The notes under the pieces: model-generated
Seen by the model: only the letters and a program-made list of their open reading frames with translations
Told to the model about the DNA's origin: nothing
The model's database searches: none
Origin: Actinomycetes bacterium
Lineage (GTDB): Bacteria; Actinomycetota; Acidimicrobiia; Acidimicrobiales; Ilumatobacteraceae
Assembly: GCA_029782355.1 (NCBI GenBank)
Contig: JAKOUY010000023.1
Span: 124,001 to 188,000, forward strand
Length of the DNA: 64,000 nt
Direction of reading: 5' to 3'
Translations under genes and position numbers: made by a program
Shown here: piece after piece, positions 1-64,000 of the stretch
Layout: each line of letters starts with the position of its first letter
Numbering within the stretch: position 1 is the first letter of the stretch

Positions 1-418
1 CGAGCCCCGGCCCGGTCTGGCGCCCGCCGTTGGCCCGGATGATCGCGTGGGACACGGCGGGCGTCGGCGTGTACCCGTCGGCGGAGTCCACCAGGACGGT
101 GACGTCGTTGGCCACCAGTACCTCGATGGCCGTCGCCCAGGCCGGCTCGGACAGCCCGTGGGTGTCGCGACCGAGGAACAGTGGTCCGTCGAATCCCTGG
201 GCCGCCCGGTAGTCGCAGATCGCCTGGGTGGTCGCGGCGATGTGCGACTCGTTGAACGACGTCGACAGGCTGCTGCCGCGATGTCCGCTGGTGCCGAAGG
301 ACACCTGTTGGGCGATCTCGTCCGGGTCGGGCCGCAACGTGTAGTAGGCCGTCACCAGGTGGGCGACGTCCACCAGGTCGGACGGCTGGGCGAGGGTGCC
401 GGCGCGCGGATCAGCCAT
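1..418 (-). CDS. pgm: Phosphoglucomutase (alpha-D-glucose-specific), N-terminal part, truncated by window edge
   Basis: Interconverts glucose-1-phosphate and glucose-6-phosphate in glycogen/trehalose and cell-wall sugar metabolism. About 139 N-terminal residues are visible of roughly 545 in the family. Residues 41-50 read FGTSGHRGSS, the hallmark of E. coli-type Pgm, and residues 131-140 read NGGRQTGPGL, which precedes the phosphoserine loop of this family; the catalytic serine itself lies outside the window. The start is the ATG at 416-418; the hexamer CAGGAT ends 6 nt upstream, matching the leaderless -10 spacing used by many genes here. The upstream gene on the same strand (histidine kinase) ends 224 bp away, and nothing else is visible in that gap. 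Confidence 0.9.
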   Translation of the reverse strand, partial: MADPRAGTLAQPSDLVDVAHLVTAYYTLRPDPDEIAQQVSFGTSGHRGSSLSTSFNESHIAATTQAICDYRAAQGFDGPLFLGRDTHGLSEPAWATAIEVLVANDVTVLVDSADGYTPTPAVSHAIIRANGGRQTGPGL

Positions 419-642
419 GTCGCCATCCTGGCGCGTCCGACGACCCGGCGTCACGCCCGCTCCGGCCGGGCCCGTGGATCGTCGCCACCACGTCGGCCCG
501 GGTGACGTGGTGGCGGCGGTGCCGGGCGCCCCGGGTTCGTACCGTGACGAGCGCCGCCTGGGAGCGCGGGCAATCCCGGAAGCGGGGGTGGTGCGCCGGT
601 CGCCGGCCGGTCCGGCGGGGCGGCCATCCCCGCTGCGGCACC

Positions 643-2004
643 TCAGCGGTCGGCCAGCGGCAGGCGGACGGTGAAGCTGGCACCGTCGATGACCTGGTCG
701 GCGTCGAGCGACCCGCCGGCGTGCATCAGCGCGCTGCGGGAGATGGCCAGACCCAGGCCACTGCCGCCCTCGTCCAGCGAGCGGGCCTCGTCCAGGCGGT
801 AGAACGGCTCGAAGATCCGCTCTCGCTCGGTCTCCGGGATCGGCTCGCCGTCGTTGGCCACGACCAGCGTGACGGTCTGGGTGGCGCGGCGCATGGCCAC
901 GGTGACCGTCGATCGGGCGTGGCGCTCGGCGTTGTCCAGCAAGTTGCGGATCGCCTGGACGAGCCGCTCCCCACTGATCCGGACCGGGGCCGTGCAGGTC
1001 TGACAGCGATAGGTGACGCCGCTGGGGGCCACCCGCCGGGCGACCTCGTCGGCTACCACGGCGCCGACGTCCACGGTGTCCGCCGGATCGACCGTGGCGG
1101 GTGGTTGGGTGAGGGCGCGCAGGTCGCGGGCCAGACGCTCCAAGCGCTCGATCTCCACCAGGGAGTCGGCGGCGATCGCCGGCCAATCGGCATGGTCCGG
1201 GTACGCCAGACCGACCTCCAGCTCGGTGCGGATCGCCGACAGCGGGCTGCGCAGCTCGTGCGATGCCGCGGCACCGAACAGTTGCTGGCGCTTGGCGTCG
1301 TCCTCCAGCCGGGCGAGCATCCGGTTCAGGGTGGTGCCGAGGTGGCTGAGCTCACCGTCGCGCTCGGTCACCCGCAACCGTCCGGACAGGTCCTGGGCCT
1401 CGATCCGGTCGACCTCGGCGCGCATCCGCTCGACCGGGGCCAGGGCGCGGCCGACGAGCACGAAGATCCCGAGGGCGGTGATCGCGGCGAGGACGGGCAG
1501 GGCGAAGAGCAGGCCGTTGCGCAGGTAGCGCTCGGCCCGGCCGGCTGCGTCGAGCGAGGTCACCCCGTAGATCGTCGCCCGGCCGCCGGCGCCGGCCACG
1601 GTGCGGGCGACGACGTGGTACTGCTCACCGGGCTCGCCGTCGATCACCCCGCCGTCGACGGTGGCGCTGACCTCGGTCCCCGCCGGGGGCGCAGCAATCA
1701 CCGACAGGCGGGTCGTGGTGGCCAGGCCGGGCGTGCGGGCCAGCACGTGACCGTCGGCCGTGACCACCTGGATCTGGCCGACGTCACGCCCGACGGCGTC
1801 GAGCACGGGTCGTAGCGTCCCGTCGACGATCGACTGCTCCACCGCGGCAACCCGGTTGTCGAGGATCGTGGCCTGGTCCCGCTCCAGGCTGCGGCGCAGC
1901 AGCGCCGAGGTGGCCAGGGCGGCGACGGCGAAGGCCAGCGACAGGACGAGGACCGCGCCCAGGGTGATCCGGTAGCGCAGCGAGGTCCGGCGCTCGGTCC
2001 TCAC
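643..2004 (-). CDS. Two-component sensor histidine kinase
   Basis: A 453-residue membrane histidine kinase. Order: TM1 about 13-36, extracytoplasmic sensor about 37-160, TM2 about 164-186, HAMP about 187-240, then HisKA with SHELRSP (phospho-accepting His249), the N box NLLDNAERHA, and a G box GGSGLGLAISR. The GTG start at 2002-2004 overlaps the TGA of the response regulator in a GTGA, so the two are translationally coupled. A longer in-frame reading begins inside the regulator gene and is not credible. The sensor shows no recognisable ligand-binding motif, so the signal is unknown. Confidence 0.92.
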   Translation of the reverse strand: MRTERRTSLRYRITLGAVLVLSLAFAVAALATSALLRRSLERDQATILDNRVAAVEQSIVDGTLRPVLDAVGRDVGQIQVVTADGHVLARTPGLATTTRLSVIAAPPAGTEVSATVDGGVIDGEPGEQYHVVARTVAGAGGRATIYGVTSLDAAGRAERYLRNGLLFALPVLAAITALGIFVLVGRALAPVERMRAEVDRIEAQDLSGRLRVTERDGELSHLGTTLNRMLARLEDDAKRQQLFGAAASHELRSPLSAIRTELEVGLAYPDHADWPAIAADSLVEIERLERLARDLRALTQPPATVDPADTVDVGAVVADEVARRVAPSGVTYRCQTCTAPVRISGERLVQAIRNLLDNAERHARSTVTVAMRRATQTVTLVVANDGEPIPETERERIFEPFYRLDEARSLDEGGSGLGLAISRSALMHAGGSLDADQVIDGASFTVRLPLADR

Positions 2005-2660
2005 CGTTCGCTCACCCGGTATCCGCCCCCGCGGACGGTCTCGATGGACGACGCGCCGAGCTTGCGGCGCAGGGCGGAGACGTGCACCTCGACGACGTTG
2101 GCGTCGCCGTCGAAGGCGAAGTCCCAGACGTGGTCGAGGATCTCGGCCTTGGGCACCACTTCGCCCTTGCGTCGCAGGAGGTACTCGAGGATCGAGGCCT
2201 CCCGCCCGGTCAGTTCGACGGCCGCGCCTCCGAGGGTGCACGTCCGTGCTGCCGGGTCGAACTCGACCCGACCGGCCCGGAGGCGCGCGGGACGTGGCGC
2301 TCCGCCGCGGCGGAGCAGGGCGCGCAGCCGGGCGACGAGGACGACGTAGGAGAACGGCTTGGACAAGAAGTCGTCGGCGCCGGTGTCGAGGGCCTCGGCC
2401 TCGTCGAGCTCGCCGTCCTTGGCGGTGAGCATCAGCACCGGCGTCCAGATCTCCTTGGCGCGCAGCTCGGCGCACACCTTGAAGCCGTTCTTCCCCGGCA
2501 ACATGACGTCGAGGACGATCACGTCATAGGGCTGCTCGGTGGCCAGCCACAGCCCGTCGGGGCCGGTGGTGGCGACGTCCACGGCGAAGCCCTCGGCCTC
2601 CAGGCCGCGCTTGAGCGCTGCCGCCTGACGGACCTCGTCTTCGACCACCAGGACTCGCAC
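2001..2660 (-). CDS. OmpR/PhoB-family response regulator
   Basis: 219 residues. The receiver domain (1-115) has the acidic pair E7/D8, phospho-acceptor Asp51 in VIVLDVMLPG, and Lys101 in FLSKPF. The C-terminal half is a winged-helix DNA-binding domain ending in VSALRRKLGASSIETVRGGGYR, of which the RGGGYR wing is typical. The start is GTG at 2658-2660. It is followed directly by its sensor kinase. A perfect tandem 10-bp repeat 33 bp upstream (2693-2712) is the obvious candidate binding site, which suggests autoregulation and control of the divergent membrane gene at 2778. Confidence 0.93.
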   Translation of the reverse strand: MRVLVVEDEVRQAAALKRGLEAEGFAVDVATTGPDGLWLATEQPYDVIVLDVMLPGKNGFKVCAELRAKEIWTPVLMLTAKDGELDEAEALDTGADDFLSKPFSYVVLVARLRALLRRGGAPRPARLRAGRVEFDPAARTCTLGGAAVELTGREASILEYLLRRKGEVVPKAEILDHVWDFAFDGDANVVEVHVSALRRKLGASSIETVRGGGYRVSER

Positions 2661-2692
2661 GGCCGCCAGTCAACCAGGGGCAACCTGAAGAC

Positions 2693-2712
2693 CGCTTCAG
2701 CTCGCTTCAGCT
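2693..2712. promoter_or_regulatory. Tandem direct repeat, likely response-regulator operator
   Basis: CGCTTCAGCT occurs twice head to tail with no gap, so the repeat period is 10 bp, one helical turn. This is the spacing expected for a head-to-tail dimer of an OmpR/PhoB regulator. It sits between the divergent regulator gene (start 2660) and the membrane protein gene (start 2778). Confidence 0.6.
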
Positions 2713-2777
2713 TCCCTGCAGGCCCACGTCCGCACACTGCAACCCGTTCCGATCCCCCGATTCTCAGGAGCGACCCG

Positions 2778-3209
2778 ATGTCCACGATGTTCCAGGAGCG
2801 CACCCACGCCACCGACACCCGCCCCAGCCGTCCGGCCAACCCGGTCGCTCGCGCCGTGGAGATCCTCGGCTGCCTGACGCTGGCGGCGGTGGCCGTGATC
2901 CACCTCGCCGACGTGTCCAGCAAGTTCGAGGAGGTGCCGTACCTCGGCTGGGCCTACGTCGGGCTGATCGCCGGCTGTGGCCTGGCGGTGATCCTCCTGC
3001 TGATGCGCGACCGCCGAGGGTGGATCCTCGGTGGCGGGCTGGCCCTGGCCACGATGATCGGCTTCGTCCTCAGCCGGACGACCGGGCTGCCGAGGTCCAC
3101 CGACGACATCGGCAACTGGAGCGAGGCACTCGGCACCTACTCGCTGGTCGCCGAAGGTGTCATGGTGGTCCTGGCGGCCTCCGCCCTGGCCCGCCACCGC
3201 GACGCCTGA
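2778..3209 (+). CDS. Small four-TM membrane protein of unknown function
   Basis: 143 residues with four predicted helices at about 24-44, 57-76, 81-99 and 120-138; the N-terminal ~23 residues are polar and cytoplasmic or unstructured. An AGGAG Shine-Dalgarno at 2766-2770 precedes the ATG by 7 nt, which selects this start over a much longer in-frame reading. It is divergent from the two-component system across 117 bp that contain a tandem 10-bp repeat, so it is a plausible target of that system. I do not recognise the family. Confidence 0.75.
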   Translation: MSTMFQERTHATDTRPSRPANPVARAVEILGCLTLAAVAVIHLADVSSKFEEVPYLGWAYVGLIAGCGLAVILLLMRDRRGWILGGGLALATMIGFVLSRTTGLPRSTDDIGNWSEALGTYSLVAEGVMVVLAASALARHRDA

Positions 3210-3254
3210 CCGTCCAGGGCGCCGGCCGACCCCGTTGCGGTCCGGGGGTCGATC

Positions 3255-3260
3255 TACACT
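3255..3260 (+). promoter_or_regulatory. Probable -10 element (TACACT) of the LuxR gene
   Basis: TACACT ends 9 nt before the ATG at 3270, consistent with a very short or absent leader. Confidence 0.5.
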
Positions 3261-3269
3261 CCGCCGCCG

Positions 3270-5924
3270 ATGTCTGCGACCTGGCCGTTCGTCGCTCGCC
3301 AGGCGGAGACGGCGCACGTTCGCGCACTGCTCGATCGTGGACCGGTGGTGGTGCTGCGCGGCGGCCCCGGGCTGGGCAAGTCTCGCTTGGCGGCACGCCT
3401 GGCCGAAGACCTCGCCGCTGAGGGCGTGGTGGTCCGGCGCATCGTCGCCAGCGCGGCCGGAGCGCAGATGCCGCTGGCGCCGTTCGCCGCGCTGGCCGCC
3501 GATGCCACGGGCGCCGCGGCGGTCAACGCTGTCCTCGGAGCGCTCGGCGTCGAGCGCGGCAGGCCACGTCCCGGACCCGGAGACCCACTCCTGGTGGTCG
3601 ACGACCTCAACCTGCTCGACGATGCCAGCGTGGTCGTCCTCCAACAACTGATCGCCACCGGTTCGATCCGGGTCCTGGCGACCATGCGCAGCCAGGTCCC
3701 GCTCAGCGCCTCGGTGACCGCGGTGCTCGGTGGACTGGACGCGCTGGGCCGTCCGGTCGAGGTCGTCGAGGTCGCGCCGCTGGCAGACCCCGACATCCTC
3801 GACGCCGTGGCTGGTGCGCTCGGCTGCCCGTTGGACGCTCCATCGGCGAGGCTGTTGACCGAGATCGCACACGGCAACCCGCTGTACGCCCGCGAGGTCA
3901 TCGTCGCCGCCGAGGCCGCCGGCACGCTGCGCGAGGAGGGAGGGGTCATCCGCCTCAGCGGCGAGGTCCAGGCCACGGCGCTGCTGGAGGAGTTGATCCT
4001 GGCCCGCCTCGACGGCTTGGCCGGTGCCGAACGCGAGGTGATGGAGATGTTGGCCATGGGCGGGCGGCTCCCGCTGGCGATGCTCCTCGGTACCGCCGGG
4101 GAAGCGGCCCTGGAGCGCCTCGAACGCGTCGGCCTGGTCACCACGATGCTCGGCTCCACCGGCACGACCTGGTGGGTCGACGCCGCCCATCCCTTGCAGC
4201 GCGAGCTGCTGCGTGCCCGGCTCGGCCCCGTTGCACGGATGCGCGTCTGCCGGGCGCTGGCCCAGTCGGCGGCGCACACCCCGCCACCGTCGATCTCCCC
4301 GGCCAACTGGAACCTGCAGCGCCGGGCGTGGGAGGTGCGCGGCGGGGTCGAGGTACCCGAGGACGACCTGCTCGCCGCCGCCGCCCATGCCGTTCTGGCC
4401 GGCGACTCCGGACTGGGCGCCGAGCTGGCCGGATCGGCCTTCCGTGCCTCGGGCAGCGCCCGCGCCGCGCTGACGTCGTCGTGGTGCCTGATCGAGCGTG
4501 GCGAGCACGACGCGGGGATCGCCGTCCTGCGCCAGGCTCACGAGCGCACGCTCGACCCCTGGGAGCGGGCGGCGATCCGCCTGAACGTCGCCGAGGCCTA
4601 CTGGTGGAGTGGACGAGTCGTCGCGGGTGCCGACGAGCTCCACGGCTCCAGCGATCCGCCGGGTCCGTGGCACGACCTGTGCGCCGCCCAGGAGGGCGTC
4701 TTCGCCATGCTGTCCGGCGACCTCGACCGAGCCACCCGCCACTGCGCCGCGTACGCCGATCACGCCCACATCTGGGTCCGGGCCGTCGCCGCCGTCGGCA
4801 GCGCCCTCGCTGCGGTCTATGGCGACCGGATCGACGAGGCCGTCCCGACCTGCCAGCGCGTCCTGGACGATGCGGCCACGTCGACGACCGCCCTGCTCGG
4901 CGATCCCAGCCAGCTGCTGGCCATCCAACTGATCGGGTTGTTGCTGGAGGGCGAGGTGATCGCCGCCCAGGCCTTCGCCGACCAAGCCCTGGCCGACTCG
5001 GCCTTCCAACCGTCGGTCCAGCGCCGGGCATGGTCGACGATGATCGCCGGTCAGGTGTCGGCCCACGCCGGCCGGCTGGAGCGAGCGATCCGCGAGCTGA
5101 CCGAGGCCAGGCAGTCGTGGGCCGCCTGCCACGTGCCCGGGTTCGCCGCGTGGTGCGGCGCCGGTGCGGCCCGAGCGCTGGTGGAGGTCGGGCGGCTCAG
5201 CGAGGCGGAGGCCGAGTTGGCCGTGGTCGACGAGCTCCCGCTGGACGGGTTCGGGTTGAACGAGTTCCTCGTCGACCTGGCCCACGCGTGGGTGGCGCAC
5301 GGCCGCGGCGATCGTGTCGAGGCCGTCCGTCGCTGCGTCGCGGCCGTCGAGCGCTCGACGGCGGGCGCCCAGTGGACGAACGTCGCCATCGCCTGGCATG
5401 ACGTCGCCCGGCTGGGCCTGCTGGACGAGGTCGGCGCCGCGGTCGACATCGATCGGTGGCCACCGCCCCGGGCCCGCCTGGCAGCGGCGCGTTCCGGCCT
5501 GGTCCGCGGGCTGGTCGACGGCGACTGGATGTCCGTCGCCACTGCCGCGGAGGCGTTCGCGGAGATGGGCTGCGCGGTGTACGCCGCCGAGGCCGCCGCC
5601 CTGGGCGGGGTGGTGGCACGACGCCGTGGGGCAACGGCCGAGGCGGCACGCCTGACCGCCCGGGGCACGAGCCAGCTCGCCGCCCTCGGGCGGATCCTTC
5701 CGCCCGAGTCGACCGGCGCGAGGCGACGACCGGGCTCGAACGGGCTGAGCGCTCGAGAGTTGGAGATCGCTCGGATGGCCGCGGCCGGGATGACCAACCG
5801 GATGATCGCCGAGCGGCTGGTGGTCAGCGAACGGACCGTCGAGAATCATCTGTACCGGGCCTCGACCAAGCTCGGGGTGGGCGGACGCCGCCAGCTGGCC
5901 GAGGCGCTGTCGGCCACCGATTGA
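3270..5924 (+). CDS. LAL-type LuxR-family ATPase transcriptional regulator
   Basis: 884 residues, typical size for large ATP-binding LuxR regulators (MalT-like STAND ATPases). Walker A is GGPGLGKS at 31-38; Walker B LLVVDDLNLL is near 109-118; the long middle is alpha-helical, TPR-like; the C-terminal ~60 residues are a LuxR helix-turn-helix (SARELEIARMAAAGMTNRMI, then SERTVENHLYRASTKL). It presumably couples ligand or protein sensing to transcription. The next two same-strand genes encode a membrane protein and a secreted protein with no known family, and a 17-bp palindrome lies just after the stop codon, so these are its likely targets. Confidence 0.92.
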   Translation: MSATWPFVARQAETAHVRALLDRGPVVVLRGGPGLGKSRLAARLAEDLAAEGVVVRRIVASAAGAQMPLAPFAALAADATGAAAVNAVLGALGVERGRPRPGPGDPLLVVDDLNLLDDASVVVLQQLIATGSIRVLATMRSQVPLSASVTAVLGGLDALGRPVEVVEVAPLADPDILDAVAGALGCPLDAPSARLLTEIAHGNPLYAREVIVAAEAAGTLREEGGVIRLSGEVQATALLEELILARLDGLAGAEREVMEMLAMGGRLPLAMLLGTAGEAALERLERVGLVTTMLGSTGTTWWVDAAHPLQRELLRARLGPVARMRVCRALAQSAAHTPPPSISPANWNLQRRAWEVRGGVEVPEDDLLAAAAHAVLAGDSGLGAELAGSAFRASGSARAALTSSWCLIERGEHDAGIAVLRQAHERTLDPWERAAIRLNVAEAYWWSGRVVAGADELHGSSDPPGPWHDLCAAQEGVFAMLSGDLDRATRHCAAYADHAHIWVRAVAAVGSALAAVYGDRIDEAVPTCQRVLDDAATSTTALLGDPSQLLAIQLIGLLLEGEVIAAQAFADQALADSAFQPSVQRRAWSTMIAGQVSAHAGRLERAIRELTEARQSWAACHVPGFAAWCGAGAARALVEVGRLSEAEAELAVVDELPLDGFGLNEFLVDLAHAWVAHGRGDRVEAVRRCVAAVERSTAGAQWTNVAIAWHDVARLGLLDEVGAAVDIDRWPPPRARLAAARSGLVRGLVDGDWMSVATAAEAFAEMGCAVYAAEAAALGGVVARRRGATAEAARLTARGTSQLAALGRILPPESTGARRRPGSNGLSARELEIARMAAAGMTNRMIAERLVVSERTVENHLYRASTKLGVGGRRQLAEALSATD

Positions 5925-5941
5925 GGGGCGGGCCACGTCGC

Positions 5942-5958
5942 TGAGTACCCGGTACTCA
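5942..5958. promoter_or_regulatory. 17-bp palindrome, candidate LuxR operator
   Basis: TGAGTACC-C-GGTACTCA is a perfect inverted repeat around one central base. It lies 17 bp after the LuxR stop and about 35 bp before the start of the next gene, the position expected for an activator site. Confidence 0.5.
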
Positions 5959-5992
5959 TGACGTCCGTGGCGAGGTGCGCTTCGATCAACAC

Positions 5993-7027
5993 ATGACCGA
6001 GGAGCATCGAGGCGGGGGGCTGGCTGATGTGTTCGCCCGGCTCACTGCGGATCCACACTTCGCCGACGAGATCCGCCGGCAACCGGCGGACGCCCTGCGT
6101 GGTTACCAGCTGTCCAGTGACGACCTCCGCCGGATCAGCGCAGCGGTGGACGTCCAGCCGCTGCGGTGGGCGCGATTCGGCCGTGGCGCCGGTGCGCTCC
6201 TCGGCGTCGCCGGGCTGGTGGCCGGTCTGACGGGCGTGGCGCTGCGGGGCCCGCAGCCCTCCGCTGCCGTGGGCAGCGTGATCCCGCTCCTGCCCGCCGA
6301 CACGGCAACCTACCGGGACTGCAGCGACGACGAACGAGCCGGCACGCCGCTTGGCCGATTCGAACGCGGCGACCGGGTTCTGGTGATCGGACGATCCGGT
6401 CGGCAGTGGCTGGTCGTCCGCTCACCGCTGGACCCGGGCATCCCGGTGTGGGTCCGGGCGAGCGACCTCCGTCCGGATGCCGCCGTCGATCGCCTCCCCG
6501 ACCTGTCCTGCACGGAGGCCGACGACCAGGCCACCGTCACGCTCCCGCCGTTGCCGGAGACCACGGTCACCACCACCACCACCGTCGCCGTCACCACCAC
6601 GACTACCACGACGGCGGCGGCGCCGGCGCCGACGACGACCACCACCAAGCCGAAGCCGACGACGACCACCACCAAGCCGAAGCCGACCGACACCGAGGGT
6701 CCCAAGGTGGGCATCGACGTGGCCCGTGACTACTTCTTCGACGGCACGGCGAGCTGCCCCTCGCAGACCCTGCCGTTCACCGTGCAAGCGAGCGACCCGA
6801 GCGGCGGGATCCGGCTGCGTGTCCGCTACCGGCGGGCGGGCGTCAGCCGCACCGCAGTCCACGTGGGCGGCAACAACTACCTGATCCCCCAGCAGAACAC
6901 GTCCCCCAGCTCGGAGCAGATCGTCACAATCCGGGTCATCGCCAGCGACGCGCTCGGCAACACGAGCGACGTGACCACCACCGTCCGCTACCTGCCCGTC
7001 GAGGTCCCGCCATGCATGCCCCTGTGA
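5993..7027 (+). CDS. Membrane-anchored SH3-like/Thr-rich-linker protein of unknown function
   Basis: 344 residues from the ATG at 5993 (a GTG at 5975 would add six). Residues about 10-48 form a short helical module (ARLTADPHFADEIRRQPADA, then ALRGYQLSSDDL) resembling the N-terminal segment of Franean1_4349/Nif11-like precursor families. One TM helix follows at about 63-83, then a ~65-residue region with an SH3-like look ending in WVRASDL, a Thr/Pro/Lys linker, and a C-terminal ~100-residue beta-rich domain with two cysteines, presumably extracellular. It is coupled by a GTGA overlap to the next gene. Function is unknown; the domain assignments are by eye. Confidence 0.7.
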   Translation: MTEEHRGGGLADVFARLTADPHFADEIRRQPADALRGYQLSSDDLRRISAAVDVQPLRWARFGRGAGALLGVAGLVAGLTGVALRGPQPSAAVGSVIPLLPADTATYRDCSDDERAGTPLGRFERGDRVLVIGRSGRQWLVVRSPLDPGIPVWVRASDLRPDAAVDRLPDLSCTEADDQATVTLPPLPETTVTTTTTVAVTTTTTTTAAAPAPTTTTTKPKPTTTTTKPKPTDTEGPKVGIDVARDYFFDGTASCPSQTLPFTVQASDPSGGIRLRVRYRRAGVSRTAVHVGGNNYLIPQQNTSPSSEQIVTIRVIASDALGNTSDVTTTVRYLPVEVPPCMPL

Positions 7028-9987
7028 GCTCCCGCCTGCCCCGCTCCGCCCTGCTGGCGGTTGCCGTGAGCTCGTTGCTGGCCGTGTCGTGCAGTGACCG
7101 CGCCACGCCGGCGGCAACGCCGACCTCGCCGGTGCCCTCCTCGGCGACCTCGCCCGTGCTCTCCTCGGCGACATCGCCGGTGGGCGCCGCGACGCCGCCG
7201 CGGGTCTCGACCGTCGAGCCGGAGACGCCGGCCGACCTGGCCGGCACACGGCCCGCGCCGCCGTCGTCCCCGCCGGCCGGGACGTCGGCAGCGACGCCGG
7301 TCGCCGGTCCCAGCGCCTCGCCTGCCGGTTCCGGAGCGAGCCCGGCCACGACGCCGGGCACCGGGCCGGGCGGCGACCTGCGCTCGGTGGCCGCGCCGCC
7401 GGTGGAGGCCGGCTCGGTCATCGGGGAGCCGGCCATCCACGCCGGGGCGCTGACCCCGAATCCCGGCGGAGCCCCCGACCTGCATCCAGATCCGGGTGCC
7501 GGGATCACGGGCGATCCGCCCCACCTCGACCTTCCGCCGGCGGATCCGGCGTTGCGGATGCCCGACGACGCCAGCGAGTCGCGCCGGATCGCCGGTGCCT
7601 ATGCCGACGCCACCAACCTCGCCGGCATGGTGCGCGGCGAGCGGTCCTCGGACGGGATGGCGGTGGTTCCACAGGGTGTCGATCCGTCGCCAGCGCGGTT
7701 CGCCGACCCGTGCGCGGCCGGTGGCGCCGACGGGTGCCCGGCCGGCGTCGGCGCCGACGTCCTCGGTCCGCTGCGCAGCGCCGTCCGGGACAGCCGGATC
7801 CGTCCGCCCCTCTCGCTGTTCGAGTTCAAGCGGATCACCGCCGGAGACCCGCTCGTCGGCGAGTGCCGCCGGCAGCTGCCGGGTCTCGACGTCAGTGCCT
7901 CGCTGGTGCTCGCCGCCGTCCTGAACGTGCCCGTCCCCCAGGCCGACCTGCAGCTCCACCAGCATCGCTTCCAGACCGGCTTCGACACGGGCACCGGGCC
8001 GGTCGTGCGCAGCTTCGGCGGGCGGACCTCCCCATCCGCCGACCTGGCCGGGGCTTGGGCGACGCGCTTCGACCTCGGCGGGCTCACCCCGCGCATCCCG
8101 CTGTGCATGCAGGTTCCCTACGTCGCGCTCGACCAGGGCCTCCCGATCTGCCTGGTCCGGTGCTACAGCGCACTGACCACCGAGGTCAGCGGCCAGCTCG
8201 AGGACGGCACACCCTTCGCCTTCAGCGGGTCCGTCCCCAGCTACGACCCCGATCCGGCGCACGACCTCTTCCGCCACGACGTCGGGGCGGTGATCGTGCC
8301 GATCACTCGAAGTACGGTCGAGGTGCGAGCCAGCTACGACCCGGTGGTGGCCGACACCGCCAACCGGGACACCGTCGCCATGGTCGCCGCAGCCGGGTAC
8401 CCGGGAGGGACGGACTGCCGGGCGGCGGACCCCGCTGCCGGGCTGGTGCTCAACCCGCTGCCGATCAGCCGGCAACCGAGCGCGACGCGCTACGCGACCG
8501 ATGGGCCGACGCCGACGCAACGCACGGCGGTCATCCCACTCACGTTGCCCACCGTCCTGGCACCGGACGAATCGATCTCGATCTGCGTGTGGTGGTACGC
8601 CTTCGGAGAGCAGAGCTGGTCACGTCCGATCGTCAGGAAGATCGAGCGGCACACCCTCGTTCCGCCGACCAGCGCGGCGACCCAGGTCCGGTTCCTGGCC
8701 CGGTACTCCCCGAACATCCCGGGCGAGCGGTCCGCCCCGGTGACGCCCGCAGCGCTGGCCGACCTCCAGTTCGCCTTCTTGACCAGCCCGGAGCTCAACC
8801 GGATCTGTGGGTTCTCGGCCAGGAGGAGCCCGGACGACCCGGTCGTGCTGCGTCCGGCCGACGACCCCGGGCTGCTGTGCGAGATCAGCGATCAGCGGTA
8901 CGCGGAGACGCCCGGGGACGAAACGCTCTACGTCGGCTACTACCCACCGGGCCTGCCCGAGGGCGAGTCGGGCGTGGTCGTCGAGGGCCGGGCCCAGGTT
9001 CCCCTCGACAACCGTGGCTGCGTGCCGTCCGGTTGTGGCTCGCCGCGGGTGATCACGGTCCCGATGCGTGACGGGACGATGGTCGACGTCCTGCTGACCA
9101 AGGTGCCGGCGGCGCACGGCTCGGTCGTCGGCGGGGCGACGGTGAACGGCGGCGGGCCGGACCGGTGGCTGATCGACCCAGCCGGGGCGGACAGCCAGGC
9201 GCCGACCCTGCGCACGGATCCGACCAGTGCCGCCCCCCAACTGGACACGGCCTCGCTGCGGGTCACGCAGAACGCGGCCGACCCGCAAACTGCCCTGGAC
9301 GTGACCTGGTGGTCGGACCGTCCGGTTCGGGCCACGGTGATGGCCGACGCGGCGAGCCCTGGCTCGCAGTCGGCGTGCCCGCACACGTGGCGCGAGGGCT
9401 CCACGCTGCAGTCCGGGGATGCACCGGTCACCACCACCATCAGGCTTCTCTGTGCGGACACGAACTACGTCATCTCCCTGGTCCTCACCGCCGAGCCGGA
9501 CGGCTCCGGCGTGGCCCACACCGCGACGTTCCGCTGGAACGCCGGACCGCTCAACGCCCTGCGCGGCCGCACCGCAGCCCGACCGGCACCGCCCGACTTC
9601 GACTACGCCTATCGGCTCGCCGTGGTCCGGGTCGGGTCGAGCGGTCCACCGACCGGTGAGATCCGCACGGCCGAACTGGACCTCAACGGGCTGACCCTCG
9701 GTCGCCAGGTTCGATCGGGTGGCTGCGTGGTGCTCGGACCGGACCAGACCGTGCTCGCCGGTGACCGTGGCGCCGACCCGATCCTGGGCGACGTGCGAGT
9801 GCTGATCGACGTGACCGTGGGACCGGCCTCTGCCGGCGGCTGCCCGGACGGCGCAGCACTGGGCGAGGTCCACCGGTTCCTGCTGACGACGTTCATCCGC
9901 TGGGACGGTCTTGCCGAGCGGGTCTTCCCGATCACCGCACCGGACGGCTCCGAGTTCCGGCTGACCCTGCGGCCCCTGCGCGACTGA
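7024..9987 (+). CDS. Large secreted (lipo)protein, unknown function
   Basis: 987 residues. The GTG at 7024 overlaps the upstream TGA, favouring it over the in-frame ATG at 7012. The N-terminus is a signal peptide ending in LLAVSCSD with a weak lipobox (A-V-S-C). A ~150-residue Pro/Ala/Thr/Ser-rich linker follows, then several beta-rich segments with paired cysteines, and a fibronectin-III-like stretch around 760-850 (phrases such as TWWSDRPVRATV). No catalytic motif is recognisable. It forms a presumed operon with the SH3-like membrane protein behind the LuxR regulator, suggesting a regulated cell-surface system. Confidence 0.72.
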   Translation: MSSRLPRSALLAVAVSSLLAVSCSDRATPAATPTSPVPSSATSPVLSSATSPVGAATPPRVSTVEPETPADLAGTRPAPPSSPPAGTSAATPVAGPSASPAGSGASPATTPGTGPGGDLRSVAAPPVEAGSVIGEPAIHAGALTPNPGGAPDLHPDPGAGITGDPPHLDLPPADPALRMPDDASESRRIAGAYADATNLAGMVRGERSSDGMAVVPQGVDPSPARFADPCAAGGADGCPAGVGADVLGPLRSAVRDSRIRPPLSLFEFKRITAGDPLVGECRRQLPGLDVSASLVLAAVLNVPVPQADLQLHQHRFQTGFDTGTGPVVRSFGGRTSPSADLAGAWATRFDLGGLTPRIPLCMQVPYVALDQGLPICLVRCYSALTTEVSGQLEDGTPFAFSGSVPSYDPDPAHDLFRHDVGAVIVPITRSTVEVRASYDPVVADTANRDTVAMVAAAGYPGGTDCRAADPAAGLVLNPLPISRQPSATRYATDGPTPTQRTAVIPLTLPTVLAPDESISICVWWYAFGEQSWSRPIVRKIERHTLVPPTSAATQVRFLARYSPNIPGERSAPVTPAALADLQFAFLTSPELNRICGFSARRSPDDPVVLRPADDPGLLCEISDQRYAETPGDETLYVGYYPPGLPEGESGVVVEGRAQVPLDNRGCVPSGCGSPRVITVPMRDGTMVDVLLTKVPAAHGSVVGGATVNGGGPDRWLIDPAGADSQAPTLRTDPTSAAPQLDTASLRVTQNAADPQTALDVTWWSDRPVRATVMADAASPGSQSACPHTWREGSTLQSGDAPVTTTIRLLCADTNYVISLVLTAEPDGSGVAHTATFRWNAGPLNALRGRTAARPAPPDFDYAYRLAVVRVGSSGPPTGEIRTAELDLNGLTLGRQVRSGGCVVLGPDQTVLAGDRGADPILGDVRVLIDVTVGPASAGGCPDGAALGEVHRFLLTTFIRWDGLAERVFPITAPDGSEFRLTLRPLRD

Positions 9988-10001
9988 CCTGGTGCGGCCA
10001 C

Positions 10002-10031
10002 GGCCGGCACCGGTGCCCGCCGGTGCCGGCC
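10002..10031 (+). terminator. Intrinsic hairpin terminator
   Basis: A perfect 12-bp stem (GGCCGGCACCGG / CCGGTGCCGGCC, 6-nt loop) lies 14 bp after the secreted-protein stop. There is no T-tract, as is common for actinobacterial terminators. It abuts the -10 of the next gene. Confidence 0.7.
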
Positions 10032-10033
10032 GG

Positions 10034-10039
10034 TACAGT
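10034..10039 (+). promoter_or_regulatory. Probable -10 element (TACAGT) of the VWA gene
   Basis: TACAGT is 8 nt before the ATG at 10048; the terminator stem occupies the -35 region. Confidence 0.5.
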
Positions 10040-10047
10040 GAGCGTCC

Positions 10048-11481
10048 ATGCTCGACCTCCTGGCCGGCTTCGTGGTCGAACTGCGCAACGCCGGTCTGCC
10101 GGTCTCGTTGACCGAGAACCTCGACGCGATGGAGGCCGTCCAGCACATCCCGATCGAGGACCGCCAGGCCTTCAAGTACGCGCTCGGCGCCACCCTGGTG
10201 AAGAACAACGCCCACTGGCGCAGCTTCGAGACCGTGTTCGAGGTGTACTTCAGCCTGCGCGGGCCGGAGTACCGCCTGACCGACGGCGACACCGACATCG
10301 ACGAGATGTGGCGAGAGATGCAGCAGCAGCTCGACGAGCAGGGCCGCGGCGCCCAGGGTGGGTCGATGGACTCGCTGACCCCCGAGGAGATCGCCCAGCT
10401 GCTGATGCAGGCACTGCTGAACGGCGATCAGGCGATGATGCGAGCCCTGGCCCGCCAGGCGGTGCAGCGCTTCGCCGGCATGGAGCCCGGCCGGCCCGTG
10501 GGTGGCACCTACTACCTGTACCGGACCCTGCGCAACCTGAACCTCGACGGCATGCTTGAGCAGCTGATGGACGCCAGCCGCCAGGAGGTGGGCGGCGAGC
10601 TGACCCAGCTGGAGGAGCGCCTCGAGCGTGACGAGTACGAGTCGCGCATCGAGCAGTTCAAGAAGGAGATCGAGGCCGAGATCCGCCGGCGCTTGGTGGC
10701 CGACCGGGGTGCCGAGGCGATGGCCAAGACCCTGCGCAAGCCGTTGCCCGAGGACGTCGAGTTCATGCACGCCTCGCGCGACGAGATGGTCGCCCTGCGC
10801 AAGGCGCTGCAGCCGCTGACCCGCAAGCTGGCGGCGCGCCTGGCGCGCAAGCGCAAGCACGGCCGCAAGGGGCCGCTGGACTTCCGCAACACCGTGCGCC
10901 ACAGCCTGAGCTACGGCGGCGTCCCCGCCGAGCCGAAGTTCAAGTACCCCCGCCCGGCCAAGCCGGAGCTGATGGTGGTGGCCGACATCAGTGGCTCGGT
11001 GGCGGCCTTCGCCCGCTTCACCCTGATGCTCGTCTACGCCATCCAGAACCAGTTCTCCAAGGTGCGCAGCTACGTGTTCATCGACGGGATCGACGAGGTC
11101 ACCGACTACTTCCGGACCACCGAGGACATCCAGGAGGCGATCCACCGGGTCAACACCGAGGCCGATGTGGTGTGGGTCGACGGGCACAGCGACTACGGCC
11201 ACGCCTTCGAGGTGTTCTGGGAGCGCTACGGCCGCGACGTCGGGCCGAAGACCACCGTGCTGCTGCTGGGCGACGCCCGCAACAACTACCACGCCTCCCA
11301 GTCGTGGGTGGTCAAGGAGATGCGCGCCAAGGCCCGCCACGTCTACTGGCTGAACCCCGAGCCACGCAGCTACTGGAACACGGGGGACTCGATCGTCGGC
11401 GACTACGGCACGCACTGCGACGGGGTCTACGAATGTCGCAACCTGCGCCAGCTCGAGTCCTTCGTCGAGAAGCTGGCCTGA
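10048..11481 (+). CDS. CoxE-family VWA domain protein
   Basis: 477 residues. The N-terminal ~100 residues (LAGFVVELRNAGLPVSLTEN) and the C-terminal von Willebrand factor A domain match the CoxE/YehP-type VWA family; the MIDAS motif DISGS is at about 313-317, with a later DGHSDYG element. A charged helical region with many Arg/Lys lies in the middle. Such proteins usually work with a MoxR-type AAA ATPase in metal-cofactor insertion or complex assembly; no MoxR gene is adjacent here. It is followed after 1 nt by a histidine phosphatase gene, so the two are one operon. Confidence 0.85.
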   Translation: MLDLLAGFVVELRNAGLPVSLTENLDAMEAVQHIPIEDRQAFKYALGATLVKNNAHWRSFETVFEVYFSLRGPEYRLTDGDTDIDEMWREMQQQLDEQGRGAQGGSMDSLTPEEIAQLLMQALLNGDQAMMRALARQAVQRFAGMEPGRPVGGTYYLYRTLRNLNLDGMLEQLMDASRQEVGGELTQLEERLERDEYESRIEQFKKEIEAEIRRRLVADRGAEAMAKTLRKPLPEDVEFMHASRDEMVALRKALQPLTRKLAARLARKRKHGRKGPLDFRNTVRHSLSYGGVPAEPKFKYPRPAKPELMVVADISGSVAAFARFTLMLVYAIQNQFSKVRSYVFIDGIDEVTDYFRTTEDIQEAIHRVNTEADVVWVDGHSDYGHAFEVFWERYGRDVGPKTTVLLLGDARNNYHASQSWVVKEMRAKARHVYWLNPEPRSYWNTGDSIVGDYGTHCDGVYECRNLRQLESFVEKLA

Positions 11482-11482
11482 G

Positions 11483-12133
11483 GTGGCTCGCATCGTCCTG
11501 GTGCGCCACGGCGAGTCGCAGGCCACCATCGATCGGGTCATCGGCGGGCCGCGCACCTGCGCCGGGCTCACCGACCTGGGCCGCCGGCAGAGCGCGGCCC
11601 TGGCCGAGCGCTGGCGGGCCGAGGGGATGCGCTGCGCGGAGTTGATCGCCAGCCAGTACGACCGCGCCCAGCAGACCGCCGAGGTCCTCGCTCCGGTGCT
11701 CGGCGTTGCGATGACCGTCGACCCGGCGTTCGGTGAGATCGACCCCGGACCGGACGACGACGGGCTGGCCTACGACACGTTCTTCGCCACCCGCCATCGC
11801 ACGGCCACCGATTGGGACGCGATGGGCCCATTCGGCCACTACTTCGCCGGCGGGGAGACCGTCTCCGACCTGTTCAACCGGGTCGGCAAGGGCTTGGAGG
11901 TCGTCGTCGGGCGCCTCGACCGGATCGGCCCGCAGGCAACCGCGGTGATCTGCTGCCACGGCGGGGTCATCGACGCGGCCCTGCGCCGGGCGATGCAAGC
12001 CCCGCTGATGGGCAGTTTCGCCCTGTTCACCACGAACTGCTCGATCACCGAGGTGTGGAGCGGGCCGACCTGGCGGGTGGTCCGCTACAACGACGCCGCC
12101 CACCTCAGCGGGCTGAAGGGCGACTCCCCGTAG
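11483..12133 (+). CDS. Histidine phosphatase superfamily protein
   Basis: 216 residues. The catalytic loop is LVRHGESQ at residues 6-13, with the second His in CCHGGVIDAALR and the acidic residue in FGEIDPG. This is the phosphoglycerate-mutase-like fold; the substrate cannot be told (small phosphoesters are typical). The start is a GTG one base after the stop of the VWA gene. The 3' end overlaps the converging WS/DGAT gene by 29 bp. Confidence 0.88.
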   Translation: MARIVLVRHGESQATIDRVIGGPRTCAGLTDLGRRQSAALAERWRAEGMRCAELIASQYDRAQQTAEVLAPVLGVAMTVDPAFGEIDPGPDDDGLAYDTFFATRHRTATDWDAMGPFGHYFAGGETVSDLFNRVGKGLEVVVGRLDRIGPQATAVICCHGGVIDAALRRAMQAPLMGSFALFTTNCSITEVWSGPTWRVVRYNDAAHLSGLKGDSP

Positions 12134-13736
12134 GGCGACCAGCGGCGGCCGGCTTCGCCGGCTGGCGCGCGGCGGCCTTGGCCGGCTTGCGCGCGGCGGC
12201 CTTGGCCGGCTTGGCCGGCTTGCGCGCGGCTGGCTTGGTTGGCTTGGCCGGCGCTGGCTCGACGGCGGTCAGCAGCTCGTCCATCGAGTCGTGCAGCATC
12301 GGGATCATGTCCCACAGGTCGGGGACCAGCTCGCGGCAGGCCAGGAACCCGAAGTCGAGCCGCCCGTCGTAGCTCTGCACGGTCATGTTCAGGCCCTGGC
12401 CGTCGGTGATCGCGCTGACCGGGTAGTAGTGCCGCAGCCGTGCGCCGGAGGCGTACAGGGCATGGGCCGGGCCGGGCACGTTGGAGATGATCAGGTTGAA
12501 CGGCGGGTTCATCCGGTCGGCGATGCGCAGCCGGCTGACCATCCGCACGGCGCGGGTGGCGATGGCCGGCGGAGCGAAGGCGGCGACGTCCTGGAGCAGG
12601 TCGGCGCTGATCGGGTCGAACTGCGACTTGGCCGTGTCCATCGCCTGGCGGATGCGCCCCAGGCGGGCCAGCGGGTCGGCCTCGTCGGTGGCCAGGTCGG
12701 TGAACAGTGCCGACACCCGGTTCCCGTACGGGGTGTCCTCCTCGCCGGTGCGCACGCTGATGGGCACCATCGCCACGAGCGGCTCGTCGGGGAGGCAGTC
12801 GTGGGCCAGCAGGTAGCGGCGCAGGGTGCCGCTGCACACGGCCATGACCACGTCGTTGAACGTGCAGCCCACCGCTCGGCGGACCTGCTTGGCTCGCTCG
12901 AGATCCACGGTGGTGTAGGCGAAGCGACGGTGCCGGGAGATCGGGGCATTGAACGGGGTCTTCGGCGCCTGGGTCACCGGCAGGGCCGGCGGGTGGTCTT
13001 CGGCCGCGGCGGAGCGGTTGCGGCGCTCGCGGATCAGCTCGCCGACCTTGCCGGGGATCGGCTGGGCGACGATGTCGGCCAGACTGTGCAGCGCACCCGA
13101 GCGGCTGGCCTCGGCCATCGTGCGGATGGTCCGCACGGTTGCCCGGGCGACCTTCTCCGGGCTGCGGGTCAGCTCCCACATCGCCTTGCGGACCATCTCG
13201 TTCGGGGACGGCTGACGTTCCGGCGTCCACGGGTGGGGTCGGCCGGGGCGGGCGTCGGGGTCGGTGTCCAGCAGGACGGCCAACATGGTCGCCCCGCCGA
13301 CCCCATCGATCGCCGCGTGGTGGACCTTGGTGAGCTGGGCGATCAGCCGTCCGTTGTCGACGCCTTCGATGACGTACAGCTCCCACAGGGGGTGGGCCCG
13401 ATCGAGCGGGCGAGCGACGATCCGGCTGACCACGTCGGCCAGCTGCTCGGGGTCGCCGGGCGGCGGGACGGCATGGTGGCGGAGGTGGAACTCGATGTCG
13501 AACTCGGGGTCGTCGACCCAGTACGGACGGTCGATGCCGAACGGCACCTCGACCAGCTTCTGGCGGAACGGCGGGATGAGGTGGACCCGTTCGAGGAGCA
13601 TCCGCTTGGTGGCTTCGAATCCGGCACCTCCGGGGGCACCGGTGGGGTCGTAGATGCTCAGTGAGGAGACGTGGCCGAACGTCGTCGGGGTCTCCATGCT
13701 CAAGAAGGCCACGTCGACGCCGCTCAGCTGCCGCAT
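12105..13736 (-). CDS. Wax ester synthase/diacylglycerol acyltransferase with Lys/Ala/Pro-rich C-terminal tail
   Basis: 543 residues. The WS/DGAT active-site motif HHAAIDG is near residues 138-144, and the N-terminus MRQLSGVDVAF is typical of the family, which esterifies fatty acyl-CoA to diacylglycerol or fatty alcohols to make storage lipid at the membrane. The normal domain ends near residue 490; beyond it is a ~45-residue tail of PAK/KAAARK repeats with about nine Lys, resembling the tails of mycobacterial HupB and other nucleic-acid-binding proteins. TACCGT ends 6 nt before the ATG (leaderless). A second, tail-less WS/DGAT lies at 48945-50417. Confidence 0.92.
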   Translation of the reverse strand: MRQLSGVDVAFLSMETPTTFGHVSSLSIYDPTGAPGGAGFEATKRMLLERVHLIPPFRQKLVEVPFGIDRPYWVDDPEFDIEFHLRHHAVPPPGDPEQLADVVSRIVARPLDRAHPLWELYVIEGVDNGRLIAQLTKVHHAAIDGVGGATMLAVLLDTDPDARPGRPHPWTPERQPSPNEMVRKAMWELTRSPEKVARATVRTIRTMAEASRSGALHSLADIVAQPIPGKVGELIRERRNRSAAAEDHPPALPVTQAPKTPFNAPISRHRRFAYTTVDLERAKQVRRAVGCTFNDVVMAVCSGTLRRYLLAHDCLPDEPLVAMVPISVRTGEEDTPYGNRVSALFTDLATDEADPLARLGRIRQAMDTAKSQFDPISADLLQDVAAFAPPAIATRAVRMVSRLRIADRMNPPFNLIISNVPGPAHALYASGARLRHYYPVSAITDGQGLNMTVQSYDGRLDFGFLACRELVPDLWDMIPMLHDSMDELLTAVEPAPAKPTKPAARKPAKPAKAAARKPAKAAARQPAKPAAAGRPTGSRPSAR

Positions 13737-13742
13737 GGCACC

Positions 13743-13748
13743 ACGGTA
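13743..13748 (-). promoter_or_regulatory. Probable -10 element (TACCGT) of the WS/DGAT gene
   Basis: Read on the minus strand, TACCGT ends 6 nt before the ATG at 13736. Confidence 0.5.
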
Positions 13749-13757
13749 GTCATCGTG

Positions 13758-14537
13758 TCAGTGCTTGGCGGCCGAGAGCTCCTCGTCGATGGGCGGGGGG
13801 CCCCGGCGACGGCGGCCCTCGGCCGGGGTGGCCGAGCGGCGCACGGCCAGCACCCAGCCGACCGCCGCGCAGGCCGTGAAGATGAACCACTGGATGGCGT
13901 AGCTGAGGTGCGGGCCCTCATCGGTGAGGTCGGGCAGCGGCATGGGCGCCAGCGCGGCGGCGTCGGGGGGATCGGTCTGCAGCGCTTGGAGGTAGACGGG
14001 CGCCACGGTCGGGGCGAACTGCCGGCCGACCACGCGCAGGTCGACCCGGCGGACCTGCGTCAGGACGGCGTTCGGATCGTCGGTGTTCTGCCCGAGGTGA
14101 CGGACCTCGGAGGTCCGCACTCGGCCGACCACCGTCACCGATCCGGTCGGCGCGGGCGGGATCGCCACCGTGACGGGCAGGAAGCCGCGATCGATCACCA
14201 CCACCGTCCCGCCGGCGGTGCGCACGGCTCCGAGGATCTGCCGTCCCTGCTGGCCGTCGACCGAGCGGTTGACGACCTCGATCGGCGGGTGATCGACGTA
14301 CGTGCCGGTCACGCTGACCCGCCGCCACTCCCAGGGACGCTCGTCGGTCGCCGCGGCGAGGGCCTCGTCGTCCGACGTCACCGGCGCGGCGAGGCGCTCG
14401 GAGACGGTGCGGTTGAAGTGCTGGCGCTCGTGCAGGCGTCGCACCTGCCACAGCCCGAGGTTGACCATCGTGACCATCAGGACCAGGACCAGCAGGTGGA
14501 CGGCGATCCAGCGCGGCTTCAGCAGGAACCGGTACAT
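13758..14537 (-). CDS. SURF1 family protein (cytochrome oxidase assembly)
   Basis: 259 residues from the ATG at 14537; a GTG six bases upstream is the alternative. TM1 is at about 10-32 and TM2 at about 212-232, with a ~180-residue periplasmic-facing middle, the standard SURF1 plan. The N-terminal LGLWQVRRLHER and WEWRRVSVTGTY match the SURF1 signature. The role is heme a insertion/assembly of aa3-type cytochrome c oxidase; no oxidase genes are in the window. It is divergent from the DUF4262 gene across only 29 bp, with overlapping -10 boxes. Confidence 0.88.
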   Translation of the reverse strand: MYRFLLKPRWIAVHLLVLVLMVTMVNLGLWQVRRLHERQHFNRTVSERLAAPVTSDDEALAAATDERPWEWRRVSVTGTYVDHPPIEVVNRSVDGQQGRQILGAVRTAGGTVVVIDRGFLPVTVAIPPAPTGSVTVVGRVRTSEVRHLGQNTDDPNAVLTQVRRVDLRVVGRQFAPTVAPVYLQALQTDPPDAAALAPMPLPDLTDEGPHLSYAIQWFIFTACAAVGWVLAVRRSATPAEGRRRRGPPPIDEELSAAKH

Positions 14538-14547
14538 GACCACCTCG

Positions 14548-14557
14548 ACGGTAGCGT
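14548..14557. promoter_or_regulatory. Overlapping divergent -10 elements (SURF1 / DUF4262)
   Basis: TACCGT on the minus strand (14548-14553) and TAGCGT on the plus strand (14552-14557) share two base pairs. They are 10 nt from the SURF1 ATG and 9 nt from the DUF4262 GTG. Confidence 0.45.
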
Positions 14558-14566
14558 CGGCCTGGC

Positions 14567-15046
14567 GTGACCGACCTGCCCGACTTCCACATCCCCCACG
14601 CCGAGAAGATCGCCTGGATGATCGACACCCACGGCTACGCCGTCGAACCGGTCGCCGCCCGGGTCGACGTCGATCCGCCGCAACCCGGCTACCTCTACTC
14701 GATCGGGTTTCCCGAGGCCTTCGGGTTTCCCGAGGTCGTCGTCGTCGGGCTGACGCCGGCCGAGGCGGGCGGGCTGGTCGACCTGGTCGCCGGTCACCTG
14801 CGCAGCGGGACGCAGATCCCGCTGGACGTCGAGCTCACCGGCCTGTTCGACGGCGAGCTGCGCGCCCGGTTCGCCTCGATCGCCGAGGACGAGATCGAGG
14901 CCTGGCTGCCGTCGTCGGTGACCTGGCGCAACGGGCGATGTGCCGCGGTCCAGCTCCTCTGGCCGGACCGTGACGGCTTCCTGCCCCACGAGGCGGGCTT
15001 CGCCCACCGGCTGCGCTTCGCCCAACCGGTGATCGGTCGCGTCTGA
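14567..15046 (+). CDS. DUF4262 domain protein
   Basis: 159 residues, GTG start. The body (HGYAVEPV, YLYSIGFPEAFGFPEVVVVG, ending LLWPDRDGFLPHE) matches the DUF4262 family, cytosolic proteins of unknown function common in actinobacteria, often adjacent to stress or secretion genes. No catalytic motif is known. The gene converges with the saccharopine-dehydrogenase-like gene, with a 16-bp gap between stops. Confidence 0.8.
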   Translation: MTDLPDFHIPHAEKIAWMIDTHGYAVEPVAARVDVDPPQPGYLYSIGFPEAFGFPEVVVVGLTPAEAGGLVDLVAGHLRSGTQIPLDVELTGLFDGELRARFASIAEDEIEAWLPSSVTWRNGRCAAVQLLWPDRDGFLPHEAGFAHRLRFAQPVIGRV

Positions 15047-15062
15047 TCGACGCCGGGCCGGT

Positions 15063-16304
15063 TCAGGCGATGGCCCGGCGGGGCGACCCTGCGGTCTGGT
15101 GGTGCTCCTCGATGGCCCACGGAGCTCCGTGCTGATCGAGCAGATCGAGGAACGGTCCGGCGTCGAACGCCTCCGGGCCGCGCACGCCGGCACCGGACCA
15201 CACCCCCTCGGCCAGCAGCTCGAGGGCGACCACCGGGTGCACCGCGGTCTGCCAGACCACGGCCTGGTGGCCGAAGTCGGTCATCGTCCACTCGTTGTCG
15301 ACCACCTGGTACAGGTAGGTCTGGCGAGGGTGCCCGTCGACGCCGAGCCCGGTCACCAGGCTGCCGGCGCAGGTTCGGCCGCGCATCCGCTCCCCGAGCT
15401 CGGCGGGGTTGGGCAGGAGCGCGGCGACCAGATCGCGCGGGGCCACCTCCACGGCACCGACCCGAACCGGCCGGGTGCCGTCCAGACCGAGCTTGTGCAG
15501 GAAGCCGAGGACCTCGAGGAACTCGTCGCCGAGTCCGTACTTGAAGGTCACCCGGCCGACGTCGATCCACCGCGGCATCAGCACCACTTCCTCGTGCTCG
15601 ACGTTGACGCAGCTCAGCGCGCCGATCCCGTCGGGGAAGACGAAGGTCTCCGGCTCGCTGAACGGGGTGGTGGTGAACCAGCCACGCTCGCGCTCGTAGA
15701 TCAGCGGGGGATTGAGGCACTCCTCGATGGTGGTCCAGATGCTGAACGTGGGGGCGAAGGCGAAGCCGTCGATGACCAGGTCGCTGCCATCGCGCACGCC
15801 GATCTCGTCGACCCGGCTGAACAGGTGATCGGCGGCGTAGCGGGCGGCGACATCGCTGAAGCCGGGCTCGACCCCCATCCCGCACAGCGCCAGCCGGCCG
15901 CGCTCGCTCCACGCCGCATCGGCGTCGAGTTGGGCCTGCCCCAGCATGGTGCCGGGCAGGCGGTACGGGTCGGTCGGATGCGGTGTGGACATGTGCATGG
16001 CCATGTCCAGGTAGTGGACACCGGCCTCGAACGCGGCCTCGAAGATCGGCGGGTTGAACCGCGGATCACAGGCGTTGACCACCACGTCGGCGCCCGCCCA
16101 GCGGATCAGTTCGACCAGCGCGGCTCGGTCACCAGCGTCGACCGCAGCCGGGTCGACCCGCCGGTCGGCGGTCCGTGCCGCAGCCCGCTGGGCCCGGGCG
16201 AGATCGACGTCGGCCACCACGATCCGCTCGAACACGGGCCGGCGCGCCGCGATGCTGACCAGTGCCGACCCCACACCGCCGGCCCCGACGACCACCACTC
16301 TCAT
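15063..16304 (-). CDS. Saccharopine dehydrogenase-like oxidoreductase
   Basis: 413 residues. The N-terminal Rossmann motif is VVVGAGGVGS (residues 4-13), followed by DPRFNPPIFEAAFEAGVHYL, matching the LYS1/carboxynorspermidine dehydrogenase (LYS9-like) superfamily, NAD(P)H-dependent enzymes acting on amino-acid C-N bonds. The full domain is present (GMGVEPGFSD, substrate lid, C-terminal helix). Substrate cannot be assigned; a carboxynorspermidine or saccharopine type reaction is possible. A 13-codon ORF with its own promoter ends 7 nt before the ATG, so translation may be coupled to it. Confidence 0.82.
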   Translation of the reverse strand: MRVVVVGAGGVGSALVSIAARRPVFERIVVADVDLARAQRAAARTADRRVDPAAVDAGDRAALVELIRWAGADVVVNACDPRFNPPIFEAAFEAGVHYLDMAMHMSTPHPTDPYRLPGTMLGQAQLDADAAWSERGRLALCGMGVEPGFSDVAARYAADHLFSRVDEIGVRDGSDLVIDGFAFAPTFSIWTTIEECLNPPLIYERERGWFTTTPFSEPETFVFPDGIGALSCVNVEHEEVVLMPRWIDVGRVTFKYGLGDEFLEVLGFLHKLGLDGTRPVRVGAVEVAPRDLVAALLPNPAELGERMRGRTCAGSLVTGLGVDGHPRQTYLYQVVDNEWTMTDFGHQAVVWQTAVHPVVALELLAEGVWSGAGVRGPEAFDAGPFLDLLDQHGAPWAIEEHHQTAGSPRRAIA

Positions 16305-16311
16305 GACCTGC

Positions 16312-16353
16312 TCATCCCTGCTGGCGTCGTGGCGGGGTCAGCGGTGACTGCAT
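16312..16353 (-). CDS. 13-residue upstream ORF (candidate leader peptide)
   Basis: Reads MQSPLTPPRRQQG then TGA. TACGCT ends 8 nt before its ATG, the same leaderless spacing as other genes here, and its stop is 7 nt before the ATG of the dehydrogenase, with only a weak GCAGG in between. It could be a translated coupler or an attenuator with the Pro-Pro-Arg-Arg stretch, or simply a misplaced start. No terminator hairpin is obvious in this short stretch. Confidence 0.35.
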   Translation of the reverse strand: MQSPLTPPRRQQG

Positions 16354-16361
16354 GGCGGGTC

Positions 16362-16367
16362 AGCGTA
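16362..16367 (-). promoter_or_regulatory. Probable -10 element (TACGCT) of the saccharopine-dehydrogenase-like gene
   Basis: On the minus strand TACGCT ends 8 nt before the ATG of the 13-codon ORF. Confidence 0.45.
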
Positions 16368-16417
16368 GCTGACTCACTGGTCAGTGGTGGTGATCCGCGG
16401 ATCAGCGCGGCACCGGG

Positions 16418-16594
16418 TCAGTGGGCGAAGATCCGCCGGCTCGCTCGGGGCGCCCCCGGCCCGTCGACGGCTGTCGCCGACCGGCCCGCGACCGTGGCGA
16501 ATGCCTGCTCCAGGCGGCGGGCGGGGCCGAGGTCGTGGGTCCGGGCCTGGCTCGCCCGGCGGTGGTGCAGCAGCGGGACGACCGGACCGTTCAC
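16418..16594 (-). CDS. Possible small hypothetical protein (58 residues)
   Basis: A GTG-initiated frame with almost uniform G/C third positions, giving a basic peptide starting VNGPVVPLLHHRR and ending SRRIFAH. A GGTGGG stretch precedes the GTG. It occupies the otherwise empty interval between the saccharopine-dehydrogenase promoter and the metX riboswitch (about 16368-16711). Coding bias is its only support; the interval may simply be non-coding. Confidence 0.25.
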   Translation of the reverse strand: MNGPVVPLLHHRRASQARTHDLGPARRLEQAFATVAGRSATAVDGPGAPRASRRIFAH

Positions 16595-16711
16595 CCCACC
16601 GAGTCTCGACGGTCGCCGGCGAGCCGTCGACTCGCTGATCGATCAGTTCCACTGACCGGCGAGCCAGTCAGGGCCGCCGGATGTCGGCGGCGAGCCGGGA
16701 GTGCCGGGCGC

Positions 16712-16717
16712 TAGAGT
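16712..16717 (+). promoter_or_regulatory. Probable -10 element (TAGAGT) of metX
   Basis: TAGAGT places the transcript start near 16724, exactly at the 5' edge of the riboswitch aptamer. Confidence 0.55.
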
Positions 16718-16724
16718 TGCCCCG

Positions 16725-16812
16725 TTCGCATCTCGAGTGAGCGGTTCGCCGCTCCGGCAACCGGGGAGGAAGCCCCACGGTGCCTGCCCGCTCCGGCGGG
16801 GATGTGGCCCGG
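16725..16812 (+). promoter_or_regulatory. SAM riboswitch (SAM-I/SAM-IV superfamily) upstream of metX
   Basis: The conserved SAM-binding core is readable in order: GAGTG at 16735-16739, an AGCGG-TTCG-CCGCT hairpin, CCGGCAACC, a GGGG/CCCC hairpin and CGGTGCC. CATCTC (16729-16734) can pair with GGGATG (16799-16804) as P1, enclosing the core and an extra CCCGC/GCGGG hairpin. GAGTG then CCGGCAACC then GGTGCC is the arrangement of actinobacterial SAM-IV or SAM-I-IV variants. It precedes a methionine-biosynthetic gene by ~75 nt; a second GCCCG/CGGGC hairpin (about 16806-16820) could be part of the expression platform. Confidence 0.8.
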
Positions 16813-16887
16813 TGCCGGGCAACGTGCTTCCCGGGTTTGCGACACGGACATCATCACCCGTTCCAACGCATCCGGAGGTCGACCGCC

Positions 16888-18036
16888 ATGGCACCAGTCC
16901 CGCTCCCCGTCACCGGGGCGTGGATGCCGGGCGACGCGCCCGGGCCGCGGCGGTTCTTCGGGCTCGGGCGGCCGTTGGCCCTGGACGGCGGCGGGGTTCT
17001 CGACGAGGTCGCCCTGGCCTACGAGACCTGGGGGCGGCTGGCGGATGATGCATCGAACGCCCTGCTGGTGTGCCACGCCTGGACCGGAGACAGCCACGCC
17101 GCCGGCAACGACTCGCACCCGGGCTGGTGGGAGGGGATGATCGGCCCCGGGCTGCACCTCGACACCGATCGGTGGTACGTGGTCTGCGTCAACGTCCTCG
17201 GCGGCTGCCAGGGCAGCACCGGCCCGGCCAGCCCGCACCCCGCCGACGGCCGGCCGTACGGGAGCCGCTTCCCCGTGGTCACCATCCGCGACATGGTCCG
17301 AGCCCAGGCTCGCCTCGCCGACCACCTTGGGGTGCGGAGGTGGGCCGCGGTCCTGGGGGGCTCGATGGGTGGGATGCAAGTGCTGGAGTGGGCGGCCACG
17401 TTTCCCGACCGGGTCGGGGCGGTGGTCCCGATCGCCACCTGCGCCCAGTCGACCGCCCAACAGATCGCCTGGGGGGCGATCGGGCGGCGGGCCATCCGCC
17501 TCGATCCGCGCTGGCGGGGTGGCGACTACTACGACGCTGCGCCCGGTGAGGGTCCGACCGAGGGGTTGGCCATCGCCCGGATGGTCGCCCAGGTGACCTT
17601 TCGGAGCGACAACGTGTTCACCGACCGCTTCGGCCGAGACGTCGCCGACGGCGCCTCGCTGCGTGACCGTCTCGACCTGTGGCAGCGCTTCGAGGTCGAG
17701 CGCTACCTCGACTACCACGGCGACAAGTTGGCCCGGCGCTTCGACACGAACAGCTACCTGACCATCGGCAAGGCGATGGACCTCCACGACGTCGGGCGCG
17801 GTCGCGGCGGGCTGGAGGCGGCCATGCGCCGGATCGCCGTCCCATCGCTGGTCCTCGGGATCTGGAGCGACATGCTCTACCCGGAGTACCAGCAGCGCCA
17901 GATCCACCACCTGCTGGGGCGGGCCGCCGGCCGCAGCCGCTACGTGCCCATCGACTCACCGCACGGCCACGACGCCTTCTTGATCGAGGTCGAGCAGGTC
18001 GGGTCGGCGATCGAGCAGTTCCTGTCAGGTCTCTGA
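16888..18036 (+). CDS. metX: Homoserine O-acetyltransferase (MetX family)
   Basis: 382 residues. Transfers an acetyl (or, in some members, succinyl) group from CoA to L-homoserine, committing it to methionine synthesis. The alpha/beta-hydrolase nucleophile is Ser159 in LGGSMGGMQ; the triad Asp is in IWSDMLYP and the His in SPHGHDAF near the C-terminus. HAWTGDSHA and NVLGGCQGSTGPAS are family signatures. A GGAGG ribosome site precedes the ATG, and a SAM riboswitch precedes that, so end-product repression is expected. No metY is adjacent. Serine O-acyltransferases of the same fold are an alternative, less likely with this riboswitch. Confidence 0.93.
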   Translation: MAPVPLPVTGAWMPGDAPGPRRFFGLGRPLALDGGGVLDEVALAYETWGRLADDASNALLVCHAWTGDSHAAGNDSHPGWWEGMIGPGLHLDTDRWYVVCVNVLGGCQGSTGPASPHPADGRPYGSRFPVVTIRDMVRAQARLADHLGVRRWAAVLGGSMGGMQVLEWAATFPDRVGAVVPIATCAQSTAQQIAWGAIGRRAIRLDPRWRGGDYYDAAPGEGPTEGLAIARMVAQVTFRSDNVFTDRFGRDVADGASLRDRLDLWQRFEVERYLDYHGDKLARRFDTNSYLTIGKAMDLHDVGRGRGGLEAAMRRIAVPSLVLGIWSDMLYPEYQQRQIHHLLGRAAGRSRYVPIDSPHGHDAFLIEVEQVGSAIEQFLSGL

Positions 18037-18534
18037 CGCGGCGTCGCCTGGCGCGGGATCCGTGGCGTCGCCACCGGGTGGTGCGGCGGTGGTCGCACCG
18101 CTCGGCTCCGATGCGGCGGCGTGCTGGCGGGCGATCACGGCCTCCAGGGCGGCGATGGCTCGGCTGCCCTCGCGGAAGCGCAGCACGACGTCCAGCCGGT
18201 CGGGTCCCCGGTCGACGGGGCGGATCAGGAACTGGCGCTTGCCTGCCGGGGCGGTGGAGACCGGCCCGATGATGTGGTAGTCGGTGTGGTCCCGGCGGAC
18301 GCCCTTGCGGTTGAGCAGGCTGAGGATCCCGTCGGGATGGATCGAGCCGCGCATCTCCTTCATCCGCCCGGCGGGCGCCAGGCCACGCGCCTGGATCTCC
18401 TGTCCGACGCACAGGAACCGGTGCCCGTCCTTCGACGCCCAGCTCGGCTCGATGCGGTACGAGAGCCACAGCATCGCCGCGCAGACGAGAAAGGCGGCGA
18501 TGACGATCAGCGTGTCGCGCACGTTGCACAGCAT
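18025..18534 (-). CDS. Hypothetical membrane-anchored protein
   Basis: 169 residues from ATG at 18532-18534 (GTG at 18522 is an alternative with CATGCT ending 7 nt upstream). One N-terminal TM helix (about 7-26), then a ~115-residue soluble domain with motifs DGHRFLCVGQEIQ, RGSIHPDGILSLLNRKGVRR and FREGSRAIAALEAVIARQHA, and a Pro/Ala/Asp-rich tail. I do not recognise the family. Its 3' end overlaps metX by 12 bp, convergent. Confidence 0.65.
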   Translation of the reverse strand: MLCNVRDTLIVIAAFLVCAAMLWLSYRIEPSWASKDGHRFLCVGQEIQARGLAPAGRMKEMRGSIHPDGILSLLNRKGVRRDHTDYHIIGPVSTAPAGKRQFLIRPVDRGPDRLDVVLRFREGSRAIAALEAVIARQHAAASEPSGATTAAPPGGDATDPAPGDAASET

Positions 18535-18910
18535 GGCGCATGCGAGACTGGTCGACGTGCTCTGCTCCGAGATCACCGACCCGAAGAACGCCCGGGTCAT
18601 CCTCCTGGCGGCGGCCGGACTCGGGTTGCTGGCGGTCCTCCTGGCCGTCGTGACGGTGTGGTGGTGGCGGCGAACCCGGGGCGACCACCCAGCGCTCGGA
18701 CCGCTGACGACGATGGGCGAACCGCGCTGGCGGCAAGCCGACGACGCCCAGCGCAAGCGGATCCTCGACGCCGTCCGACCCTCGCCCGACGCCGCCGACC
18801 AGGTCGATGTGGTCGAGGCCCCCGAGCCCGCCGCGACCGGGGTCGTGGCCGGCGAGCCAGCGGCGGATGCGGCCGGCCTCGAGCAATCGGCCGGCGATCC
18901 TGCTGGGTAG
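18533..18910 (+). CDS. Hypothetical single-TM protein
   Basis: 125 residues from the ATG at 18533; a GTG at 18557 is plausible because GAGACT ends 7 nt before it. One TM helix at about 23-44 followed by WWWRRTR, then a mostly acidic, disordered C-terminal region. The ATG at 18533 overlaps the ATG of the divergent gene within one CATG, so at least one of the two starts is probably wrong. It is followed closely by the 76-residue gene at 18920. Confidence 0.55.
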   Translation: MAHARLVDVLCSEITDPKNARVILLAAAGLGLLAVLLAVVTVWWWRRTRGDHPALGPLTTMGEPRWRQADDAQRKRILDAVRPSPDAADQVDVVEAPEPAATGVVAGEPAADAAGLEQSAGDPAG

Positions 18911-18913
18911 GGT
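18908..18913 (+). promoter_or_regulatory. Probable -10 element (TAGGGT) for the gene at 18920
   Basis: TAGGGT ends 6 nt before the GTG start; its first three bases overlap the upstream stop codon TAG. Confidence 0.55.
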
Positions 18914-18919
18914 GGTGCC

Positions 18920-19150
18920 GTGGCTGAGGGACTCGACGTCGATGCGATGATCCAGCGGTTCCGGGATCGTGCCGCGGCGGTGAAGAGCCGCCCGCTGCCG
19001 CCGGTCGCCGGCGAGGAGCGCCGCCGCTTCGTCCAGCAGGCGCAGGTCGACTACCGCGACTTCGCCATCATCGGCGATGCCGAGGCGGCGCTGGAGGATG
19101 GCGTCCTCGTGCTCCGAGTGGACCTGCGTCCCGCCGACCAGCGTTCGTGA
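18920..19150 (+). CDS. Small conserved-looking hypothetical protein
   Basis: 76 residues, charged and soluble, beginning VAEGLDVDAMIQRFRDRA. Arg-rich N-terminal helix, then RPLPPVAGEERRRFV and DYRDFAIIGDAEAALEDGVL. It resembles small cytosolic proteins seen in related actinobacteria but has no known domain. It has its own leaderless-type promoter and is coupled by a GTGA overlap to the permease gene that follows. Confidence 0.75.
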   Translation: MAEGLDVDAMIQRFRDRAAAVKSRPLPPVAGEERRRFVQQAQVDYRDFAIIGDAEAALEDGVLVLRVDLRPADQRS

Positions 19151-20016
19151 CCACCCGCCCGCCGCGGGTCCTGACGCTCTCGGCCTGCTGCCTGGCGGTG
19201 TTCGCCTGGGGCACCGGGGCGCTGCTCGTCCACGCCATCTCCGTCGACACCTACGCCATCGTGTTCTGGCGGATGTGGCTGGCCCAGCCGGTGATGATCG
19301 GACTGGCCGCGGCGAACGAGCGGGCCTTCGCCTGGCGCAAGGTGCTGTCTGCCTGGCCGGCGGGCGTGCTGTTCGCCGGTTCGACCCTGTGCAGCTTTTC
19401 CGCCTTCCGCACGACCTCCATCGCCAACGCCACGCTGATCTCCTCGCTCACCCCGCTGGCCGTGATGCTGGTTGCGCCCCGGTTGTTCGGTGAGCGGCTG
19501 ACCGTCCGGACGGTAACGCTGGCGGCCATTGCCCTCGGTGGGACGGCGATCGTGGTGTTCGGCGCCGGCGGCGGTTCGGGAGCCGGATTGACCGGCGACC
19601 TGCTGGCCGTCGGGTCGCTGGTGCTGTTCTCGGTGTACTTCATCCGCGCCAAGCAGATGCGTGACGCCGGTCTCGGCGCCAGCACCTTCCTGGCCGGCGT
19701 GTTCCTGGTGTCGGCGGTGGTGATGACGCCGGTGGCCCTGATCTTCAGCCACGACCTCGGCAACCTGACCGGCAAGGACGTGGTGCTGCTGGTGTGCATG
19801 GTGTTCGGCCCCGGGCTGACCGGCCACGGGTTGATGACCTGGTCGCAGCGCTACCTGGCGGTGACGACGGCTTCGCTGCTCACCCTGGCCAGCCCGGTGG
19901 TCTCCGCCGTCGGAGCCTGGCTGATCGAGCACCAGCGCCTGTCCGGTGTCCAGGTGGCCGGGATCGCCGTCGTCCTCGCCGCCCTGGCCGGCGTCGTCCA
20001 CTCCCGTCGCGCCTGA
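19147..20016 (+). CDS. EamA/DMT-family permease
   Basis: 289 residues with ten predicted TM helices in two EamA repeats (the second begins near residue 150). Family members are metabolite or drug exporters; substrate cannot be assigned. FWRMWLAQP and SLLTLASPVVSAVGAWLIEH are characteristic EamA positions. The GTG start overlaps the TGA of the 76-residue gene. Confidence 0.88.
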   Translation: MTTRPPRVLTLSACCLAVFAWGTGALLVHAISVDTYAIVFWRMWLAQPVMIGLAAANERAFAWRKVLSAWPAGVLFAGSTLCSFSAFRTTSIANATLISSLTPLAVMLVAPRLFGERLTVRTVTLAAIALGGTAIVVFGAGGGSGAGLTGDLLAVGSLVLFSVYFIRAKQMRDAGLGASTFLAGVFLVSAVVMTPVALIFSHDLGNLTGKDVVLLVCMVFGPGLTGHGLMTWSQRYLAVTTASLLTLASPVVSAVGAWLIEHQRLSGVQVAGIAVVLAALAGVVHSRRA

Positions 20017-20131
20017 CCCCACCCCCGCCAGCCCGCCGCCCCCCGCCAGCCCGCCGCCCCCGCCGGCCCTCCGCCCCCTGCCGGCCCGCCGCCCCCCGGC
20101 CGGCCCGCCGCCCCCCGCCAGCCCGCCGCCA
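20017..20131. repeat. C-rich degenerate repeat tract
   Basis: About 115 bp almost devoid of A/T, made of imperfect repeats of CCCGCCAGCCCGCCGCCCC. The opposite strand carries many runs of three or more G and could form G-quadruplexes. It flanks the palindromic array on its left. No gene is seen. Confidence 0.7.
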
Positions 20132-20600
20132 GGTGACGCCTGCCGATCCCATGGGCGCGCAACCGTGCAGTCCTGCAACATTCCGCGCCCATGGGCCCGG
20201 GGAGGGTCGCCCGTCGGCACCGGGTGGATCGCCATGGGCCCGGGGTGGGTCGCCGTGGGCTGGAGTTGGTCGGCCGTGGGCTGGAAGTGGGTCGTGCGGT
20301 CGGGGTGACGCCTGCCGATCCCATGGGCGCGGAACCGTGCAGTTCTGCAACGTTCCGCGCCCATGGGCCCGGGGATGGTCGCCCGTCGGCACCGGGTGGG
20401 TCGCCATGGGCTGGAGGTGGGTCGCCGTGGGCTGGAGGTGGGTCGTGCGGTCGGGGTGACGCCTGCCGATCCCATGGGCGCAGAACCGTGCAGTTCTGCA
20501 ACGTTCCGCGCCCATGGGCCCGGGGATGGTCGCCCGTCGGCACCGGGTGGATCGCCATGGGCTTGGGGTGGGTCGCCGGTGAAGGGTGGTCGGGGGACCT
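20132..20600. repeat. Tandem array of three palindrome-bearing units with an internal 21-bp VNTR
   Basis: Units start at 20132, 20304 and 20455 (172, 151 and a truncated ~120 bp). Each begins GGTGACGCCTGCCGATCCC and contains a 48-bp hairpin (20148-20195, 20320-20367, 20471-20518); the second is perfect, with 16-bp arms CCCATGGGCGCGGAAC / GTTCCGCGCCCATGGG around a loop that itself holds TGCAG/CTGCA. After the hairpin come 2-3 copies of a 21-bp repeat based on GTGGGTCGCCGTGGGCTGGAG; the one-copy difference explains the 172 vs 151 bp lengths. G-rich sequence follows to 20640. No credible ORF lies in this 656-bp intergenic region. Confidence 0.9.
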
Positions 20601-20651
20601 GGGTGGCTGAGCCGGGCGTGGGGGTCGGTGGAATCTCGCCCGGCTCGGCGG

Positions 20652-20657
20652 TAGATT
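20652..20657 (+). promoter_or_regulatory. Probable -10 element (TAGATT) of tRNA-Gly
   Basis: Located 15 nt before the mature 5' end of the tRNA. Confidence 0.45.
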
Positions 20658-20672
20658 CGGTGTCCGCAAGAT

Positions 20673-20748
20673 GCGGACGTGGCTCAGCTGGTAGAGCATC
20701 ACCTTGCCAAGGTGAGGGTCGCGGGTTCGAATCCCGTCGTCCGCTCCA
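20673..20748 (+). tRNA. tRNA-Gly (anticodon GCC)
   Basis: Acceptor stem GCGGACG/CGTCCGC, D arm GCTCAGCTGGTAGAGC, anticodon stem TCACC/GGTGA with loop TTGCCAA (anticodon GCC, reads GGC/GGU), T arm GCGGGTTCGAATCCCGT, discriminator U and an encoded CCA at 20746-20748. 76 nt including CCA. It directly follows the palindromic repeat array. Confidence 0.97.
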
Positions 20749-20845
20749 CGAGGCCTCTGGTCCGCGCTGCGCTGATCGGAGGGCCGCTCCGGTCGGTGGG
20801 TCCGGGCCGCGCTCGACATCGCCGAGGCACACCGGGCGGCAGGGC

Positions 20846-20851
20846 TACGGT
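20846..20851 (+). promoter_or_regulatory. Probable -10 element (TACGGT) for the gene at 20858
   Basis: TACGGT ends 6 nt before the ATG. Confidence 0.55.
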
Positions 20852-20857
20852 GAGCGC

Positions 20858-21424
20858 ATGAGCGAGAACCTGCGCAACTACACCAAGGCGATCTACGCCT
20901 TCGAGCACGTCCTGCGGAACGCCAAGGACAAGGCCTACAGCGCCAAGTCTCCGTGCAACGGCTGGAAGGGCTCCGATGTCTTCGAGCACTGCCTCGGGAA
21001 CCTGAAGATGATCGAGTCCTTCGCCCGCACCGGTAAGGGCCCGAAGAGCACGGCCAAGATGGGCAAGGACCCCTTGGCCCAGTGGGCCAAGCAGCGTGAC
21101 CTGACGCTCGAGGCGCTCGACCACGCCGGCGCCCTGCAAACCATCGCCCATGAGCCGTTCGGACCGGACATGGGCTCGTTCCCGGTCGAGCAGCTCGTTG
21201 CCTTCATGGCCGCCGACTTCGTGCCGCACGTCTGGGACATGGCTCGCACCGCCAAGGTCGACGAACGGATCGACCCGAGCCTGGTCAAGTACGCCATGTC
21301 GGTGTGGAAGCCGTTGCCGGACTCGGTGCTGCGGATGCCGGGCATGATGGGCCCGGCCGTCAAGCCCGCACCGGGCGCCGACGCCCAGACCCGCATGCTG
21401 AACTTCCTCGGCCGCACCGTCTGA
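20858..21424 (+). CDS. TIGR03086/DinB-like metal-binding protein
   Basis: 188 residues. The plan matches the TIGR03086 branch of the DinB/mycothiol-dependent isomerase superfamily: a four-helix bundle with FEHVL near the start, PCNGWKGSDVFEHCLGN, and the signature FVPHVWDMART in the third quarter. Members are small metalloenzymes, some mycothiol-dependent; the reaction is unknown. Its leaderless promoter lies between tRNA-Gly and the ATG, and it converges on the dehydrogenase operon with only 3 bp between stops. Confidence 0.78.
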   Translation: MSENLRNYTKAIYAFEHVLRNAKDKAYSAKSPCNGWKGSDVFEHCLGNLKMIESFARTGKGPKSTAKMGKDPLAQWAKQRDLTLEALDHAGALQTIAHEPFGPDMGSFPVEQLVAFMAADFVPHVWDMARTAKVDERIDPSLVKYAMSVWKPLPDSVLRMPGMMGPAVKPAPGADAQTRMLNFLGRTV

Positions 21425-21427
21425 GCA

Positions 21428-22726
21428 TCACTCCTCGACGAACAGCAGGGCGGGCACTTCCAGCAGCGCCTTGATGCGCTGGACGAAGGTGGCCGCATCC
21501 CACCCGTCGACGATGCGGTGATCGAAGCTCGACGACAGGTTGAACATCTGTCGCGGCTCGAACCGGCCGTGGCGCCACACCGGACGGGTCTCCAGCTTGT
21601 TGACGCCCACGATGCACACCTCGGGCGCGTTGATCAGCGGCGTGGTCACCAGCCCGCCGAGCGCCCCGAGTGAGGTGATCGTGATGGTCGACCCGCTCAG
21701 CTCGGCACGAGACGCCGAGCCGTCCCGTGCCGCCCCGCTGACGCGTGCGATCTCCGCGGCGATGTTCCACACGTCGCGACGCTGGGCGTTGCGGACCACG
21801 GGCACGATCAGGCCGTCGTCGGTCTGCGTGGCAATGCCCACGTGGACGGCATCGAAGGTCGACAGCGTGCCGGCGTCGGCGTCGAAGGTGGCGTTCAGCG
21901 TCGGCTGCTCGGCGCAGGCGATGACCATGGCGCGGATCAGGAAGGGGAGCAGGGTCAGGCGGACGCCCCGTGCCTGATGCTGGCGGTTCAGCTCGGCGCG
22001 CAGCACCTCGAGGTCGGTGGCGTCGATGGCGTCGACGTAGGTGATGTGCGGGATGGTGGTCCACGAGGCGGTGAGCCGCTCGGCGATCCGTCGGCGCAGG
22101 CCGCGAACCGCCTCGGTGTGCGGCGGCGCATCGGCGGCGGCCGGTGCCGGACGCTCCGTGGCGCCGGCCAGGAGCCGGCGGTCGAGATCCGCGTGGGTGA
22201 CCCGCCCGTCCGGCCCGCTTCCCGCGACCTGACCGAGGTCGATCCCCAACGTCGCCGCCCGGGCGCGCACCGCCGGCGCGGCGAGGGCCCGACCCGAGCG
22301 AGCCGGGGCAGCCCGCCCGGGCGAGGGAGTCGCAGGTGTCGCGTCGGGCGGATCCGGCGTGAGGTCGGCATCGCCCGGTGTGCCGCCGGGTGGCGGCTGG
22401 GCTGGGGCGTCGGCATCGACCGGTGTGCGGACGGCTGCCGGCTGGGCCGGGCCGTCGTCGGGGGTGCCCGGCGGGACGGCGGCGTCGGGCTGGTCGACGT
22501 CGACCAGCGGAGCGCCGACGGCCAGCGTGTCACCCGGCGTGCCGTGCAGCGCGCCGACGGTGCCGGCCACGGGCGAGACGATCTCCACGGTGGCCTTGTC
22601 GGTCATCACCTCGGCCAGTGGGGTGGACGCGGTGATCTCGTCGCCCACGGCCACCAGCCACTCGACCAGCTCGGCCTCGGCGACGCCTTCGCCCACGTCG
22701 GGCAGCTTGACGACGAACGTGCTCAC
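21428..22726 (-). CDS. bkdC: 2-oxoacid dehydrogenase E2, dihydrolipoamide acyltransferase (branched-chain type)
   Basis: 432 residues. Lipoyl domain 1-77 with the lipoylated Lys44 in VMTDKATVEI, a ~75-residue Pro/Ala-rich linker, a peripheral-subunit-binding domain near 150-185 (ALAAPAVRARAATLGIDLGQ), and a catalytic domain ending in SSSFDHRIVDGWDAATF with the His-x3-Asp-Gly motif. Acts with the adjacent E1 subunits in branched-chain 2-oxoacid oxidation to acyl-CoA. The GTG start overlaps the E1-beta stop. No E3 gene is present, so a shared lipoamide dehydrogenase elsewhere is implied. Confidence 0.92.
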   Translation of the reverse strand: MSTFVVKLPDVGEGVAEAELVEWLVAVGDEITASTPLAEVMTDKATVEIVSPVAGTVGALHGTPGDTLAVGAPLVDVDQPDAAVPPGTPDDGPAQPAAVRTPVDADAPAQPPPGGTPGDADLTPDPPDATPATPSPGRAAPARSGRALAAPAVRARAATLGIDLGQVAGSGPDGRVTHADLDRRLLAGATERPAPAAADAPPHTEAVRGLRRRIAERLTASWTTIPHITYVDAIDATDLEVLRAELNRQHQARGVRLTLLPFLIRAMVIACAEQPTLNATFDADAGTLSTFDAVHVGIATQTDDGLIVPVVRNAQRRDVWNIAAEIARVSGAARDGSASRAELSGSTITITSLGALGGLVTTPLINAPEVCIVGVNKLETRPVWRHGRFEPRQMFNLSSSFDHRIVDGWDAATFVQRIKALLEVPALLFVEE

Positions 22727-23736
22727 CGGCCCATCACCTCCAGCATCGCCTGGCCGACGCGCGCCGGGCCGGGGAAGTACGACCACTCGTGGGCGTGCGG
22801 GTACGGGGTGTCCCATCCACACACCCGGACGATGGGCGCTTCGAGGTGGTGGAAGGCGCGTTCCTGGACGGTGGCGCTGAGCTCGGCGCCGAAGCCGGAC
22901 GTCAGCGTGGCCTCGTGAACCACCAGGCACCGCCCGGTCTTGACCACCGACTCGACGATCGTGTCGACGTCGAGCGGCAGCAGCGTGCGCAGGTCGATGA
23001 TCTCGGCGTCGATCCCGGTCTCCTCGGCGGCGGTCTGGGCGACGTGGACCAGCGTGCCATAGGCCAGGACGGTCAGGTCGCCGCCGGGCCGGTGGATGCG
23101 GGCCTCGCCGAGCGGGATGGTGTAATGACCCTCGGGTACCTCCGACAACGGGTGCTTCGACCACGGCACGATCGGCCGGTCGTGATGCCCGTCGAACGGG
23201 CCGTTGTAGACCCGCTTCGGCTCCAGGAAGATCACCGGGTCGTCGTCCTCGATGGCCGCCAGCAGCAGCCCCTTGGCGTCGTAGGGGTTGGACACCACCA
23301 CGGTCTTCAGCCCGGCGACGTGGGTGAACAACGCCTCCGGGCTCTGCGAGTGGGTCTGCCCCCCGAAGATCCCGCCGCCGGTGGGCATGCGGATGGTCAG
23401 CGGGGCGGTGAAGTCGCCGGCGGAGCGATGCCGCAGGCGGGCGGCCTCGGAGACGATCTGGTCGTACGCCGGGTAGACGTAGTCGGCGAACTGGATCTCC
23501 ACGCACGGGCGCAGCCCGTACGCGGCCATCCCGATGGCGGTGCCGACGATGCCGGCCTCGCTGATGGGTGAATCGAAGCAGCGATGCGATCCGAAGCGCT
23601 GCTGCAGGCCCTGGGTGCAGCGGAACACGCCGCCGAAGTAGCCGACATCCTCGCCGAACACGACCACCCGCTCGTCGCGCTCCATGGCGACGGCATGGGC
23701 GTCGCGGATCGCCTCGATCATCGTCATCGTCGCCAC
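22723..23736 (-). CDS. bkdB: 2-oxoacid dehydrogenase E1 component, beta subunit
   Basis: 337 residues, the usual size. FGEDVGYFGGVFRCTQGLQ and SPISEAGIVGTAIGMAAYGL are canonical E1-beta motifs; the C-terminal transketolase domain ends LEAPIVRVCGWDTPYPHA. Forms the heterotetramer with E1-alpha that decarboxylates branched-chain 2-oxoacids on thiamine diphosphate. The GTG start is 1 bp after the E1-alpha stop. Confidence 0.94.
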   Translation of the reverse strand: MATMTMIEAIRDAHAVAMERDERVVVFGEDVGYFGGVFRCTQGLQQRFGSHRCFDSPISEAGIVGTAIGMAAYGLRPCVEIQFADYVYPAYDQIVSEAARLRHRSAGDFTAPLTIRMPTGGGIFGGQTHSQSPEALFTHVAGLKTVVVSNPYDAKGLLLAAIEDDDPVIFLEPKRVYNGPFDGHHDRPIVPWSKHPLSEVPEGHYTIPLGEARIHRPGGDLTVLAYGTLVHVAQTAAEETGIDAEIIDLRTLLPLDVDTIVESVVKTGRCLVVHEATLTSGFGAELSATVQERAFHHLEAPIVRVCGWDTPYPHAHEWSYFPGPARVGQAMLEVMGR

Positions 23737-23737
23737 G

Positions 23738-24979
23738 TCAGCGGCCCACCTGGTCGCGCTGCTCGCGCAGGTGGCGGGGCAGCTCGGCGTAGACGTCGTC
23801 GAACATGGTGCGCGGGTCGGCGGTGTGGCCGCTCTTCACCGACCCGTGGGCGTCGGCCTCGGCGAAGGCCGCGGCGACCTCGGCGTCGAGCTCGTTCGAC
23901 AGCGCGGCGTGGCGGTCGTCGTCCCACTGGCCGAGCGTCACCAGGTGGCGCTGCAGGTTGGCGATCGGGTCGCCGAGCGGGAAGTGGCTGGCCTCGCCGG
24001 CCGGGCGGTACACCGACGGGTCGTCGGACGTCGAGTGCGCCCCACGGCGCAGCGTGACCCACTCGACGAGGGTCGGCCCGAGGTTGCCGCGGGCCCGTGC
24101 CGCGGCCCAGCGGGTGGCGGCGTAGACCGCCAGGTAGTCGTTCCCGTCGACGCGCAGCGCCGGGATGCTGTAGCCGAAGCCGCGGTCGGCGAAGGTGGCC
24201 GAGGCGCCGCGGGCGAAGTCCTCCGGTGTCGAGATGGCCCACTGGTTGTTGACGATGTTCAGGATCACCGGCGCCCGGTAGGTCGAGGCGAACAGCAGGG
24301 CGGCATGGAAGTCGGACTCCGCCGTGGCCCCCTCGCCGATCCACGCCGAGGCGATGCGCGTGTCGCCGCTGAGCGCCGAGGCCATCGCCCAGCCGACGCC
24401 CTGGACGTACTGCGTAGCCAGGTTGCCGGAGATGGTGAAGAAGCCGTACTCCTTGGAGGAGTACATGATCGGCAGCTGGCGCCCCTTCAACGGATCGGCC
24501 TCGTTGGACAGGACCTGGTTCATCATCTGCACGATCGGATAGCCACCGGCGATCAGCAGACCTTGCTGGCGGTAGGTCGGGAAGTGCATGTCCGCCGGAT
24601 GGAGGGCCCGCTTGTGGGCGCAGGCGATGGCCTCCTCGCCGAGGCACTGCATGTAGAAGGAGATCTTGCCCTGGCGGTGGGCCTGCAGCAGGCGGGCGTC
24701 GAAGGCTCGGACCAGCATCATGTCGCGCAGCCCGGTGCGCAGCTGATCCGCCGTCAGCTGTGGGTCCCACGGCCCGGTGGCCGCACCGTCGTCGTCGAGC
24801 ACGCGGACCATCTGCTTGCGCATCAGGGCGATGCGCTCGACCGGTTCGTCCAGCTCCGGCCGGCGCATCTCACCGGCGGCGCTGATGAAGCGCACCTCGG
24901 GCGGCTCGGCGCCCGGACCGCGCTCGGTGTCGGGGATGTGCAGGCGCAGCGCCTGCTGACCCACCTGCTCCCCATCCAT
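23738..24979 (-). CDS. bkdA: 2-oxoacid dehydrogenase E1 component, alpha subunit
   Basis: 413 residues from the ATG at 24979. The thiamine diphosphate motif reads WIGEGATAES...IVNNQWAIS; MYSSKEYGFFTISGNLATQY and HSTSDDPSVYR (regulatory loop) are typical of branched-chain E1-alpha rather than pyruvate E1. An upstream in-frame TTG at 25018 is rejected because it coincides with a TTGACA promoter box. First gene of the three-gene operon. Confidence 0.94.
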   Translation of the reverse strand: MDGEQVGQQALRLHIPDTERGPGAEPPEVRFISAAGEMRRPELDEPVERIALMRKQMVRVLDDDGAATGPWDPQLTADQLRTGLRDMMLVRAFDARLLQAHRQGKISFYMQCLGEEAIACAHKRALHPADMHFPTYRQQGLLIAGGYPIVQMMNQVLSNEADPLKGRQLPIMYSSKEYGFFTISGNLATQYVQGVGWAMASALSGDTRIASAWIGEGATAESDFHAALLFASTYRAPVILNIVNNQWAISTPEDFARGASATFADRGFGYSIPALRVDGNDYLAVYAATRWAAARARGNLGPTLVEWVTLRRGAHSTSDDPSVYRPAGEASHFPLGDPIANLQRHLVTLGQWDDDRHAALSNELDAEVAAAFAEADAHGSVKSGHTADPRTMFDDVYAELPRHLREQRDQVGR

Positions 24980-24988
24980 GCGGCGCGA

Positions 24989-25018
24989 ACCTTGCCGTCC
25001 GGGCCGGGATGTTGTCAA
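24989..25018 (-). promoter_or_regulatory. Probable promoter of the branched-chain dehydrogenase operon
   Basis: On the minus strand TTGACA (25018-25013), an 18-bp spacer, and CAAGGT (24994-24989), with the ATG 9 nt further on. It lies right after the stop of the TLP1-like gene. Confidence 0.5.
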
Positions 25019-25024
25019 GGGCGG

Positions 25025-26476
25025 TCAGCTCGGGCCGTCGAGCGACCCGGCCGTTCCCACCCGGACGGCCCGCCCGACCCATTCGCCGGCCGCCAGGGAA
25101 CCGACGAGATCCGGGTCGGCGGTCGTGGCCACGGTGCGGACCCCGTCGAGGTCCACGACGGCGATGCCGATCGGGGAACTCCCGCCGGTGATCGTGTAGC
25201 CGACCACCGCGCCGACCCCGGTGATCGACCCGTCGACCCGCCGGGTGGTGGTGCGCGGACCGGCCTCGGCCGTCACGTCGACGGACACGTGCCCACGGCC
25301 GGCGCCGCCGGCGGTCCACAGGGCCACGCCTGGCTTGGTCAGCAGACCGCTGACGGCCGTGGTCAGTCCGATGGCTCCCGGTCGGCGGCGCAGCTCCTCG
25401 ACGACGGCCACCAGCGACTGCAGGACGTAGTGGTTGAACGGTCCACCGCCGAAGGTCATCCCGCCGAAGACGGTGAGGGACGCATCTAGCCCGAGACCGA
25501 GCTCGACGGCGGCCACCTCCACGGCGGACGGGAAGCACGAGTAGATCTCGACCACCTCGGCGCTGGCCGGGTCGACGCCGGTTGCCTCGCCCAATCGTTC
25601 GCCGGCGACCCGCAGTGCCGGCCAGCGATGGAGCTCGTCCCGGCCCGGGAGCGGGACGATCAGGTCGGAGGTGGCGACGCCGAGCGGGGTGACCCAGCGA
25701 TCGGTGGCGATGGCGGTCCGGCGGGCGTGCTCGGTCGAGGTGATCAGGATCGCCGCGGCCATGTCGACGTTCCACTGCGAGCACAGCAGGCGGGTGTAGG
25801 GCTCGGCGATCAGCCGGTTGGCGGGGGACTCCTGGACGATGTGTTCGGCGCTCGGGCAGGACGGATCCCAGGTGTCGCTGCGCCCGGCGGCCACGATGGC
25901 GAAGCGGTGCCACAGCCGGCCGAGATGAGCACGATGCTCGTCGATCGAACGGCCCGCCGCGGCTCGCACGGCCGACTCGATCACCGCATACTGGTGGGCC
26001 GGCACGGTCAGGTCGCGGGCGATCTCCGGTTCCGTCAACAGGTTGCCGGCGGGCCGGATGGTCTCGTGCGGTTCACCGGGCGACAGGCCACTCGGCGGCT
26101 CGGGGTGTCCGGCCCGCCGGGCGAGCGCGGCGCCGTGGCGTGCCTCGCCGCCCACGACCAGGACCGTGCCCGCCTGGCCGGCAGCCACCAGGCCGAGCGC
26201 ACGATCGACGAGGGACAGCTGCAGCACACCGATCTCGCTGCACACGGTCCTGGCGTGGGGTACCCCGAGCCGTGCCGCCACGGCTGCGGCCCCGTCGCCG
26301 GCGCCCCACGATCCACGGGGGACCAGCACGGCGTCGATCGTGGTGGCCGCCAACCCGGCATCGTCGAGCGCCCGGCGTGCCGCGGCCGTCATCAGCCCGA
26401 CCACGTCCGGCCGGTCCAGCGAGTCCTCGCGGTGGACGACGCTCCCGACCCCGACCACGAGCGGAGGATGCGGCAC
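25025..26476 (-). CDS. Thiolase-like protein, TLP1 type
   Basis: 483 residues. The fold follows thiolases (RRALDDAGLAATTIDAVLV, VEIYSCFPSAVEVAA, FGGMTFGGGPFNHYVLQSL), but the classical catalytic Cys/His context and the GHPxGATG loop are not preserved, and a ~95-residue C-terminal beta-rich domain follows. That combination is the plan of the mycobacterial SCP2-thiolase-like protein type 1, a monomeric protein without demonstrated thiolase activity. It likely binds acyl-CoA. GTG start with TAGGGT 6 nt upstream; divergent from the ACT protein across a tandem-palindrome array. Confidence 0.78.
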   Translation of the reverse strand: MPHPPLVVGVGSVVHREDSLDRPDVVGLMTAAARRALDDAGLAATTIDAVLVPRGSWGAGDGAAAVAARLGVPHARTVCSEIGVLQLSLVDRALGLVAAGQAGTVLVVGGEARHGAALARRAGHPEPPSGLSPGEPHETIRPAGNLLTEPEIARDLTVPAHQYAVIESAVRAAAGRSIDEHRAHLGRLWHRFAIVAAGRSDTWDPSCPSAEHIVQESPANRLIAEPYTRLLCSQWNVDMAAAILITSTEHARRTAIATDRWVTPLGVATSDLIVPLPGRDELHRWPALRVAGERLGEATGVDPASAEVVEIYSCFPSAVEVAAVELGLGLDASLTVFGGMTFGGGPFNHYVLQSLVAVVEELRRRPGAIGLTTAVSGLLTKPGVALWTAGGAGRGHVSVDVTAEAGPRTTTRRVDGSITGVGAVVGYTITGGSSPIGIAVVDLDGVRTVATTADPDLVGSLAAGEWVGRAVRVGTAGSLDGPS

Positions 26477-26482
26477 GGGCCG

Positions 26483-26488
26483 ACCCTA
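26483..26488 (-). promoter_or_regulatory. Probable -10 element (TAGGGT) of the TLP1-like gene
   Basis: Minus-strand TAGGGT ends 6 nt before the GTG at 26476. Confidence 0.55.
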
Positions 26489-26490
26489 CC

Positions 26491-26578
26491 GAGCCGCCGG
26501 ATCCCGGCCGGGACCGAGCCGCCGGATCCCGGCCGGGACCGAGCCGCCGGATCCTGGCCGGGACCGGCCGCCGGATCT
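26491..26578. repeat. 25-bp tandem repeat with central palindrome, between divergent promoters
   Basis: Three full copies (26491, 26516, 26541) and a degenerate fourth of GAGCCGCCGGATCCCGGCC plus GGGACC. Each carries the 12-bp palindrome TCCCGGCCGGGA (third copy TCCTGGCCGGGA). The array fills the whole interval between the two divergent -10 boxes at 26483-26488 and 26584-26589. Confidence 0.85.
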
Positions 26579-26583
26579 CCGGG

Positions 26584-26589
26584 TACCAT
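26584..26589 (+). promoter_or_regulatory. Probable -10 element (TACCAT) of the ACT-domain gene
   Basis: TACCAT ends 6 nt before the GTG at 26596. Confidence 0.55.
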
Positions 26590-26595
26590 CGAGCC

Positions 26596-27132
26596 GTGGC
26601 CACGTTGGTGTTGACCGTGATCGGCGACGATCGGGCCGGGCTGGTCAGTGCCCTGGCCGAGGTGATCGCCGCCCACGGCGGCAACTGGGAGGCCAGCCAG
26701 ATGGCCGAGCTGGCCGGCAAGTTCGCCGGCATCGTCACCGTGTCCGTCGACGATGCCGGCGCCGACGGGCTCACCGCCGCCCTGGCGCCGCTCGACGGCC
26801 TGCTCGACGTCAGCGCCCACCGGGCCGGAACGCTCCCCGGTGCGGAGCCGGCAGGGCGGGAGATCCATCTCGACCTGGTCGGCGACGATCGCCCCGGCAT
26901 CGTCCAGGAGATCTCCGCCGTGCTGGCCCGCCACCAGGTCAACGTGGTCCGCCTGACCACCGAGACGGCCGAGGCGCCGATGAGCGGTGGCCGGCTGTTT
27001 CGTGCCTGGGCCACGCTGGTCGCGCCCGACGGCCTCGACCTCGACGCCGTGCAGGCCGACCTGGAGCGGGTGGCCAACGAGCTGATGGTCGAGCTGCAGC
27101 TCGGTCGGGAGGCCGACCGGCCGACGCCGTAG
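26596..27132 (+). CDS. Double ACT-domain regulatory protein (GcvR-like)
   Basis: 178 residues with two ACT domains, about 3-75 and 90-170. Each begins with the GDDRxG motif (TVIGDDRAGLVSALAEV and DLVGDDRPGIVQEISAVL). This is the arrangement of GcvR, the repressor accessory of the glycine cleavage system; no gcv genes are nearby, so the amino-acid ligand is unknown. It is closely followed by the acyl-CoA ligase gene, which has its own -10. Confidence 0.85.
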   Translation: MATLVLTVIGDDRAGLVSALAEVIAAHGGNWEASQMAELAGKFAGIVTVSVDDAGADGLTAALAPLDGLLDVSAHRAGTLPGAEPAGREIHLDLVGDDRPGIVQEISAVLARHQVNVVRLTTETAEAPMSGGRLFRAWATLVAPDGLDLDAVQADLERVANELMVELQLGREADRPTP

Positions 27133-27135
27133 GGT
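27130..27135 (+). promoter_or_regulatory. Probable -10 element (TAGGGT) of the acyl-CoA ligase gene
   Basis: TAGGGT ends 6 nt before the ATG at 27142 and overlaps the upstream stop codon TAG. Confidence 0.55.
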
Positions 27136-27141
27136 TCGGGC

Positions 27142-28863
27142 ATGGTCGAACCGGCACCTCCTTGGCGCGCCGCGGCGCATCTCTCCTGGTCCGGGCCCGG
27201 GGGTCTGACCCCCGAGCAGCTGGCGCCGGTGATGGGTCCGGGCGCACCCTTCGAGATGCGCCGGGAGCTCGTCCTCGGCACGGAGATGGACGTCTTCGCC
27301 AACCGGCGGCGCTCCCTGCTCGACACGTTCGCCGACGCCGTGCGTCAGTGGCCGGATCGGCCGTACGTCGTCTTCCCCGACCGGACCTGCACCTTCGCCG
27401 ACATCCGCACGCCCATCGCCGCGGCCGCGGCCGCGCTGCGCGATCGGTTCGGGATCCGGCGTGGTGATCGGGTGGCCATCGCCTCGGCCAACTGTCTCGA
27501 GTTCGTGGTCACCACCTGGGCGGCGATGTCGCTCGGCGCGATCACCGTGGCGCTCAATGGGTGGTGGACCGCCGCCGAGCTGGCTTCGGGGATCCGGCTG
27601 ACGACGCCCACGGTGGTGCTGGCCGACCCGCGCCGTGCCGAGCGGCTGGCCGGCGTCGACCTCGTCGGCGCCGACCTGGTGGTGTTCGACGGCCAGTGGT
27701 GGGGTGCCGAGGACCCGGCCGCACCGATGCCGACCATCGAGCTGGACGAGGACGACGGGTACCTGATCCTGTTCACCAGCGGGACCACCGGGCGGGCCAA
27801 GGGGGCCCTGCTCAGCCATCGCGGCAACATCCACTTCAACATGGCGATGACCCTCCACGCCACCCTCGGCCTGCTGCGCGCCGGCGTGGCACCCCCGTCG
27901 CAGCACCCCGTCAGTCTCGGCGTGTCGCCGATGTTCCACGTCTCCGGGATGACTGCCGGGGTGATCATGTCCGTGGCCAGCGGGCAGACGGTGGTGTACC
28001 CGGCGCCCGGTCGGTGGGACGAGGTCGAGCACATGCGCCTGACCGAGCAGCACCGGGTCAACCGGTGGTCGTTGGTGCCCACCCAGCTGTGGCGGATCGT
28101 CGACCATCCGGACCTGCATCGCTACGACCTGACCTCGGTGACCACGGTCGGCGGTGGCGGGGCGGTGTGGCCGCCGGAACTGATCCGCACCGTGGGGGAG
28201 CGGCTTCCGCACCTCAAGTTCGGCTTCGGTCTGGGATACGGCATGACCGAGTCGACCGGCATCGGCACCTCGCTCGGCTCGTCGTCCCTGCTCGGCCACC
28301 TGACCAGCATCGGTGCCCCGGTGCCCGGCGGTGAGGTCGAGATCCGTGATCCGTCGAGCCGCGCCGTGCTGGCCGAGGGCGAGGTCGGCGAGATCGCCAT
28401 GCGCACCCCGTGCATCTTCCTCGGCTACTGGAACGATGCGGACGCCACGGCCGCAGTGGTCGACGCCGACCGCTGGTACCACACCGGTGACTACGGCTCG
28501 ATCCGCGACGGGCTGGTCTATCTCGACGGCCGGCGCAGTGACCTGATCATCCGCGGCGGGGAGAACATCTACCCGGCCGAGATCGAGAACCGCCTGGTGG
28601 AGCACCCCGGGGTGGCCGACGCCGCCGTGGTCGGCGCCGCCCACCACACGCTCGGCCAGGAGGTCGTCGCCGTCGTCCAGCTCGATCCGGGCGCAACGGT
28701 GTCGGCGGAGGAGCTGCGCGCCTTCGTCGGCGAGCGACTGGCGGCGTTCAAGGTGCCGGCGCGCATCGAGTTCGTCGCCGAGCTGCCGCGCAACGCCACG
28801 GGCAAGGTGGTCAAGACCGAGTTGCTCGACCCGACCACCTCGCCGCGGTTCGTCGCCGAGTGA
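27142..28863 (+). CDS. AMP-dependent acyl-CoA synthetase/ligase
   Basis: 573 residues. ANL-superfamily motifs: LFTSGTTGRAKGALLSHRG near 211-229, GYGMTESTG, YHTGDYGSIRDGLVYLDGR, IRGGENIYPAEIENRL and the adenylation-domain Lys in RNATGKVVKTEL. Activates a carboxylic acid to acyl-AMP and then acyl-CoA. Acyl specificity cannot be inferred; overall layout is like medium/long-chain FadD proteins. It ends back to back with the NirK-like gene. Confidence 0.93.
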   Translation: MVEPAPPWRAAAHLSWSGPGGLTPEQLAPVMGPGAPFEMRRELVLGTEMDVFANRRRSLLDTFADAVRQWPDRPYVVFPDRTCTFADIRTPIAAAAAALRDRFGIRRGDRVAIASANCLEFVVTTWAAMSLGAITVALNGWWTAAELASGIRLTTPTVVLADPRRAERLAGVDLVGADLVVFDGQWWGAEDPAAPMPTIELDEDDGYLILFTSGTTGRAKGALLSHRGNIHFNMAMTLHATLGLLRAGVAPPSQHPVSLGVSPMFHVSGMTAGVIMSVASGQTVVYPAPGRWDEVEHMRLTEQHRVNRWSLVPTQLWRIVDHPDLHRYDLTSVTTVGGGGAVWPPELIRTVGERLPHLKFGFGLGYGMTESTGIGTSLGSSSLLGHLTSIGAPVPGGEVEIRDPSSRAVLAEGEVGEIAMRTPCIFLGYWNDADATAAVVDADRWYHTGDYGSIRDGLVYLDGRRSDLIIRGGENIYPAEIENRLVEHPGVADAAVVGAAHHTLGQEVVAVVQLDPGATVSAEELRAFVGERLAAFKVPARIEFVAELPRNATGKVVKTELLDPTTSPRFVAE

Positions 28864-30009
28864 TCAGTGGCCGCCGGCCCCGGGGGGCAGCGGTGCCCCG
28901 CCGACCTGCCACAGCCCGGCAGCGCCCTTGACGACGTTGGCGAACTTGTGGGTGACCATCGTGTAGATCCCCGGCTCGGCGAACGTCCACTCGACGAACC
29001 CGCCCTGCGCCGGCATCAGGTCGAGCGCCTGTGAACCACCGTGGAGCTCGTTGCCCGACTTCAGCAGGTAGCCACCCTCCTTGTACACCGTGTCGAAGAT
29101 CGTGCCGACGATGTGGAACGAGCTGTTCTCGCTGGGGCCGTCGTCGATGACCCACGCCCGGTAGCGCTTGCCCGGCTCGGCCTGGATCGGCGCATGGACG
29201 TACTGGTTGCGGTAGCCGTTGAAGACCACGGCGTCCCACGCCTCGTTCTTCATCTTGGCGTAGTCCCCGGGTTGGCCCTGCGGGCCGAAGTACAGCTCGT
29301 GCTGGACGAAGATGAACTCCTTGTCGACCGGTGCCAGGTTCGGGGGATCGATGATCACCGCTCCGAACATGCCGTTGCCGATGTGGTGCAGGGCCGGAGC
29401 GGTCCCGCAGTGGTACATCCAGATGCCCGAGTACTCCGCCTTGAACTGGTAGGTCAGCGACTCGCCCGGGTTGATCGCCTTCATCAGCCGGTTCGGTGCC
29501 ACCTGGCTGGCGTGGAAGTCGATCGAGTGGGTCATCGAGCCCTTGTTGGTGACCGTCACGTTGAAGACGTCGCCGACCTTGCCGCGCAGCACCGGGCCGG
29601 GGACGGTGTCCCCGAAGGTCCACATCTGCTGGGTGACGCCCGGGGCGACCTCCATGACCTTCTCGGTCATGTCCAGCTTGATGTCGTGGGTGGTGCCACC
29701 CTCGGCCGGCTTCAGCGTCGGGTCGAAGGCCTTCCAGTCGGCCGACGGTTGGGCCTGCGGGTCGAGCACGGCGTTGTTGCCGGTGGATGCAGAACCGCTC
29801 GCCGGGGCAGCACCGGGCGATGCTGCCGGCGCACCACCGCCACTGGACGAGGTGCCGTTGTTGGTGGGCAGCACCAGGCCCAGCACGGACAGCGCCAGGG
29901 CCAGCACGGCGGCCGCGGCGGTCAGTGCCCAGAAGAACCCGCCGCCGCCCGAACCGGCCGGTCGGGTGGCGACCTGGTCGCCGCTGTCGTCGGTCGTGTG
30001 CATTGTCAT
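28864..30009 (-). CDS. nirK: Copper-containing nitrite reductase-type two-domain cupredoxin, membrane-anchored
   Basis: 381 residues. One TM helix (about 25-49) and a Ser/Gly/Ala linker replace a cleavable signal. Copper ligands align with NirK: His161, Cys201, His209, Met214 for type 1 (in YHCGTAPALHHIGNGMFG), His166 and His200 plus the His of FHIVGTIFD and of VTHKFANV for type 2. The catalytic Asp (SIDFH, Asp164) is present, so nitrite reduction to NO is chemically possible; a related multicopper oxidase role is the alternative. ATG at 30009 has GGAGG upstream. Part of a copper-handling region; a NirV or NO reductase partner is not seen. Confidence 0.8.
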   Translation of the reverse strand: MTMHTTDDSGDQVATRPAGSGGGGFFWALTAAAAVLALALSVLGLVLPTNNGTSSSGGGAPAASPGAAPASGSASTGNNAVLDPQAQPSADWKAFDPTLKPAEGGTTHDIKLDMTEKVMEVAPGVTQQMWTFGDTVPGPVLRGKVGDVFNVTVTNKGSMTHSIDFHASQVAPNRLMKAINPGESLTYQFKAEYSGIWMYHCGTAPALHHIGNGMFGAVIIDPPNLAPVDKEFIFVQHELYFGPQGQPGDYAKMKNEAWDAVVFNGYRNQYVHAPIQAEPGKRYRAWVIDDGPSENSSFHIVGTIFDTVYKEGGYLLKSGNELHGGSQALDLMPAQGGFVEWTFAEPGIYTMVTHKFANVVKGAAGLWQVGGAPLPPGAGGH

Positions 30010-30074
30010 GTGCCCTCCACCTCGACTTCGTGGCATTCAACCGATTTTGGCACGGACCCCGCCAGGGTGGAAGG

Positions 30075-30941
30075 TCACTGGCCGGCGATCACCTGGCGGC
30101 CGAACTCGGCCAACGTCGTCGGCGGGGCGAAGTCGGTGAACCACACGTACCACCGCTCGACGCCGTGGGCCGCCAGGTCGGCGGCGCGCTGGCGGACGGC
30201 CGCCGCATCGCCCACCAGGAGGTCGCGCTGGTAGCCGAACCGCTTGGCCGACAAGGCGGCGACCTCCTCGTGGCGATCCGGGGACGCGACGAAGCCGACC
30301 ATCTGCTGGACGGACACTCGTGCTGCACCCGCCGCGGCGCGCTGCGTGGTCAGCCGGTCGAGGCGGTGCACGGGGACGTTCCACCAGTGGGCATGGCGGT
30401 CGACCAGCTCCATGGTCCGCGGCCCGGTTCCCCCGATGACGACCGGGATCGGCGGACTCGGCACCGGGAGCTGCTGGGCGCCGCGCAGCGAGTGGAACCG
30501 GCCGTCGATGTCGACCGTCTCCCCGGACCACAGTGCCCCCAACACCTCGAGGGTCTCGCCCAGGCGGGTGGTGCGGTCGGCCGGCCGATCGGGACGCACT
30601 CCGAACGCCTCGTACTCCCGGTCCCACGACCCCGAACCGATGCCCAGCTCGAACCGCCCGCCGGAGAGATCCTGCAACGAGGCGCACTGCCGGGCGAGCA
30701 CGGCCGGATGGCGGAACGTGTCGCACAGCACCAGATGGCTGACGTGCAGGGTGTGGGTGTGGGCAGCGACCCAGGTGGCGATGGCGAAGGCCTCGTACAT
30801 CGGCTGCTCGGCCGCCAGGGGTGGCTCGAGGTGGTCCATGAAGGCGATGCCGTGGAACCCGGCCGCTTCGGCTGCCTGGGCGCGGCTGACGATGGCGGCG
30901 GCGTCGAGGCGCATCTGGGGGAGGAACAGGACGTACTGCAT
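30075..30941 (-). CDS. LLM-class flavin-dependent oxidoreductase
   Basis: 288 residues with the bacterial-luciferase-like fold: FLPQMRLDAAAIVSRAQAAE, GFHGIAFMDHLEPP, HPAVLARQCASLQDLSGGRF and GIGSGSWDREYEAFGV, which is the usual LLM/F420 or FMN binding signature. Substrate unknown. TAACGT ends 9 nt before the ATG. It is followed by, and may be co-transcribed with, the NirK-type gene (65-bp gap). Confidence 0.88.
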   Translation of the reverse strand: MQYVLFLPQMRLDAAAIVSRAQAAEAAGFHGIAFMDHLEPPLAAEQPMYEAFAIATWVAAHTHTLHVSHLVLCDTFRHPAVLARQCASLQDLSGGRFELGIGSGSWDREYEAFGVRPDRPADRTTRLGETLEVLGALWSGETVDIDGRFHSLRGAQQLPVPSPPIPVVIGGTGPRTMELVDRHAHWWNVPVHRLDRLTTQRAAAGAARVSVQQMVGFVASPDRHEEVAALSAKRFGYQRDLLVGDAAAVRQRAADLAAHGVERWYVWFTDFAPPTTLAEFGRQVIAGQ

Positions 30942-30950
30942 GGCCCGGCG

Positions 30951-30956
30951 ACGTTA
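30951..30956 (-). promoter_or_regulatory. Probable -10 element (TAACGT) of the LLM gene
   Basis: Minus-strand TAACGT, 9 nt before the ATG at 30941. Confidence 0.45.
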
Positions 30957-30984
30957 CCCATGTGACACCGAGCACGTCCTGGTC

Positions 30985-31012
30985 GGGAACTCATCGATCG
31001 TCGCCGGCGACC
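30985..31012 (+). promoter_or_regulatory. Candidate ECF-sigma promoter of the PCuAC gene
   Basis: GGGAACT, 16 nt, CGACC. The identical bipartite motif with identical spacing is found at 33276-33303 before the anti-sigma gene. The -35-like GGAAC half is typical of ECF promoters. Confidence 0.6.
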
Positions 31013-31051
31013 AGCATGGTTGAGAGCGCCGTCGGCGCGAAGGAGGACGAC

Positions 31052-31612
31052 GTGAACAGGAAGGTGCTGGCGGCGATGGCCGCCGGGCTGATGATGACCG
31101 GCATCGTGGCCTGCGGAGACACGGACAGCGACTCGAGTGCCGCCAAGATCACCGTCGACAAGGCCTGGGCGCGTACCAGCCCGGTGATGGCGGAGACGGG
31201 CGCGGTGTACATGACGCTGACGGCGTCGGCGGCGGACCAGCTGACCAAGGCCGCCGTCGACCCCTCGGTGGCTGCCACCGTCGAGATCCACGAGACCGTG
31301 ACGATGACGCCGGGCGCCGGGACGGCGATGACTGCCGGGACGGCGATGACTGCCGGGACGGCGATGACTGCCGGGACGGCGATGACTGCCGGCACGGGTG
31401 GAGCGATGCCCGGGGCGATGACGATGAAGCCGGTCGCCTCGATCGCCCTGCCCGCCGGGACGGCGGTCGAGCTGAAGCCCGGTGGCTACCACATCATGCT
31501 GTTGAAGCTGGCCAAGCCGCTGGCCACGGGTTCGACCATCAAGGTCACCCTGACGTTCGCCAAGGCGGGCACGATGACCGTCGACGTCCCGGTGCGCGAC
31601 GACGCCCCGTGA
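31052..31612 (+). CDS. PCuAC-type copper chaperone lipoprotein with Met-rich repeat insertion
   Basis: 186 residues from the GTG at 31052 with AGGAGG 5 nt upstream. Lipoprotein signal with Cys21 in GIVAC. The PCuAC/DUF461 pattern is clear: DKAWARTSPVMAETGAVYM, VEIHETV, MKPVASIALPAGTAVELKPG and YHIMLLKL, delivering Cu(I) to cytochrome oxidase or other cuproproteins outside the membrane. Four copies of TAMTAG are inserted between the His-bearing strand and the second Met motif, adding Met residues every six positions. A candidate ECF promoter lies upstream, linking it to the sigma factor at 32712. Confidence 0.9.
   Translation: MNRKVLAAMAAGLMMTGIVACGDTDSDSSAAKITVDKAWARTSPVMAETGAVYMTLTASAADQLTKAAVDPSVAATVEIHETVTMTPGAGTAMTAGTAMTAGTAMTAGTAMTAGTGGAMPGAMTMKPVASIALPAGTAVELKPGGYHIMLLKLAKPLATGSTIKVTLTFAKAGTMTVDVPVRDDAP
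31316..31387 (+). repeat. 18-bp coding repeat, four exact copies
   Basis: GCCGGGACGGCGATGACT repeated four times in frame within the PCuAC gene, encoding AGTAMT units. Exact nucleotide identity implies recent expansion. Confidence 0.95.
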
Positions 31613-31627
31613 TCTGACGATGGTGAT

Positions 31628-31658
31628 GCCCGCCGCCGCACGGTGGTGCGGGGCGGGC
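31628..31658. terminator. Bidirectional hairpin terminator
   Basis: Stem GCCCGCC-CCGCAC / GTGCGG-GGCGGGC with one bulged G and a GGTG loop, between the convergent PCuAC (stop 31612) and cupredoxin (stop 31667) genes. Confidence 0.7.
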
Positions 31659-31666
31659 GTTGCCGG

Positions 31667-32062
31667 TCACGGCTCGACGATCAGGACGAACTGCCCGCCG
31701 TAATGCGTGGTGCACACCCCCTGGAACGTGCCCGGGCGGCGCAGGACCTGCTCCATCGTCTGGTGGGCGCCGATCGAGAACGGGCCGACGGTGTAGGCGA
31801 TGCGATCCTCGTTGATGATCCGCACCGTCTGGCCGACCTTGGCGTACATGACGGGCGGGAAGATCTGGTCGTGGGTGACGATGTTGACCCGCTCGGCGGT
31901 CCCGGCCGGGATCACCCACTGGAAGTCGGCCCGCCCCGGGATGCTGGTCCGTCCGGCCAGCGGGCCGTTGTCGGCGGCGGTCGAGGCGTCCGACCCGCCG
32001 CACGACGTCACCGCCAGCGCCAGCGCGGCCCCGGCCACCCACCGGCGGCGGGCTCGGCTCAC
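31667..32062 (-). CDS. Cupredoxin-like lipoprotein
   Basis: 131 residues, lipobox VTSC with Cys21. A single cupredoxin-like domain follows: MYAKVGQTVRIINEDRIAY, and at the C-terminus GVCTTHYGGQFVLIV. The Cys-x2-His pair is in place for a type-1 site, but the usual first His is a Tyr (RIAYTV) and the axial Met is a Gln, so copper binding may be altered or absent. The GTG start overlaps the SCO1 stop. Third gene of the sigma-SCO1-cupredoxin operon. Confidence 0.75.
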   Translation of the reverse strand: MSRARRRWVAGAALALAVTSCGGSDASTAADNGPLAGRTSIPGRADFQWVIPAGTAERVNIVTHDQIFPPVMYAKVGQTVRIINEDRIAYTVGPFSIGAHQTMEQVLRRPGTFQGVCTTHYGGQFVLIVEP

Positions 32063-32715
32063 GTGGGCGTCCTCGACAGCAGGATCGACAGGTCGTTGGC
32101 GATGTCGGCCGGCGTGACGCCAAAGGCCAGGACGTCGGCCACCTCACCCCGGTCGTCGACGATGAACATCGACCCGGTGTGGACCACCTCGACCTTGCCG
32201 TCGGCGCCGGTGCTGACGTTGTACTCGACGCCGAACCGGTTGGCGACGGCGCGCAACGCGGCGTCGTCGGTGGTCCGCAGGGCGACCGAGCCGGCGACGA
32301 ACCCGTTGACGTACGCCGTCAGGCCCTCGGGTGTGTCGCGCGCCGGATCGACGGTGGCCATGGCCAGCTGGATGCGCGCCGCCTTGGCGTCACCCAAGCG
32401 ATGCAGGGCGTTCTTCAGCGCTGCCAGGCTGGTGGGGCAGACGTCGGGGCAGTTGGTGTAGCCGAAGTAGGCGACGATCAGGTGACCGGAGGGCGGCTGG
32501 TACTCGAACGGCTTGCCGTCGGTCGCCTCCGGCAGGGACAGATCGCCCACCTTGCTGGGTGGCTGCAGGGCGTAGCCGATCAGCTGCTTGGGCTCGTCCG
32601 AGCCACAGGCGGGCAGCCCGACCAGCACGGCCATCAGGATCAGCAGGGCGCGCCACGGCCTCATCACCAGTGGGGTCGTCCGTCGGCCGGCAGCAGTTCC
32701 CGTGGCGCTGGTCAC
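32059..32715 (-). CDS. SCO1/SenC family copper-binding lipoprotein
   Basis: 218 residues from a GTG that overlaps the sigma-factor stop; an internal ATG at about 32664 would give a more compact signal peptide. Lipobox LPAC (Cys37). The thioredoxin-fold copper site is Cys89 and Cys93 in NCPDVCPTS with His180 in EVVHTGSMFIVDD. SCO proteins metallate the CuA site of cytochrome oxidase or act as thiol oxidoreductases. Fits with the PCuAC protein, its usual partner. Confidence 0.92.
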   Translation of the reverse strand: MTSATGTAAGRRTTPLVMRPWRALLILMAVLVGLPACGSDEPKQLIGYALQPPSKVGDLSLPEATDGKPFEYQPPSGHLIVAYFGYTNCPDVCPTSLAALKNALHRLGDAKAARIQLAMATVDPARDTPEGLTAYVNGFVAGSVALRTTDDAALRAVANRFGVEYNVSTGADGKVEVVHTGSMFIVDDRGEVADVLAFGVTPADIANDLSILLSRTPT

Positions 32716-33236
32716 TGCGCCTCGCTGGCTCGCAGGGTGTGGATCAGGTCGGCTCGGGCCCGAGCGACGCGTGAGCGAACCGTGCCGATCGGGCAGCCGA
32801 TGGCCCTCGCCGCCTCGTCGTAGGACAGCCCGAGCAACTGGGTGAGGGCGAACGCCTCGCGCCGGTCGGGGTCCAACCCGGCCAGCAGCTCCTCGATCCC
32901 TGTCGGCCCGGGGGCCTCGGCGGTCCGGGCGATCTGGCGAAGCCGTTCGCCGAGGCGCCGGCGGCGGGTGGCGGTGCGGACGTGATCGGCGCAGACCCGG
33001 CGGGCGATGCTGAGCAGCCACGGCAGGACCGGGGCATCACCCCGGTAGCTCGGGAGCGAGCGCAGGGCTCGCAGGTAGGTCTCCTGGGCCAGGTCGTCGG
33101 CAACCGCCGGACCGCCCAACACCCGGCACAGCCGCCACACCGCCGGCTGGGTCCGCCGGACCAACTCGGCCGTCGCACCACCGTCGCCCTCGACCGATGC
33201 GGCCACGAGCGCAGCGAGCGGATCGATCGAACGCAT
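32712..33236 (-). CDS. ECF-family RNA polymerase sigma factor
   Basis: 174 residues. Region 2 includes GGPAVADDLAQETYLRAL and APVLPWLLSIARRVCADHVR; region 4 includes ALTQLLGLSYDEAARAIGC and GTVRSRVARARADLI. It is first in an operon with SCO1 and the cupredoxin-like lipoprotein, and divergent from a zinc-finger membrane protein that is its likely anti-sigma. The shared upstream motif at 33276 and 30985 suggests it drives that gene and the PCuAC gene, that is, a copper or envelope regulon. CATACT ends 7 nt before the ATG. Confidence 0.92.
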   Translation of the reverse strand: MRSIDPLAALVAASVEGDGGATAELVRRTQPAVWRLCRVLGGPAVADDLAQETYLRALRSLPSYRGDAPVLPWLLSIARRVCADHVRTATRRRRLGERLRQIARTAEAPGPTGIEELLAGLDPDRREAFALTQLLGLSYDEAARAIGCPIGTVRSRVARARADLIHTLRASEAQ

Positions 33237-33275
33237 CACCCTCAGTATGCCGCTGAGCCGGCCAGGTCCCCGGGT

Positions 33276-33303
33276 GGGAACTGGCGGCCGGGCCGGAGCG
33301 ACC
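33276..33303 (+). promoter_or_regulatory. Candidate ECF-sigma promoter of the anti-sigma gene
   Basis: GGGAACT, 16 nt, CGACC, then 8 nt to the GTG start, so the transcript would be nearly leaderless. Same motif and spacing as at 30985-31012. Confidence 0.6.
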
Positions 33304-33311
33304 TGACTCTC

Positions 33312-33971
33312 GTGCAGTGCGTTGCCTACCAGGAAGCGATCTCGGCGGTGGCCGATGGCGAGGCGGCCCCGATCGACGAGCGTCTGGTGGCCGCCCACCT
33401 GCTGCGGTGCCCGGCCTGCACCGAGTACCGCGACGGCATCGAGCGAACCCGGCGTCCGATGCGCCTCGGGGTGGCCGTGTCGCCGCCGGATCTGTCGGCG
33501 CGGGTGAGCGCCCGCCAGGCGGTCGACGAGCGCCGCGCCGTGGCCCGGGTGGCGCGGTGGGGACTGCTGGCGGTCGCCGGGCAGATCCTGGTGTTCTCCG
33601 TGCCGTCGTTGCTGGGCGCCGAGCAGGGTGCCTCGGCCCACGCCGCCCGCCACCTCGGTGCCTTTACCGCGGCGTTCGCCGTCGGCTTGCTGGCGGTCGT
33701 GGTCCGCCCGGCTCGGGCCAGAGCGATGTTGCCGGTCGCCGGGGTGCTGTCCGGAGCGCTGTTGATCACCGCCGTCGTCGACCTGGTGGGCGGGCACGTG
33801 CCCTTCGCCGGGGAGATCACCCACCTGCCGGAGATGGCCAGTTGGGTGCTGCTGTGGGTGCTGCAGCGCCCCCTCCGGCCGTTGCCGGCTGCCGGTGCCG
33901 ACCAGATCGAACGGTCGCGCGCCGCCCTGCGCGCCGTCGACGGATCGGGGCGGCGGTCGGAGACCGCCTGA
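33312..33971 (+). CDS. Zinc-finger membrane anti-sigma factor
   Basis: 219 residues, GTG start. The N-terminal zf-HC2 motif is His29-x3-Cys33-x2-Cys36 (AHLLRCPAC), the ZAS signature that binds ECF sigma factors. Four TM helices follow at about 77-97, 110-129, 135-158 and 170-187, ending in a short cytoplasmic tail. Membrane location implies an envelope or extracytoplasmic copper/redox signal. Divergent from the sigma gene across 75 bp. Confidence 0.85.
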   Translation: MQCVAYQEAISAVADGEAAPIDERLVAAHLLRCPACTEYRDGIERTRRPMRLGVAVSPPDLSARVSARQAVDERRAVARVARWGLLAVAGQILVFSVPSLLGAEQGASAHAARHLGAFTAAFAVGLLAVVVRPARARAMLPVAGVLSGALLITAVVDLVGGHVPFAGEITHLPEMASWVLLWVLQRPLRPLPAAGADQIERSRAALRAVDGSGRRSETA

Positions 33972-33978
33972 GGCCCGA

Positions 33979-33984
33979 TAGCGT
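33979..33984 (+). promoter_or_regulatory. Probable -10 element (TAGCGT) of tRNA-Cys
   Basis: 28 nt before the mature 5' end of the tRNA, giving a short 5' leader. Confidence 0.4.
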
Positions 33985-34012
33985 CTGTCGCGCACCGGAC
34001 CCGTCCGGTGGT

Positions 34013-34084
34013 GGCGACGTGGCCGAGTGGCTGAGGCAAGGGACTGCAAATCCCTCCACATGGGTTCGATTCCCATCGTCGCCT
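34013..34084 (+). tRNA. tRNA-Cys (anticodon GCA)
   Basis: Acceptor stem GGCGACG/CGTCGCC, D arm GCCGAGTGGCTGAGGC, anticodon stem AGGGA/TCCCT with loop CTGCAAA (anticodon GCA), T arm ATGGGTTCGATTCCCAT, discriminator U. 72 nt; the 3' CCA is not encoded, unlike in the tRNA-Gly of this window. Confidence 0.96.
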
Positions 34085-34150
34085 CGAACATCGCCCCCGG
34101 GCGCGGTGTCGCCGAGCCGGGCGTGGTGGTGATCGTCGGGACGGCGGGCA

Positions 34151-34156
34151 TAGCCT
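34151..34156 (+). promoter_or_regulatory. Probable -10 element (TAGCCT) for the gene at 34163
   Basis: TAGCCT ends 6 nt before the GTG start. Confidence 0.55.
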
Positions 34157-34162
34157 CGCCGG

Positions 34163-35104
34163 GTGCATCCGTTGTTCGATCCCCGCACCAATCGAGTGAG
34201 TCGCGATCTCGGGGTGGACATCCCCATCGTCCAGGCGCCGATGGGCTGGATCGCCCGCAGCCCGTTGGCCAGTGCGGTCTCGGCGGCCGGCGCCTGCGGG
34301 ATCATCGAGACGTCGTCGGGTGAGCTGGACGTCATCCGCGAGGAGATCGCCGCGATGCGCCGGCTGACCGATCGGCCCTTCGGCGTCAACATCGCCCAGG
34401 CATTCGTGCGCGATCCCGGCATCGTCGACTTCGTGGTCGAGCAGGGTGTCCGCTTCGTGACCACGTCGGCCGGCTCTCCCACCCGGTACACCGCGCCCTT
34501 GAAGGCGGCCGGGCTGACCGTCTATCACGTGGTGCCCACGCTGGCCGCGGCGCGCAAGGCGGTGGACGCCGGCGTCGACGGCCTGGTCGTGGAGGGCGGC
34601 GAGGGCGGGGGGTTCAAGAGCCCGACCCCGGTGTCGACGATGGTCCTGCTGCCCCTGGTGCGCGAGCACGTCGACGTGCCGCTCATCGCCGCCGGCGGCA
34701 TCACCGACGGGGCGACGATGGCCGCGGCCTTCGCCCTCGGCGCCGAGGGGGTCCAGATGGGCACGCGGATGGTGGCCTGTGCCGAGTCGCCGATCCACCG
34801 CAACTGGAAGGCGGCGATCGTCGAGGCGGCCGAGACCGACACGCTGTTCCTCAACGAGCGGCACTCGCCGGCCCTGCGGGCGTTGCGCACGGCGCGCACC
34901 GAGTCGCTGCGCGACCGGACCGACAACGTGTTCGCCGACTTCGGCGACCGCGCCGGCCTGTACGAGCGCGGCGAGATGGAGGCGGCCATCCCGCTGTGCG
35001 GTCAGGTTGCCGGGCGGATCACCTCGGTCGAGCCGGTGGCCGAGGTCGTCGCCCGCACGGTTGGCGAGTTCGCCGCGACGATCGCCCGGCTCAGCGGGCG
35101 GTGA
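34163..35104 (+). CDS. Nitronate monooxygenase-family flavin oxidoreductase
   Basis: 313 residues, GTG start. FMN-dependent TIM barrel of the 2-nitropropane dioxygenase/NMO family: IPIVQAPMGWIARSPLASAV, GVNIAQAF, VVEGGEGGGFKSP, PLIAAGGITDG and GAEGVQMGTRMV, the phosphate-binding signature. Members oxidise nitronates or act as enoyl reductases or NADH:quinone reductases. No neighbour tells which. It converges on the sugar transporter operon with a 24-bp gap. Confidence 0.87.
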   Translation: MHPLFDPRTNRVSRDLGVDIPIVQAPMGWIARSPLASAVSAAGACGIIETSSGELDVIREEIAAMRRLTDRPFGVNIAQAFVRDPGIVDFVVEQGVRFVTTSAGSPTRYTAPLKAAGLTVYHVVPTLAAARKAVDAGVDGLVVEGGEGGGFKSPTPVSTMVLLPLVREHVDVPLIAAGGITDGATMAAAFALGAEGVQMGTRMVACAESPIHRNWKAAIVEAAETDTLFLNERHSPALRALRTARTESLRDRTDNVFADFGDRAGLYERGEMEAAIPLCGQVAGRITSVEPVAEVVARTVGEFAATIARLSGR

Positions 35105-35128
35105 CGCCGCACCGCACCCGGAGGTTGG

Positions 35129-36175
35129 TCAGGCGTTGGCCTTGGTGACCAGCTCGCCCTTGATGGTGATGACCGGCTGCGGCGCGGTGCCCGAGTCGAG
35201 CAGGGCGACGATGGCATCGAGGGCGGCCTTGGCGATGCCCTTCCAGTCCTGGCTGACCGTGGCCACCCAGGTCTTGCCCTCCTTGATGGCCGCCCGGGCG
35301 AAGTCCTGCCCGTCGACGCCCACGACGAACACGTCGTTGCGCTTGGCCTCCTGGGTGGCCTGGTAGGCCCCATCGGCCGAGGCGTCCCACGCCGCGTACA
35401 CGCCGGTGATCTTCCCGGCCGGGTACTTGTTCAGCCAGTCGAGCACGGTCTTCTTGGCGAACCCGGTGGAGTCCTGCGGGTCGCCCTGGACGTCCTCCAG
35501 CACGGTGATGCCCTTGTCCTTGAACAGCTTGCGGGCCGCCGCGCCACGGAGCCGGACCGGCTCGAACGGGTCGAAGTTGATGATGCCCACCGAACCCGTC
35601 CCGCCCATGGCGTCGATCAGCGCCTGAGCGCTGGTGGTCCCGAGGAAGTCGTTGTCGGAGGTGACGTTGGCGGTGACCCCGTCGGCGGTGCCGGCGTCGA
35701 GGCCGAACACCGGGATCTTCGCCGCCTTGGCCTTGGCCAGCCCGGCGCTGTAGTTCTTCGGGTCGCCCATCCCGAGGACGATGACGTTGACCTTCTGGGA
35801 GACGGCGGCCTCCATCTCGGTGTTCACCGCGGCGTCGTCGTTCTTGGTGTCCTTCATCGTCACGGCGAAGCCGGCGGCCTTGGCGTCGGCCATGAAGGCA
35901 TCGACCACCTCCTTGGTGGCCGGCTGGGCCGAGTAGTACGGCGAGATGATCGCGATCGTCCGGCCGGAGGCGCTCGACGACGCCGCCGTGCCCGATGCGG
36001 CCGTCGTTCCCGACGAGGCCGACGTCGACGGAGTGGTTGCTGCGGTCTTCTTCTTGTCGTCGCCGCAGGCGGCGAGGATGATCGAGCCGAGGACACCGGC
36101 ACCGCCGGTGATCAGCAGCTGACGGCGACTGACCGGGCGGAGCGGGGTGGACGGCTGGTGATCGGGGGTGGTCAT
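35129..36175 (-). CDS. Sugar ABC transporter substrate-binding lipoprotein (ribose/RbsB family)
   Basis: 348 residues. Signal SRRQLLITGGAGVLGSII with twin Arg17-18 and lipobox LAAC (Cys37) suggests Tat export and lipidation. After a Ser/Thr linker the periplasmic-binding-protein fold of the pentose family begins (RTIAIISPYYSAQPATKEVV); GIINFDPFEPVRLRG, VYAAWDASADGA and VGVDGQDFARAAIKEGK line the ligand cleft. Four-base ATGA overlap with the kinase gene upstream and CAGGAGG before the ATG. Last gene of the transporter operon. The ligand is unknown; a pentose, deoxypentose or polyol is likely from the neighbours. Confidence 0.9.
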   Translation of the reverse strand: MTTPDHQPSTPLRPVSRRQLLITGGAGVLGSIILAACGDDKKKTAATTPSTSASSGTTAASGTAASSSASGRTIAIISPYYSAQPATKEVVDAFMADAKAAGFAVTMKDTKNDDAAVNTEMEAAVSQKVNVIVLGMGDPKNYSAGLAKAKAAKIPVFGLDAGTADGVTANVTSDNDFLGTTSAQALIDAMGGTGSVGIINFDPFEPVRLRGAAARKLFKDKGITVLEDVQGDPQDSTGFAKKTVLDWLNKYPAGKITGVYAAWDASADGAYQATQEAKRNDVFVVGVDGQDFARAAIKEGKTWVATVSQDWKGIAKAALDAIVALLDSGTAPQPVITIKGELVTKANA

Positions 36176-37668
36176 CGGGATCCCTCCTGCGGTTTCCGGG
36201 CGAGCTGGTCGTCCTGTTGTAGCTGGTCGGCACGCAGCTGTCCCAGTCGAATAAAGGTTGCGGCGAGGTCGCCGGTCAACGAGTCGACGATCGGCGCCAG
36301 GCGACGGTGGGCGGTGTGGTGGTCGTGGCGCGGCCGGTGGACTTCTGGAGACGGGTTGCGGCCGGCGTCGGCGACGGTGTGGCCGTCGACGCTCGACCAC
36401 GCGCCGAGCAGGGCGGCGTGGTGGTCGTCCACGGCCGACACCGGCACGCCGAGGACGTCGGCGAGGATCTGCAGGCAGACGGGCGAGGCGCTGAGGCCAC
36501 CGCTCGCCAGCATGGCCGGCGGTCGCTCGGCCACCACGGTGCCGGCGGCGCGCACCGCGTGGGCGATCCCTTCGTACACCGCCGCGGCGATGGTGGCCGG
36601 CCCGGTCGAGCGGCGGACCCCGATCAGCACACCGGTGGCCATCGGGTCGGCGTGGGGGGCCCGGCGCCCGTCGAGGTGCGGCAGGAAGGCGACGCCGTCG
36701 GCCGCGGCGCAGGTCGACGCCGCCAGCGAGTCGAGGGTGGCGTGGTCGGCGCCGCCCAACAGGGCCCGTCGAGCCCAGTCGGCGGCGGCGCCGGCGGTCA
36801 GCAGAGGAGCGGCGGCGACCCAGTGCCGCGGCGAGCGACCCGGCAGCCAGATGGCGGGCGTGGCCCGCCGCTCCGAACTGGCCGCGGCGACCCAGCCGGA
36901 GGTGCCCAGGTAGACGTACGGCTGGTCGAGCGCCGGCCCGACCACGCCGAGCGTCGTCGCCACGGCATCGCCCGGGCCGTGGACCACCGGGATCCCGGGG
37001 GGTAGCCCCAACTCGCCCGCCGGTCCCCCGAGCAGGGTGCCGACCGGCTGCCCTGGATCGATCAGCTGCGGGACGGGGATGCCGACCGTGTCGACGATCG
37101 GCGTCCACCATCGCCCGGCACGGACGTCGTACAGGCCGGTGGTCGCCGCCGTACTGGGGTCGCACACCGCCCGGCCGGTGAGCCGGTGGACCAGCGCCGA
37201 GTGCCCGCCGAACAGCACGACCTCGGTCGCCGCGGCCCGACGGGGATCATGGGCGGTCAGCCACCGCCACTTGGCAGCCAGGTTGGTGGCGTCGGGATCG
37301 CTGCCGATGGCCTCCGACCACCCGCCCACCGCAGCCGCCAGTTCGTCGTGCTCGGCGGCGGCGCGCTGGTCGCTGTACAGGATCGCCGCGCCGAGCGCAC
37401 CGCCGCGACCAATCGGGACGAGGTCCTGCATCTGACCGGTGAGGGCGATCCCGGCCGGCTGCGCCGGGCCGAGCTGGCGGACCGCCTCGACCAGCGCCGA
37501 CCACCACGTCGTCGGGTCCTGCTCGGCCCAGCCCGGCTCCGGCGTCGCCGTCGGATAGCCGGCGCTGGCGACCCGGTCGATCCGCCCGCCAGGGCCGACG
37601 AGGGCGACCTTGAGCGCCGTCGACCCGGCGTCGACGGCCAACCATGGCCCGGCCGCGCTCCCGGTCAT
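36172..37668 (-). CDS. FGGY-family carbohydrate kinase (xylulokinase-like)
   Basis: 498 residues. N-terminal ATP-fold motif WLAVDAGSTALKVALV, then ALTGQMQDLVPI and HGPGDAVATTLGVV; the C-terminal FGGY domain has MLASGGLSASPVCLQILADVL. The first half resembles xylulokinases (AEQDPTTWW), which phosphorylate ketopentoses at C5. It is inserted between the permease and the binding-protein genes with ATGA overlaps on both sides, so it acts on the transported sugar or a product of it. The final ~60 residues are His/Gln-rich and atypical. Confidence 0.87.
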   Translation of the reverse strand: MTGSAAGPWLAVDAGSTALKVALVGPGGRIDRVASAGYPTATPEPGWAEQDPTTWWSALVEAVRQLGPAQPAGIALTGQMQDLVPIGRGGALGAAILYSDQRAAAEHDELAAAVGGWSEAIGSDPDATNLAAKWRWLTAHDPRRAAATEVVLFGGHSALVHRLTGRAVCDPSTAATTGLYDVRAGRWWTPIVDTVGIPVPQLIDPGQPVGTLLGGPAGELGLPPGIPVVHGPGDAVATTLGVVGPALDQPYVYLGTSGWVAAASSERRATPAIWLPGRSPRHWVAAAPLLTAGAAADWARRALLGGADHATLDSLAASTCAAADGVAFLPHLDGRRAPHADPMATGVLIGVRRSTGPATIAAAVYEGIAHAVRAAGTVVAERPPAMLASGGLSASPVCLQILADVLGVPVSAVDDHHAALLGAWSSVDGHTVADAGRNPSPEVHRPRHDHHTAHRRLAPIVDSLTGDLAATFIRLGQLRADQLQQDDQLARKPQEGSR

Positions 37669-38681
37669 CGGGATTGGCGGACGCGCGAGATGGCGGTGGG
37701 CAGGACGATGACGATGACCACGATCCAGGTGATCACGGTCTGCAGGTAGTCGTCGATCGAGGTCTGGTTGAGCCCGGTCTCGAGCACCCGGAAGAGGACC
37801 ACGCCGATCATCGTCCCGGGCAGGTTCGGCCGGCCGTCACGCAGGAAGGCCATGCCGATGAACACCGCGGCGATCGACTGCAGCATCAGCGGGGCCGGGG
37901 CGGTCAGGTTCGCGGTGCCCAGGTAGGCGGCCTGGGTCAGCCCGGCGATCGCCGAGCCGAACCCGCAGATCACGAAGGCGATCCACTTGACCCGCCGGAC
38001 GTTGATGCCGCTGTTGCGGGCGGCGTCGATGTTGCCGCCCACGGCGTACATCCGCCGCCCGAGCGGGGTGTGGTCGAGGAGGACCAGCACGGCGAGGGCG
38101 ACGCCGGCGGCGACGAACAGCCGGTTGGGGATGCCCCACACCTCGCCCTGGCCGGGCGCCACGAAGTTGTTCTTCACCAGGCTGTACACCGGCTTGCCCT
38201 TGGTCCGGTAGGCGGCCAGGTTCTGGTAGACCTCGTTCATCGCCAGCGTGGCGACGAACGCCAGGATGCCGGCGAAGCTGACCAGCAGTCCGTTGGCGGC
38301 CCCGCAGGCCAGGCCGACCGCCAGGCACAGCAGCACGGCGACCAGCAGTGACCCCGGTGCCTTGGGTTGGCCGTCGATGGTCTGGGTGTTGATGATCGTC
38401 GCCGCCGCGCCGGTGGCCAGGGCCGCCATCCCGCCGACGGAGAGGTCGAACTCGCCGATCACCATGACCACGGTCTGCACGCTGGCGACGATGGCCAGGA
38501 AGGTGACCTGGCCGAGGATGTTCGACAGCACGTTGGTGCGGGTCAGGTAGGTGCTCGGATAGAGCGCGCCGAACAGGCCGAACACGGCCAGCAGGGCGAT
38601 CATCCCGGCCAGCGGCCGAGCCCGGTGCCCGACCCGGACCAGCACGCTGCCCGGCGCAGCCCCGTCGGCGGCGGTGCTCAC
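37665..38681 (-). CDS. Sugar ABC transporter permease (RbsC family)
   Basis: 338 residues, about eight to ten TM helices. GEFDLSVGGMAALATGAAA and GGNIDAARNSGINVRRVKW are the diagnostic RbsC/XylH-type motifs (the EAA-like loop coupling to the ATPase). GTG start overlapping the ATPase stop. Forms the membrane channel of the importer with the ATPase and binding protein in the same operon. Confidence 0.92.
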   Translation of the reverse strand: MSTAADGAAPGSVLVRVGHRARPLAGMIALLAVFGLFGALYPSTYLTRTNVLSNILGQVTFLAIVASVQTVVMVIGEFDLSVGGMAALATGAAATIINTQTIDGQPKAPGSLLVAVLLCLAVGLACGAANGLLVSFAGILAFVATLAMNEVYQNLAAYRTKGKPVYSLVKNNFVAPGQGEVWGIPNRLFVAAGVALAVLVLLDHTPLGRRMYAVGGNIDAARNSGINVRRVKWIAFVICGFGSAIAGLTQAAYLGTANLTAPAPLMLQSIAAVFIGMAFLRDGRPNLPGTMIGVVLFRVLETGLNQTSIDDYLQTVITWIVVIVIVLPTAISRVRQSR

Positions 38682-40204
38682 GCGGCCGTCCGGTAGCAGG
38701 CCAGCAGCAGGTCGTGCTCGGTGGTCGACGCCGGGTCGTGCCAGCTGACCGCCCGGCCGTCGTGCATGACCAGGATCCGGTCGCACAGGCCGAGCAGTTC
38801 GGGCAGCTCGCTGGACACCACGATCACCGCCGAGCCGGCGTCGGCGCGCCGGCGGATCAGGTGGTAGATCTCGCGCTTCGTTCCCACGTCGACGCCGCGG
38901 GTCGGCTCGTCCAGCAGCAACACCGTCGGATGGGTTGCCAGGGTCTTGGCCAGGACGACCTTCTGCTGGTTGCCGCCCGACAGGGTCAGCACCGGCTGGT
39001 CGATCGACCGGCGGCGCACGCCGATGTCGTCGGCGGCGCCCGTGGCGTGGCGCCGGGCCGGGCGCCGGGCGATCAGCACCCGGCCGTGGGTGAAGCGCGA
39101 CAGGGTGGTCAGGTTGACGTTGCGCTCGATGCTGTCGGGCACCAGCCCGTCGGCGCGCCGCTCCTGGGGAACGAAGCCGACGCCGGCAGCCTGAGCCTCG
39201 GCCACCGAGCGCGGCCGGTAGGTCTGCCCGCCGACGGTCATCGTCCCGTGGCGTGGGCGCTGCGCCCCTCCGATCATCCGGATCAGCTCGCTGCGCCCGC
39301 TGCCGGCCAGGCCGGCGATGCCGACGATCTCGCCGCGACCGACCTCGAGGTCGACCTCGATCGCCCGCCGGCCGGTCAGCCCGCGGATCGCCAGGGCGGC
39401 GGCCGGCGCACCCGCCGAGGCGGGCCGGTCGGGGAACATCGCGTCCATCGCCCGGCCGACCATCGCCCGGACCAGTTCGGGGATGGTCGCCTCACCGACC
39501 AGCCCGCCGGCCACCACCCGACCATTGCGCAGCATCGTGTAGTCGTCGGCGATCGCCTTGACCTCCTCCAGGCGGTGGCTGACGTAGAGCACGGCGACCC
39601 CGTCGGCCACCAGCCGGCGGATCACCTCGAACAGGCGGGACGTCTCGGCGTCGGTCAGCGCCGCGGTCGGTTCGTCGAGGATCAGGACGGTGGCGTCCGT
39701 CGACAGCGCCCGGGCGATCGCCGTCATCGTCATCTCCACCGGGCTGAGCCGGGACGCGTCGCGGCCGACGTCGACGTGCTGTCCGAGCCGCTCCAGCAGC
39801 ACCGCGGCCCGCCGGTCGAGCTCGGCGAAGTGCACCAACCCGGCGCGGGTGGGCAGCGGGCGGCCGAGAAAGATGTTCTCGGCCACCGACAGCCCGGGCA
39901 CGATCGCCAGCTCCTGGTACAGCGTGGCGATGCCGTGGTGCAGGGCCACGGCCGGCGTGGTCAGCTCCACCGGCTCGCCGTCGAGGGACACGGTGCCGTC
40001 GTCGGGCTGCAGCACGCCGCTCAGGATCTTGATGAGCGTCGACTTGCCGGCCCCGTTCTCGCCGAGCAGGGCGTGGACCCGTCCGGGGCGCAACGCCAGG
40101 TCGACGCCGTCCAGCACGGTCACCCCGCCGAAGCGCTTGGTGGCCTGGCGGACGGTCAGGCGCTCGGCCGCCGGCGCGTCGTCGCTCTGGCCGTCGCTCC
40201 CCAC
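38678..40204 (-). CDS. Sugar ABC transporter ATP-binding protein (RbsA family, two ABC domains)
   Basis: 508 residues, the fused double-ABC form. First domain has Walker A GENGAGKST and signature LSPVEMTMTAIARAL; the second lacks a perfect P-loop (GLAGSGRSELIRM) as in RbsA and has the signature LSGGNQQKVVLAKTLA and Walker B VLLLDEPTRGVDVG. GTG start; first gene of the minus-strand operon, 21 bp from the divergent kinase gene. A start a few codons later is possible. Confidence 0.92.
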   Translation of the reverse strand: MGSDGQSDDAPAAERLTVRQATKRFGGVTVLDGVDLALRPGRVHALLGENGAGKSTLIKILSGVLQPDDGTVSLDGEPVELTTPAVALHHGIATLYQELAIVPGLSVAENIFLGRPLPTRAGLVHFAELDRRAAVLLERLGQHVDVGRDASRLSPVEMTMTAIARALSTDATVLILDEPTAALTDAETSRLFEVIRRLVADGVAVLYVSHRLEEVKAIADDYTMLRNGRVVAGGLVGEATIPELVRAMVGRAMDAMFPDRPASAGAPAAALAIRGLTGRRAIEVDLEVGRGEIVGIAGLAGSGRSELIRMIGGAQRPRHGTMTVGGQTYRPRSVAEAQAAGVGFVPQERRADGLVPDSIERNVNLTTLSRFTHGRVLIARRPARRHATGAADDIGVRRRSIDQPVLTLSGGNQQKVVLAKTLATHPTVLLLDEPTRGVDVGTKREIYHLIRRRADAGSAVIVVSSELPELLGLCDRILVMHDGRAVSWHDPASTTEHDLLLACYRTAA

Positions 40205-40211
40205 GGCCGCT

Positions 40212-40217
40212 TATCTT
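40212..40217 (+). promoter_or_regulatory. Probable -10 element (TATCTT) of the plus-strand kinase operon
   Basis: TATCTT ends 8 nt before the ATG at 40226, inside the 21-bp gap separating two divergent operons. The -35 region therefore lies in the ATPase coding sequence. Confidence 0.5.
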
Positions 40218-40225
40218 GACGAACC

Positions 40226-41779
40226 ATGGAGTCGAGGGGCAAGCACGCCCGGCTGTACTGCGGCGTCGACGTGGGCACGCAGGGATCCAAGGCCGGGATC
40301 TACGACGCCGACGGCGCCTGCCTGGCCAGCGGCTACGCCGAGCACGCCTTCGACCATCTCCGTCCCGGATGGGTGGAGATGGATCCGGCGCAGGTGCTCG
40401 ACGCCGCCGTTGCGGCCATTCGCACGGCGACCAGCGCCCTCGGTGCCCGCGCCGCCGACGTCGCCGCCATCGCCCTGTCCGGCATCCTCTGCGGTCCCGT
40501 GTTCGTCGACCGGGACTGGGTGCCGGTGCGACCGATCATCCCGTTCCTCGACACCCGGGCCCAGGACGAGCTGACCTGGTTGCGCACCGAGGTCGAGCCG
40601 CTGTGGGAGACCGAGTCGGCCAACGCCTCGCTGGACACCTACGTGATGGCGACGACCTACGAGTGGGTCCGCCGCCACGAGCCGGAGCGCTTCGCCCGCA
40701 TCGCCAAGATCCTCTCCCTGGCGCCGTATGTGGCCGGTTGCCTCGGTGGACTCGAGGCGCGGGACGCGTTCACCGACCCGTCGCACCTGTCGGGATGGAT
40801 CGTCGGGTGGGATGCGGCCACCGGTCGGGTCAGCGAGCGCCAGATCGCCGCCCTCGGTATCCACCCCGAGCACTGCCCGCGTGTGGTGGCCCCGACCGAG
40901 ATCGTCGCCACGCTGACCGAGGCGATGGCCGAGCGCTGCGGGCTGCGTCCCGGCATCGCCATCGGTGCCGGGGCCGGCGACGTCATGCAGAGCAACCTGT
41001 CGGCCGGCCTGACCCGATCGGGGTTGGCCACCGACGTCGCCGGGACCGCCAGCATCCTCACCGTCGGGGTCGACGCGCCGATCCCGGCCGTCACCGCCGT
41101 CCCGGGCATGCTGTACTCGCTCGGCACGCTGCCCGGCCAGGCGCTGTACTGGGGTTACGTCAAGGCCGGCGGCCTGTCGCTGCGCTGGCTGCGTGATCAG
41201 GTGCTGGGACGTCCCGGCGACGACGCCGCCTACGCCCACTACGACGGGCTCGCCGAGCGCGCCGAGCCGGGGTCCGGTGGCGTGCTGTTCGCCCCCTACC
41301 TGTCGGGCGGCAACCCGGACAACCCGGATGCCTCGGGGACCTGGCTGGGCATGACCCTGGCCACCGGCCTGCCCGAGCTGTGGCGCTCGATGCTGGAGGC
41401 GATCGCCTTCGAGTACGCCGACTTCCTCGGCGCCTTCGCCGCCAACGGGGTCTCCGTCGACGCCGTGCTCGCCGTCGGCGGCGGTGCCCGGTCGGGGTTG
41501 TGGAACCAGATCAAGGCCGACGCCACCGGCGTGCCGTGGCGGGTGCCCGGCCGCCAGGACGGGGCGGTGCTGGCCGACGCCGCCCTCGCCGCCGTGGCCG
41601 TGGGCGACCTCGACGACCTGGCGGCGACCGTCGAGGCCTGGGTCCACGGCGGCTCGGAGCGCGCGCCACGCCCCGAGGTGGTCCAGCAGTACGCGGCGAT
41701 CCGGGCTCGTCGGGCGGCGTTGCTCGACGGGCCGCTGCGCTCGGTATTTTCGACAGTGGCCGGCCGGCCCAGCGCATGA
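40226..41779 (+). CDS. FGGY-family carbohydrate kinase
   Basis: 517 residues. CGVDVGTQGSKAGIYDADG is the N-terminal ATPase motif; PGWVEMDPAQVLDAAVAAIR and IALSGILCGPVFVDRDW follow; GGVLFAPYLSGGNPDNPD and VLAVGGGARSGLWNQIKADA are the C-terminal FGGY signature. It differs clearly from the kinase at 36172 and is closer to xylulo-/erythritol-type kinases. First gene of an operon with acireductone dioxygenase, enolase-phosphatase, a GlpD/EryB-like dehydrogenase and a CDF transporter. Its phosphorylated product is presumably the substrate of one of these. Leaderless-type promoter. Confidence 0.88.
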   Translation: MESRGKHARLYCGVDVGTQGSKAGIYDADGACLASGYAEHAFDHLRPGWVEMDPAQVLDAAVAAIRTATSALGARAADVAAIALSGILCGPVFVDRDWVPVRPIIPFLDTRAQDELTWLRTEVEPLWETESANASLDTYVMATTYEWVRRHEPERFARIAKILSLAPYVAGCLGGLEARDAFTDPSHLSGWIVGWDAATGRVSERQIAALGIHPEHCPRVVAPTEIVATLTEAMAERCGLRPGIAIGAGAGDVMQSNLSAGLTRSGLATDVAGTASILTVGVDAPIPAVTAVPGMLYSLGTLPGQALYWGYVKAGGLSLRWLRDQVLGRPGDDAAYAHYDGLAERAEPGSGGVLFAPYLSGGNPDNPDASGTWLGMTLATGLPELWRSMLEAIAFEYADFLGAFAANGVSVDAVLAVGGGARSGLWNQIKADATGVPWRVPGRQDGAVLADAALAAVAVGDLDDLAATVEAWVHGGSERAPRPEVVQQYAAIRARRAALLDGPLRSVFSTVAGRPSA

Positions 41780-41810
41780 GGCGCGGTCGCCACCCGAGAG
41801 GAGTCCGACG

Positions 41811-42383
41811 ATGACCAAGCTGCGGATCACCACCACCGACGACCCGGCCACGCCGATCGCCGAGTACTGCGATCCGGGGCAGATCGCCGCTGCGCTCGGT
41901 GCGGTCGGCGTCGACTACGGGCGTTGGGAGGCCAGCGCCGATCTGCCCGCCGATGCCGGCCAGGACGAGGTGTTGGCGGCCTATGCCGCCGACGTCGCCC
42001 GGCTGGCCGAGCGCGGCTACGCCACCGTCGACGTCGCCCGGATGTCACTCGATCCATCCGCGCCCGGCGCTGCCGAGCAGATCGCCGCGGCCCGCGGCAA
42101 GTTCCTGGCCGAGCACACCCATGCCGACGACGAGATCCGCTTCTTCGTCGAGGGGGCCGGCGCGTTCTACCTGCACCTCGGCGAGCAGGTGCACACCGTG
42201 CTGTGCCAGCAGGGCGACTACCTGTCGGTCCCCGCCGGGACGACCCATTGGTTCGACATGGGCAGCTCCCCGCGGTTCACCGCGATCCGCTTCTTCCAGT
42301 CGCCCGACGGGTGGGTGGGTGAGTTCACCGGCAGCGACATCGCCACCCGGTTCCCGAGCTACGACGAGCTGGCCGCCTCGTGA
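41811..42383 (+). CDS. mtnD: Acireductone dioxygenase
   Basis: 190 residues, cupin fold. Metal ligands are His102, His104, Glu108 (EHTHADDEIRFFVEG) and His146 (PAGTTHWFDMG), the complete ARD set. With Fe(II) ARD cleaves acireductone to the 2-oxoacid and formate; with Ni(II) to CO, formate and a shorter acid. GAGAGGAG precedes the ATG by 8 nt. It overlaps the enolase-phosphatase gene by 4 bp, so both act on the same intermediate. None of the other methionine-salvage genes (mtnA, mtnB, mtnE, mtnK, mtnP) is in the window, so the physiological substrate is open. Confidence 0.95.
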   Translation: MTKLRITTTDDPATPIAEYCDPGQIAAALGAVGVDYGRWEASADLPADAGQDEVLAAYAADVARLAERGYATVDVARMSLDPSAPGAAEQIAAARGKFLAEHTHADDEIRFFVEGAGAFYLHLGEQVHTVLCQQGDYLSVPAGTTHWFDMGSSPRFTAIRFFQSPDGWVGEFTGSDIATRFPSYDELAAS

Positions 42384-43093
42384 TCCGCTGCGTGGTCGTC
42401 GACATCGAGGGCACGACCTCGTCGACGTGGTTCGTCCAGGACACCCTGTACCCGTACTCCCGGCGGCACTTCGCCCGCTACCTGGCCGAGCACCACCAGC
42501 GCCCCGACGTGGCGGCGATGATCGATCACGTCCGCCGGCTGGCCGGCGAGCCGGATGCCGATCTGGGCCGGGTCGAGTGGTGGTTGAACCAGTGGCTGGA
42601 CGGGGACCAGAAGGTGACCCCGCTGAAGGCCTTCCAGGGGTGGATCTGGTCCGAGGGATTCGCCGCCGGCGAGCTGACCTCGCACTTCTTCGACGACGCG
42701 CTGCCGGCCATGCGCCGCTGGCATGCCGCCGGCCTGGAGCTGGATATCTTCTCCTCCGGATCGGTGAACGCCCAGCGGGCCTGGTTCGGCAACACGCCGG
42801 AGGGGTCGATCCTCGACCTGATCACCCACCACTTCGACACCGAGAACACCGGCCCGAAGCGGGAGGCCGAGAGCTACCGGACGATCGCCGCGGCCGTCGG
42901 GCAACCGCCGGCCGCGATCGTGTTCCTCAGCGATCTGGTCGCCGAGCTGGACGCCGCGCGGGAGGCCGGCCTGCAGACCGTCGGTGTCCGCCGGGCCGGC
43001 GACGAGCACTACGACCGTGGCGTCGGCGACCATCCGTCGATCACCTCGTTCGACCAGCTCGACCTGACCGGCGCGGTGGTGAGCGCCCGATGA
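42380..43093 (+). CDS. mtnC: Acireductone synthase (2,3-diketo-1-phosphate enolase-phosphatase)
   Basis: 237 residues, HAD superfamily. Motif I is VVVDIEGTTSS with Asp8 and Glu10, the diagnostic DxEGT of MtnC; motif II is DIFSSGSVNAQ; motif III Lys is in NTGPKREAESY; motif IV VFLSDLVAELDAAREAG. The Mg-dependent enzyme enolises and then dephosphorylates a 2,3-diketo-alkyl-1-phosphate to acireductone. GTG start in a GTGA with mtnD; ATGA overlap with the downstream dehydrogenase. Confidence 0.95.
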   Translation: MIRCVVVDIEGTTSSTWFVQDTLYPYSRRHFARYLAEHHQRPDVAAMIDHVRRLAGEPDADLGRVEWWLNQWLDGDQKVTPLKAFQGWIWSEGFAAGELTSHFFDDALPAMRRWHAAGLELDIFSSGSVNAQRAWFGNTPEGSILDLITHHFDTENTGPKREAESYRTIAAAVGQPPAAIVFLSDLVAELDAAREAGLQTVGVRRAGDEHYDRGVGDHPSITSFDQLDLTGAVVSAR

Positions 43094-44832
43094 CTCGCAT
43101 CGAGCGCAACCTGGCCTGGCTCGACGAGGCCTACGACGTGGTGGTCATCGGCGGCGGGATCACCGGCGTCAACGTGGCGCGGGAACTCGCCGGGCGCGGT
43201 GTGGGCGTCCTGCTGGTCGACAAGGGCGATGTCGGCCACGGCACCAGCTCGGCCACCACCAAGTACATCCACGGCGGGATCCGCTACCTGGAGAGCTACG
43301 AGTTCGCCGTCGTGCGCGAGAGCCTGCGCGAGCGCCGGTTCCTGACGCTGGCTGCCCCGCACCTGATCAGCCAGCGCCGCTTCCTGATGCCGGCGTGGTC
43401 GTGGAGCAAGCCGCCGGCCACCCTGATCGGCGCCGGTGTCGGGCTGTACACCGCGCTGGGCTTCGATCGCAACCGGGACGTGCCCGAACGGTACGAGACC
43501 CCCCTGCCGCGCTGGTTGTCGAAGAAGCGTCTGCTGGCCGCCGTGCCGTGGCTGGACCCCAGCGGGCTGCGCGGTGCCTTCGCCTATCACGACACGCTGA
43601 ACATCCATCCGGAGCGGCTGTTGCTGGCGCTGGTCAACTCGGCCGTCGCCAGTGGCGCCCGGGTGCTGACCTACGTCGAGGCCATCGGCTTCGTCACCGA
43701 ACCCGTCGGCGACGGCGGGGACGTGGAGGTGACGGGCGTCGAGCTGACCGATCGGCTGGGCGGCGGGCACCACGTCGTGCGCGCCAAGGCGGTGGTCAAC
43801 GCCGGCGGGCCGTGGATGGACGTCGTGCTGCGCGCCCTGGGGCGCGACCTCGGCGTCGGCGTGCGCCGCAGCAAGGGTGTCCACCTGCTGACCACGCCGA
43901 TCGGCGGGACGGCGGGGGAGGACACGGTGTTCGCCCGGGCTCGCGACGGCCGCCACGTCATCGTCTCGCCGTGGGAGGGCCACCACTTCATCGGGCCGAC
44001 GGACACCCCGGTCGACACCGACCCGGACGAGACCCGGGCGGTGGCCGACGACGTCGCCGAGATCCTCGGGACGGTGAACGACACGATCGGTGACCCGCAG
44101 CGCCGGTTGACGGTGGACGACGTCCGCCACGTCACCGTGGGCATCCGCCCGCTGATCGTCGAGCAGGGCAAGGACTCCTACGCCACCAGCCGGCGCCACG
44201 AGCTGTACGACCACCGCAAGTCCGGCGTCCACCGGCTGTGGTCGATCGGTGGAGGCAAGTGGACCACCGGCCGGGCTCTCGGCGTCGAGACCGCCGAGGC
44301 GCTGCTGGAGTCCGACGCCCTCGACGGCGTCGCCCACCATCCCTTCGACTCCCGCCGGGTCGGCGTGGTCAACGGCTTCGGGTGGGCGGTGGACCCCGAG
44401 CCGTTCCTGGAGGCCAGCGTGCGCGGCCGGGCCGAGTTGCCCCTCGACGAGGCGACGCGTGACCACCTCGCCCGGCTGTACGGCACCGACGCCGACCGGG
44501 TGCTCGACCTGATCGGTGCCGACCCCCGCTTGGCCGAGCCGGTGACGGCGCGCCCCGGGTGCCGCGACATCAAGGCCCAGGCCCTGTTCGCCGTGACCGA
44601 CGAGGGCGCCCAGACGCTGGCCGATGTGGTCGATCGGCGCCTGGTGCTCGGCACCCTCGGGCAGGTCCGCGGCGACGAGCTGGCCACGGTGGCCGAGGTC
44701 ATCGGACCCGTGCTCGGCTGGGACGCCACTCGCCGGGCCGCCGAGGTCGACGCCGAGCTGGCCGTCCGCGAGGCCCGCCGGGCCCTATGGTGCCAGCCGG
44801 CCGCCGGCTCGACGCCGACCGTGGAGCGATGA
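43090..44832 (+). CDS. FAD-dependent glycerol-3-phosphate dehydrogenase family protein (GlpD/EryB-like)
   Basis: 580 residues. FAD-binding VVIGGGITGVNVARELAGRG near 17-36, then TSSATTKYIHGGIRYLE, AVVNAGGPWMDVV, and the closing RLWSIGGGKWTTGR, all as in GlpD. The C-terminal ~150 residues are the DAO_C cap (EATRDHLARLYGTDADRVL, CRDIKAQALFAVTDEGAQTLADVVDRR). It may oxidise glycerol-3-phosphate, or, in this operon, a polyol phosphate as EryB does with erythritol-4-phosphate, passing electrons to quinones. ATGA overlaps on both ends couple it to mtnC and the CDF gene. Confidence 0.88.
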   Translation: MTRIERNLAWLDEAYDVVVIGGGITGVNVARELAGRGVGVLLVDKGDVGHGTSSATTKYIHGGIRYLESYEFAVVRESLRERRFLTLAAPHLISQRRFLMPAWSWSKPPATLIGAGVGLYTALGFDRNRDVPERYETPLPRWLSKKRLLAAVPWLDPSGLRGAFAYHDTLNIHPERLLLALVNSAVASGARVLTYVEAIGFVTEPVGDGGDVEVTGVELTDRLGGGHHVVRAKAVVNAGGPWMDVVLRALGRDLGVGVRRSKGVHLLTTPIGGTAGEDTVFARARDGRHVIVSPWEGHHFIGPTDTPVDTDPDETRAVADDVAEILGTVNDTIGDPQRRLTVDDVRHVTVGIRPLIVEQGKDSYATSRRHELYDHRKSGVHRLWSIGGGKWTTGRALGVETAEALLESDALDGVAHHPFDSRRVGVVNGFGWAVDPEPFLEASVRGRAELPLDEATRDHLARLYGTDADRVLDLIGADPRLAEPVTARPGCRDIKAQALFAVTDEGAQTLADVVDRRLVLGTLGQVRGDELATVAEVIGPVLGWDATRRAAEVDAELAVREARRALWCQPAAGSTPTVER

Positions 44833-45764
44833 GCGAGGGGCCCGGCCATGCCCACGGGCACGGCCACCACCACGGGGGTGCGGCCCGGGCCGGATCACGC
44901 CATGCCGGCCGGCTGCGCTGGGCGTTGCTGCTGATCGTCGCCTTCATGGTCGTCCAGGTGGTCGTCGGCCTGGTCACCCGATCGCTGGCCGTGCTGTCCG
45001 ATGCCGGGCACATGGCCACCGATGCCTTCGGGCTGGGCATGTCGCTGGCGGCGATCTCGGCGGCGAACCGGGCGCGCACCGACGGCCACCGCACCTTCGG
45101 GCTGTACCGCCTGGAGATCCTGGCGGCGCTGGTCAACGCCTGCCTGCTGGTCGGCGTGGGGGTGTTCGTGCTGATCGAGGCGGTGCACCGCCTGCGAGGT
45201 GGTGGCCACGAGGTCGCCTCCGCACCGGTGCTGGTGATCGGCGTGATCGGCCTGGCGGTCAACCTGGCGGCGTTCGCCCTGCTGCGCGAGGGCGCGGCGG
45301 AGAGCATGAACGTGCGCGGCGCCTCGTTGGAGGTGATGAGCGACGCGCTCGGATCGCTCGGGGTGATCCTGTCGGCGGTGCTCACGGCCGTCGGCGGGTG
45401 GACGTGGGTGGATCCGCTGGTGGGGGCGGCGATCGGGTTGTTCATCCTGCCGCGGGCCGCGGCGCTGGGCCGGGACGCGCTGCGGGTGCTGGTCCAGGCC
45501 GCCCCGCACGGCATCGACGTGGCCGAGGTGCGCGCCACCCTGGCGGGCATCGACGGGGTCGAGGACGTCCACGACCTGCACGTCTGGACGCTGACCAGCG
45601 AGATGGACGTGTTGTCGGCGCACCTGGTGGTCGCCGATGCGGGGACCGGCCAGCGGGTCCTCGCCGACGGGCGCCGGGCCCTGGCCGAGCGGTTCCACCT
45701 CGACCATGCCACGCTGCAGGTCGAGGTCGGCCCGACCCACGAGTGTGAGGAGCTGACCTGGTGA
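44829..45764 (+). CDS. Cation diffusion facilitator (CDF) metal transporter
   Basis: 311 residues. His-rich N-terminus (HAHGHGHHHGG), six TM helices, cytoplasmic C-terminal domain ending ECEELTW. The TM2 half of the transport site is the standard His-x3-Asp (SDAGHMATDAFG), but TM5 has Glu-x3-Asp (LEVMSDALGSLG) where zinc CDFs have His-x3-Asp, so selectivity may differ from zinc. It is the last gene of the kinase-mtnD-mtnC-dehydrogenase operon, overlapping by 4 bp; ARD needs Fe or Ni and MtnC needs Mg. Confidence 0.9.
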   Translation: MSEGPGHAHGHGHHHGGAARAGSRHAGRLRWALLLIVAFMVVQVVVGLVTRSLAVLSDAGHMATDAFGLGMSLAAISAANRARTDGHRTFGLYRLEILAALVNACLLVGVGVFVLIEAVHRLRGGGHEVASAPVLVIGVIGLAVNLAAFALLREGAAESMNVRGASLEVMSDALGSLGVILSAVLTAVGGWTWVDPLVGAAIGLFILPRAAALGRDALRVLVQAAPHGIDVAEVRATLAGIDGVEDVHDLHVWTLTSEMDVLSAHLVVADAGTGQRVLADGRRALAERFHLDHATLQVEVGPTHECEELTW

Positions 45765-45802
45765 CCCGCCCGGCCGGCGCGGTCACGACCGCCCTCGCCA
45801 CT

Positions 45803-45838
45803 CCGCCGGCTCGGGTGCGTCCGCCGGCTCGGGTGCGT
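45803..45838. repeat. Two exact copies of an 18-bp repeat
   Basis: CCGCCGGCTCGGGTGCGT twice in tandem, with a partial third, in the intergenic gap between the CDF and cyclase genes. Confidence 0.8.
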
Positions 45839-45867
45839 CCGCCCCGGCTCGTCGCCGACTCATCACC

Positions 45868-45873
45868 TACAGT
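45868..45873 (+). promoter_or_regulatory. Probable -10 element (TACAGT) of the cyclase gene
   Basis: Gives a ~30-nt leader that includes AAGGAGG at 45899-45905 before the ATG at 45910, so this gene is not leaderless. Confidence 0.45.
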
Positions 45874-45909
45874 CGGCGGTCGGGTGACCGGACGTCGCAA
45901 GGAGGCACG

Positions 45910-46821
45910 ATGGGGACCAAGAACTGGGGCCGGTGGGGCGAGGACGACCAGCGCGGTGCGCTGAACCTGGTGACCCCCGACGTCGTCAAGGCCGCGGTCG
46001 ACAGCGTGTCCACCGGCCGGGTGTACAGCCTCGGCATCCCCATCCAGGGCCACGGCGTGCCGTTGCTCGACTACCGCGGCACCCCGATGCGCCTCACGCT
46101 GCAGGACGGCACCGACGACGGCATCTTCGCCATGTACGGCTGCCAGGAGGGCACCGGCGCCCACGAGGACGTGCTGGTCATGGCGTCGCACACCACGTCG
46201 CACATGGATGCCTTGATCCACGTCTACGGCGGCTACCACCACTACAACGGCGTGCCGTTCGGCGAGATGCGCGCCCTCGGCGGGGCGGCCAAGCTGGGCA
46301 TCGAGCAGGTCGGTGGGTTCGCCACCCGCGGGGTGCTGCTCGACATGGTTCGCCACTTCGGCGGCGACGGGAACGGCAACGACTGGGTGACCCTCGGGCG
46401 GATCATCACCGGCGACGACCTGGCCGCGGCTGCGTCGTCGCAGGGCGTCGAGGTCCGCGCCGGCGATGCGGTGATGATCCGCACCGGCTACCTGCAGTTC
46501 TGGTGGGACAACGCCGCCAAGGGCCAGCCGGCTCCGTTCGAGCAGCCGGGCATCGGTCTCGACGCCGCCGAATGGCTGGCGTCGCGCGACGTCGTCGCGG
46601 TGGTGTCGGACAACGCCGCCGTCGAGTCGATCCCCTTCGACAACAACGACTTCCTCTGCGTCCACCGCGCCCTGCTGGTCGACGCCGGGATCTACCTGAT
46701 CGAGTTCAACAACCTCGCCGGACCCGCTGCCGACGAGGCGTGGGAGGGCGTCCTGGCCGTCGCCCCACTGAAGGTCACCGGCGCCACCGGCAGTCCGGTG
46801 AACCCGATCTACATCGCCTGA
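45910..46821 (+). CDS. Cyclase family metal-dependent hydrolase (kynurenine formamidase-like fold)
   Basis: 303 residues. The metal-binding motif is HTTSHMDALIHVYGGYHHY; GAVMIRTGYLQFWW-like and GVPLLDYRGTP segments are typical of cyclase/KynB superfamily proteins, which hydrolyse amides or lactones with Mn/Zn. The opening KNWGRWGEDDQRGALNLVTP is a common signature in the actinobacterial and proteobacterial branch. Its substrate is unknown; it is too diverged from KynB to call formamidase. Confidence 0.85.
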   Translation: MGTKNWGRWGEDDQRGALNLVTPDVVKAAVDSVSTGRVYSLGIPIQGHGVPLLDYRGTPMRLTLQDGTDDGIFAMYGCQEGTGAHEDVLVMASHTTSHMDALIHVYGGYHHYNGVPFGEMRALGGAAKLGIEQVGGFATRGVLLDMVRHFGGDGNGNDWVTLGRIITGDDLAAAASSQGVEVRAGDAVMIRTGYLQFWWDNAAKGQPAPFEQPGIGLDAAEWLASRDVVAVVSDNAAVESIPFDNNDFLCVHRALLVDAGIYLIEFNNLAGPAADEAWEGVLAVAPLKVTGATGSPVNPIYIA

Positions 46822-46834
46822 GCTGGCCGCCGCC

Positions 46835-47620
46835 TCAGGCCCGGTGCCGGGTGGCGTAGGCCCGCATGTACTCAGTCACCTCGTCGGTGGCCATCGCCAG
46901 CATCTGGGTGCGGTTCTCCATGGCGATGGCCGCGGCGAGGTTGTTGGTGTCCAGGCTGTGCCAGATGACCTCCTTGGTGTTGCGCAGGCCGACGTTGGTG
47001 TACCCGGCGATCGCCGTGGCCGTCTCCAGCACGCTGGCCGCCAGCGCGTCGTCCTCGACCACCCGGCTGACCAGGCCCATCCGCTCGGCCTCGTCGGCGT
47101 CGATGGTCCGCCCGGTGATCATCAGGTCGAAGGCCCGGGCGGCACCGATCAGCCGCGGCAGGAGGTAGGTGATCCCGGCGTCGGCTCCGGAGAGGCCGGT
47201 CTTGATGAACGCCGAGCAGAACCGCGCCGAGCGGGCCGCGACCCGCAGGTCGCAGGCGGCGGCGAGCGACAGCCCGCCACCGACCGCCGGACCGTTGACC
47301 GCGGCGATCACCACCTGCGGAGTGGCCCGGATGTGCGGCATCAGGTCGGACAGGAAGGCCTGGCCACTGTGCCCGGCGGGGAAGTGCCGATGCTGGCCGG
47401 GCTCGGGGATCGTCCCCCAGTCACGCAGGTCGAGTCCGGCGCAGAACGCCCGGCCGGCCCCGGTCAGGATGGCCACCTTGCAGTCGTCGTCGGCAGCCAC
47501 CCGGTCCAGGGCGTCGTGCAGGTCGCCCACGAGATCGAAGTTGATGGCATTGAGCCGCTCCGGCCGGTTGAGCCGGATGGTGGTCACGTGCGGGGCGGTG
47601 GCGACGAGCTCGACGGTCAC
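46835..47620 (-). CDS. Enoyl-CoA hydratase/isomerase family protein
   Basis: 261 residues, GTG start. Crotonase motifs: RLNRPERLNAINFDLV, ILTGAGRAFCAGLDLRD, AVNGPAVGGGLSLAAACDLRVA and the oxyanion-hole glycines; one catalytic Glu position (near GLSGADAGI) is Asp. Acts on enoyl-CoA in beta-oxidation or related pathways. Last gene of the SDR-hypothetical-hydratase operon. Confidence 0.9.
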   Translation of the reverse strand: MTVELVATAPHVTTIRLNRPERLNAINFDLVGDLHDALDRVAADDDCKVAILTGAGRAFCAGLDLRDWGTIPEPGQHRHFPAGHSGQAFLSDLMPHIRATPQVVIAAVNGPAVGGGLSLAAACDLRVAARSARFCSAFIKTGLSGADAGITYLLPRLIGAARAFDLMITGRTIDADEAERMGLVSRVVEDDALAASVLETATAIAGYTNVGLRNTKEVIWHSLDTNNLAAAIAMENRTQMLAMATDEVTEYMRAYATRHRA

Positions 47621-47632
47621 CGGCCCATCCTC

Positions 47633-47944
47633 TCAGGCCGGGCGGCCGAGTCCCCGACGCTGCGGCGCGGCCGACTCCGGGGCGAACAGGCTGAGCTGCT
47701 CCCAGGTGATCGCCACGTCGCTGACCAGCTGCCAGGTCAACCGGCCGCGTGGCCCCGGCCGGCGGACCTCGACCCGCTCGGGGCGGATGCTGCGCGCTGC
47801 GCCGTTGGCGTCGTGCAGCGTCAGGCTGCCGTCGACGGCGACCGCCGACATCCGCCCGTGGAACCACTTGCCGGCGTCGCCCTTGCGGAAGCGAACCGGT
47901 TCCCCCGGCCGGAGTCCGATCTGATGGAGGATCTGCGGGTCCAC
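47633..47944 (-). CDS. Hypothetical protein
   Basis: 103 residues, soluble, rich in charged residues. GTG start 1 bp after the SDR stop, so it is co-transcribed with it. EPVRFRKGDAGKWFHGRMS and SIRPERVEVRRPGPRGR suggest a small SH3- or Tudor-like beta barrel, but no family is recognised. Possibly an accessory of the neighbouring enzymes. Confidence 0.65.
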   Translation of the reverse strand: MDPQILHQIGLRPGEPVRFRKGDAGKWFHGRMSAVAVDGSLTLHDANGAARSIRPERVEVRRPGPRGRLTWQLVSDVAITWEQLSLFAPESAAPQRRGLGRPA

Positions 47945-47945
47945 G

Positions 47946-48737
47946 TCAGCTCGAGCGGGCCTGCAGGCGGCGCATCCCGGCCAGCCAGCGCTCCTCGTCG
48001 GCGCCCTTGCGACGGACGTACTCGGCCACCTCCGGGTGCGGCAGGATCAGGAACCGCTCCTCGGCGATCGCCGCGGCGGCGACCTCGGCGACCTGCTCCG
48101 GCTCGAGCAGGGCACCCGACGACAGCACCGCGCCCGCCGCGGCCGACCCGGCGGCCGAGGCCTCGCCGGGGACGACGAGCATGGCCGTGTTGACGCCCTG
48201 CGGGCACAGGCAGGACACCCGCAGGCCGCGGTCCCCGTAGGTCACGCTGAGCCACTCGGCGAAGGCGACCGCGGCGTGCTTGGTGAGGCTGTAGGGAGCC
48301 GAGCCGATCTGGGTCAGCAACCCGGCGGCCGAGGCGGTGCAGCAGAAGTAGCCCTCGCCGCGCCCCAGCCAGTCGTCGAGCAGGTACTTGGCGGCCCAGC
48401 GGTGGGCGTGGACGTTGACGTCGAACGACGTCTGCCACTGGTCCTCGGTGGTGTCCAGTGGTGTGGCGCCGAGGAACACGCCGGCGTTGGCGAAGAACAG
48501 ATCGATGGGGCCGAAGCGGGCCCGAGCGGCGGCGATCAGCTCGGCGTTGCCGGCCTCGGTGGCGACATCGGCCGCCAGTCCGACGGCCCGCTCACCGAGC
48601 GCCGCAGCCGGCGCCGTGGGCGCCTTGAGGTCCGCCAGCACCACCCGCGCCCCGGCCCGGTGGAAGCGCTGGGCCAACGCCAAGCCGATGCCCCGGCCGG
48701 CTCCGGTGACCACGACGTGGCGGTCGGTGAGATCCAT
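47946..48737 (-). CDS. Short-chain dehydrogenase/reductase
   Basis: 263 residues. NAD(P) motif TGAGRGIG at 11-18, NAG in FFANAGVF, catalytic Ser and YSLTK (Tyr-x3-Lys) present. The Asp after strand 2 (LADL) indicates NAD preference. TACCAT ends 7 nt before this ATG, which favours it over the ATG three codons upstream. First gene of an operon with a hypothetical protein and an enoyl-CoA hydratase. Confidence 0.9.
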   Translation of the reverse strand: MDLTDRHVVVTGAGRGIGLALAQRFHRAGARVVLADLKAPTAPAAALGERAVGLAADVATEAGNAELIAAARARFGPIDLFFANAGVFLGATPLDTTEDQWQTSFDVNVHAHRWAAKYLLDDWLGRGEGYFCCTASAAGLLTQIGSAPYSLTKHAAVAFAEWLSVTYGDRGLRVSCLCPQGVNTAMLVVPGEASAAGSAAAGAVLSSGALLEPEQVAEVAAAAIAEERFLILPHPEVAEYVRRKGADEERWLAGMRRLQARSS

Positions 48738-48744
48738 GGCCGGC

Positions 48745-48750
48745 ATGGTA
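48745..48750 (-). promoter_or_regulatory. Probable -10 element (TACCAT) of the SDR operon
   Basis: Minus-strand TACCAT ends 7 nt before the ATG at 48737. Confidence 0.55.
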
Positions 48751-48844
48751 GGCGCCACGGGGCGCTCCGGCCGGAAGCCCGATACCATGCACGGGCACGT
48801 CCGCACCGGGTTGTACGTTGACCGGTGGGGACAGGAGGACACCG

Positions 48845-49003
48845 ATGACCGAGACCACCGACGACGTGATCACCGAAGCAGTCGCCGTCATCGACAAGGC
48901 GCTGTCGAAGATGCTGACGCGCGAGCTGGTCTCCTCGGTCGAAGTCACCGACGTCTTGCTGGACGTCCGCTCCCTGCTGACCGTGCCTCACGCCGAGAAC
49001 TGA
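48845..49003 (+). CDS. Small acidic protein, 52 residues
   Basis: Starts MTETTDDVITEAVAVIDKAL and is predicted as helical with a heptad-like pattern. AGGAGG lies 6 nt before the ATG and a TACGTT box about 25 nt earlier, so signals are good. Conservation cannot be judged here. Its 3' end overlaps the converging WS/DGAT gene by 59 bp. Confidence 0.6.
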   Translation: MTETTDDVITEAVAVIDKALSKMLTRELVSSVEVTDVLLDVRSLLTVPHAEN

Positions 49004-50417
49004 CCGGCGTCGTCCCCCGCGCCCGGCGAGTCGTCGTCGGCCGCCCGGCGGCGATCACCTCGGCGAAGGCCGCCTGCAGACTGGTCCCCAGCAGCCCCGG
49101 GTCGGTGACCGCAGCCGTGTCACAGTTGACCCCGACGTACAGCTGCCCGTGGTAGCTCATCAGCGTGGCGTTGAACGCCACCCCGAGCAGCGGCCCCACC
49201 GGGTAGTTGGCTTCGATGGCCCCGCCGGCGATGTACACCTTCACCGGCGCGGCGCGCACGTTCGACGTGGCGAAGTCGACCGACTGCGACTGCTGGCGGG
49301 CGACGCGGGCCAGGACGGGCGTGGGGATGGCCGCCACCAGGGCAGCCAGACCGTCGAGCCCGGTGGTCGCCGACTTCGCCACCGACGTCCGCTCGACGAT
49401 CGTGCCGAAGCGCTCGCCGACGGGCATCTCGCCGGTGGGCACCTCGAACCGGGCCAGGCTGAAGGCGTTGCCACCCGAACCGCTGGTGCGGGTGCTCACC
49501 GCCATGCTGGCGAACAGCGACTCGACCGGCTCACCCATGGCCCGGTGGTAGCGCCCGGCGGCATCGGCGGCGGCGGTGAGGAAGGCGGTGTTGAGCGTGC
49601 CGCCCAATGCCGTGGCGGCGGCCTTGGTCTCGTCCAGGCCGACCTGGAGGACCTCCATCCGCCGGCGCAGTGAGCGCTCGGTCCACAGCGCCGAGGCGGT
49701 GCGCGGCGGTCTGCGCAGCGCCCCGATCAGCTCGCGCAACTCGTCGCCGGCGTTGGGCAGGCTGCCTGGATGGGTGAGCAGGTCGCGCAGCTGCTTGGCG
49801 ATCCCCAACGGGACCTTCCATCCGGCTGCGGCCAGATCCTGCAGGACGTTCGACGGGCGACCGGACGACTCGGCCTCGTCGGCGGCATCGCCGAGCATCC
49901 CCGGATCGAGGGGCGCCGGCTGGGGCGCGTCGCGCTCGAAGTCGAGGTACTGCAACGACATCGCCAGGCTGGCCTCGCCGTCGGCGATGGTGTGGTGCAT
50001 CTTCTGGACGAGCGCACCCTTGCCGCCCTGGAGACCGTCGACCACGTAGAACTGCCACAGCGGGCGGGTGCGGTCGAACGGGTCGCCGGCCAGCAGCGTG
50101 GCCAGGTCGAGCAGCTGGCGCAGCGTCCCCGGCGACGGGAGTGCCAGGTGACGGACGTGCAGGTCGATGTCGAAGTCCGGGTCCTCCTCCCACACCGGCC
50201 CCTGCAGCGGCCCACTGCCCGGGTGCACTCGCTGGCGCAGCCGGCGGATGACCCACGAGGCCCGCTCCATCCGCCGGCGAAGGGCGCCGTAGTCGGCCGG
50301 CCGGTCGAGCACCGTGACGCTGGCGAACGTGGAGGAGAGGTGCGGGTCCTGCTCCATTCGCCACATCAGTGCTTCGGCGTCGGTCATCTGGGTGTCGAAC
50401 ACCGGCACGTTCACCAT
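48945..50417 (-). CDS. Wax ester synthase/diacylglycerol acyltransferase family protein
   Basis: 490 residues. The active-site motif is MHHTIADGEAS (HHxxxDG). LPSPGTLRQLLDLATLLAGD and NVRAAPVKVYIAGG are WS/DGAT positions. Weaker match to the N-terminal consensus than the copy at 12105, so it could be a less active paralogue. TAGGGT ends 7 nt before the ATG. The last ~30 residues (after VIAAGRPTT) are Arg/Ser-rich, low complexity, and read through the antisense of the small gene at 48845. Confidence 0.88.
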   Translation of the reverse strand: MVNVPVFDTQMTDAEALMWRMEQDPHLSSTFASVTVLDRPADYGALRRRMERASWVIRRLRQRVHPGSGPLQGPVWEEDPDFDIDLHVRHLALPSPGTLRQLLDLATLLAGDPFDRTRPLWQFYVVDGLQGGKGALVQKMHHTIADGEASLAMSLQYLDFERDAPQPAPLDPGMLGDAADEAESSGRPSNVLQDLAAAGWKVPLGIAKQLRDLLTHPGSLPNAGDELRELIGALRRPPRTASALWTERSLRRRMEVLQVGLDETKAAATALGGTLNTAFLTAAADAAGRYHRAMGEPVESLFASMAVSTRTSGSGGNAFSLARFEVPTGEMPVGERFGTIVERTSVAKSATTGLDGLAALVAAIPTPVLARVARQQSQSVDFATSNVRAAPVKVYIAGGAIEANYPVGPLLGVAFNATLMSYHGQLYVGVNCDTAAVTDPGLLGTSLQAAFAEVIAAGRPTTTRRARGTTPVSSRREARSAGSGRPARRR

Positions 50418-50424
50418 GGGCCCG

Positions 50425-50430
50425 ACCCTA
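50425..50430 (-). promoter_or_regulatory. Probable -10 element (TAGGGT) of the second WS/DGAT gene
   Basis: Minus-strand TAGGGT ends 7 nt before the ATG at 50417. Confidence 0.55.
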
Positions 50431-50448
50431 CGCCGTGAGCCGACAGGG

Positions 50449-50982
50449 CTACACGCCGATGCGGCGCAGCACGGCTCGGCCGGCAACCCCGAGCGCCGTG
50501 CCGAGCACCGCCCCGGCCACGACATCGGAGGCGTGATGGATGCGCACGTAGGCCCGGCTGGTGCCGACGATGGCGGCGAGCGCACCCCACAGCGGGATCG
50601 ACGCCGGCCCGTCCCAGCCGATCAGCACGGTGGCGGCACACGCCGCCGAGGAGGCGTGCCCGCTGGGGAAGCTCGACGTCGACGGTCGCCGCTGGGGGAA
50701 GCGCGGATCGCCCGCCTCGGTGGGTCGCGCCCGGCGGAACAACCGCTTGATGCCCTGGTTGACGATCACACTCTCCGCCCCGAGCACGGCGGACAGGCCG
50801 ACGGCCTGGGCGACCGGCCGGCGCATCAGGAGCACCCGGCCGACGCCGGCGACGTGCCAGATCAGGCTGAAGTCGCCGAGCTTGCTGGCCGCCTGGAACA
50901 CCGCGTCGGGCAGGGCGTGACCGCGCACCCGCTCGAGGGCGGCGTCGGCCTGCGCGTCGAGGCGCTCGATCGCCGGCGTCAC
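50449..50982 (-). CDS. PAP2-family phosphatase
   Basis: 177 residues with several TM helices. The three phosphatase motifs are intact: KRLFRRARP, FPSGHASS and SRAYVRIHHASDVVAG. Such enzymes dephosphorylate lipid phosphates (phosphatidate, undecaprenyl or decaprenyl pyrophosphate). With two DGAT-like genes nearby a phosphatidate phosphatase role is possible. GTG start overlaps the stop of the RecB-like nuclease gene. Confidence 0.88.
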   Translation of the reverse strand: MTPAIERLDAQADAALERVRGHALPDAVFQAASKLGDFSLIWHVAGVGRVLLMRRPVAQAVGLSAVLGAESVIVNQGIKRLFRRARPTEAGDPRFPQRRPSTSSFPSGHASSAACAATVLIGWDGPASIPLWGALAAIVGTSRAYVRIHHASDVVAGAVLGTALGVAGRAVLRRIGV

Positions 50983-51794
50983 GCGGCGTACCCGAAGCGC
51001 ACCGGAGCCTCGGTGGCGGCCAGGTCCGGATCGCCACCGAAGGCCGGGCACCACGGCTGGAACGAGCACGAGCCGCACAGCAGGCTCTGGCGTGGCCGGA
51101 AGTCGCCCGTCTGGCAGGCTCGCTCGACGGCCTTCCACACCGCGCTGGCCCGGGTGGTGACGAAGCGGACGGACCGGTCCGTCGGCGTGGCCGTGATGGT
51201 CTCGCCGGTGCGCAGGTACATCAGCCGGATGGCGGCCGGGCGCTTGCCGAGGACGGCCTCGCACAGGAACGAGTAGAAGTGGACGCCCCCGAGCTTGCCC
51301 TGCTCGAAGTTGATGCCCGGGGGTCGCCCCGTCTTGTAGTCGGTGACCACCAGGTCGCCGGTCTCGTTGAGCTCCAACCGGTCGATGATGCCGCGCAGGG
51401 TCAGGTCGCCCACGGGTGCTTCGAGGTACAGCTCCAGGCCGATGTCCTGGATCCGGTCGGGCTGCTCCATCGAGAAGTAGTTGTCGATCAGCCGCTCGGC
51501 GTCGGCGTAGAACGCGGTGAGCTCCTCTGGGCCGAGGTGCAGCAGCGTCAGATCGGGGTGCTCGGCGTACTCGGCGCGGGTCAGCTCGAGGGCATCGGAC
51601 GCCGCCTGGCGGGAGCGCCCCCCGGCTGGGCGGGTGAACAGGTGCTCGAGGACGCGGTGGACGAACGAACCCTTGGTGGTGTGCACCGACGGTGGCTCGA
51701 CGAGCTTCTCGATGCTGGCGAAGCGGAAGGCCATCGGGCAGGTGGTGAAGGCCTCGACCCGGCTGGGCGACATGGTGACGGGGACCGGATACAT
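50979..51794 (-). CDS. PD-(D/E)XK RecB-family nuclease domain protein with Fe-S cluster cysteines
   Basis: 271 residues from the ATG at 51794, chosen because TACGAT ends 7 nt upstream; a GTG at 51824 would add ten. RecB/Cas4-type nuclease core: GIIDRLELNETGDLVVTDYKTG contains the D and D-x-K residues. Four cysteines arranged as one early (FTTCPMAF) and a late cluster CGSCSFQPWCPAF fit a 4Fe-4S site as in AddB, Cas4 and related nucleases. It is a stand-alone version without helicase, common in actinobacteria, perhaps for DNA repair. No cas genes are near. Confidence 0.87.
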   Translation of the reverse strand: MYPVPVTMSPSRVEAFTTCPMAFRFASIEKLVEPPSVHTTKGSFVHRVLEHLFTRPAGGRSRQAASDALELTRAEYAEHPDLTLLHLGPEELTAFYADAERLIDNYFSMEQPDRIQDIGLELYLEAPVGDLTLRGIIDRLELNETGDLVVTDYKTGRPPGINFEQGKLGGVHFYSFLCEAVLGKRPAAIRLMYLRTGETITATPTDRSVRFVTTRASAVWKAVERACQTGDFRPRQSLLCGSCSFQPWCPAFGGDPDLAATEAPVRFGYAA

Positions 51795-51801
51795 CGGTTC
51801 C

Positions 51802-51807
51802 ATCGTA
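51802..51807 (-). promoter_or_regulatory. Probable -10 element (TACGAT) of the RecB-like nuclease gene
   Basis: Minus-strand TACGAT ends 7 nt before the ATG at 51794. Confidence 0.5.
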
Positions 51808-51840
51808 GGGACGGGGTGTGTCACGGTTGCCGGACCACGC

Positions 51841-52671
51841 TCACCAGCCGAGCTCCACGGCCACGACCGCGGCGAAGCGATCCGGATCGGTCATCGGCCC
51901 GAAGTGGTCGAACTCGTCGAGGCGCACGAACCGGCCGGCACGGAGCCCGGCGGCCACGCCCTCGGCGAACGCCGGCGGTGGTGTCCCGTCGAGCCGGCCG
52001 GCCAGCACCACGACCGGCAGACCGATGGTGCCGAGGATGTCCGACACGCCGTTGCCGGCGGCGGCCTCGAACGTGGCGGCCTCGATCTCCGGCGTGCACT
52101 TCAGCGTCACCCCGTCCGGGCTCGGGCGGACCCCGTGGTGGACGTAGGCGTGCAGCGCGTCGGCGCGGAACCGGTTGAGCGGCGGCTTGGAGGCGTAGTT
52201 GTCCAACGCCGCCTCGACGGTGGGGAACGACGCCCGCCGCCGCCGGGCAGCGCCGGCCATCGGGTTGTCCGCCGCGGCCACCGCGCCAGGGGGAGGCACG
52301 ATCGGCTCGAACACGGCGATCCGGTCGAACAGCGCCGGCTCGCGGGCCGCGGCCAGCAGCAGGCAGGCACCGCCCATCGAGTGCCCGAAGCCCGTCACCG
52401 GCCCTCCGGCCTGGTCCGCCAGATGGCGGGCGACGGCCAGGCAGTCGTCGGCGTTGGCCCGCCAGTCGACCATGCCCGGTGGGTGCGGAGTGTCCCCGTG
52501 ACCGCGGTAGTCGAACCCGACCGAGCGGGCCGACCGGCCGAGCGCGGTGGCCATCGGCCGGTAGCAGTGGGCGTGGAACCCGGTGGCGTGGCTGATCAGC
52601 AGGGTGTGCCCGTGCGCTCCACCGAAGTCGTGGACGGCGACCTCGACGCCGTCGCTGGAGGGCAGCCGCAC
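51841..52671 (-). CDS. Alpha/beta-fold hydrolase
   Basis: 276 residues, GTG start. Nucleophile elbow GHSMGG, oxyanion region SHATGFHAHCYRP, HGDTPHP and the His in DEFDHFGPM. Likely an esterase or related hydrolase; the substrate is unknown. It starts 1 bp after the LapA-like gene stop. Confidence 0.88.
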   Translation of the reverse strand: MRLPSSDGVEVAVHDFGGAHGHTLLISHATGFHAHCYRPMATALGRSARSVGFDYRGHGDTPHPPGMVDWRANADDCLAVARHLADQAGGPVTGFGHSMGGACLLLAAAREPALFDRIAVFEPIVPPPGAVAAADNPMAGAARRRRASFPTVEAALDNYASKPPLNRFRADALHAYVHHGVRPSPDGVTLKCTPEIEAATFEAAAGNGVSDILGTIGLPVVVLAGRLDGTPPPAFAEGVAAGLRAGRFVRLDEFDHFGPMTDPDRFAAVVAVELGW

Positions 52672-52672
52672 G

Positions 52673-52933
52673 TCACTGGCGGCGGCGGCGCCACCAGATG
52701 CCGAACAGCCGGTCGATCAGGATCCCGAGCAGGATGGCGATGAAGATCGACCAGCGCACCGTGGTGGTCTTGGTGAACAGCAGGAAGTTGAGGTGGGTGG
52801 CCTGACTGTTCTTGAGGAAGAAGATCAGCGTCAGCAGCACGACCAGCGCCCCGAGGATCAGGGCGATGTTGGGTCCGTTGCGTCCGCTCTGGGGAGCGTT
52901 GGCGGGCTCGTTGCGTTCGACTTGATACGACAC
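52673..52933 (-). CDS. LapA domain (DUF1049) small membrane protein
   Basis: 86 residues, GTG start with AAGGAGG 4 nt upstream. Two TM helices (about 23-41 and 61-80); the sequence ALILGALVVLLTLIFFLKNSQ and IFIAILLGILIDRLFGIWW is the LapA/DUF1049 pattern. Members are envelope-assembly-type proteins of unclear function. Followed by the hydrolase gene. Confidence 0.8.
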   Translation of the reverse strand: MSYQVERNEPANAPQSGRNGPNIALILGALVVLLTLIFFLKNSQATHLNFLLFTKTTTVRWSIFIAILLGILIDRLFGIWWRRRRQ

Positions 52934-52970
52934 CGGTCCTCCTTGGTCGGCCCTCAGTGTGCCACGCCGG

Positions 52971-53867
52971 TCAGGACAGGGCGCGGAGGAAGATCGCCGA
53001 CTCCTCGCCGAGGTTGGCCGGCACGGTGTAGCCGGACTGGTCGGTGAGCTGGTCCCAGTGGTCGCGGATGTCCTCGGCGGACAGCGCCGGGTTGACATAG
53101 CCGACCGTCTCGCCGAGGAAGATCTCGGCCACCCGCCCGCCGCCGACGGTGAAGATCCGCCCGGTCGCCGGGCAGTCCTGGTGGGCCAGGAAGGCCACCA
53201 GCGGGGAGATCAACGTGGGGTCGAGCTTGTCGCCGAGCCCGCCGAGGATGTTCTCGGTCATCCGGGTGAGCGCCAGCGGGGCGATGGCGTTGGCCCGGAT
53301 GTTGTACTTGGCCCCCTCGACGGCCAGGACGCGGGTCAGGCCGACCAGGCCCATCTTCGCCGCCCCGTAGTTGGTCTGGCCGAAGTTGCCGAACAGTCCG
53401 GCGGCCGACGACGTGCTGACGATGCGTCCGTAGCCCTGCTCGCGCATGTGCACGAAGGCCGGCTGGGTGACGTGGAAGGCGCCGCGCAGGTGGACGTCGA
53501 TGACCGGATCGAGCAGGTCGGCGGTGAGGTTGTGGAACGACTTGTCGCGCAGGATGCCGGCGTTGTTGACGACGATGTCGACCCGCCCGAAGGCGTCGAT
53601 GGCGGTCTGGACGATGGCCGCCCCACCCTCGACCGTGGCCACCGAGTTGGTGTCGGCCACGGCCTCGCCGCCGGCGGCCCTGATCTCGTCGACCACCCGT
53701 TCGGCGGCACCCTTGTCGCTGCCGGTCCCGTCGACCGCGCCGCCGAGATCGTTGACCACCACCAGCGCGCCGCGAGCAGCCAGGAGGAGGGCGTGGCTGC
53801 GGCCGAGCCCGCCCCCCGCACCGGTGATGATGGCGACCTTGCCGTCGTAGCCGAGCTGATCAGTCAT
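52971..53867 (-). CDS. Short-chain dehydrogenase, HSD17B4 N-terminal type
   Basis: 298 residues. TGAGGGLGRSHALLLAARG, VNDLGG (NAD-binding Asp), VVNNAGILRDKSF, STSSAAGLFGNFGQTNYGAAK and the C-terminal extension FTVGGGRVAEIFLGETVGY resemble the 3-hydroxyacyl-CoA dehydrogenase domain of multifunctional enzyme 2 and mycobacterial relatives of steroid/fatty-acid beta-oxidation. TACCGT ends 7 nt before the ATG. Confidence 0.9.
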   Translation of the reverse strand: MTDQLGYDGKVAIITGAGGGLGRSHALLLAARGALVVVNDLGGAVDGTGSDKGAAERVVDEIRAAGGEAVADTNSVATVEGGAAIVQTAIDAFGRVDIVVNNAGILRDKSFHNLTADLLDPVIDVHLRGAFHVTQPAFVHMREQGYGRIVSTSSAAGLFGNFGQTNYGAAKMGLVGLTRVLAVEGAKYNIRANAIAPLALTRMTENILGGLGDKLDPTLISPLVAFLAHQDCPATGRIFTVGGGRVAEIFLGETVGYVNPALSAEDIRDHWDQLTDQSGYTVPANLGEESAIFLRALS

Positions 53868-53874
53868 GCAACCG

Positions 53875-53880
53875 ACGGTA
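53875..53880 (-). promoter_or_regulatory. Probable -10 element (TACCGT) of the HSD17B4-like SDR gene
   Basis: Minus-strand TACCGT ends 7 nt before the ATG at 53867. Confidence 0.55.
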
Positions 53881-53913
53881 GCGGGGGACCGGCCGATGTC
53901 CCCAGACGCCCAC

Positions 53914-55566
53914 TCACCCGAGCGGTGGCCGGGTATCCGCTCGCTCCCTGGCCACCTCGCCGAGGCGGCGGTAGTCGAGCTTGCCGTTGGCGGCGCGGCC
54001 CAGGCTGTCGACGACGAGCACCCGCTTGGGGACCTTGTAGCGGGCGAGGTGCTCGCCGACGTGGCCGCGCAGCGCGTCCTCGTCGACCTCCTGACCGGGT
54101 TCGGGCTCGACCAGGGCGGTGACCGCCTCCCCGAAGCGCTCGTCCGGTACCCCCACCACCGCGGCATCGTGGACGGTCGGATGGGTCTTGAGGGCCTCCT
54201 CGACCTCCTCGGGAAAGACCTTCTCGCCGCCGGTGTTGATGCACTGGCTGCCTCGCCCGATCAGCTTCAGCGTGCCGTCGGCGTCGACCTCGGCCCAGTC
54301 GCCCGGGATGCTCCAGCGCTGCCCGTCGTGGATGACGAACGTGGCCGCGCTCTTGGCCTCGTCCTTGTAGTAGCCGATCGGGGTGTGGCCGCGCAGTGCC
54401 ACTCGGCCACGCTCGCCGCTGCCCGGCACCACCTCGCGGCCGTCCTCGGTGAGCACGCGAGTGTCCGGGCCGACGGTGAACGTGGCGGTCTGGCTGACCG
54501 AGCCGGCGGTGGTGAGCGAGCTGGCCATCCCGATGGCCTCGCTGGAACCGAGGGCGTCGATCAGGATCAGCCGCGGGTTGTGGCGCAGCAGGCCCTGCTT
54601 GGTGGCCGGGGCCCAGACCACACCGCTGGACAGCACGACGCGCAGGCTGGACACGTCCCAACGTTCCGGTTCGGCGTCGAGCGCCCGCAGGACCGGCTTG
54701 GCGAAGGCGTCGCCGACGATCGACATCGAGTTGACCCGGTGGCGCTGCACGGTGTCCAGCAGCTCCACCGGATCGAAGTGGCGCGAGCGCAGGGTGACCA
54801 CCGACCCGCCCAGGGCCAGGTTCCACATGGCGTTGAACGCTCCCGTACCGTGCATCAACGGCGCCGCCGGCAGGTTGCGCGGCCCCGGCTTGGTGACCCG
54901 CTCGTCCCACGCCGACCACCCCGGTTGATCGGGCAGGCGAACCTTGGAGCTGGCGTCGAGGCTGCCGATCACGTCGTCCTGGCGCCACATCACCCCCTTC
55001 GGCATCCCGGTGGTCCCACCCGTGTACAGCAGGTAGAGGTCGTCGGGGCTGCGGCCCCACGGCGGGACCACCCGCCCGTGGCCCGCCGGACTGGTCGCAG
55101 CGGCCTCGTAGTCCGTGGCCCATGGCGGGCATGGCCCGCTGCCGTCGTCGACCCACAACCAGGTGTGGATCAGGGGGCAGCGGGCACGCATCGATGCGCA
55201 GGCCTCGGCGAAGGTTCCGTGGAAGACCACGGCGACGACGTCGGCGTTGGTCCACAGGTACTCGAGCTCGTCGGCGGTGTACCGGTAGTTGGTGTTCACC
55301 GGAACGAGTGCCGCCTTGAACAGGGCGAAGGTCGTTTCCAGGAACTCCGGGCAGTTGTACAGGTAGTGGGCCACCTTGTCCTGGTGGCGGGCGCCGTTGC
55401 CCAGCAGGGTGGCGGCGATGCCGTCAGCCCGGCGGTCGACCTCGGCCCACGAGCGAACCAGGTCGCCGGCAATCTGCGCCGGCGAATCAGGGAACCGATC
55501 GGCGACCCGCTCCCACACGTCGGCGAAGTTCCACCCGCCGCTCATCGCACCGTTCGACACGTCCAC
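53914..55566 (-). CDS. Acyl-CoA synthetase (FadD-like)
   Basis: 550 residues from the GTG at 55566 (GAGGAT ends 6 nt before it); GTG 55560 and ATG 55545 are alternatives. Motifs LYLLYTGGTTGMPKGVMWRQ, ALGSSEAIGMASS, GDWAEVDADGTLKLIGRG and NGKLDYRRLGE. The TGGTTGMPKGVMWR form is seen in the FadD19/FadD17-like actinobacterial subgroup that activates steroid side chains or branched acids. The neighbouring HSD17B4-type SDR fits a beta-oxidation role. Confidence 0.9.
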   Translation of the reverse strand: MDVSNGAMSGGWNFADVWERVADRFPDSPAQIAGDLVRSWAEVDRRADGIAATLLGNGARHQDKVAHYLYNCPEFLETTFALFKAALVPVNTNYRYTADELEYLWTNADVVAVVFHGTFAEACASMRARCPLIHTWLWVDDGSGPCPPWATDYEAAATSPAGHGRVVPPWGRSPDDLYLLYTGGTTGMPKGVMWRQDDVIGSLDASSKVRLPDQPGWSAWDERVTKPGPRNLPAAPLMHGTGAFNAMWNLALGGSVVTLRSRHFDPVELLDTVQRHRVNSMSIVGDAFAKPVLRALDAEPERWDVSSLRVVLSSGVVWAPATKQGLLRHNPRLILIDALGSSEAIGMASSLTTAGSVSQTATFTVGPDTRVLTEDGREVVPGSGERGRVALRGHTPIGYYKDEAKSAATFVIHDGQRWSIPGDWAEVDADGTLKLIGRGSQCINTGGEKVFPEEVEEALKTHPTVHDAAVVGVPDERFGEAVTALVEPEPGQEVDEDALRGHVGEHLARYKVPKRVLVVDSLGRAANGKLDYRRLGEVARERADTRPPLG

Positions 55567-55641
55567 GCCCCGATCCTCGCACGCCACCCGCCCACCCCCG
55601 CCGCCCGGCCCCGCCGCCCGCCCCCGCCCTCGCCCCCGCGA

Positions 55642-55924
55642 GCACGCGTGCGCAAACCGACGGAAGCGTCGGTTTCCGCACACGACCAGCCCGCATGCGT
55701 GCGGAGACTTGCGCAAGCGTCGGTTTGCGGACGCAATCAGCCCGCATGGGTGCGGAAACCGACGCTTGCGTCGGTTTGCGCACGCGAGCAGCCGAGCGCA
55801 ATCAGCCGAGCGCAATCAGCCCGCATGCGTGCGGAAACCTGCGGATGCGGCGGTTTGCGCACGCAATCAGCCCGCATGGGTGCGGAAACTTGCGGATGCG
55901 TCGGTTTGCGCACGCGACCAGCCC
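55642..55924. repeat. Five tandem 51-bp units, each with an internal palindrome
   Basis: Units begin at 55642, 55693, 55744, 55823 and 55874, with the consensus GCATGCGTGCGGAAAC, then a variable hairpin, then GCGTCGGTTTGCGCACGCAA plus TCAGCCC. Within a unit GTGCG-AAACCGACGC / GCGTCGGTTT-CGCAC pair as a hairpin (perfect 10-bp inner stem in the third). Unit 3 carries a 28-bp insertion of two 14-bp GAGCGCAATCAGCC copies. It is bordered by a C-rich tract (55580-55640) and a G-rich tract (55925-55987). This 437-bp divergent intergenic region holds no credible gene. Confidence 0.9.
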
Positions 55925-55990
55925 GGGGCGGGGAGGCGAGGGGGTCGGGCGGCCGCGGGGCGGGCGGCGCGGGCGGGGCGCGGTGGGCAA

Positions 55991-55996
55991 TAGCCT
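55991..55996 (+). promoter_or_regulatory. Probable -10 element (TAGCCT) of the larE gene
   Basis: TAGCCT ends 7 nt before the GTG at 56004. Confidence 0.55.
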
Positions 55997-56003
55997 CGGC
56001 GGG

Positions 56004-56930
56004 GTGACCGGGGTGGGCGAGTTGGACGGCGAGTTGGCGGGCAAGCTCGACGCGCTGCATGCCGAGCTCGACCGCCTCGGCCGGGTCGTGGTGGCGTTCA
56101 GCGGCGGGGCCGACAGTGCCCTGCTGGCCGCGGTCGCTCATCGCCGCCTCGGCCCCGGCGCCCTCGCGGTGACGGCGGTGTCGCCCTCGCTCGCCGGCAG
56201 CGAGGCCGAGGACTGCCGCGCCCTGGCCGGCGAGTGGGGTCTCGCGTGGACCGCCGTCACCACCCAGGAGATGGAGCGGGCCGCCTACCGGCGCAACGAC
56301 CTCGACCGATGCGGCCACTGCAAGTCCGAGCTGATGGCGGTCCTCGCCCCGCTGGCCGACGGGCGAGGAGCGACGGTGGTCCTCGGTGTCAACCTCGACG
56401 ACCTCACCGACCACCGCCCCGGCCAGGAGGCGGCCCGGGCGGCCGGCGCCGAGTTCCCCCTGGTCGTCGCCGGGTTCACCAAGCGCGACGTCCGAGCCGT
56501 GTCCCGCCACCTCGGTCTGCGCACCTGGGACAAGCCGGCGATGGCCTGCCTGGCCAGCCGGATCCCGTATGGCACCGAGGTCAGCGTCAGCCTGCTGGGG
56601 CAGGTGGAGCGAGCCGAACGTGCCGTGCGCGCCCTGGGCTTCCCTGACCTACGCGTCCGCCATCACGGCGACCTGGCCCGGGTCGAAGTCCCCGTCGCCC
56701 GGTTCGCCGATGCCATCGCACGCCACGACCAGTTGGTGGGCGCGGTCAGCGCTGCGGGCTACCACTTCGTCACCCTCGACCTGGCCGGGCTGCGCTCGGG
56801 CAGCTTCAACCCGGCCGGCTCAGCCCACCAGGCTGGCCATGATGTTGATCACCATGCCCACGATGACCGCCCCGAACAGGTACGACAGCAAGGCATGATG
56901 GGTGACCATCCGGCGCATCTTGGCGGTTGA
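56004..56930 (+). CDS. larE: LarE-family ATP-dependent sulfur transferase (nickel-pincer cofactor biosynthesis)
   Basis: 308 residues, GTG start. PP-loop AFSGGADSALL at 31-41. Three cysteines: Cys103 and Cys106 in DRCGHCKSEL and Cys182 in ACLASRIPYGT; three-Cys members bind a 4Fe-4S cluster for sulfur transfer, whereas single-Cys forms sacrifice Cys. LarE thiolates the pyridinium dicarboxylate precursor of the NPN cofactor of lactate racemase-type enzymes. No larA, larB or larC is in the window. The family core ends at about residue 269; ~39 more residues (His-rich) are translated across the 3' end of the opposing gene, an overlap of 111 bp. Confidence 0.88.
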   Translation: MTGVGELDGELAGKLDALHAELDRLGRVVVAFSGGADSALLAAVAHRRLGPGALAVTAVSPSLAGSEAEDCRALAGEWGLAWTAVTTQEMERAAYRRNDLDRCGHCKSELMAVLAPLADGRGATVVLGVNLDDLTDHRPGQEAARAAGAEFPLVVAGFTKRDVRAVSRHLGLRTWDKPAMACLASRIPYGTEVSVSLLGQVERAERAVRALGFPDLRVRHHGDLARVEVPVARFADAIARHDQLVGAVSAAGYHFVTLDLAGLRSGSFNPAGSAHQAGHDVDHHAHDDRPEQVRQQGMMGDHPAHLGG

Positions 56931-57470
56931 CGGTGGGGTCTCGGCCAGGGTGAACGACATCCCCACCGTGAAGGCCACGTAGGCGAAGTCGCGGTAGTCC
57001 GGGTGGACGTCCTCGTCGTCGGGCGGGAACTCGATGCCGCCGGCGTTGTGGTGGTAGTAGACGTGGGCGTAGCGGAGCGTGTAGGTGCTGTGCACGAGCA
57101 GCCAGGCCAGCGCCACGCTGAGCACGGACAGGGCGATGAGCACGCCGCTCATCGGCGGCTGCAGCGTCTTGGCGTGGCCGAGGCCCAGCACGACACCCAC
57201 GAAGCTCGCCAGGCTGGCCAGCACCATGACCACCCGGACGGCCGCCGGACTGTCATCCTCGTCCTCCGCCAGGCGACGGGTCTCGGCAGGTGTGCATCGG
57301 CCGATCTGGCTCCAGATCCAGGCCAGTTGGACGAGGGCGTTGACGTCGAAGCCGATCAGCGCAGCCATCTGCCACGGTGTCCACCACGCCGCCAGGACGC
57401 CTGCCGCCAGACCGGCGCCGAGGCTGACGAGCACCCGCACCTTCTCCGAGTGCACGAGACGGCCGGCCAC
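56820..57470 (-). CDS. DUF1345 membrane protein
   Basis: 216 residues from the GTG at 57470, chosen because TACAGT ends 7 nt upstream (a GTG at 57479 would add three). Four or more TM helices; VHSTYTLRYAHVYY and FAYVAFTVGMSF are the DUF1345 signature. Function is unknown. It converges on larE with a 111-bp overlap and is divergent from the LLM gene at 57515. Confidence 0.85.
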   Translation of the reverse strand: MAGRLVHSEKVRVLVSLGAGLAAGVLAAWWTPWQMAALIGFDVNALVQLAWIWSQIGRCTPAETRRLAEDEDDSPAAVRVVMVLASLASFVGVVLGLGHAKTLQPPMSGVLIALSVLSVALAWLLVHSTYTLRYAHVYYHHNAGGIEFPPDDEDVHPDYRDFAYVAFTVGMSFTLAETPPSTAKMRRMVTHHALLSYLFGAVIVGMVINIMASLVG

Positions 57471-57477
57471 GGCGGCC

Positions 57478-57483
57478 ACTGTA
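57478..57483 (-). promoter_or_regulatory. Probable -10 element (TACAGT) of the DUF1345 gene
   Basis: Minus-strand TACAGT ends 7 nt before the GTG at 57470. Confidence 0.5.
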
Positions 57484-57501
57484 CGGCGAGGTCCTGGGCA
57501 C

Positions 57502-57507
57502 TAGCGT
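57502..57507 (+). promoter_or_regulatory. Probable -10 element (TAGCGT) of the LLM gene
   Basis: TAGCGT ends 7 nt before the GTG at 57515. Confidence 0.55.
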
Positions 57508-57514
57508 CGACCCG

Positions 57515-58567
57515 GTGAAGATCAGCATGGGGATCAACTACGTCGGCGACTTCCCGGCGACCGTCGACCAGGTCGTCGCCCTCGAATCGGCCGGGCTCGA
57601 CCAGGTGTGGGTGGCCGAGGCCTACAGCTACGACGCGATCAGCCAGATCGGCTTCCTGGCCGCCCGGACCAAGCGGATCGAGATCGCCTCGGGGATCCTC
57701 AACGTCTACTCGCGCACCGCGGCGCTGGTCGCCATGACGGCCGCCGGCTGCGACTACGTCAGCGGCGGTCGGTTCATCCTCGGCCTCGGCGCCAGCGGCC
57801 CGCAGGTCGTCGAGGGGTTCCACGGGGTGCGCTACGACAAGCCGATGCAGCGGATCCGCGAGTACATCGAGGCCTGCCGGATGATCTGGAAGCGCGAGGC
57901 CAAGTTCGAGTACCACGGCCAGGTCGTCGACGTCCCGCTGCCCCCCGACGCGGGCACCGGGCTGGGCAAACCGCTGAAGCTGATCAACCATCCGGTGCGC
58001 AGCGAGATCCCCGTGTGGTGGGCCAGCCTGATGGGCCTCAGCGTCACCGCCACCGCCGAGCTGGCCAACGGCTGGCTGCCGATCTTCTTCATCCCCGAGC
58101 GGTTCCGCAGCGTGTGGGGGACCCAGCTCGACGCCGGTCTGGCCAAGCGTGATCCGGCGCTGGGGCCGCTGGACATCGCCGCCGGCGGGCTGCTGGCGAT
58201 CGACGAGTCGTTGGTCGGCGAGGCGCGCACCAAGCTCCTCGATCTCATGCGCCCGCAGCTGGCGCTCTACGTGGGCGGGATGGGCGCTCGCGGCAAGAAC
58301 TTCTACAACGACATCGCCCGGGCGTACGGCTACGAGCGAGAGGCGGCCGAGGTTCAGGACCTCTACCTCGCCGGCCGCAAGGAGGAGGCCGCCGCGGCCC
58401 TCCCGGCCGAGTGGCTGGAGCTGGGCAACCTGGTCGGCCCGCCGGGCCACGTCGCCGAGCGCATCGCCGCCTACCGGGAGGCCGGGGTGACCGTGCTGTC
58501 GGTGACCCCGGTCGGGGCGAACCCGGTGGCCGAGATCGAGACGTTGCGCGCCCTCGTCGACGCCTGA
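57515..58567 (+). CDS. LLM-class F420-dependent oxidoreductase-like protein
   Basis: 350 residues, GTG start. Luciferase-like fold: GLDQVWVAEAYSYDAISQIG, RIEIASGILNVYSRTAALVA, GRFILGLGASGPQVVEGFHG and VRSEIPVWWASLMG are the LLM/F420 family signature, shared with Acidimicrobiia and mycobacterial proteins. The C-terminal phrase GPPGHVAERIAAYREAGVTVL is the typical ending. Substrate unknown. Confidence 0.9.
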   Translation: MKISMGINYVGDFPATVDQVVALESAGLDQVWVAEAYSYDAISQIGFLAARTKRIEIASGILNVYSRTAALVAMTAAGCDYVSGGRFILGLGASGPQVVEGFHGVRYDKPMQRIREYIEACRMIWKREAKFEYHGQVVDVPLPPDAGTGLGKPLKLINHPVRSEIPVWWASLMGLSVTATAELANGWLPIFFIPERFRSVWGTQLDAGLAKRDPALGPLDIAAGGLLAIDESLVGEARTKLLDLMRPQLALYVGGMGARGKNFYNDIARAYGYEREAAEVQDLYLAGRKEEAAAALPAEWLELGNLVGPPGHVAERIAAYREAGVTVLSVTPVGANPVAEIETLRALVDA

Positions 58568-58614
58568 TCCGAGGGCGGCCGGCGGGGTTTCCCGGCGCCC
58601 CGTCCGGTGTGGGT

Positions 58615-58620
58615 TATGGT
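58615..58620 (+). promoter_or_regulatory. Probable -10 element (TATGGT) of the branched-chain ABC operon
   Basis: TATGGT ends 9 nt before the ATG at 58630. Confidence 0.5.
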
Positions 58621-58629
58621 TGCCCGCAC

Positions 58630-59417
<788 letters not shown>

Positions 59418-59421
<4 letters not shown>

Positions 59422-60128
59422 GCGATCCGTTGCTCACCGTCACCGGGCTGCGCGCCGGCTACGGGCCGGTCCAGGTCCTCGACGACATCCACCTGGAGGT
59501 CAACGAGGGCGAGGTCGTGGTCATCCTCGGGGCCAACGGCGCCGGCAAGACCACCACGATGCGCGCCGTCAGCGGCACCATCCCGCGCCGGGGCTCGATC
59601 GTCTTCCGTGGCCAGGACATCACCTCGGTCGGGCCGGAGGTCATCGTCCGGGCCGGCATCGCCCTGGTCCCGCAAGGACGCGGCACGTTCCCCGAGCTGT
59701 CCGTCGAGGACAACCTGCGCGCCGGCGCCTACACCCGGCGGGACAACATCGCCGCCGACATCACCCGCTGGTTCGACGTCTTCCCCCGGTTGGCCGAGCG
59801 CCGCCAGCAGAAGGCCGGGCAGATGAGCGGTGGCGAGCAGCAGATGCTGGCCATCGCCCGGGCGCTAATGAGCCGCCCGAAGCTGCTGCTGTGCGACGAG
59901 CCCAGCCTCGGGTTGGCGCCCCTGATCACCAAGGAGCTGTTCCGCCACCTCGAGGACCTCAACCGCGAGGAGGGCCTGTCGATCCTGCTCGTCGAGCAGA
60001 ACGCCAACCTCGCCATCCACATGGCCGACCGGGTCTACCTGCTGGAGACCGGGCGGGTGGTGGGCAGCGGCACCGGCGCGACCCTGCAGAACGACGAGTC
60101 CGTCCGCAAGGCATACCTGGGGTTCTGA
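59418..60128 (+). CDS. livF: Branched-chain amino acid-type ABC transporter ATP-binding protein (LivF-like)
   Basis: 236 residues. GANGAGKTTTMRAVSG, ALVPQGRGTFPELSVEDNLR, MSGGEQQMLAIARALM and LLLCDEPSLGLAPL are the LivF motifs. Four-base ATGA overlap with livG. Partner ATPase of the same importer. Confidence 0.94.
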
Positions 60129-61048
60129 TGGCGAGATTCCTGCAGTACCTGTTCGACGGAGTCGGCAACGGCAGCGTCTACGCCCTGCTGGCGCTCGGCC
60201 TGGTGATCATCTACCGCGGCACCGGCCACCTCAACTTCGCCCACGGCGAGATGGCCCTGCTGTGCACCTACGTCATCCTGCAGATCCACCAGTGGGGTCT
60301 GCCGGTGGGGCTGGCGCTGCCCCTCGGCATGGTCTTCGGCTTCGGCCTCGGTGCGGTCACCGAGGTCGCCCTGGTCCGCCCGATCGGCAAGAAGAGCCCG
60401 TTCGCCGTCTTCATCGTCACCATCGCCCTGTTCACCGGACTGAACTGGCTGTGCGGGGCCATCTGGGGCAGCGTCGCCCTGCCCACCGCGGCGCCCGGCA
60501 AGGCGGTCAGCTACCCGAAGCTGTGGGAGGTGGGTGATCGCTTCGTGCGCATCGGCGGGGCGACGTGGCGGTACAAGTACATCACCCTGCTGGCGGTCGT
60601 GCTGGTGCTGGCCGTCCTGCTGTGGCTGCTGTTCAGCTACACCCGCCTCGGCTTGGCGATGCGGGCGGTGGCCAGCAATGCCGGATCGGCGGAACTGGTG
60701 GGAATCAAGACCAGCCGGGTGCTGATGATCAGCTGGGGTCTGGCCGTGGCCATCGGCGCCCTCGGCGGGTTCATGATCGCCGGGCTGGTCAACCAGGTCA
60801 ACCTGACCCTGATGCTCACGCCGTTCCTCTACGCCTCGGCCGCCGCCACGCTGGGCGGGTTCGACAGCCCCGGCGGCGCCGTCTTCGCCGGGTTGTTCCT
60901 CGGGGTGGTCGAGAGCATGGTCAGCCAGTACCAGCCGACCTGGGTGGGCAACGAGATGAAGCAAGCCGTGGCCCTGCTGATCATCCTGGTCGTCCTGCTC
61001 GTCCGGCCGTCCGGCTTGTTCGGCACCTCCAAGGTGGAGCGGGTGTGA
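60128..61048 (+). CDS. livH: Branched-chain amino acid-type ABC transporter permease (LivH-like)
   Basis: 306 residues, about eight TM helices. GNGSVYALLALGLVIIYRGT and GHLNFAHGEMALLCTYV open the family; the coupling loop is MRAVASNAGSAELVGIKT. TGATG overlap with livF. Forms the channel with LivM. Confidence 0.93.
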   Translation: MARFLQYLFDGVGNGSVYALLALGLVIIYRGTGHLNFAHGEMALLCTYVILQIHQWGLPVGLALPLGMVFGFGLGAVTEVALVRPIGKKSPFAVFIVTIALFTGLNWLCGAIWGSVALPTAAPGKAVSYPKLWEVGDRFVRIGGATWRYKYITLLAVVLVLAVLLWLLFSYTRLGLAMRAVASNAGSAELVGIKTSRVLMISWGLAVAIGALGGFMIAGLVNQVNLTLMLTPFLYASAAATLGGFDSPGGAVFAGLFLGVVESMVSQYQPTWVGNEMKQAVALLIILVVLLVRPSGLFGTSKVERV

Positions 61049-62235
61049 TGGCCGTCCAACCGATGCAGATCCGCGAGGGTTCGCCGCAGCACTGGGTGCT
61101 GCGCGGCCTCGGGACGGTGCTGGTGGTGGGCGGCCTGCTGCTGGTCGCCACCAAGGCATCGGACGGGTTCATCTCCGACGTCACCCAGGCCCTGATCCTG
61201 GCGGTGGCGGCGATGTCGCTGAACCTGGTGCTCGGGTACACGGGGATGATCTCGATCGGGCACTCGGCGTTCTTCGGCATCGGTGCCTACACCTCGGCGA
61301 TCTGCGTCAGCCGCTACCACTGGAACCCGTGGCTGACGTTCGTTGCCGGGTTCGTGGTCGCCTTCGTCATCGGCATGGTCGTGTCGCTGCCGGCGCTGCG
61401 GATCAAGGGCATCTACCTGGCGCTGGTCACCCTGTCGCTCGCCCTGGTGTTCCCGGCGTTCATCAAGTGGAAGCGCCTCGAGTGGTTCACCGGCGGAACG
61501 GCCGGGCTGCAGAAGACGACGTTCAACCCGAAGATGCGCCGCTTCGAGATCCTCGGTCACGACTTCTTCGGCAACCTGCGCAGCGTGGGCGGCAAGACCG
61601 TCTTCTACTACTGGATCGCCGTGGTCCTGGCCGTCGTCGGGTACGTGATCTGCCGCGGCATCGTCAAGAGCCGGGTCGGGCGGAGCCTGGTCGCCATTCG
61701 CGACAACGAGACGGCTGCGGCGGTGATGGGCGTGCCGCTGGCCCGGACCCGGGCGCTCGTGTTCGGCGTGTCGGCCGGCGTGTGCTCGCTCGGCGGGGCC
61801 TGGACCGCGCTGTTCCTCGGCAACATCCGCCCGGCCGACACGGGCGTGATGGCCCTCGAGGGCGCGATCACCTTCCTGATCATCATGGTCATCGGCGGCG
61901 CCGGCCATCTGTGGGGACCGATCGTCGGCGCCTTCGCCTACGTCATGGTGTCGAGTTCGATGTCCGACTGGGACAACGACAGCAAGATCCCCGGGCTGTT
62001 GCGCCCGTTCCTGGCGTGGAGCAAGGTGCCCCCGGCGACGGGCGTGTTCGCCGTGGCCCTCGTGGTGCTCATGTTCGTCGCCCCGTTCGGCCTGGTCGGG
62101 CTGTGGAACCGGATGGCCCGCCGCCTGGTTGCTATCGTGCCCACACCAGCCGGGTCGGCGGCGCCCACCGTGGCCGAGGAGCTTCCGGGACCGTTCGAGC
62201 CGACCGACACGACAACTCCAGAGGGGGACGAATGA
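61048..62235 (+). CDS. livM: Branched-chain amino acid-type ABC transporter permease (LivM-like)
   Basis: 395 residues. AAMSLNLVLGYTGMISIGHS and GHSAFFGIGAYTSAI are the LivM signature; the coupling loop is IRDNETAAAVMGVPL. It has a ~60-residue C-terminal Pro/Thr-rich cytoplasmic tail not usual in LivM. TGATG overlap with livH. Confidence 0.93.
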   Translation: MAVQPMQIREGSPQHWVLRGLGTVLVVGGLLLVATKASDGFISDVTQALILAVAAMSLNLVLGYTGMISIGHSAFFGIGAYTSAICVSRYHWNPWLTFVAGFVVAFVIGMVVSLPALRIKGIYLALVTLSLALVFPAFIKWKRLEWFTGGTAGLQKTTFNPKMRRFEILGHDFFGNLRSVGGKTVFYYWIAVVLAVVGYVICRGIVKSRVGRSLVAIRDNETAAAVMGVPLARTRALVFGVSAGVCSLGGAWTALFLGNIRPADTGVMALEGAITFLIIMVIGGAGHLWGPIVGAFAYVMVSSSMSDWDNDSKIPGLLRPFLAWSKVPPATGVFAVALVVLMFVAPFGLVGLWNRMARRLVAIVPTPAGSAAPTVAEELPGPFEPTDTTTPEGDE

Positions 62236-63575
62236 CCAACAAGCGAGCCTCGTTCATGGCCATCGGCGGTGCCTGCGCGGCGCTGCTGCTGGGTGGGACC
62301 ATCACCGCGTCGGCGACCACGCCGCCCACCACACCGGCAGGCGGCAGTGCCGCTGGCGGTGCGGCGGGCTCGGGTTGGGCGGTGACCACCGACGACTGCG
62401 TCGACCCCGCCGCGGCCACCGAGAAGATCACCGGTGACGTCATGGTCGGATCGATCATGCCGCTCAGCGGCGGCGGCCCGGCCATCCTGTTCGCTCCGGT
62501 CAAGGACGGGTTCGCCGCTGCCATCGAGTACGCCGACGAGACGAAGGTCCTGGGCGATCAGAAGATCGGTCTGCAGATCCAGGACGACCAGTACAAGGCC
62601 GAGCTGACCCCGGGAGCGCTCACCAAGCTGCTCGATGCCAAGGTCCACGTCATTTCCGGTGTGATCGGCACGCCGAACAACGAGGCCATCCGCCAGACGT
62701 TGAACGACAACTGCATCCCGCAGCTGAACAACCTGACGGGATCGCCACAGTGGGGCGAGAGCAAGGACTTCCCCTGGACCACCGGCGCCCTGGTGCCCTA
62801 CGACATCGAGACCAAGGCGTACGTCGCCGATCTGGTCAAGCAGTTCCCCAACGGCGCCAAGGTCGCCCTGTACTACGTGGACACCGACTTCGGCAAGGTC
62901 TACGCCGACACGTTGAAGGCCATTGCGGCTGACAACAAGATCGAGATCGTCGACGAGCAGACCGTCGGCCCGGAGGACAACACTCCGCCGACCTCGCAGG
63001 CGACGTCGATCGCCTCGAAGAAGCCGGACGCCATCATCGCCGCTCCCCTCGGCCTCGGGTGCGGGACGTTCTTGAAGGAGATCGCCGCCAAGACCGCGGC
63101 GGACACGTCGTGGAAGCCGCGCACCTACGTCACCGCCACCTGCGCCAGCCCGTTGCTGATGGCCGCAGCCGGTGCCGCGGCGGACGGCATGATCACCTCG
63201 ACCAACCTGCTGAACGTCGCCGATCCGGCCAATGCGTCCAACCCGGCGGTCAAGACGTACCTGGACTACATGAAGAAGATCAACTTCCAGGGCGACGTCA
63301 CCGTGGCCTCCACGGGATGGACCGTCGGTGAGGTGACCGTGGCCATCCTGGCCCAGGCGGCGAAGTCACCCGACGGGCTGACCCGGGCCTCGATCCTCAA
63401 CGCCGCCCGGAACCTGCACTACCACGCCTCGCTGGCCCGTCCCGGCATCGACTACGTCACCAACGGCGACGCCGATCCGTACCCGGCACAGTCGCTGGTG
63501 CTCCAGCAGTTCTCCTCGGCATCGGGGACCTTCACCGACCTCGGCCCGGTGGTCACCCAGTTCGAGACGAAGTAA
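62232..63575 (+). CDS. livK: Branched-chain amino acid-type ABC transporter substrate-binding protein (LivK-like)
   Basis: 447 residues. Sec signal peptide (about 1-28, cleavage after ITASA), a Pro/Gly/Ala linker, then the LivK fold: VMVGSIMPLSGGGPAILFAP, LLDAKVHVISGVIGTPNN, YVDTDFGKVYADTLKAIAAD and AAAGAAADGMITSTNLL. No lipobox, so it may be secreted or anchored by other means. The ligand could be an amino acid or an aliphatic amide/acid; not determinable. Last gene of the operon, followed by a hairpin terminator. Confidence 0.92.
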   Translation: MTNKRASFMAIGGACAALLLGGTITASATTPPTTPAGGSAAGGAAGSGWAVTTDDCVDPAAATEKITGDVMVGSIMPLSGGGPAILFAPVKDGFAAAIEYADETKVLGDQKIGLQIQDDQYKAELTPGALTKLLDAKVHVISGVIGTPNNEAIRQTLNDNCIPQLNNLTGSPQWGESKDFPWTTGALVPYDIETKAYVADLVKQFPNGAKVALYYVDTDFGKVYADTLKAIAADNKIEIVDEQTVGPEDNTPPTSQATSIASKKPDAIIAAPLGLGCGTFLKEIAAKTAADTSWKPRTYVTATCASPLLMAAAGAAADGMITSTNLLNVADPANASNPAVKTYLDYMKKINFQGDVTVASTGWTVGEVTVAILAQAAKSPDGLTRASILNAARNLHYHASLARPGIDYVTNGDADPYPAQSLVLQQFSSASGTFTDLGPVVTQFETK

Positions 63576-63588
63576 CCCCGTCCACGGA

Positions 63589-63632
63589 CGCGACACGGGC
63601 CCGCTCCCTCCCGGGGGCGGGCCCGTGTCGCG
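63589..63632. terminator. Strong bidirectional hairpin terminator
   Basis: A perfect 16-bp stem, CGCGACACGGGCCCGC / GCGGGCCCGTGTCGCG with a 12-nt loop, between the convergent livK and DUF4333 genes. No T-tract. Confidence 0.85.
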
Positions 63633-63644
63633 TGGTCGGCAGGC

Positions 63645-64000
63645 TCAGGTGCCGGGCGTCGCCGTGGTGCCGCCGGTCGGGGTGGTCTCACCCGTCGGGG
63701 TCGACCCACCGTTGGCACCGACCTTCTCGGCCGAGGTGACCAGGAACGACTTCGAACCGGTGATCTCCACGCCGAAGGTGTAGGCCACCCCGTTGGCGTC
63801 CTTGCCCGTGCAGGTGAAGGTCTGTCCCTTCTCGACCTTGGCCGGCTTCTCGCACGACGACTCGACGATCTTGACGCCCAGCTTCTGCTCGACCTCCTTG
63901 CCGCGGAGGAAGGAGGCGGCCGTCTTCTGGAAGTCGGTCGTGTCGGCGCCGCAGGCGGTGAGTCCGAGGGTGCCGAGGGCGGCAATGGTCAACAGTTTCT
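63645..64000 (-). CDS. DUF4333 lipoprotein, N-terminus cut by the window edge
   Basis: About 118 visible residues. The visible N-terminus KLLTIAALGTLGLTACG is the end of a lipoprotein signal with lipobox LTAC. The DUF4333 domain follows, with two cysteines (ESSCEKPAKVEKGQTFTCTG) expected to form a disulfide, then a Thr/Gly/Pro tail. The true start lies beyond position 64000. DUF4333 proteins are small exported actinobacterial proteins of unknown function. Confidence 0.85.
   Translation of the reverse strand, partial: KLLTIAALGTLGLTACGADTTDFQKTAASFLRGKEVEQKLGVKIVESSCEKPAKVEKGQTFTCTGKDANGVAYTFGVEITGSKSFLVTSAEKVGANGGSTPTGETTPTGGTTATPGT

Follow-up and report, generated by a model that had tools for sequence, protein, structure and literature searches.

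What is the nested repeat array that lies between a transporter-like gene and a tRNA-Gly gene in this actinomycete of the Ilumatobacteraceae, and what could account for its regular build? The array falls within the 64,000-nucleotide stretch analyzed here (the window; C1:124001-188000 of a 3.79-Mb draft genome), where its parts and neighbors are as follows.

19147 to 20016, plus strand: upstream neighbor gene, judged by eye to encode an EamA/DMT-type transporter; the intergenic stretch 3' of it holds the array
20134 to 20209, no strand assigned: family A element 1, 76 bp long and made of four 18-bp half-sites in the order 18-0-18-4-18-0-18
20211 to 20294, no strand assigned: 21-bp VNTR of unit 1, with half-sites at 20192, 20235 and 20277 on the minus strand
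20306 to 20381, no strand assigned: family A element 2, including a perfect 48-bp hairpin at 20320-20367
20383 to 20445, no strand assigned: 21-bp VNTR of unit 2, with half-sites at 20364, 20407 and 20428 on the minus strand
20457 to 20532, no strand assigned: family A element 3
20534 to 20575, no strand assigned: 21-bp VNTR remnant of unit 3, with a half-site at 20558 on the minus strand
20673 to 20748, plus strand: tRNA-Gly (gcc), a neighbor outside the repeat

This layout bears out much of the preliminary description, which had reported three repeat units ahead of a tRNA-Gly. The units start at 20132, 20304 and 20455, and the start-to-start distances of 172 and 151 bp differ by exactly one 21-bp copy, as had been claimed. 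The 48-bp hairpins span 20148-20195, 20320-20367 and 20471-20518, and the inner TGCAG/CTGCA stem is seen in all three. Perfect 16-bp arms, attributed to every hairpin, are found only in the middle one: in copy 1, the arms contain a C.C mismatch and lack the innermost pairs, and in copy 3 a single position is mismatched. Likewise, the two to three copies of the 21-bp repeat ascribed to each unit fit units 1 and 2 (about three and about two copies) but not unit 3 (about one). The VNTR consists of direct repeats of the outer half-site of the family A element, and short tandem arrays resembling the element edge also adjoin other family A copies (loci L012, L021 and L036). An assembly duplicate is ruled out as the origin of the array, because its copies differ from one another and many other contigs carry further copies. 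Elsewhere in the window, we noticed a lone hairpin with 17-bp perfect arms at 63588-63633 (ACGCGACACGGGCCCGC...), of which no second copy was seen in the scanned sequence, and two short tandem arrays, at 26488-26582 (25-bp unit, 3.8 copies) and 31316-31397 (18-bp unit, 4.6 copies).

The hairpin is not a single occurrence, the case that the preliminary description had named as counting against it. A search of the genome with the array sequence returned many weak copies of what we call family A, and a pattern that holds the 11-bp arms exactly 24 bp apart and tolerates at most 3 mismatches matched 77 times in the 3.79 Mb, compared with 0 times for the same pattern reversed as a control. About a third of this draft assembly was read directly, as sampled stretches, with genes called by a home-made codon model; family A clusters were intergenic in 31 of 31 examined, and among these 31 clusters 12 lay at convergent and 4 at divergent gene ends. 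Alignment of 76 copies yields a gap-free element of 76 bp, in which near-invariant positions adjoin positions with almost no conservation. The element is built of four inverted 18-bp half-sites (consensus YG......CG..CCCA) separated by 0 or 4 bp, which form an 18-4-18 bp lattice with CATG centers 40 bp apart, and half-site distances peak at 18, 22, 40 and 58 bp. When gaps of 10 to 38 bp were allowed, the gap in exact-arm copies was 24 bp in 44 of 47 cases and 25 bp in the other 3.

Several simpler ideas about family A were set aside. The ends of its copies carry no target-site duplication, which speaks against a MITE and led us to drop the idea of TG..CA transposon ends. Avoidance of CCATGG as a restriction site was also considered, and the observed number was close to that expected. 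As a separate observation, the arms are asymmetric relative to contig orientation, in that the stem base following GCGCG is often C in the left arm and rarely G in the right one.

Family A is accompanied in this genome by other palindrome families, one of which also has an array in the window.

55643 to 55918, no strand assigned: family B array, five 44-bp elements with CATG-type centers 40 bp apart, mostly at a 51-bp period

Family B has the form CATGCGTGCGCAAAC-N14-GTTTGCGCACGCATG, with a rigid 18-4-18 geometry, and is dispersed, with element pairs at 51 bp. Families C and D are dispersed in the genome as well and each has one fixed spacing (half-sites of 23-5-23 bp with spacing 37, and of 22-4-22 bp with spacing 30, respectively). 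Families E and F emerged when 924 kb of the same genome were screened de novo for hairpin families. Family F has one fixed spacing and dispersed copies; family E (TTCTTGTCGTGACAAGA..) is represented by about five copies in the third of the genome that was sampled.

L038 1052-1098, L257 8195-8241, L241 6565-6612, L265 18903-18950 and L013 5550-5597: copies of family E

These families adjoin genes of one kind. A 300-aa gene at C1:115998 sits between two family A copies, and its paralogue at C7:374999 (59% identical) is 14 bp from a family B copy on its 3' side, the only side with an element inside 250 bp. Queried with the family A protein, tblastn recovered four relatives from the genome in all, including the family A and B genes themselves; the other two, at C13:163432 and C1:98350, have family C and family D, respectively, on both sides. 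A fifth nuclease gene emerged from an HMM search of the sampled sequence. It is flanked on either side by family F, with copies near C7:519.7k and 520.7k, and its stop codon falls inside a family F palindrome. Because family F had been defined without reference to any gene, this gene amounts to a blind confirmation; because tblastn had missed it, the list of nuclease genes in this genome is incomplete. The five genes found so far thus adjoin five different palindrome families (A, B, C, D and F), four of them on both sides. For family E, no partner nuclease was found in the sequence searched, and its existence without a known partner predicts a further nuclease gene. A tblastn search against plasmids gave no match.

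The family A and B proteins match AbiEi models at the N-terminus and a Vsr-like restriction endonuclease domain (MTES_1575/DUF559) at the C-terminus, the latter below curated cut-offs. Across 24 diverse nuclease proteins, residues E198, D230, E241, H248 and D257 do not vary, and we infer that E198, D230, H248 and D257 would supply the letters of an EDxHD motif. Weak profile matches to the PDB (E 0.006-0.07) include a mobile-intron endonuclease (3r3p, E 0.012) and an endonuclease-like protein (3hrl). EDxHD homing endonucleases are comparable through the weak match of the nuclease domain to 3r3p. One of them, I-Bth0305I, dimerizes on a target of nearly 60 bp (PMC3943268); unlike it, the proteins described here have an AbiEi-type DNA-binding part, many genomic sites and no intron, and homing by them is only a suggestion. 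The AbiE type IV toxin-antitoxin systems share the AbiEi-like N-terminal half and differ in that the proteins here carry a C-terminal nuclease domain. For the family A gene, whose neighbors were read by eye as proB and pspA, no AbiEii toxin was found in an operon with it.

Is the association between gene and repeat peculiar to this genome? Among 221 genomes of the host family, arrays were found in one other genus only (g24), and in 395 genomes drawn from the class no comparable arrays were found. The g24 arrays follow a 40-bp lattice, mostly comprise about five half-sites and have inner motifs that differ from species to species, and they provide the conservation in relatives that the preliminary description had looked to. 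Array clusters in relatives lie at convergent gene ends in 14 cases and at divergent ends in 1, some of them being orthologous loci. The nuclease genes allow a broader test. A repeat of at least 12 bp common to both 250-bp flanks was present at 24 of 32 nuclease genes from relatives and the genome itself, compared with 10 of 235 in an unmatched control. By the same criterion, an independent set gave 35 of 37 nuclease genes against 3 of 74 neighboring genes from the same regions (p = 6e-23). This statistic counts shared repeats; strong hairpins (score of at least 14) occur at 17 of the 37 genes and 11 of the 74 controls. The repeats at the gene and the dispersed repeats are of one class in the four genomes checked (G000, G193, G197 and G201). 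Three others (G192, G194 and G195) have the nuclease and, by the pattern used, few or no dispersed family-A-like copies. In genus g6 (L355, L359 and L360), nuclease genes are flanked by near-perfect 59-bp palindromes (TGCGACAAATTGTCGCTTTGTGTACA...), a quite different class of repeat.

At one shared locus, the nuclease and its repeats have altered jointly. The nuclease occupies one syntenic locus in nine genomes, which indicates vertical inheritance there. Between two of the genomes, G201 and G202, the neighboring proteins are 98% identical in amino acid sequence, whereas the nuclease is 61% identical and its first 60 residues 48%; the palindromes beside it change from a GCGCCC type to a GGACCC type. 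At one dispersed locus, the element has switched in place to the GGACCC type at equal length, and one other dispersed element is present in G201 and absent in G202, each of these being a single case. Counts of GGACCC and GCGCCC centers in G202 (400 kb) and G201 (238 kb) were too sparse to reveal a species-wide switch. At L161 2453-2857, compared with G202:C8, G201 has about 317 bp extra, including most of an array and the non-coding sequence that follows. More generally, gene similarity correlates with flank similarity (Mantel r 0.33; 2 of 2000 permutations). Among syntenic orthologues, conservation is lowest in the N-terminal third of the protein, presumed to be the DNA-reading part (52%, compared with 69 and 61% for the other thirds).

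The cognate link between nuclease genes and repeat families is strongly supported by these data. We propose, with a probability of roughly three in four, that the array consists of the cognate DNA sites of a predicted AbiEi-like winged-helix and Vsr/EDxHD-like nuclease, an arrangement similar to a REPtron with an unrelated enzyme. Spread of the repeats by cut-and-repair can be inferred, and might proceed as follows. A dimer of the protein would bind the half-sites as double-stranded DNA through its N-terminal winged helix, and the nuclease would cut there or close by. If another copy then served as the template for repair, this homing-like gene conversion could keep the copies alike and convert or seed sites, with cutting and repair of this kind occasionally giving rise to new copies. 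Slippage or break repair beside the sites may account for local tandem copying and for the 21-bp VNTR.

Other explanations are less probable. The one that survives best, though we consider it unlikely, is that the sites are operators only: the protein would be an AbiEi-like regulator, the palindromes at its gene would be autoregulatory and the dispersed copies would be its regulon. AbiEi antitoxins are indeed autoregulatory and recognize their own operator (PMC7725324 and its reference 69). However, the sites here lie on both sides of the gene and mostly at the 3' ends of genes rather than at promoters, local tandem copying is strong, and the nuclease domain is conserved.

A little less likely again is a 3'-UTR RNA hairpin or terminator at convergent gene ends, selected as an RNA structure. 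The array hairpins fold strongly (RNA folding z-scores of -5.3 to -8.2), the bias toward convergent ends holds in the genome and in relatives, and some changes in g24 stems preserve pairing. But the last observation is partly confounded, since paired changes can arise where whole g24 arrays share one half-site type. Among the 76 copies of the genome itself, variable stem positions show no covariation across the dyad, and correlated columns fall within one half-site, as expected for protein sites. What is conserved in family A is the rigid spacing of double-stranded half-sites rather than base pairing, so the selection on structure suggested by the preliminary description finds no backing in this genome. 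The length of the loop is fixed, copies also occur in divergent intergenic regions, and each of families A, B, C, D and F matches a nuclease gene. Nor did the array match any Rfam family (only tRNAs matched), which goes against the structured RNA also suggested at the outset.

Sites for a nucleoid protein or topoisomerase, kept by the host and only incidentally linked to the nuclease, are very improbable. The dyad lattice and the convergent-gene bias are what favors them, and both are features of gyrase-binding BIMEs. Against this, arrays were found in only two genera of the family, their sequence is species-specific, and the nuclease link was replicated in the independent set and in the blind test with family F. 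The AbiEi-like nuclease is a better candidate for the partner than the host proteins that the preliminary description had also put forward.

The least probable explanation is a classic REP or REPIN spread by a RAYT (a Y1 HUH transposase): family A is palindromic, high-copy, intergenic, biased toward convergent ends and arranged in inverted pairs, and its arm sequence recurs in Xanthomonadaceae repeats of the form GTAGGAGCGCCCCATGGGCGCGA, but Y1_Tnp (PF01797), which was detected in 5 control genomes, has no match either here or in those genomes of the genus that contain related arrays, the GTAG/GGAG or CGTC terminal tag is missing (the outer end is YGMM-like), and the half-sites vary independently, whereas a RAYT reads a folded single strand (PMC8266576). 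The Xanthomonadaceae likeness is probably convergent, because the search that returned these matches used the arm sequence itself as its pattern. In that family (L055-L152; Luteimonas, Pseudoxanthomonas and others), the repeats are of GTAG type, with the 11-bp arm CCATGGGCGCG and variable spacers. The term 'REP-like' in the preliminary description is apt for the copy number, intergenic position, palindromy, clustering and convergent-end bias; it fails for the tag and for the associated REP transposase that had been envisaged.

The sites of the proposed winged-helix nuclease nonetheless share much with RAYT systems in their organization. As in RAYT/TnpA-REP 'REPtrons', the enzyme gene is flanked by its own palindromes and the same repeats are dispersed between genes. 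The repeat type of RAYT-REP systems can also differ at syntenic enzyme genes, an 'orthoswitch' (PMC3686654), much as the repeats here change at the syntenic nuclease gene. The enzyme differs, being AbiEi-wHTH plus Vsr/EDxHD-like nuclease rather than Y1 HUH, and so, it appears, does the mode of recognition, with the half-sites here acting as rigid double-stranded dyads rather than as folded single strands. A second point of comparison is the CGTC-tagged REPs, which have no known transposase, are mostly inverted dimers and lie at convergent or unidirectional gene ends (PMC3733652). The families described here are similarly REP-like inverted dimers at gene ends; unlike the CGTC-tagged REPs, they have longer half-sites, no CGTC tag and a partner gene.

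We found no description of DUF559, AbiEi or MTES_1575 proteins with such repeats in the open-licence papers searched. It is about an even bet that they represent a repeat-system class of their own, in which winged-helix nucleases maintain and spread families of palindromic sites by double-strand cutting and repair, independently of RAYTs, with several co-diversifying pairs per genome and possibly commonly across Actinomycetota. Many REP-like repeats have no known enzyme, and for the CGTC families the survey left the enzyme open (PMC3733652); here, a non-RAYT candidate can be named, together with its gene and a set of sites of defined geometry. If this is correct, it would point to a function for the many proteins that at present carry only the label 'AbiEi/DUF559', and would offer a natural set of coevolving protein-DNA specificities. 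For this organism, the repeat families that adjoin nuclease genes suggest a route, unlike that of the known REP transposases, by which a genome may acquire and keep scattered repeats.
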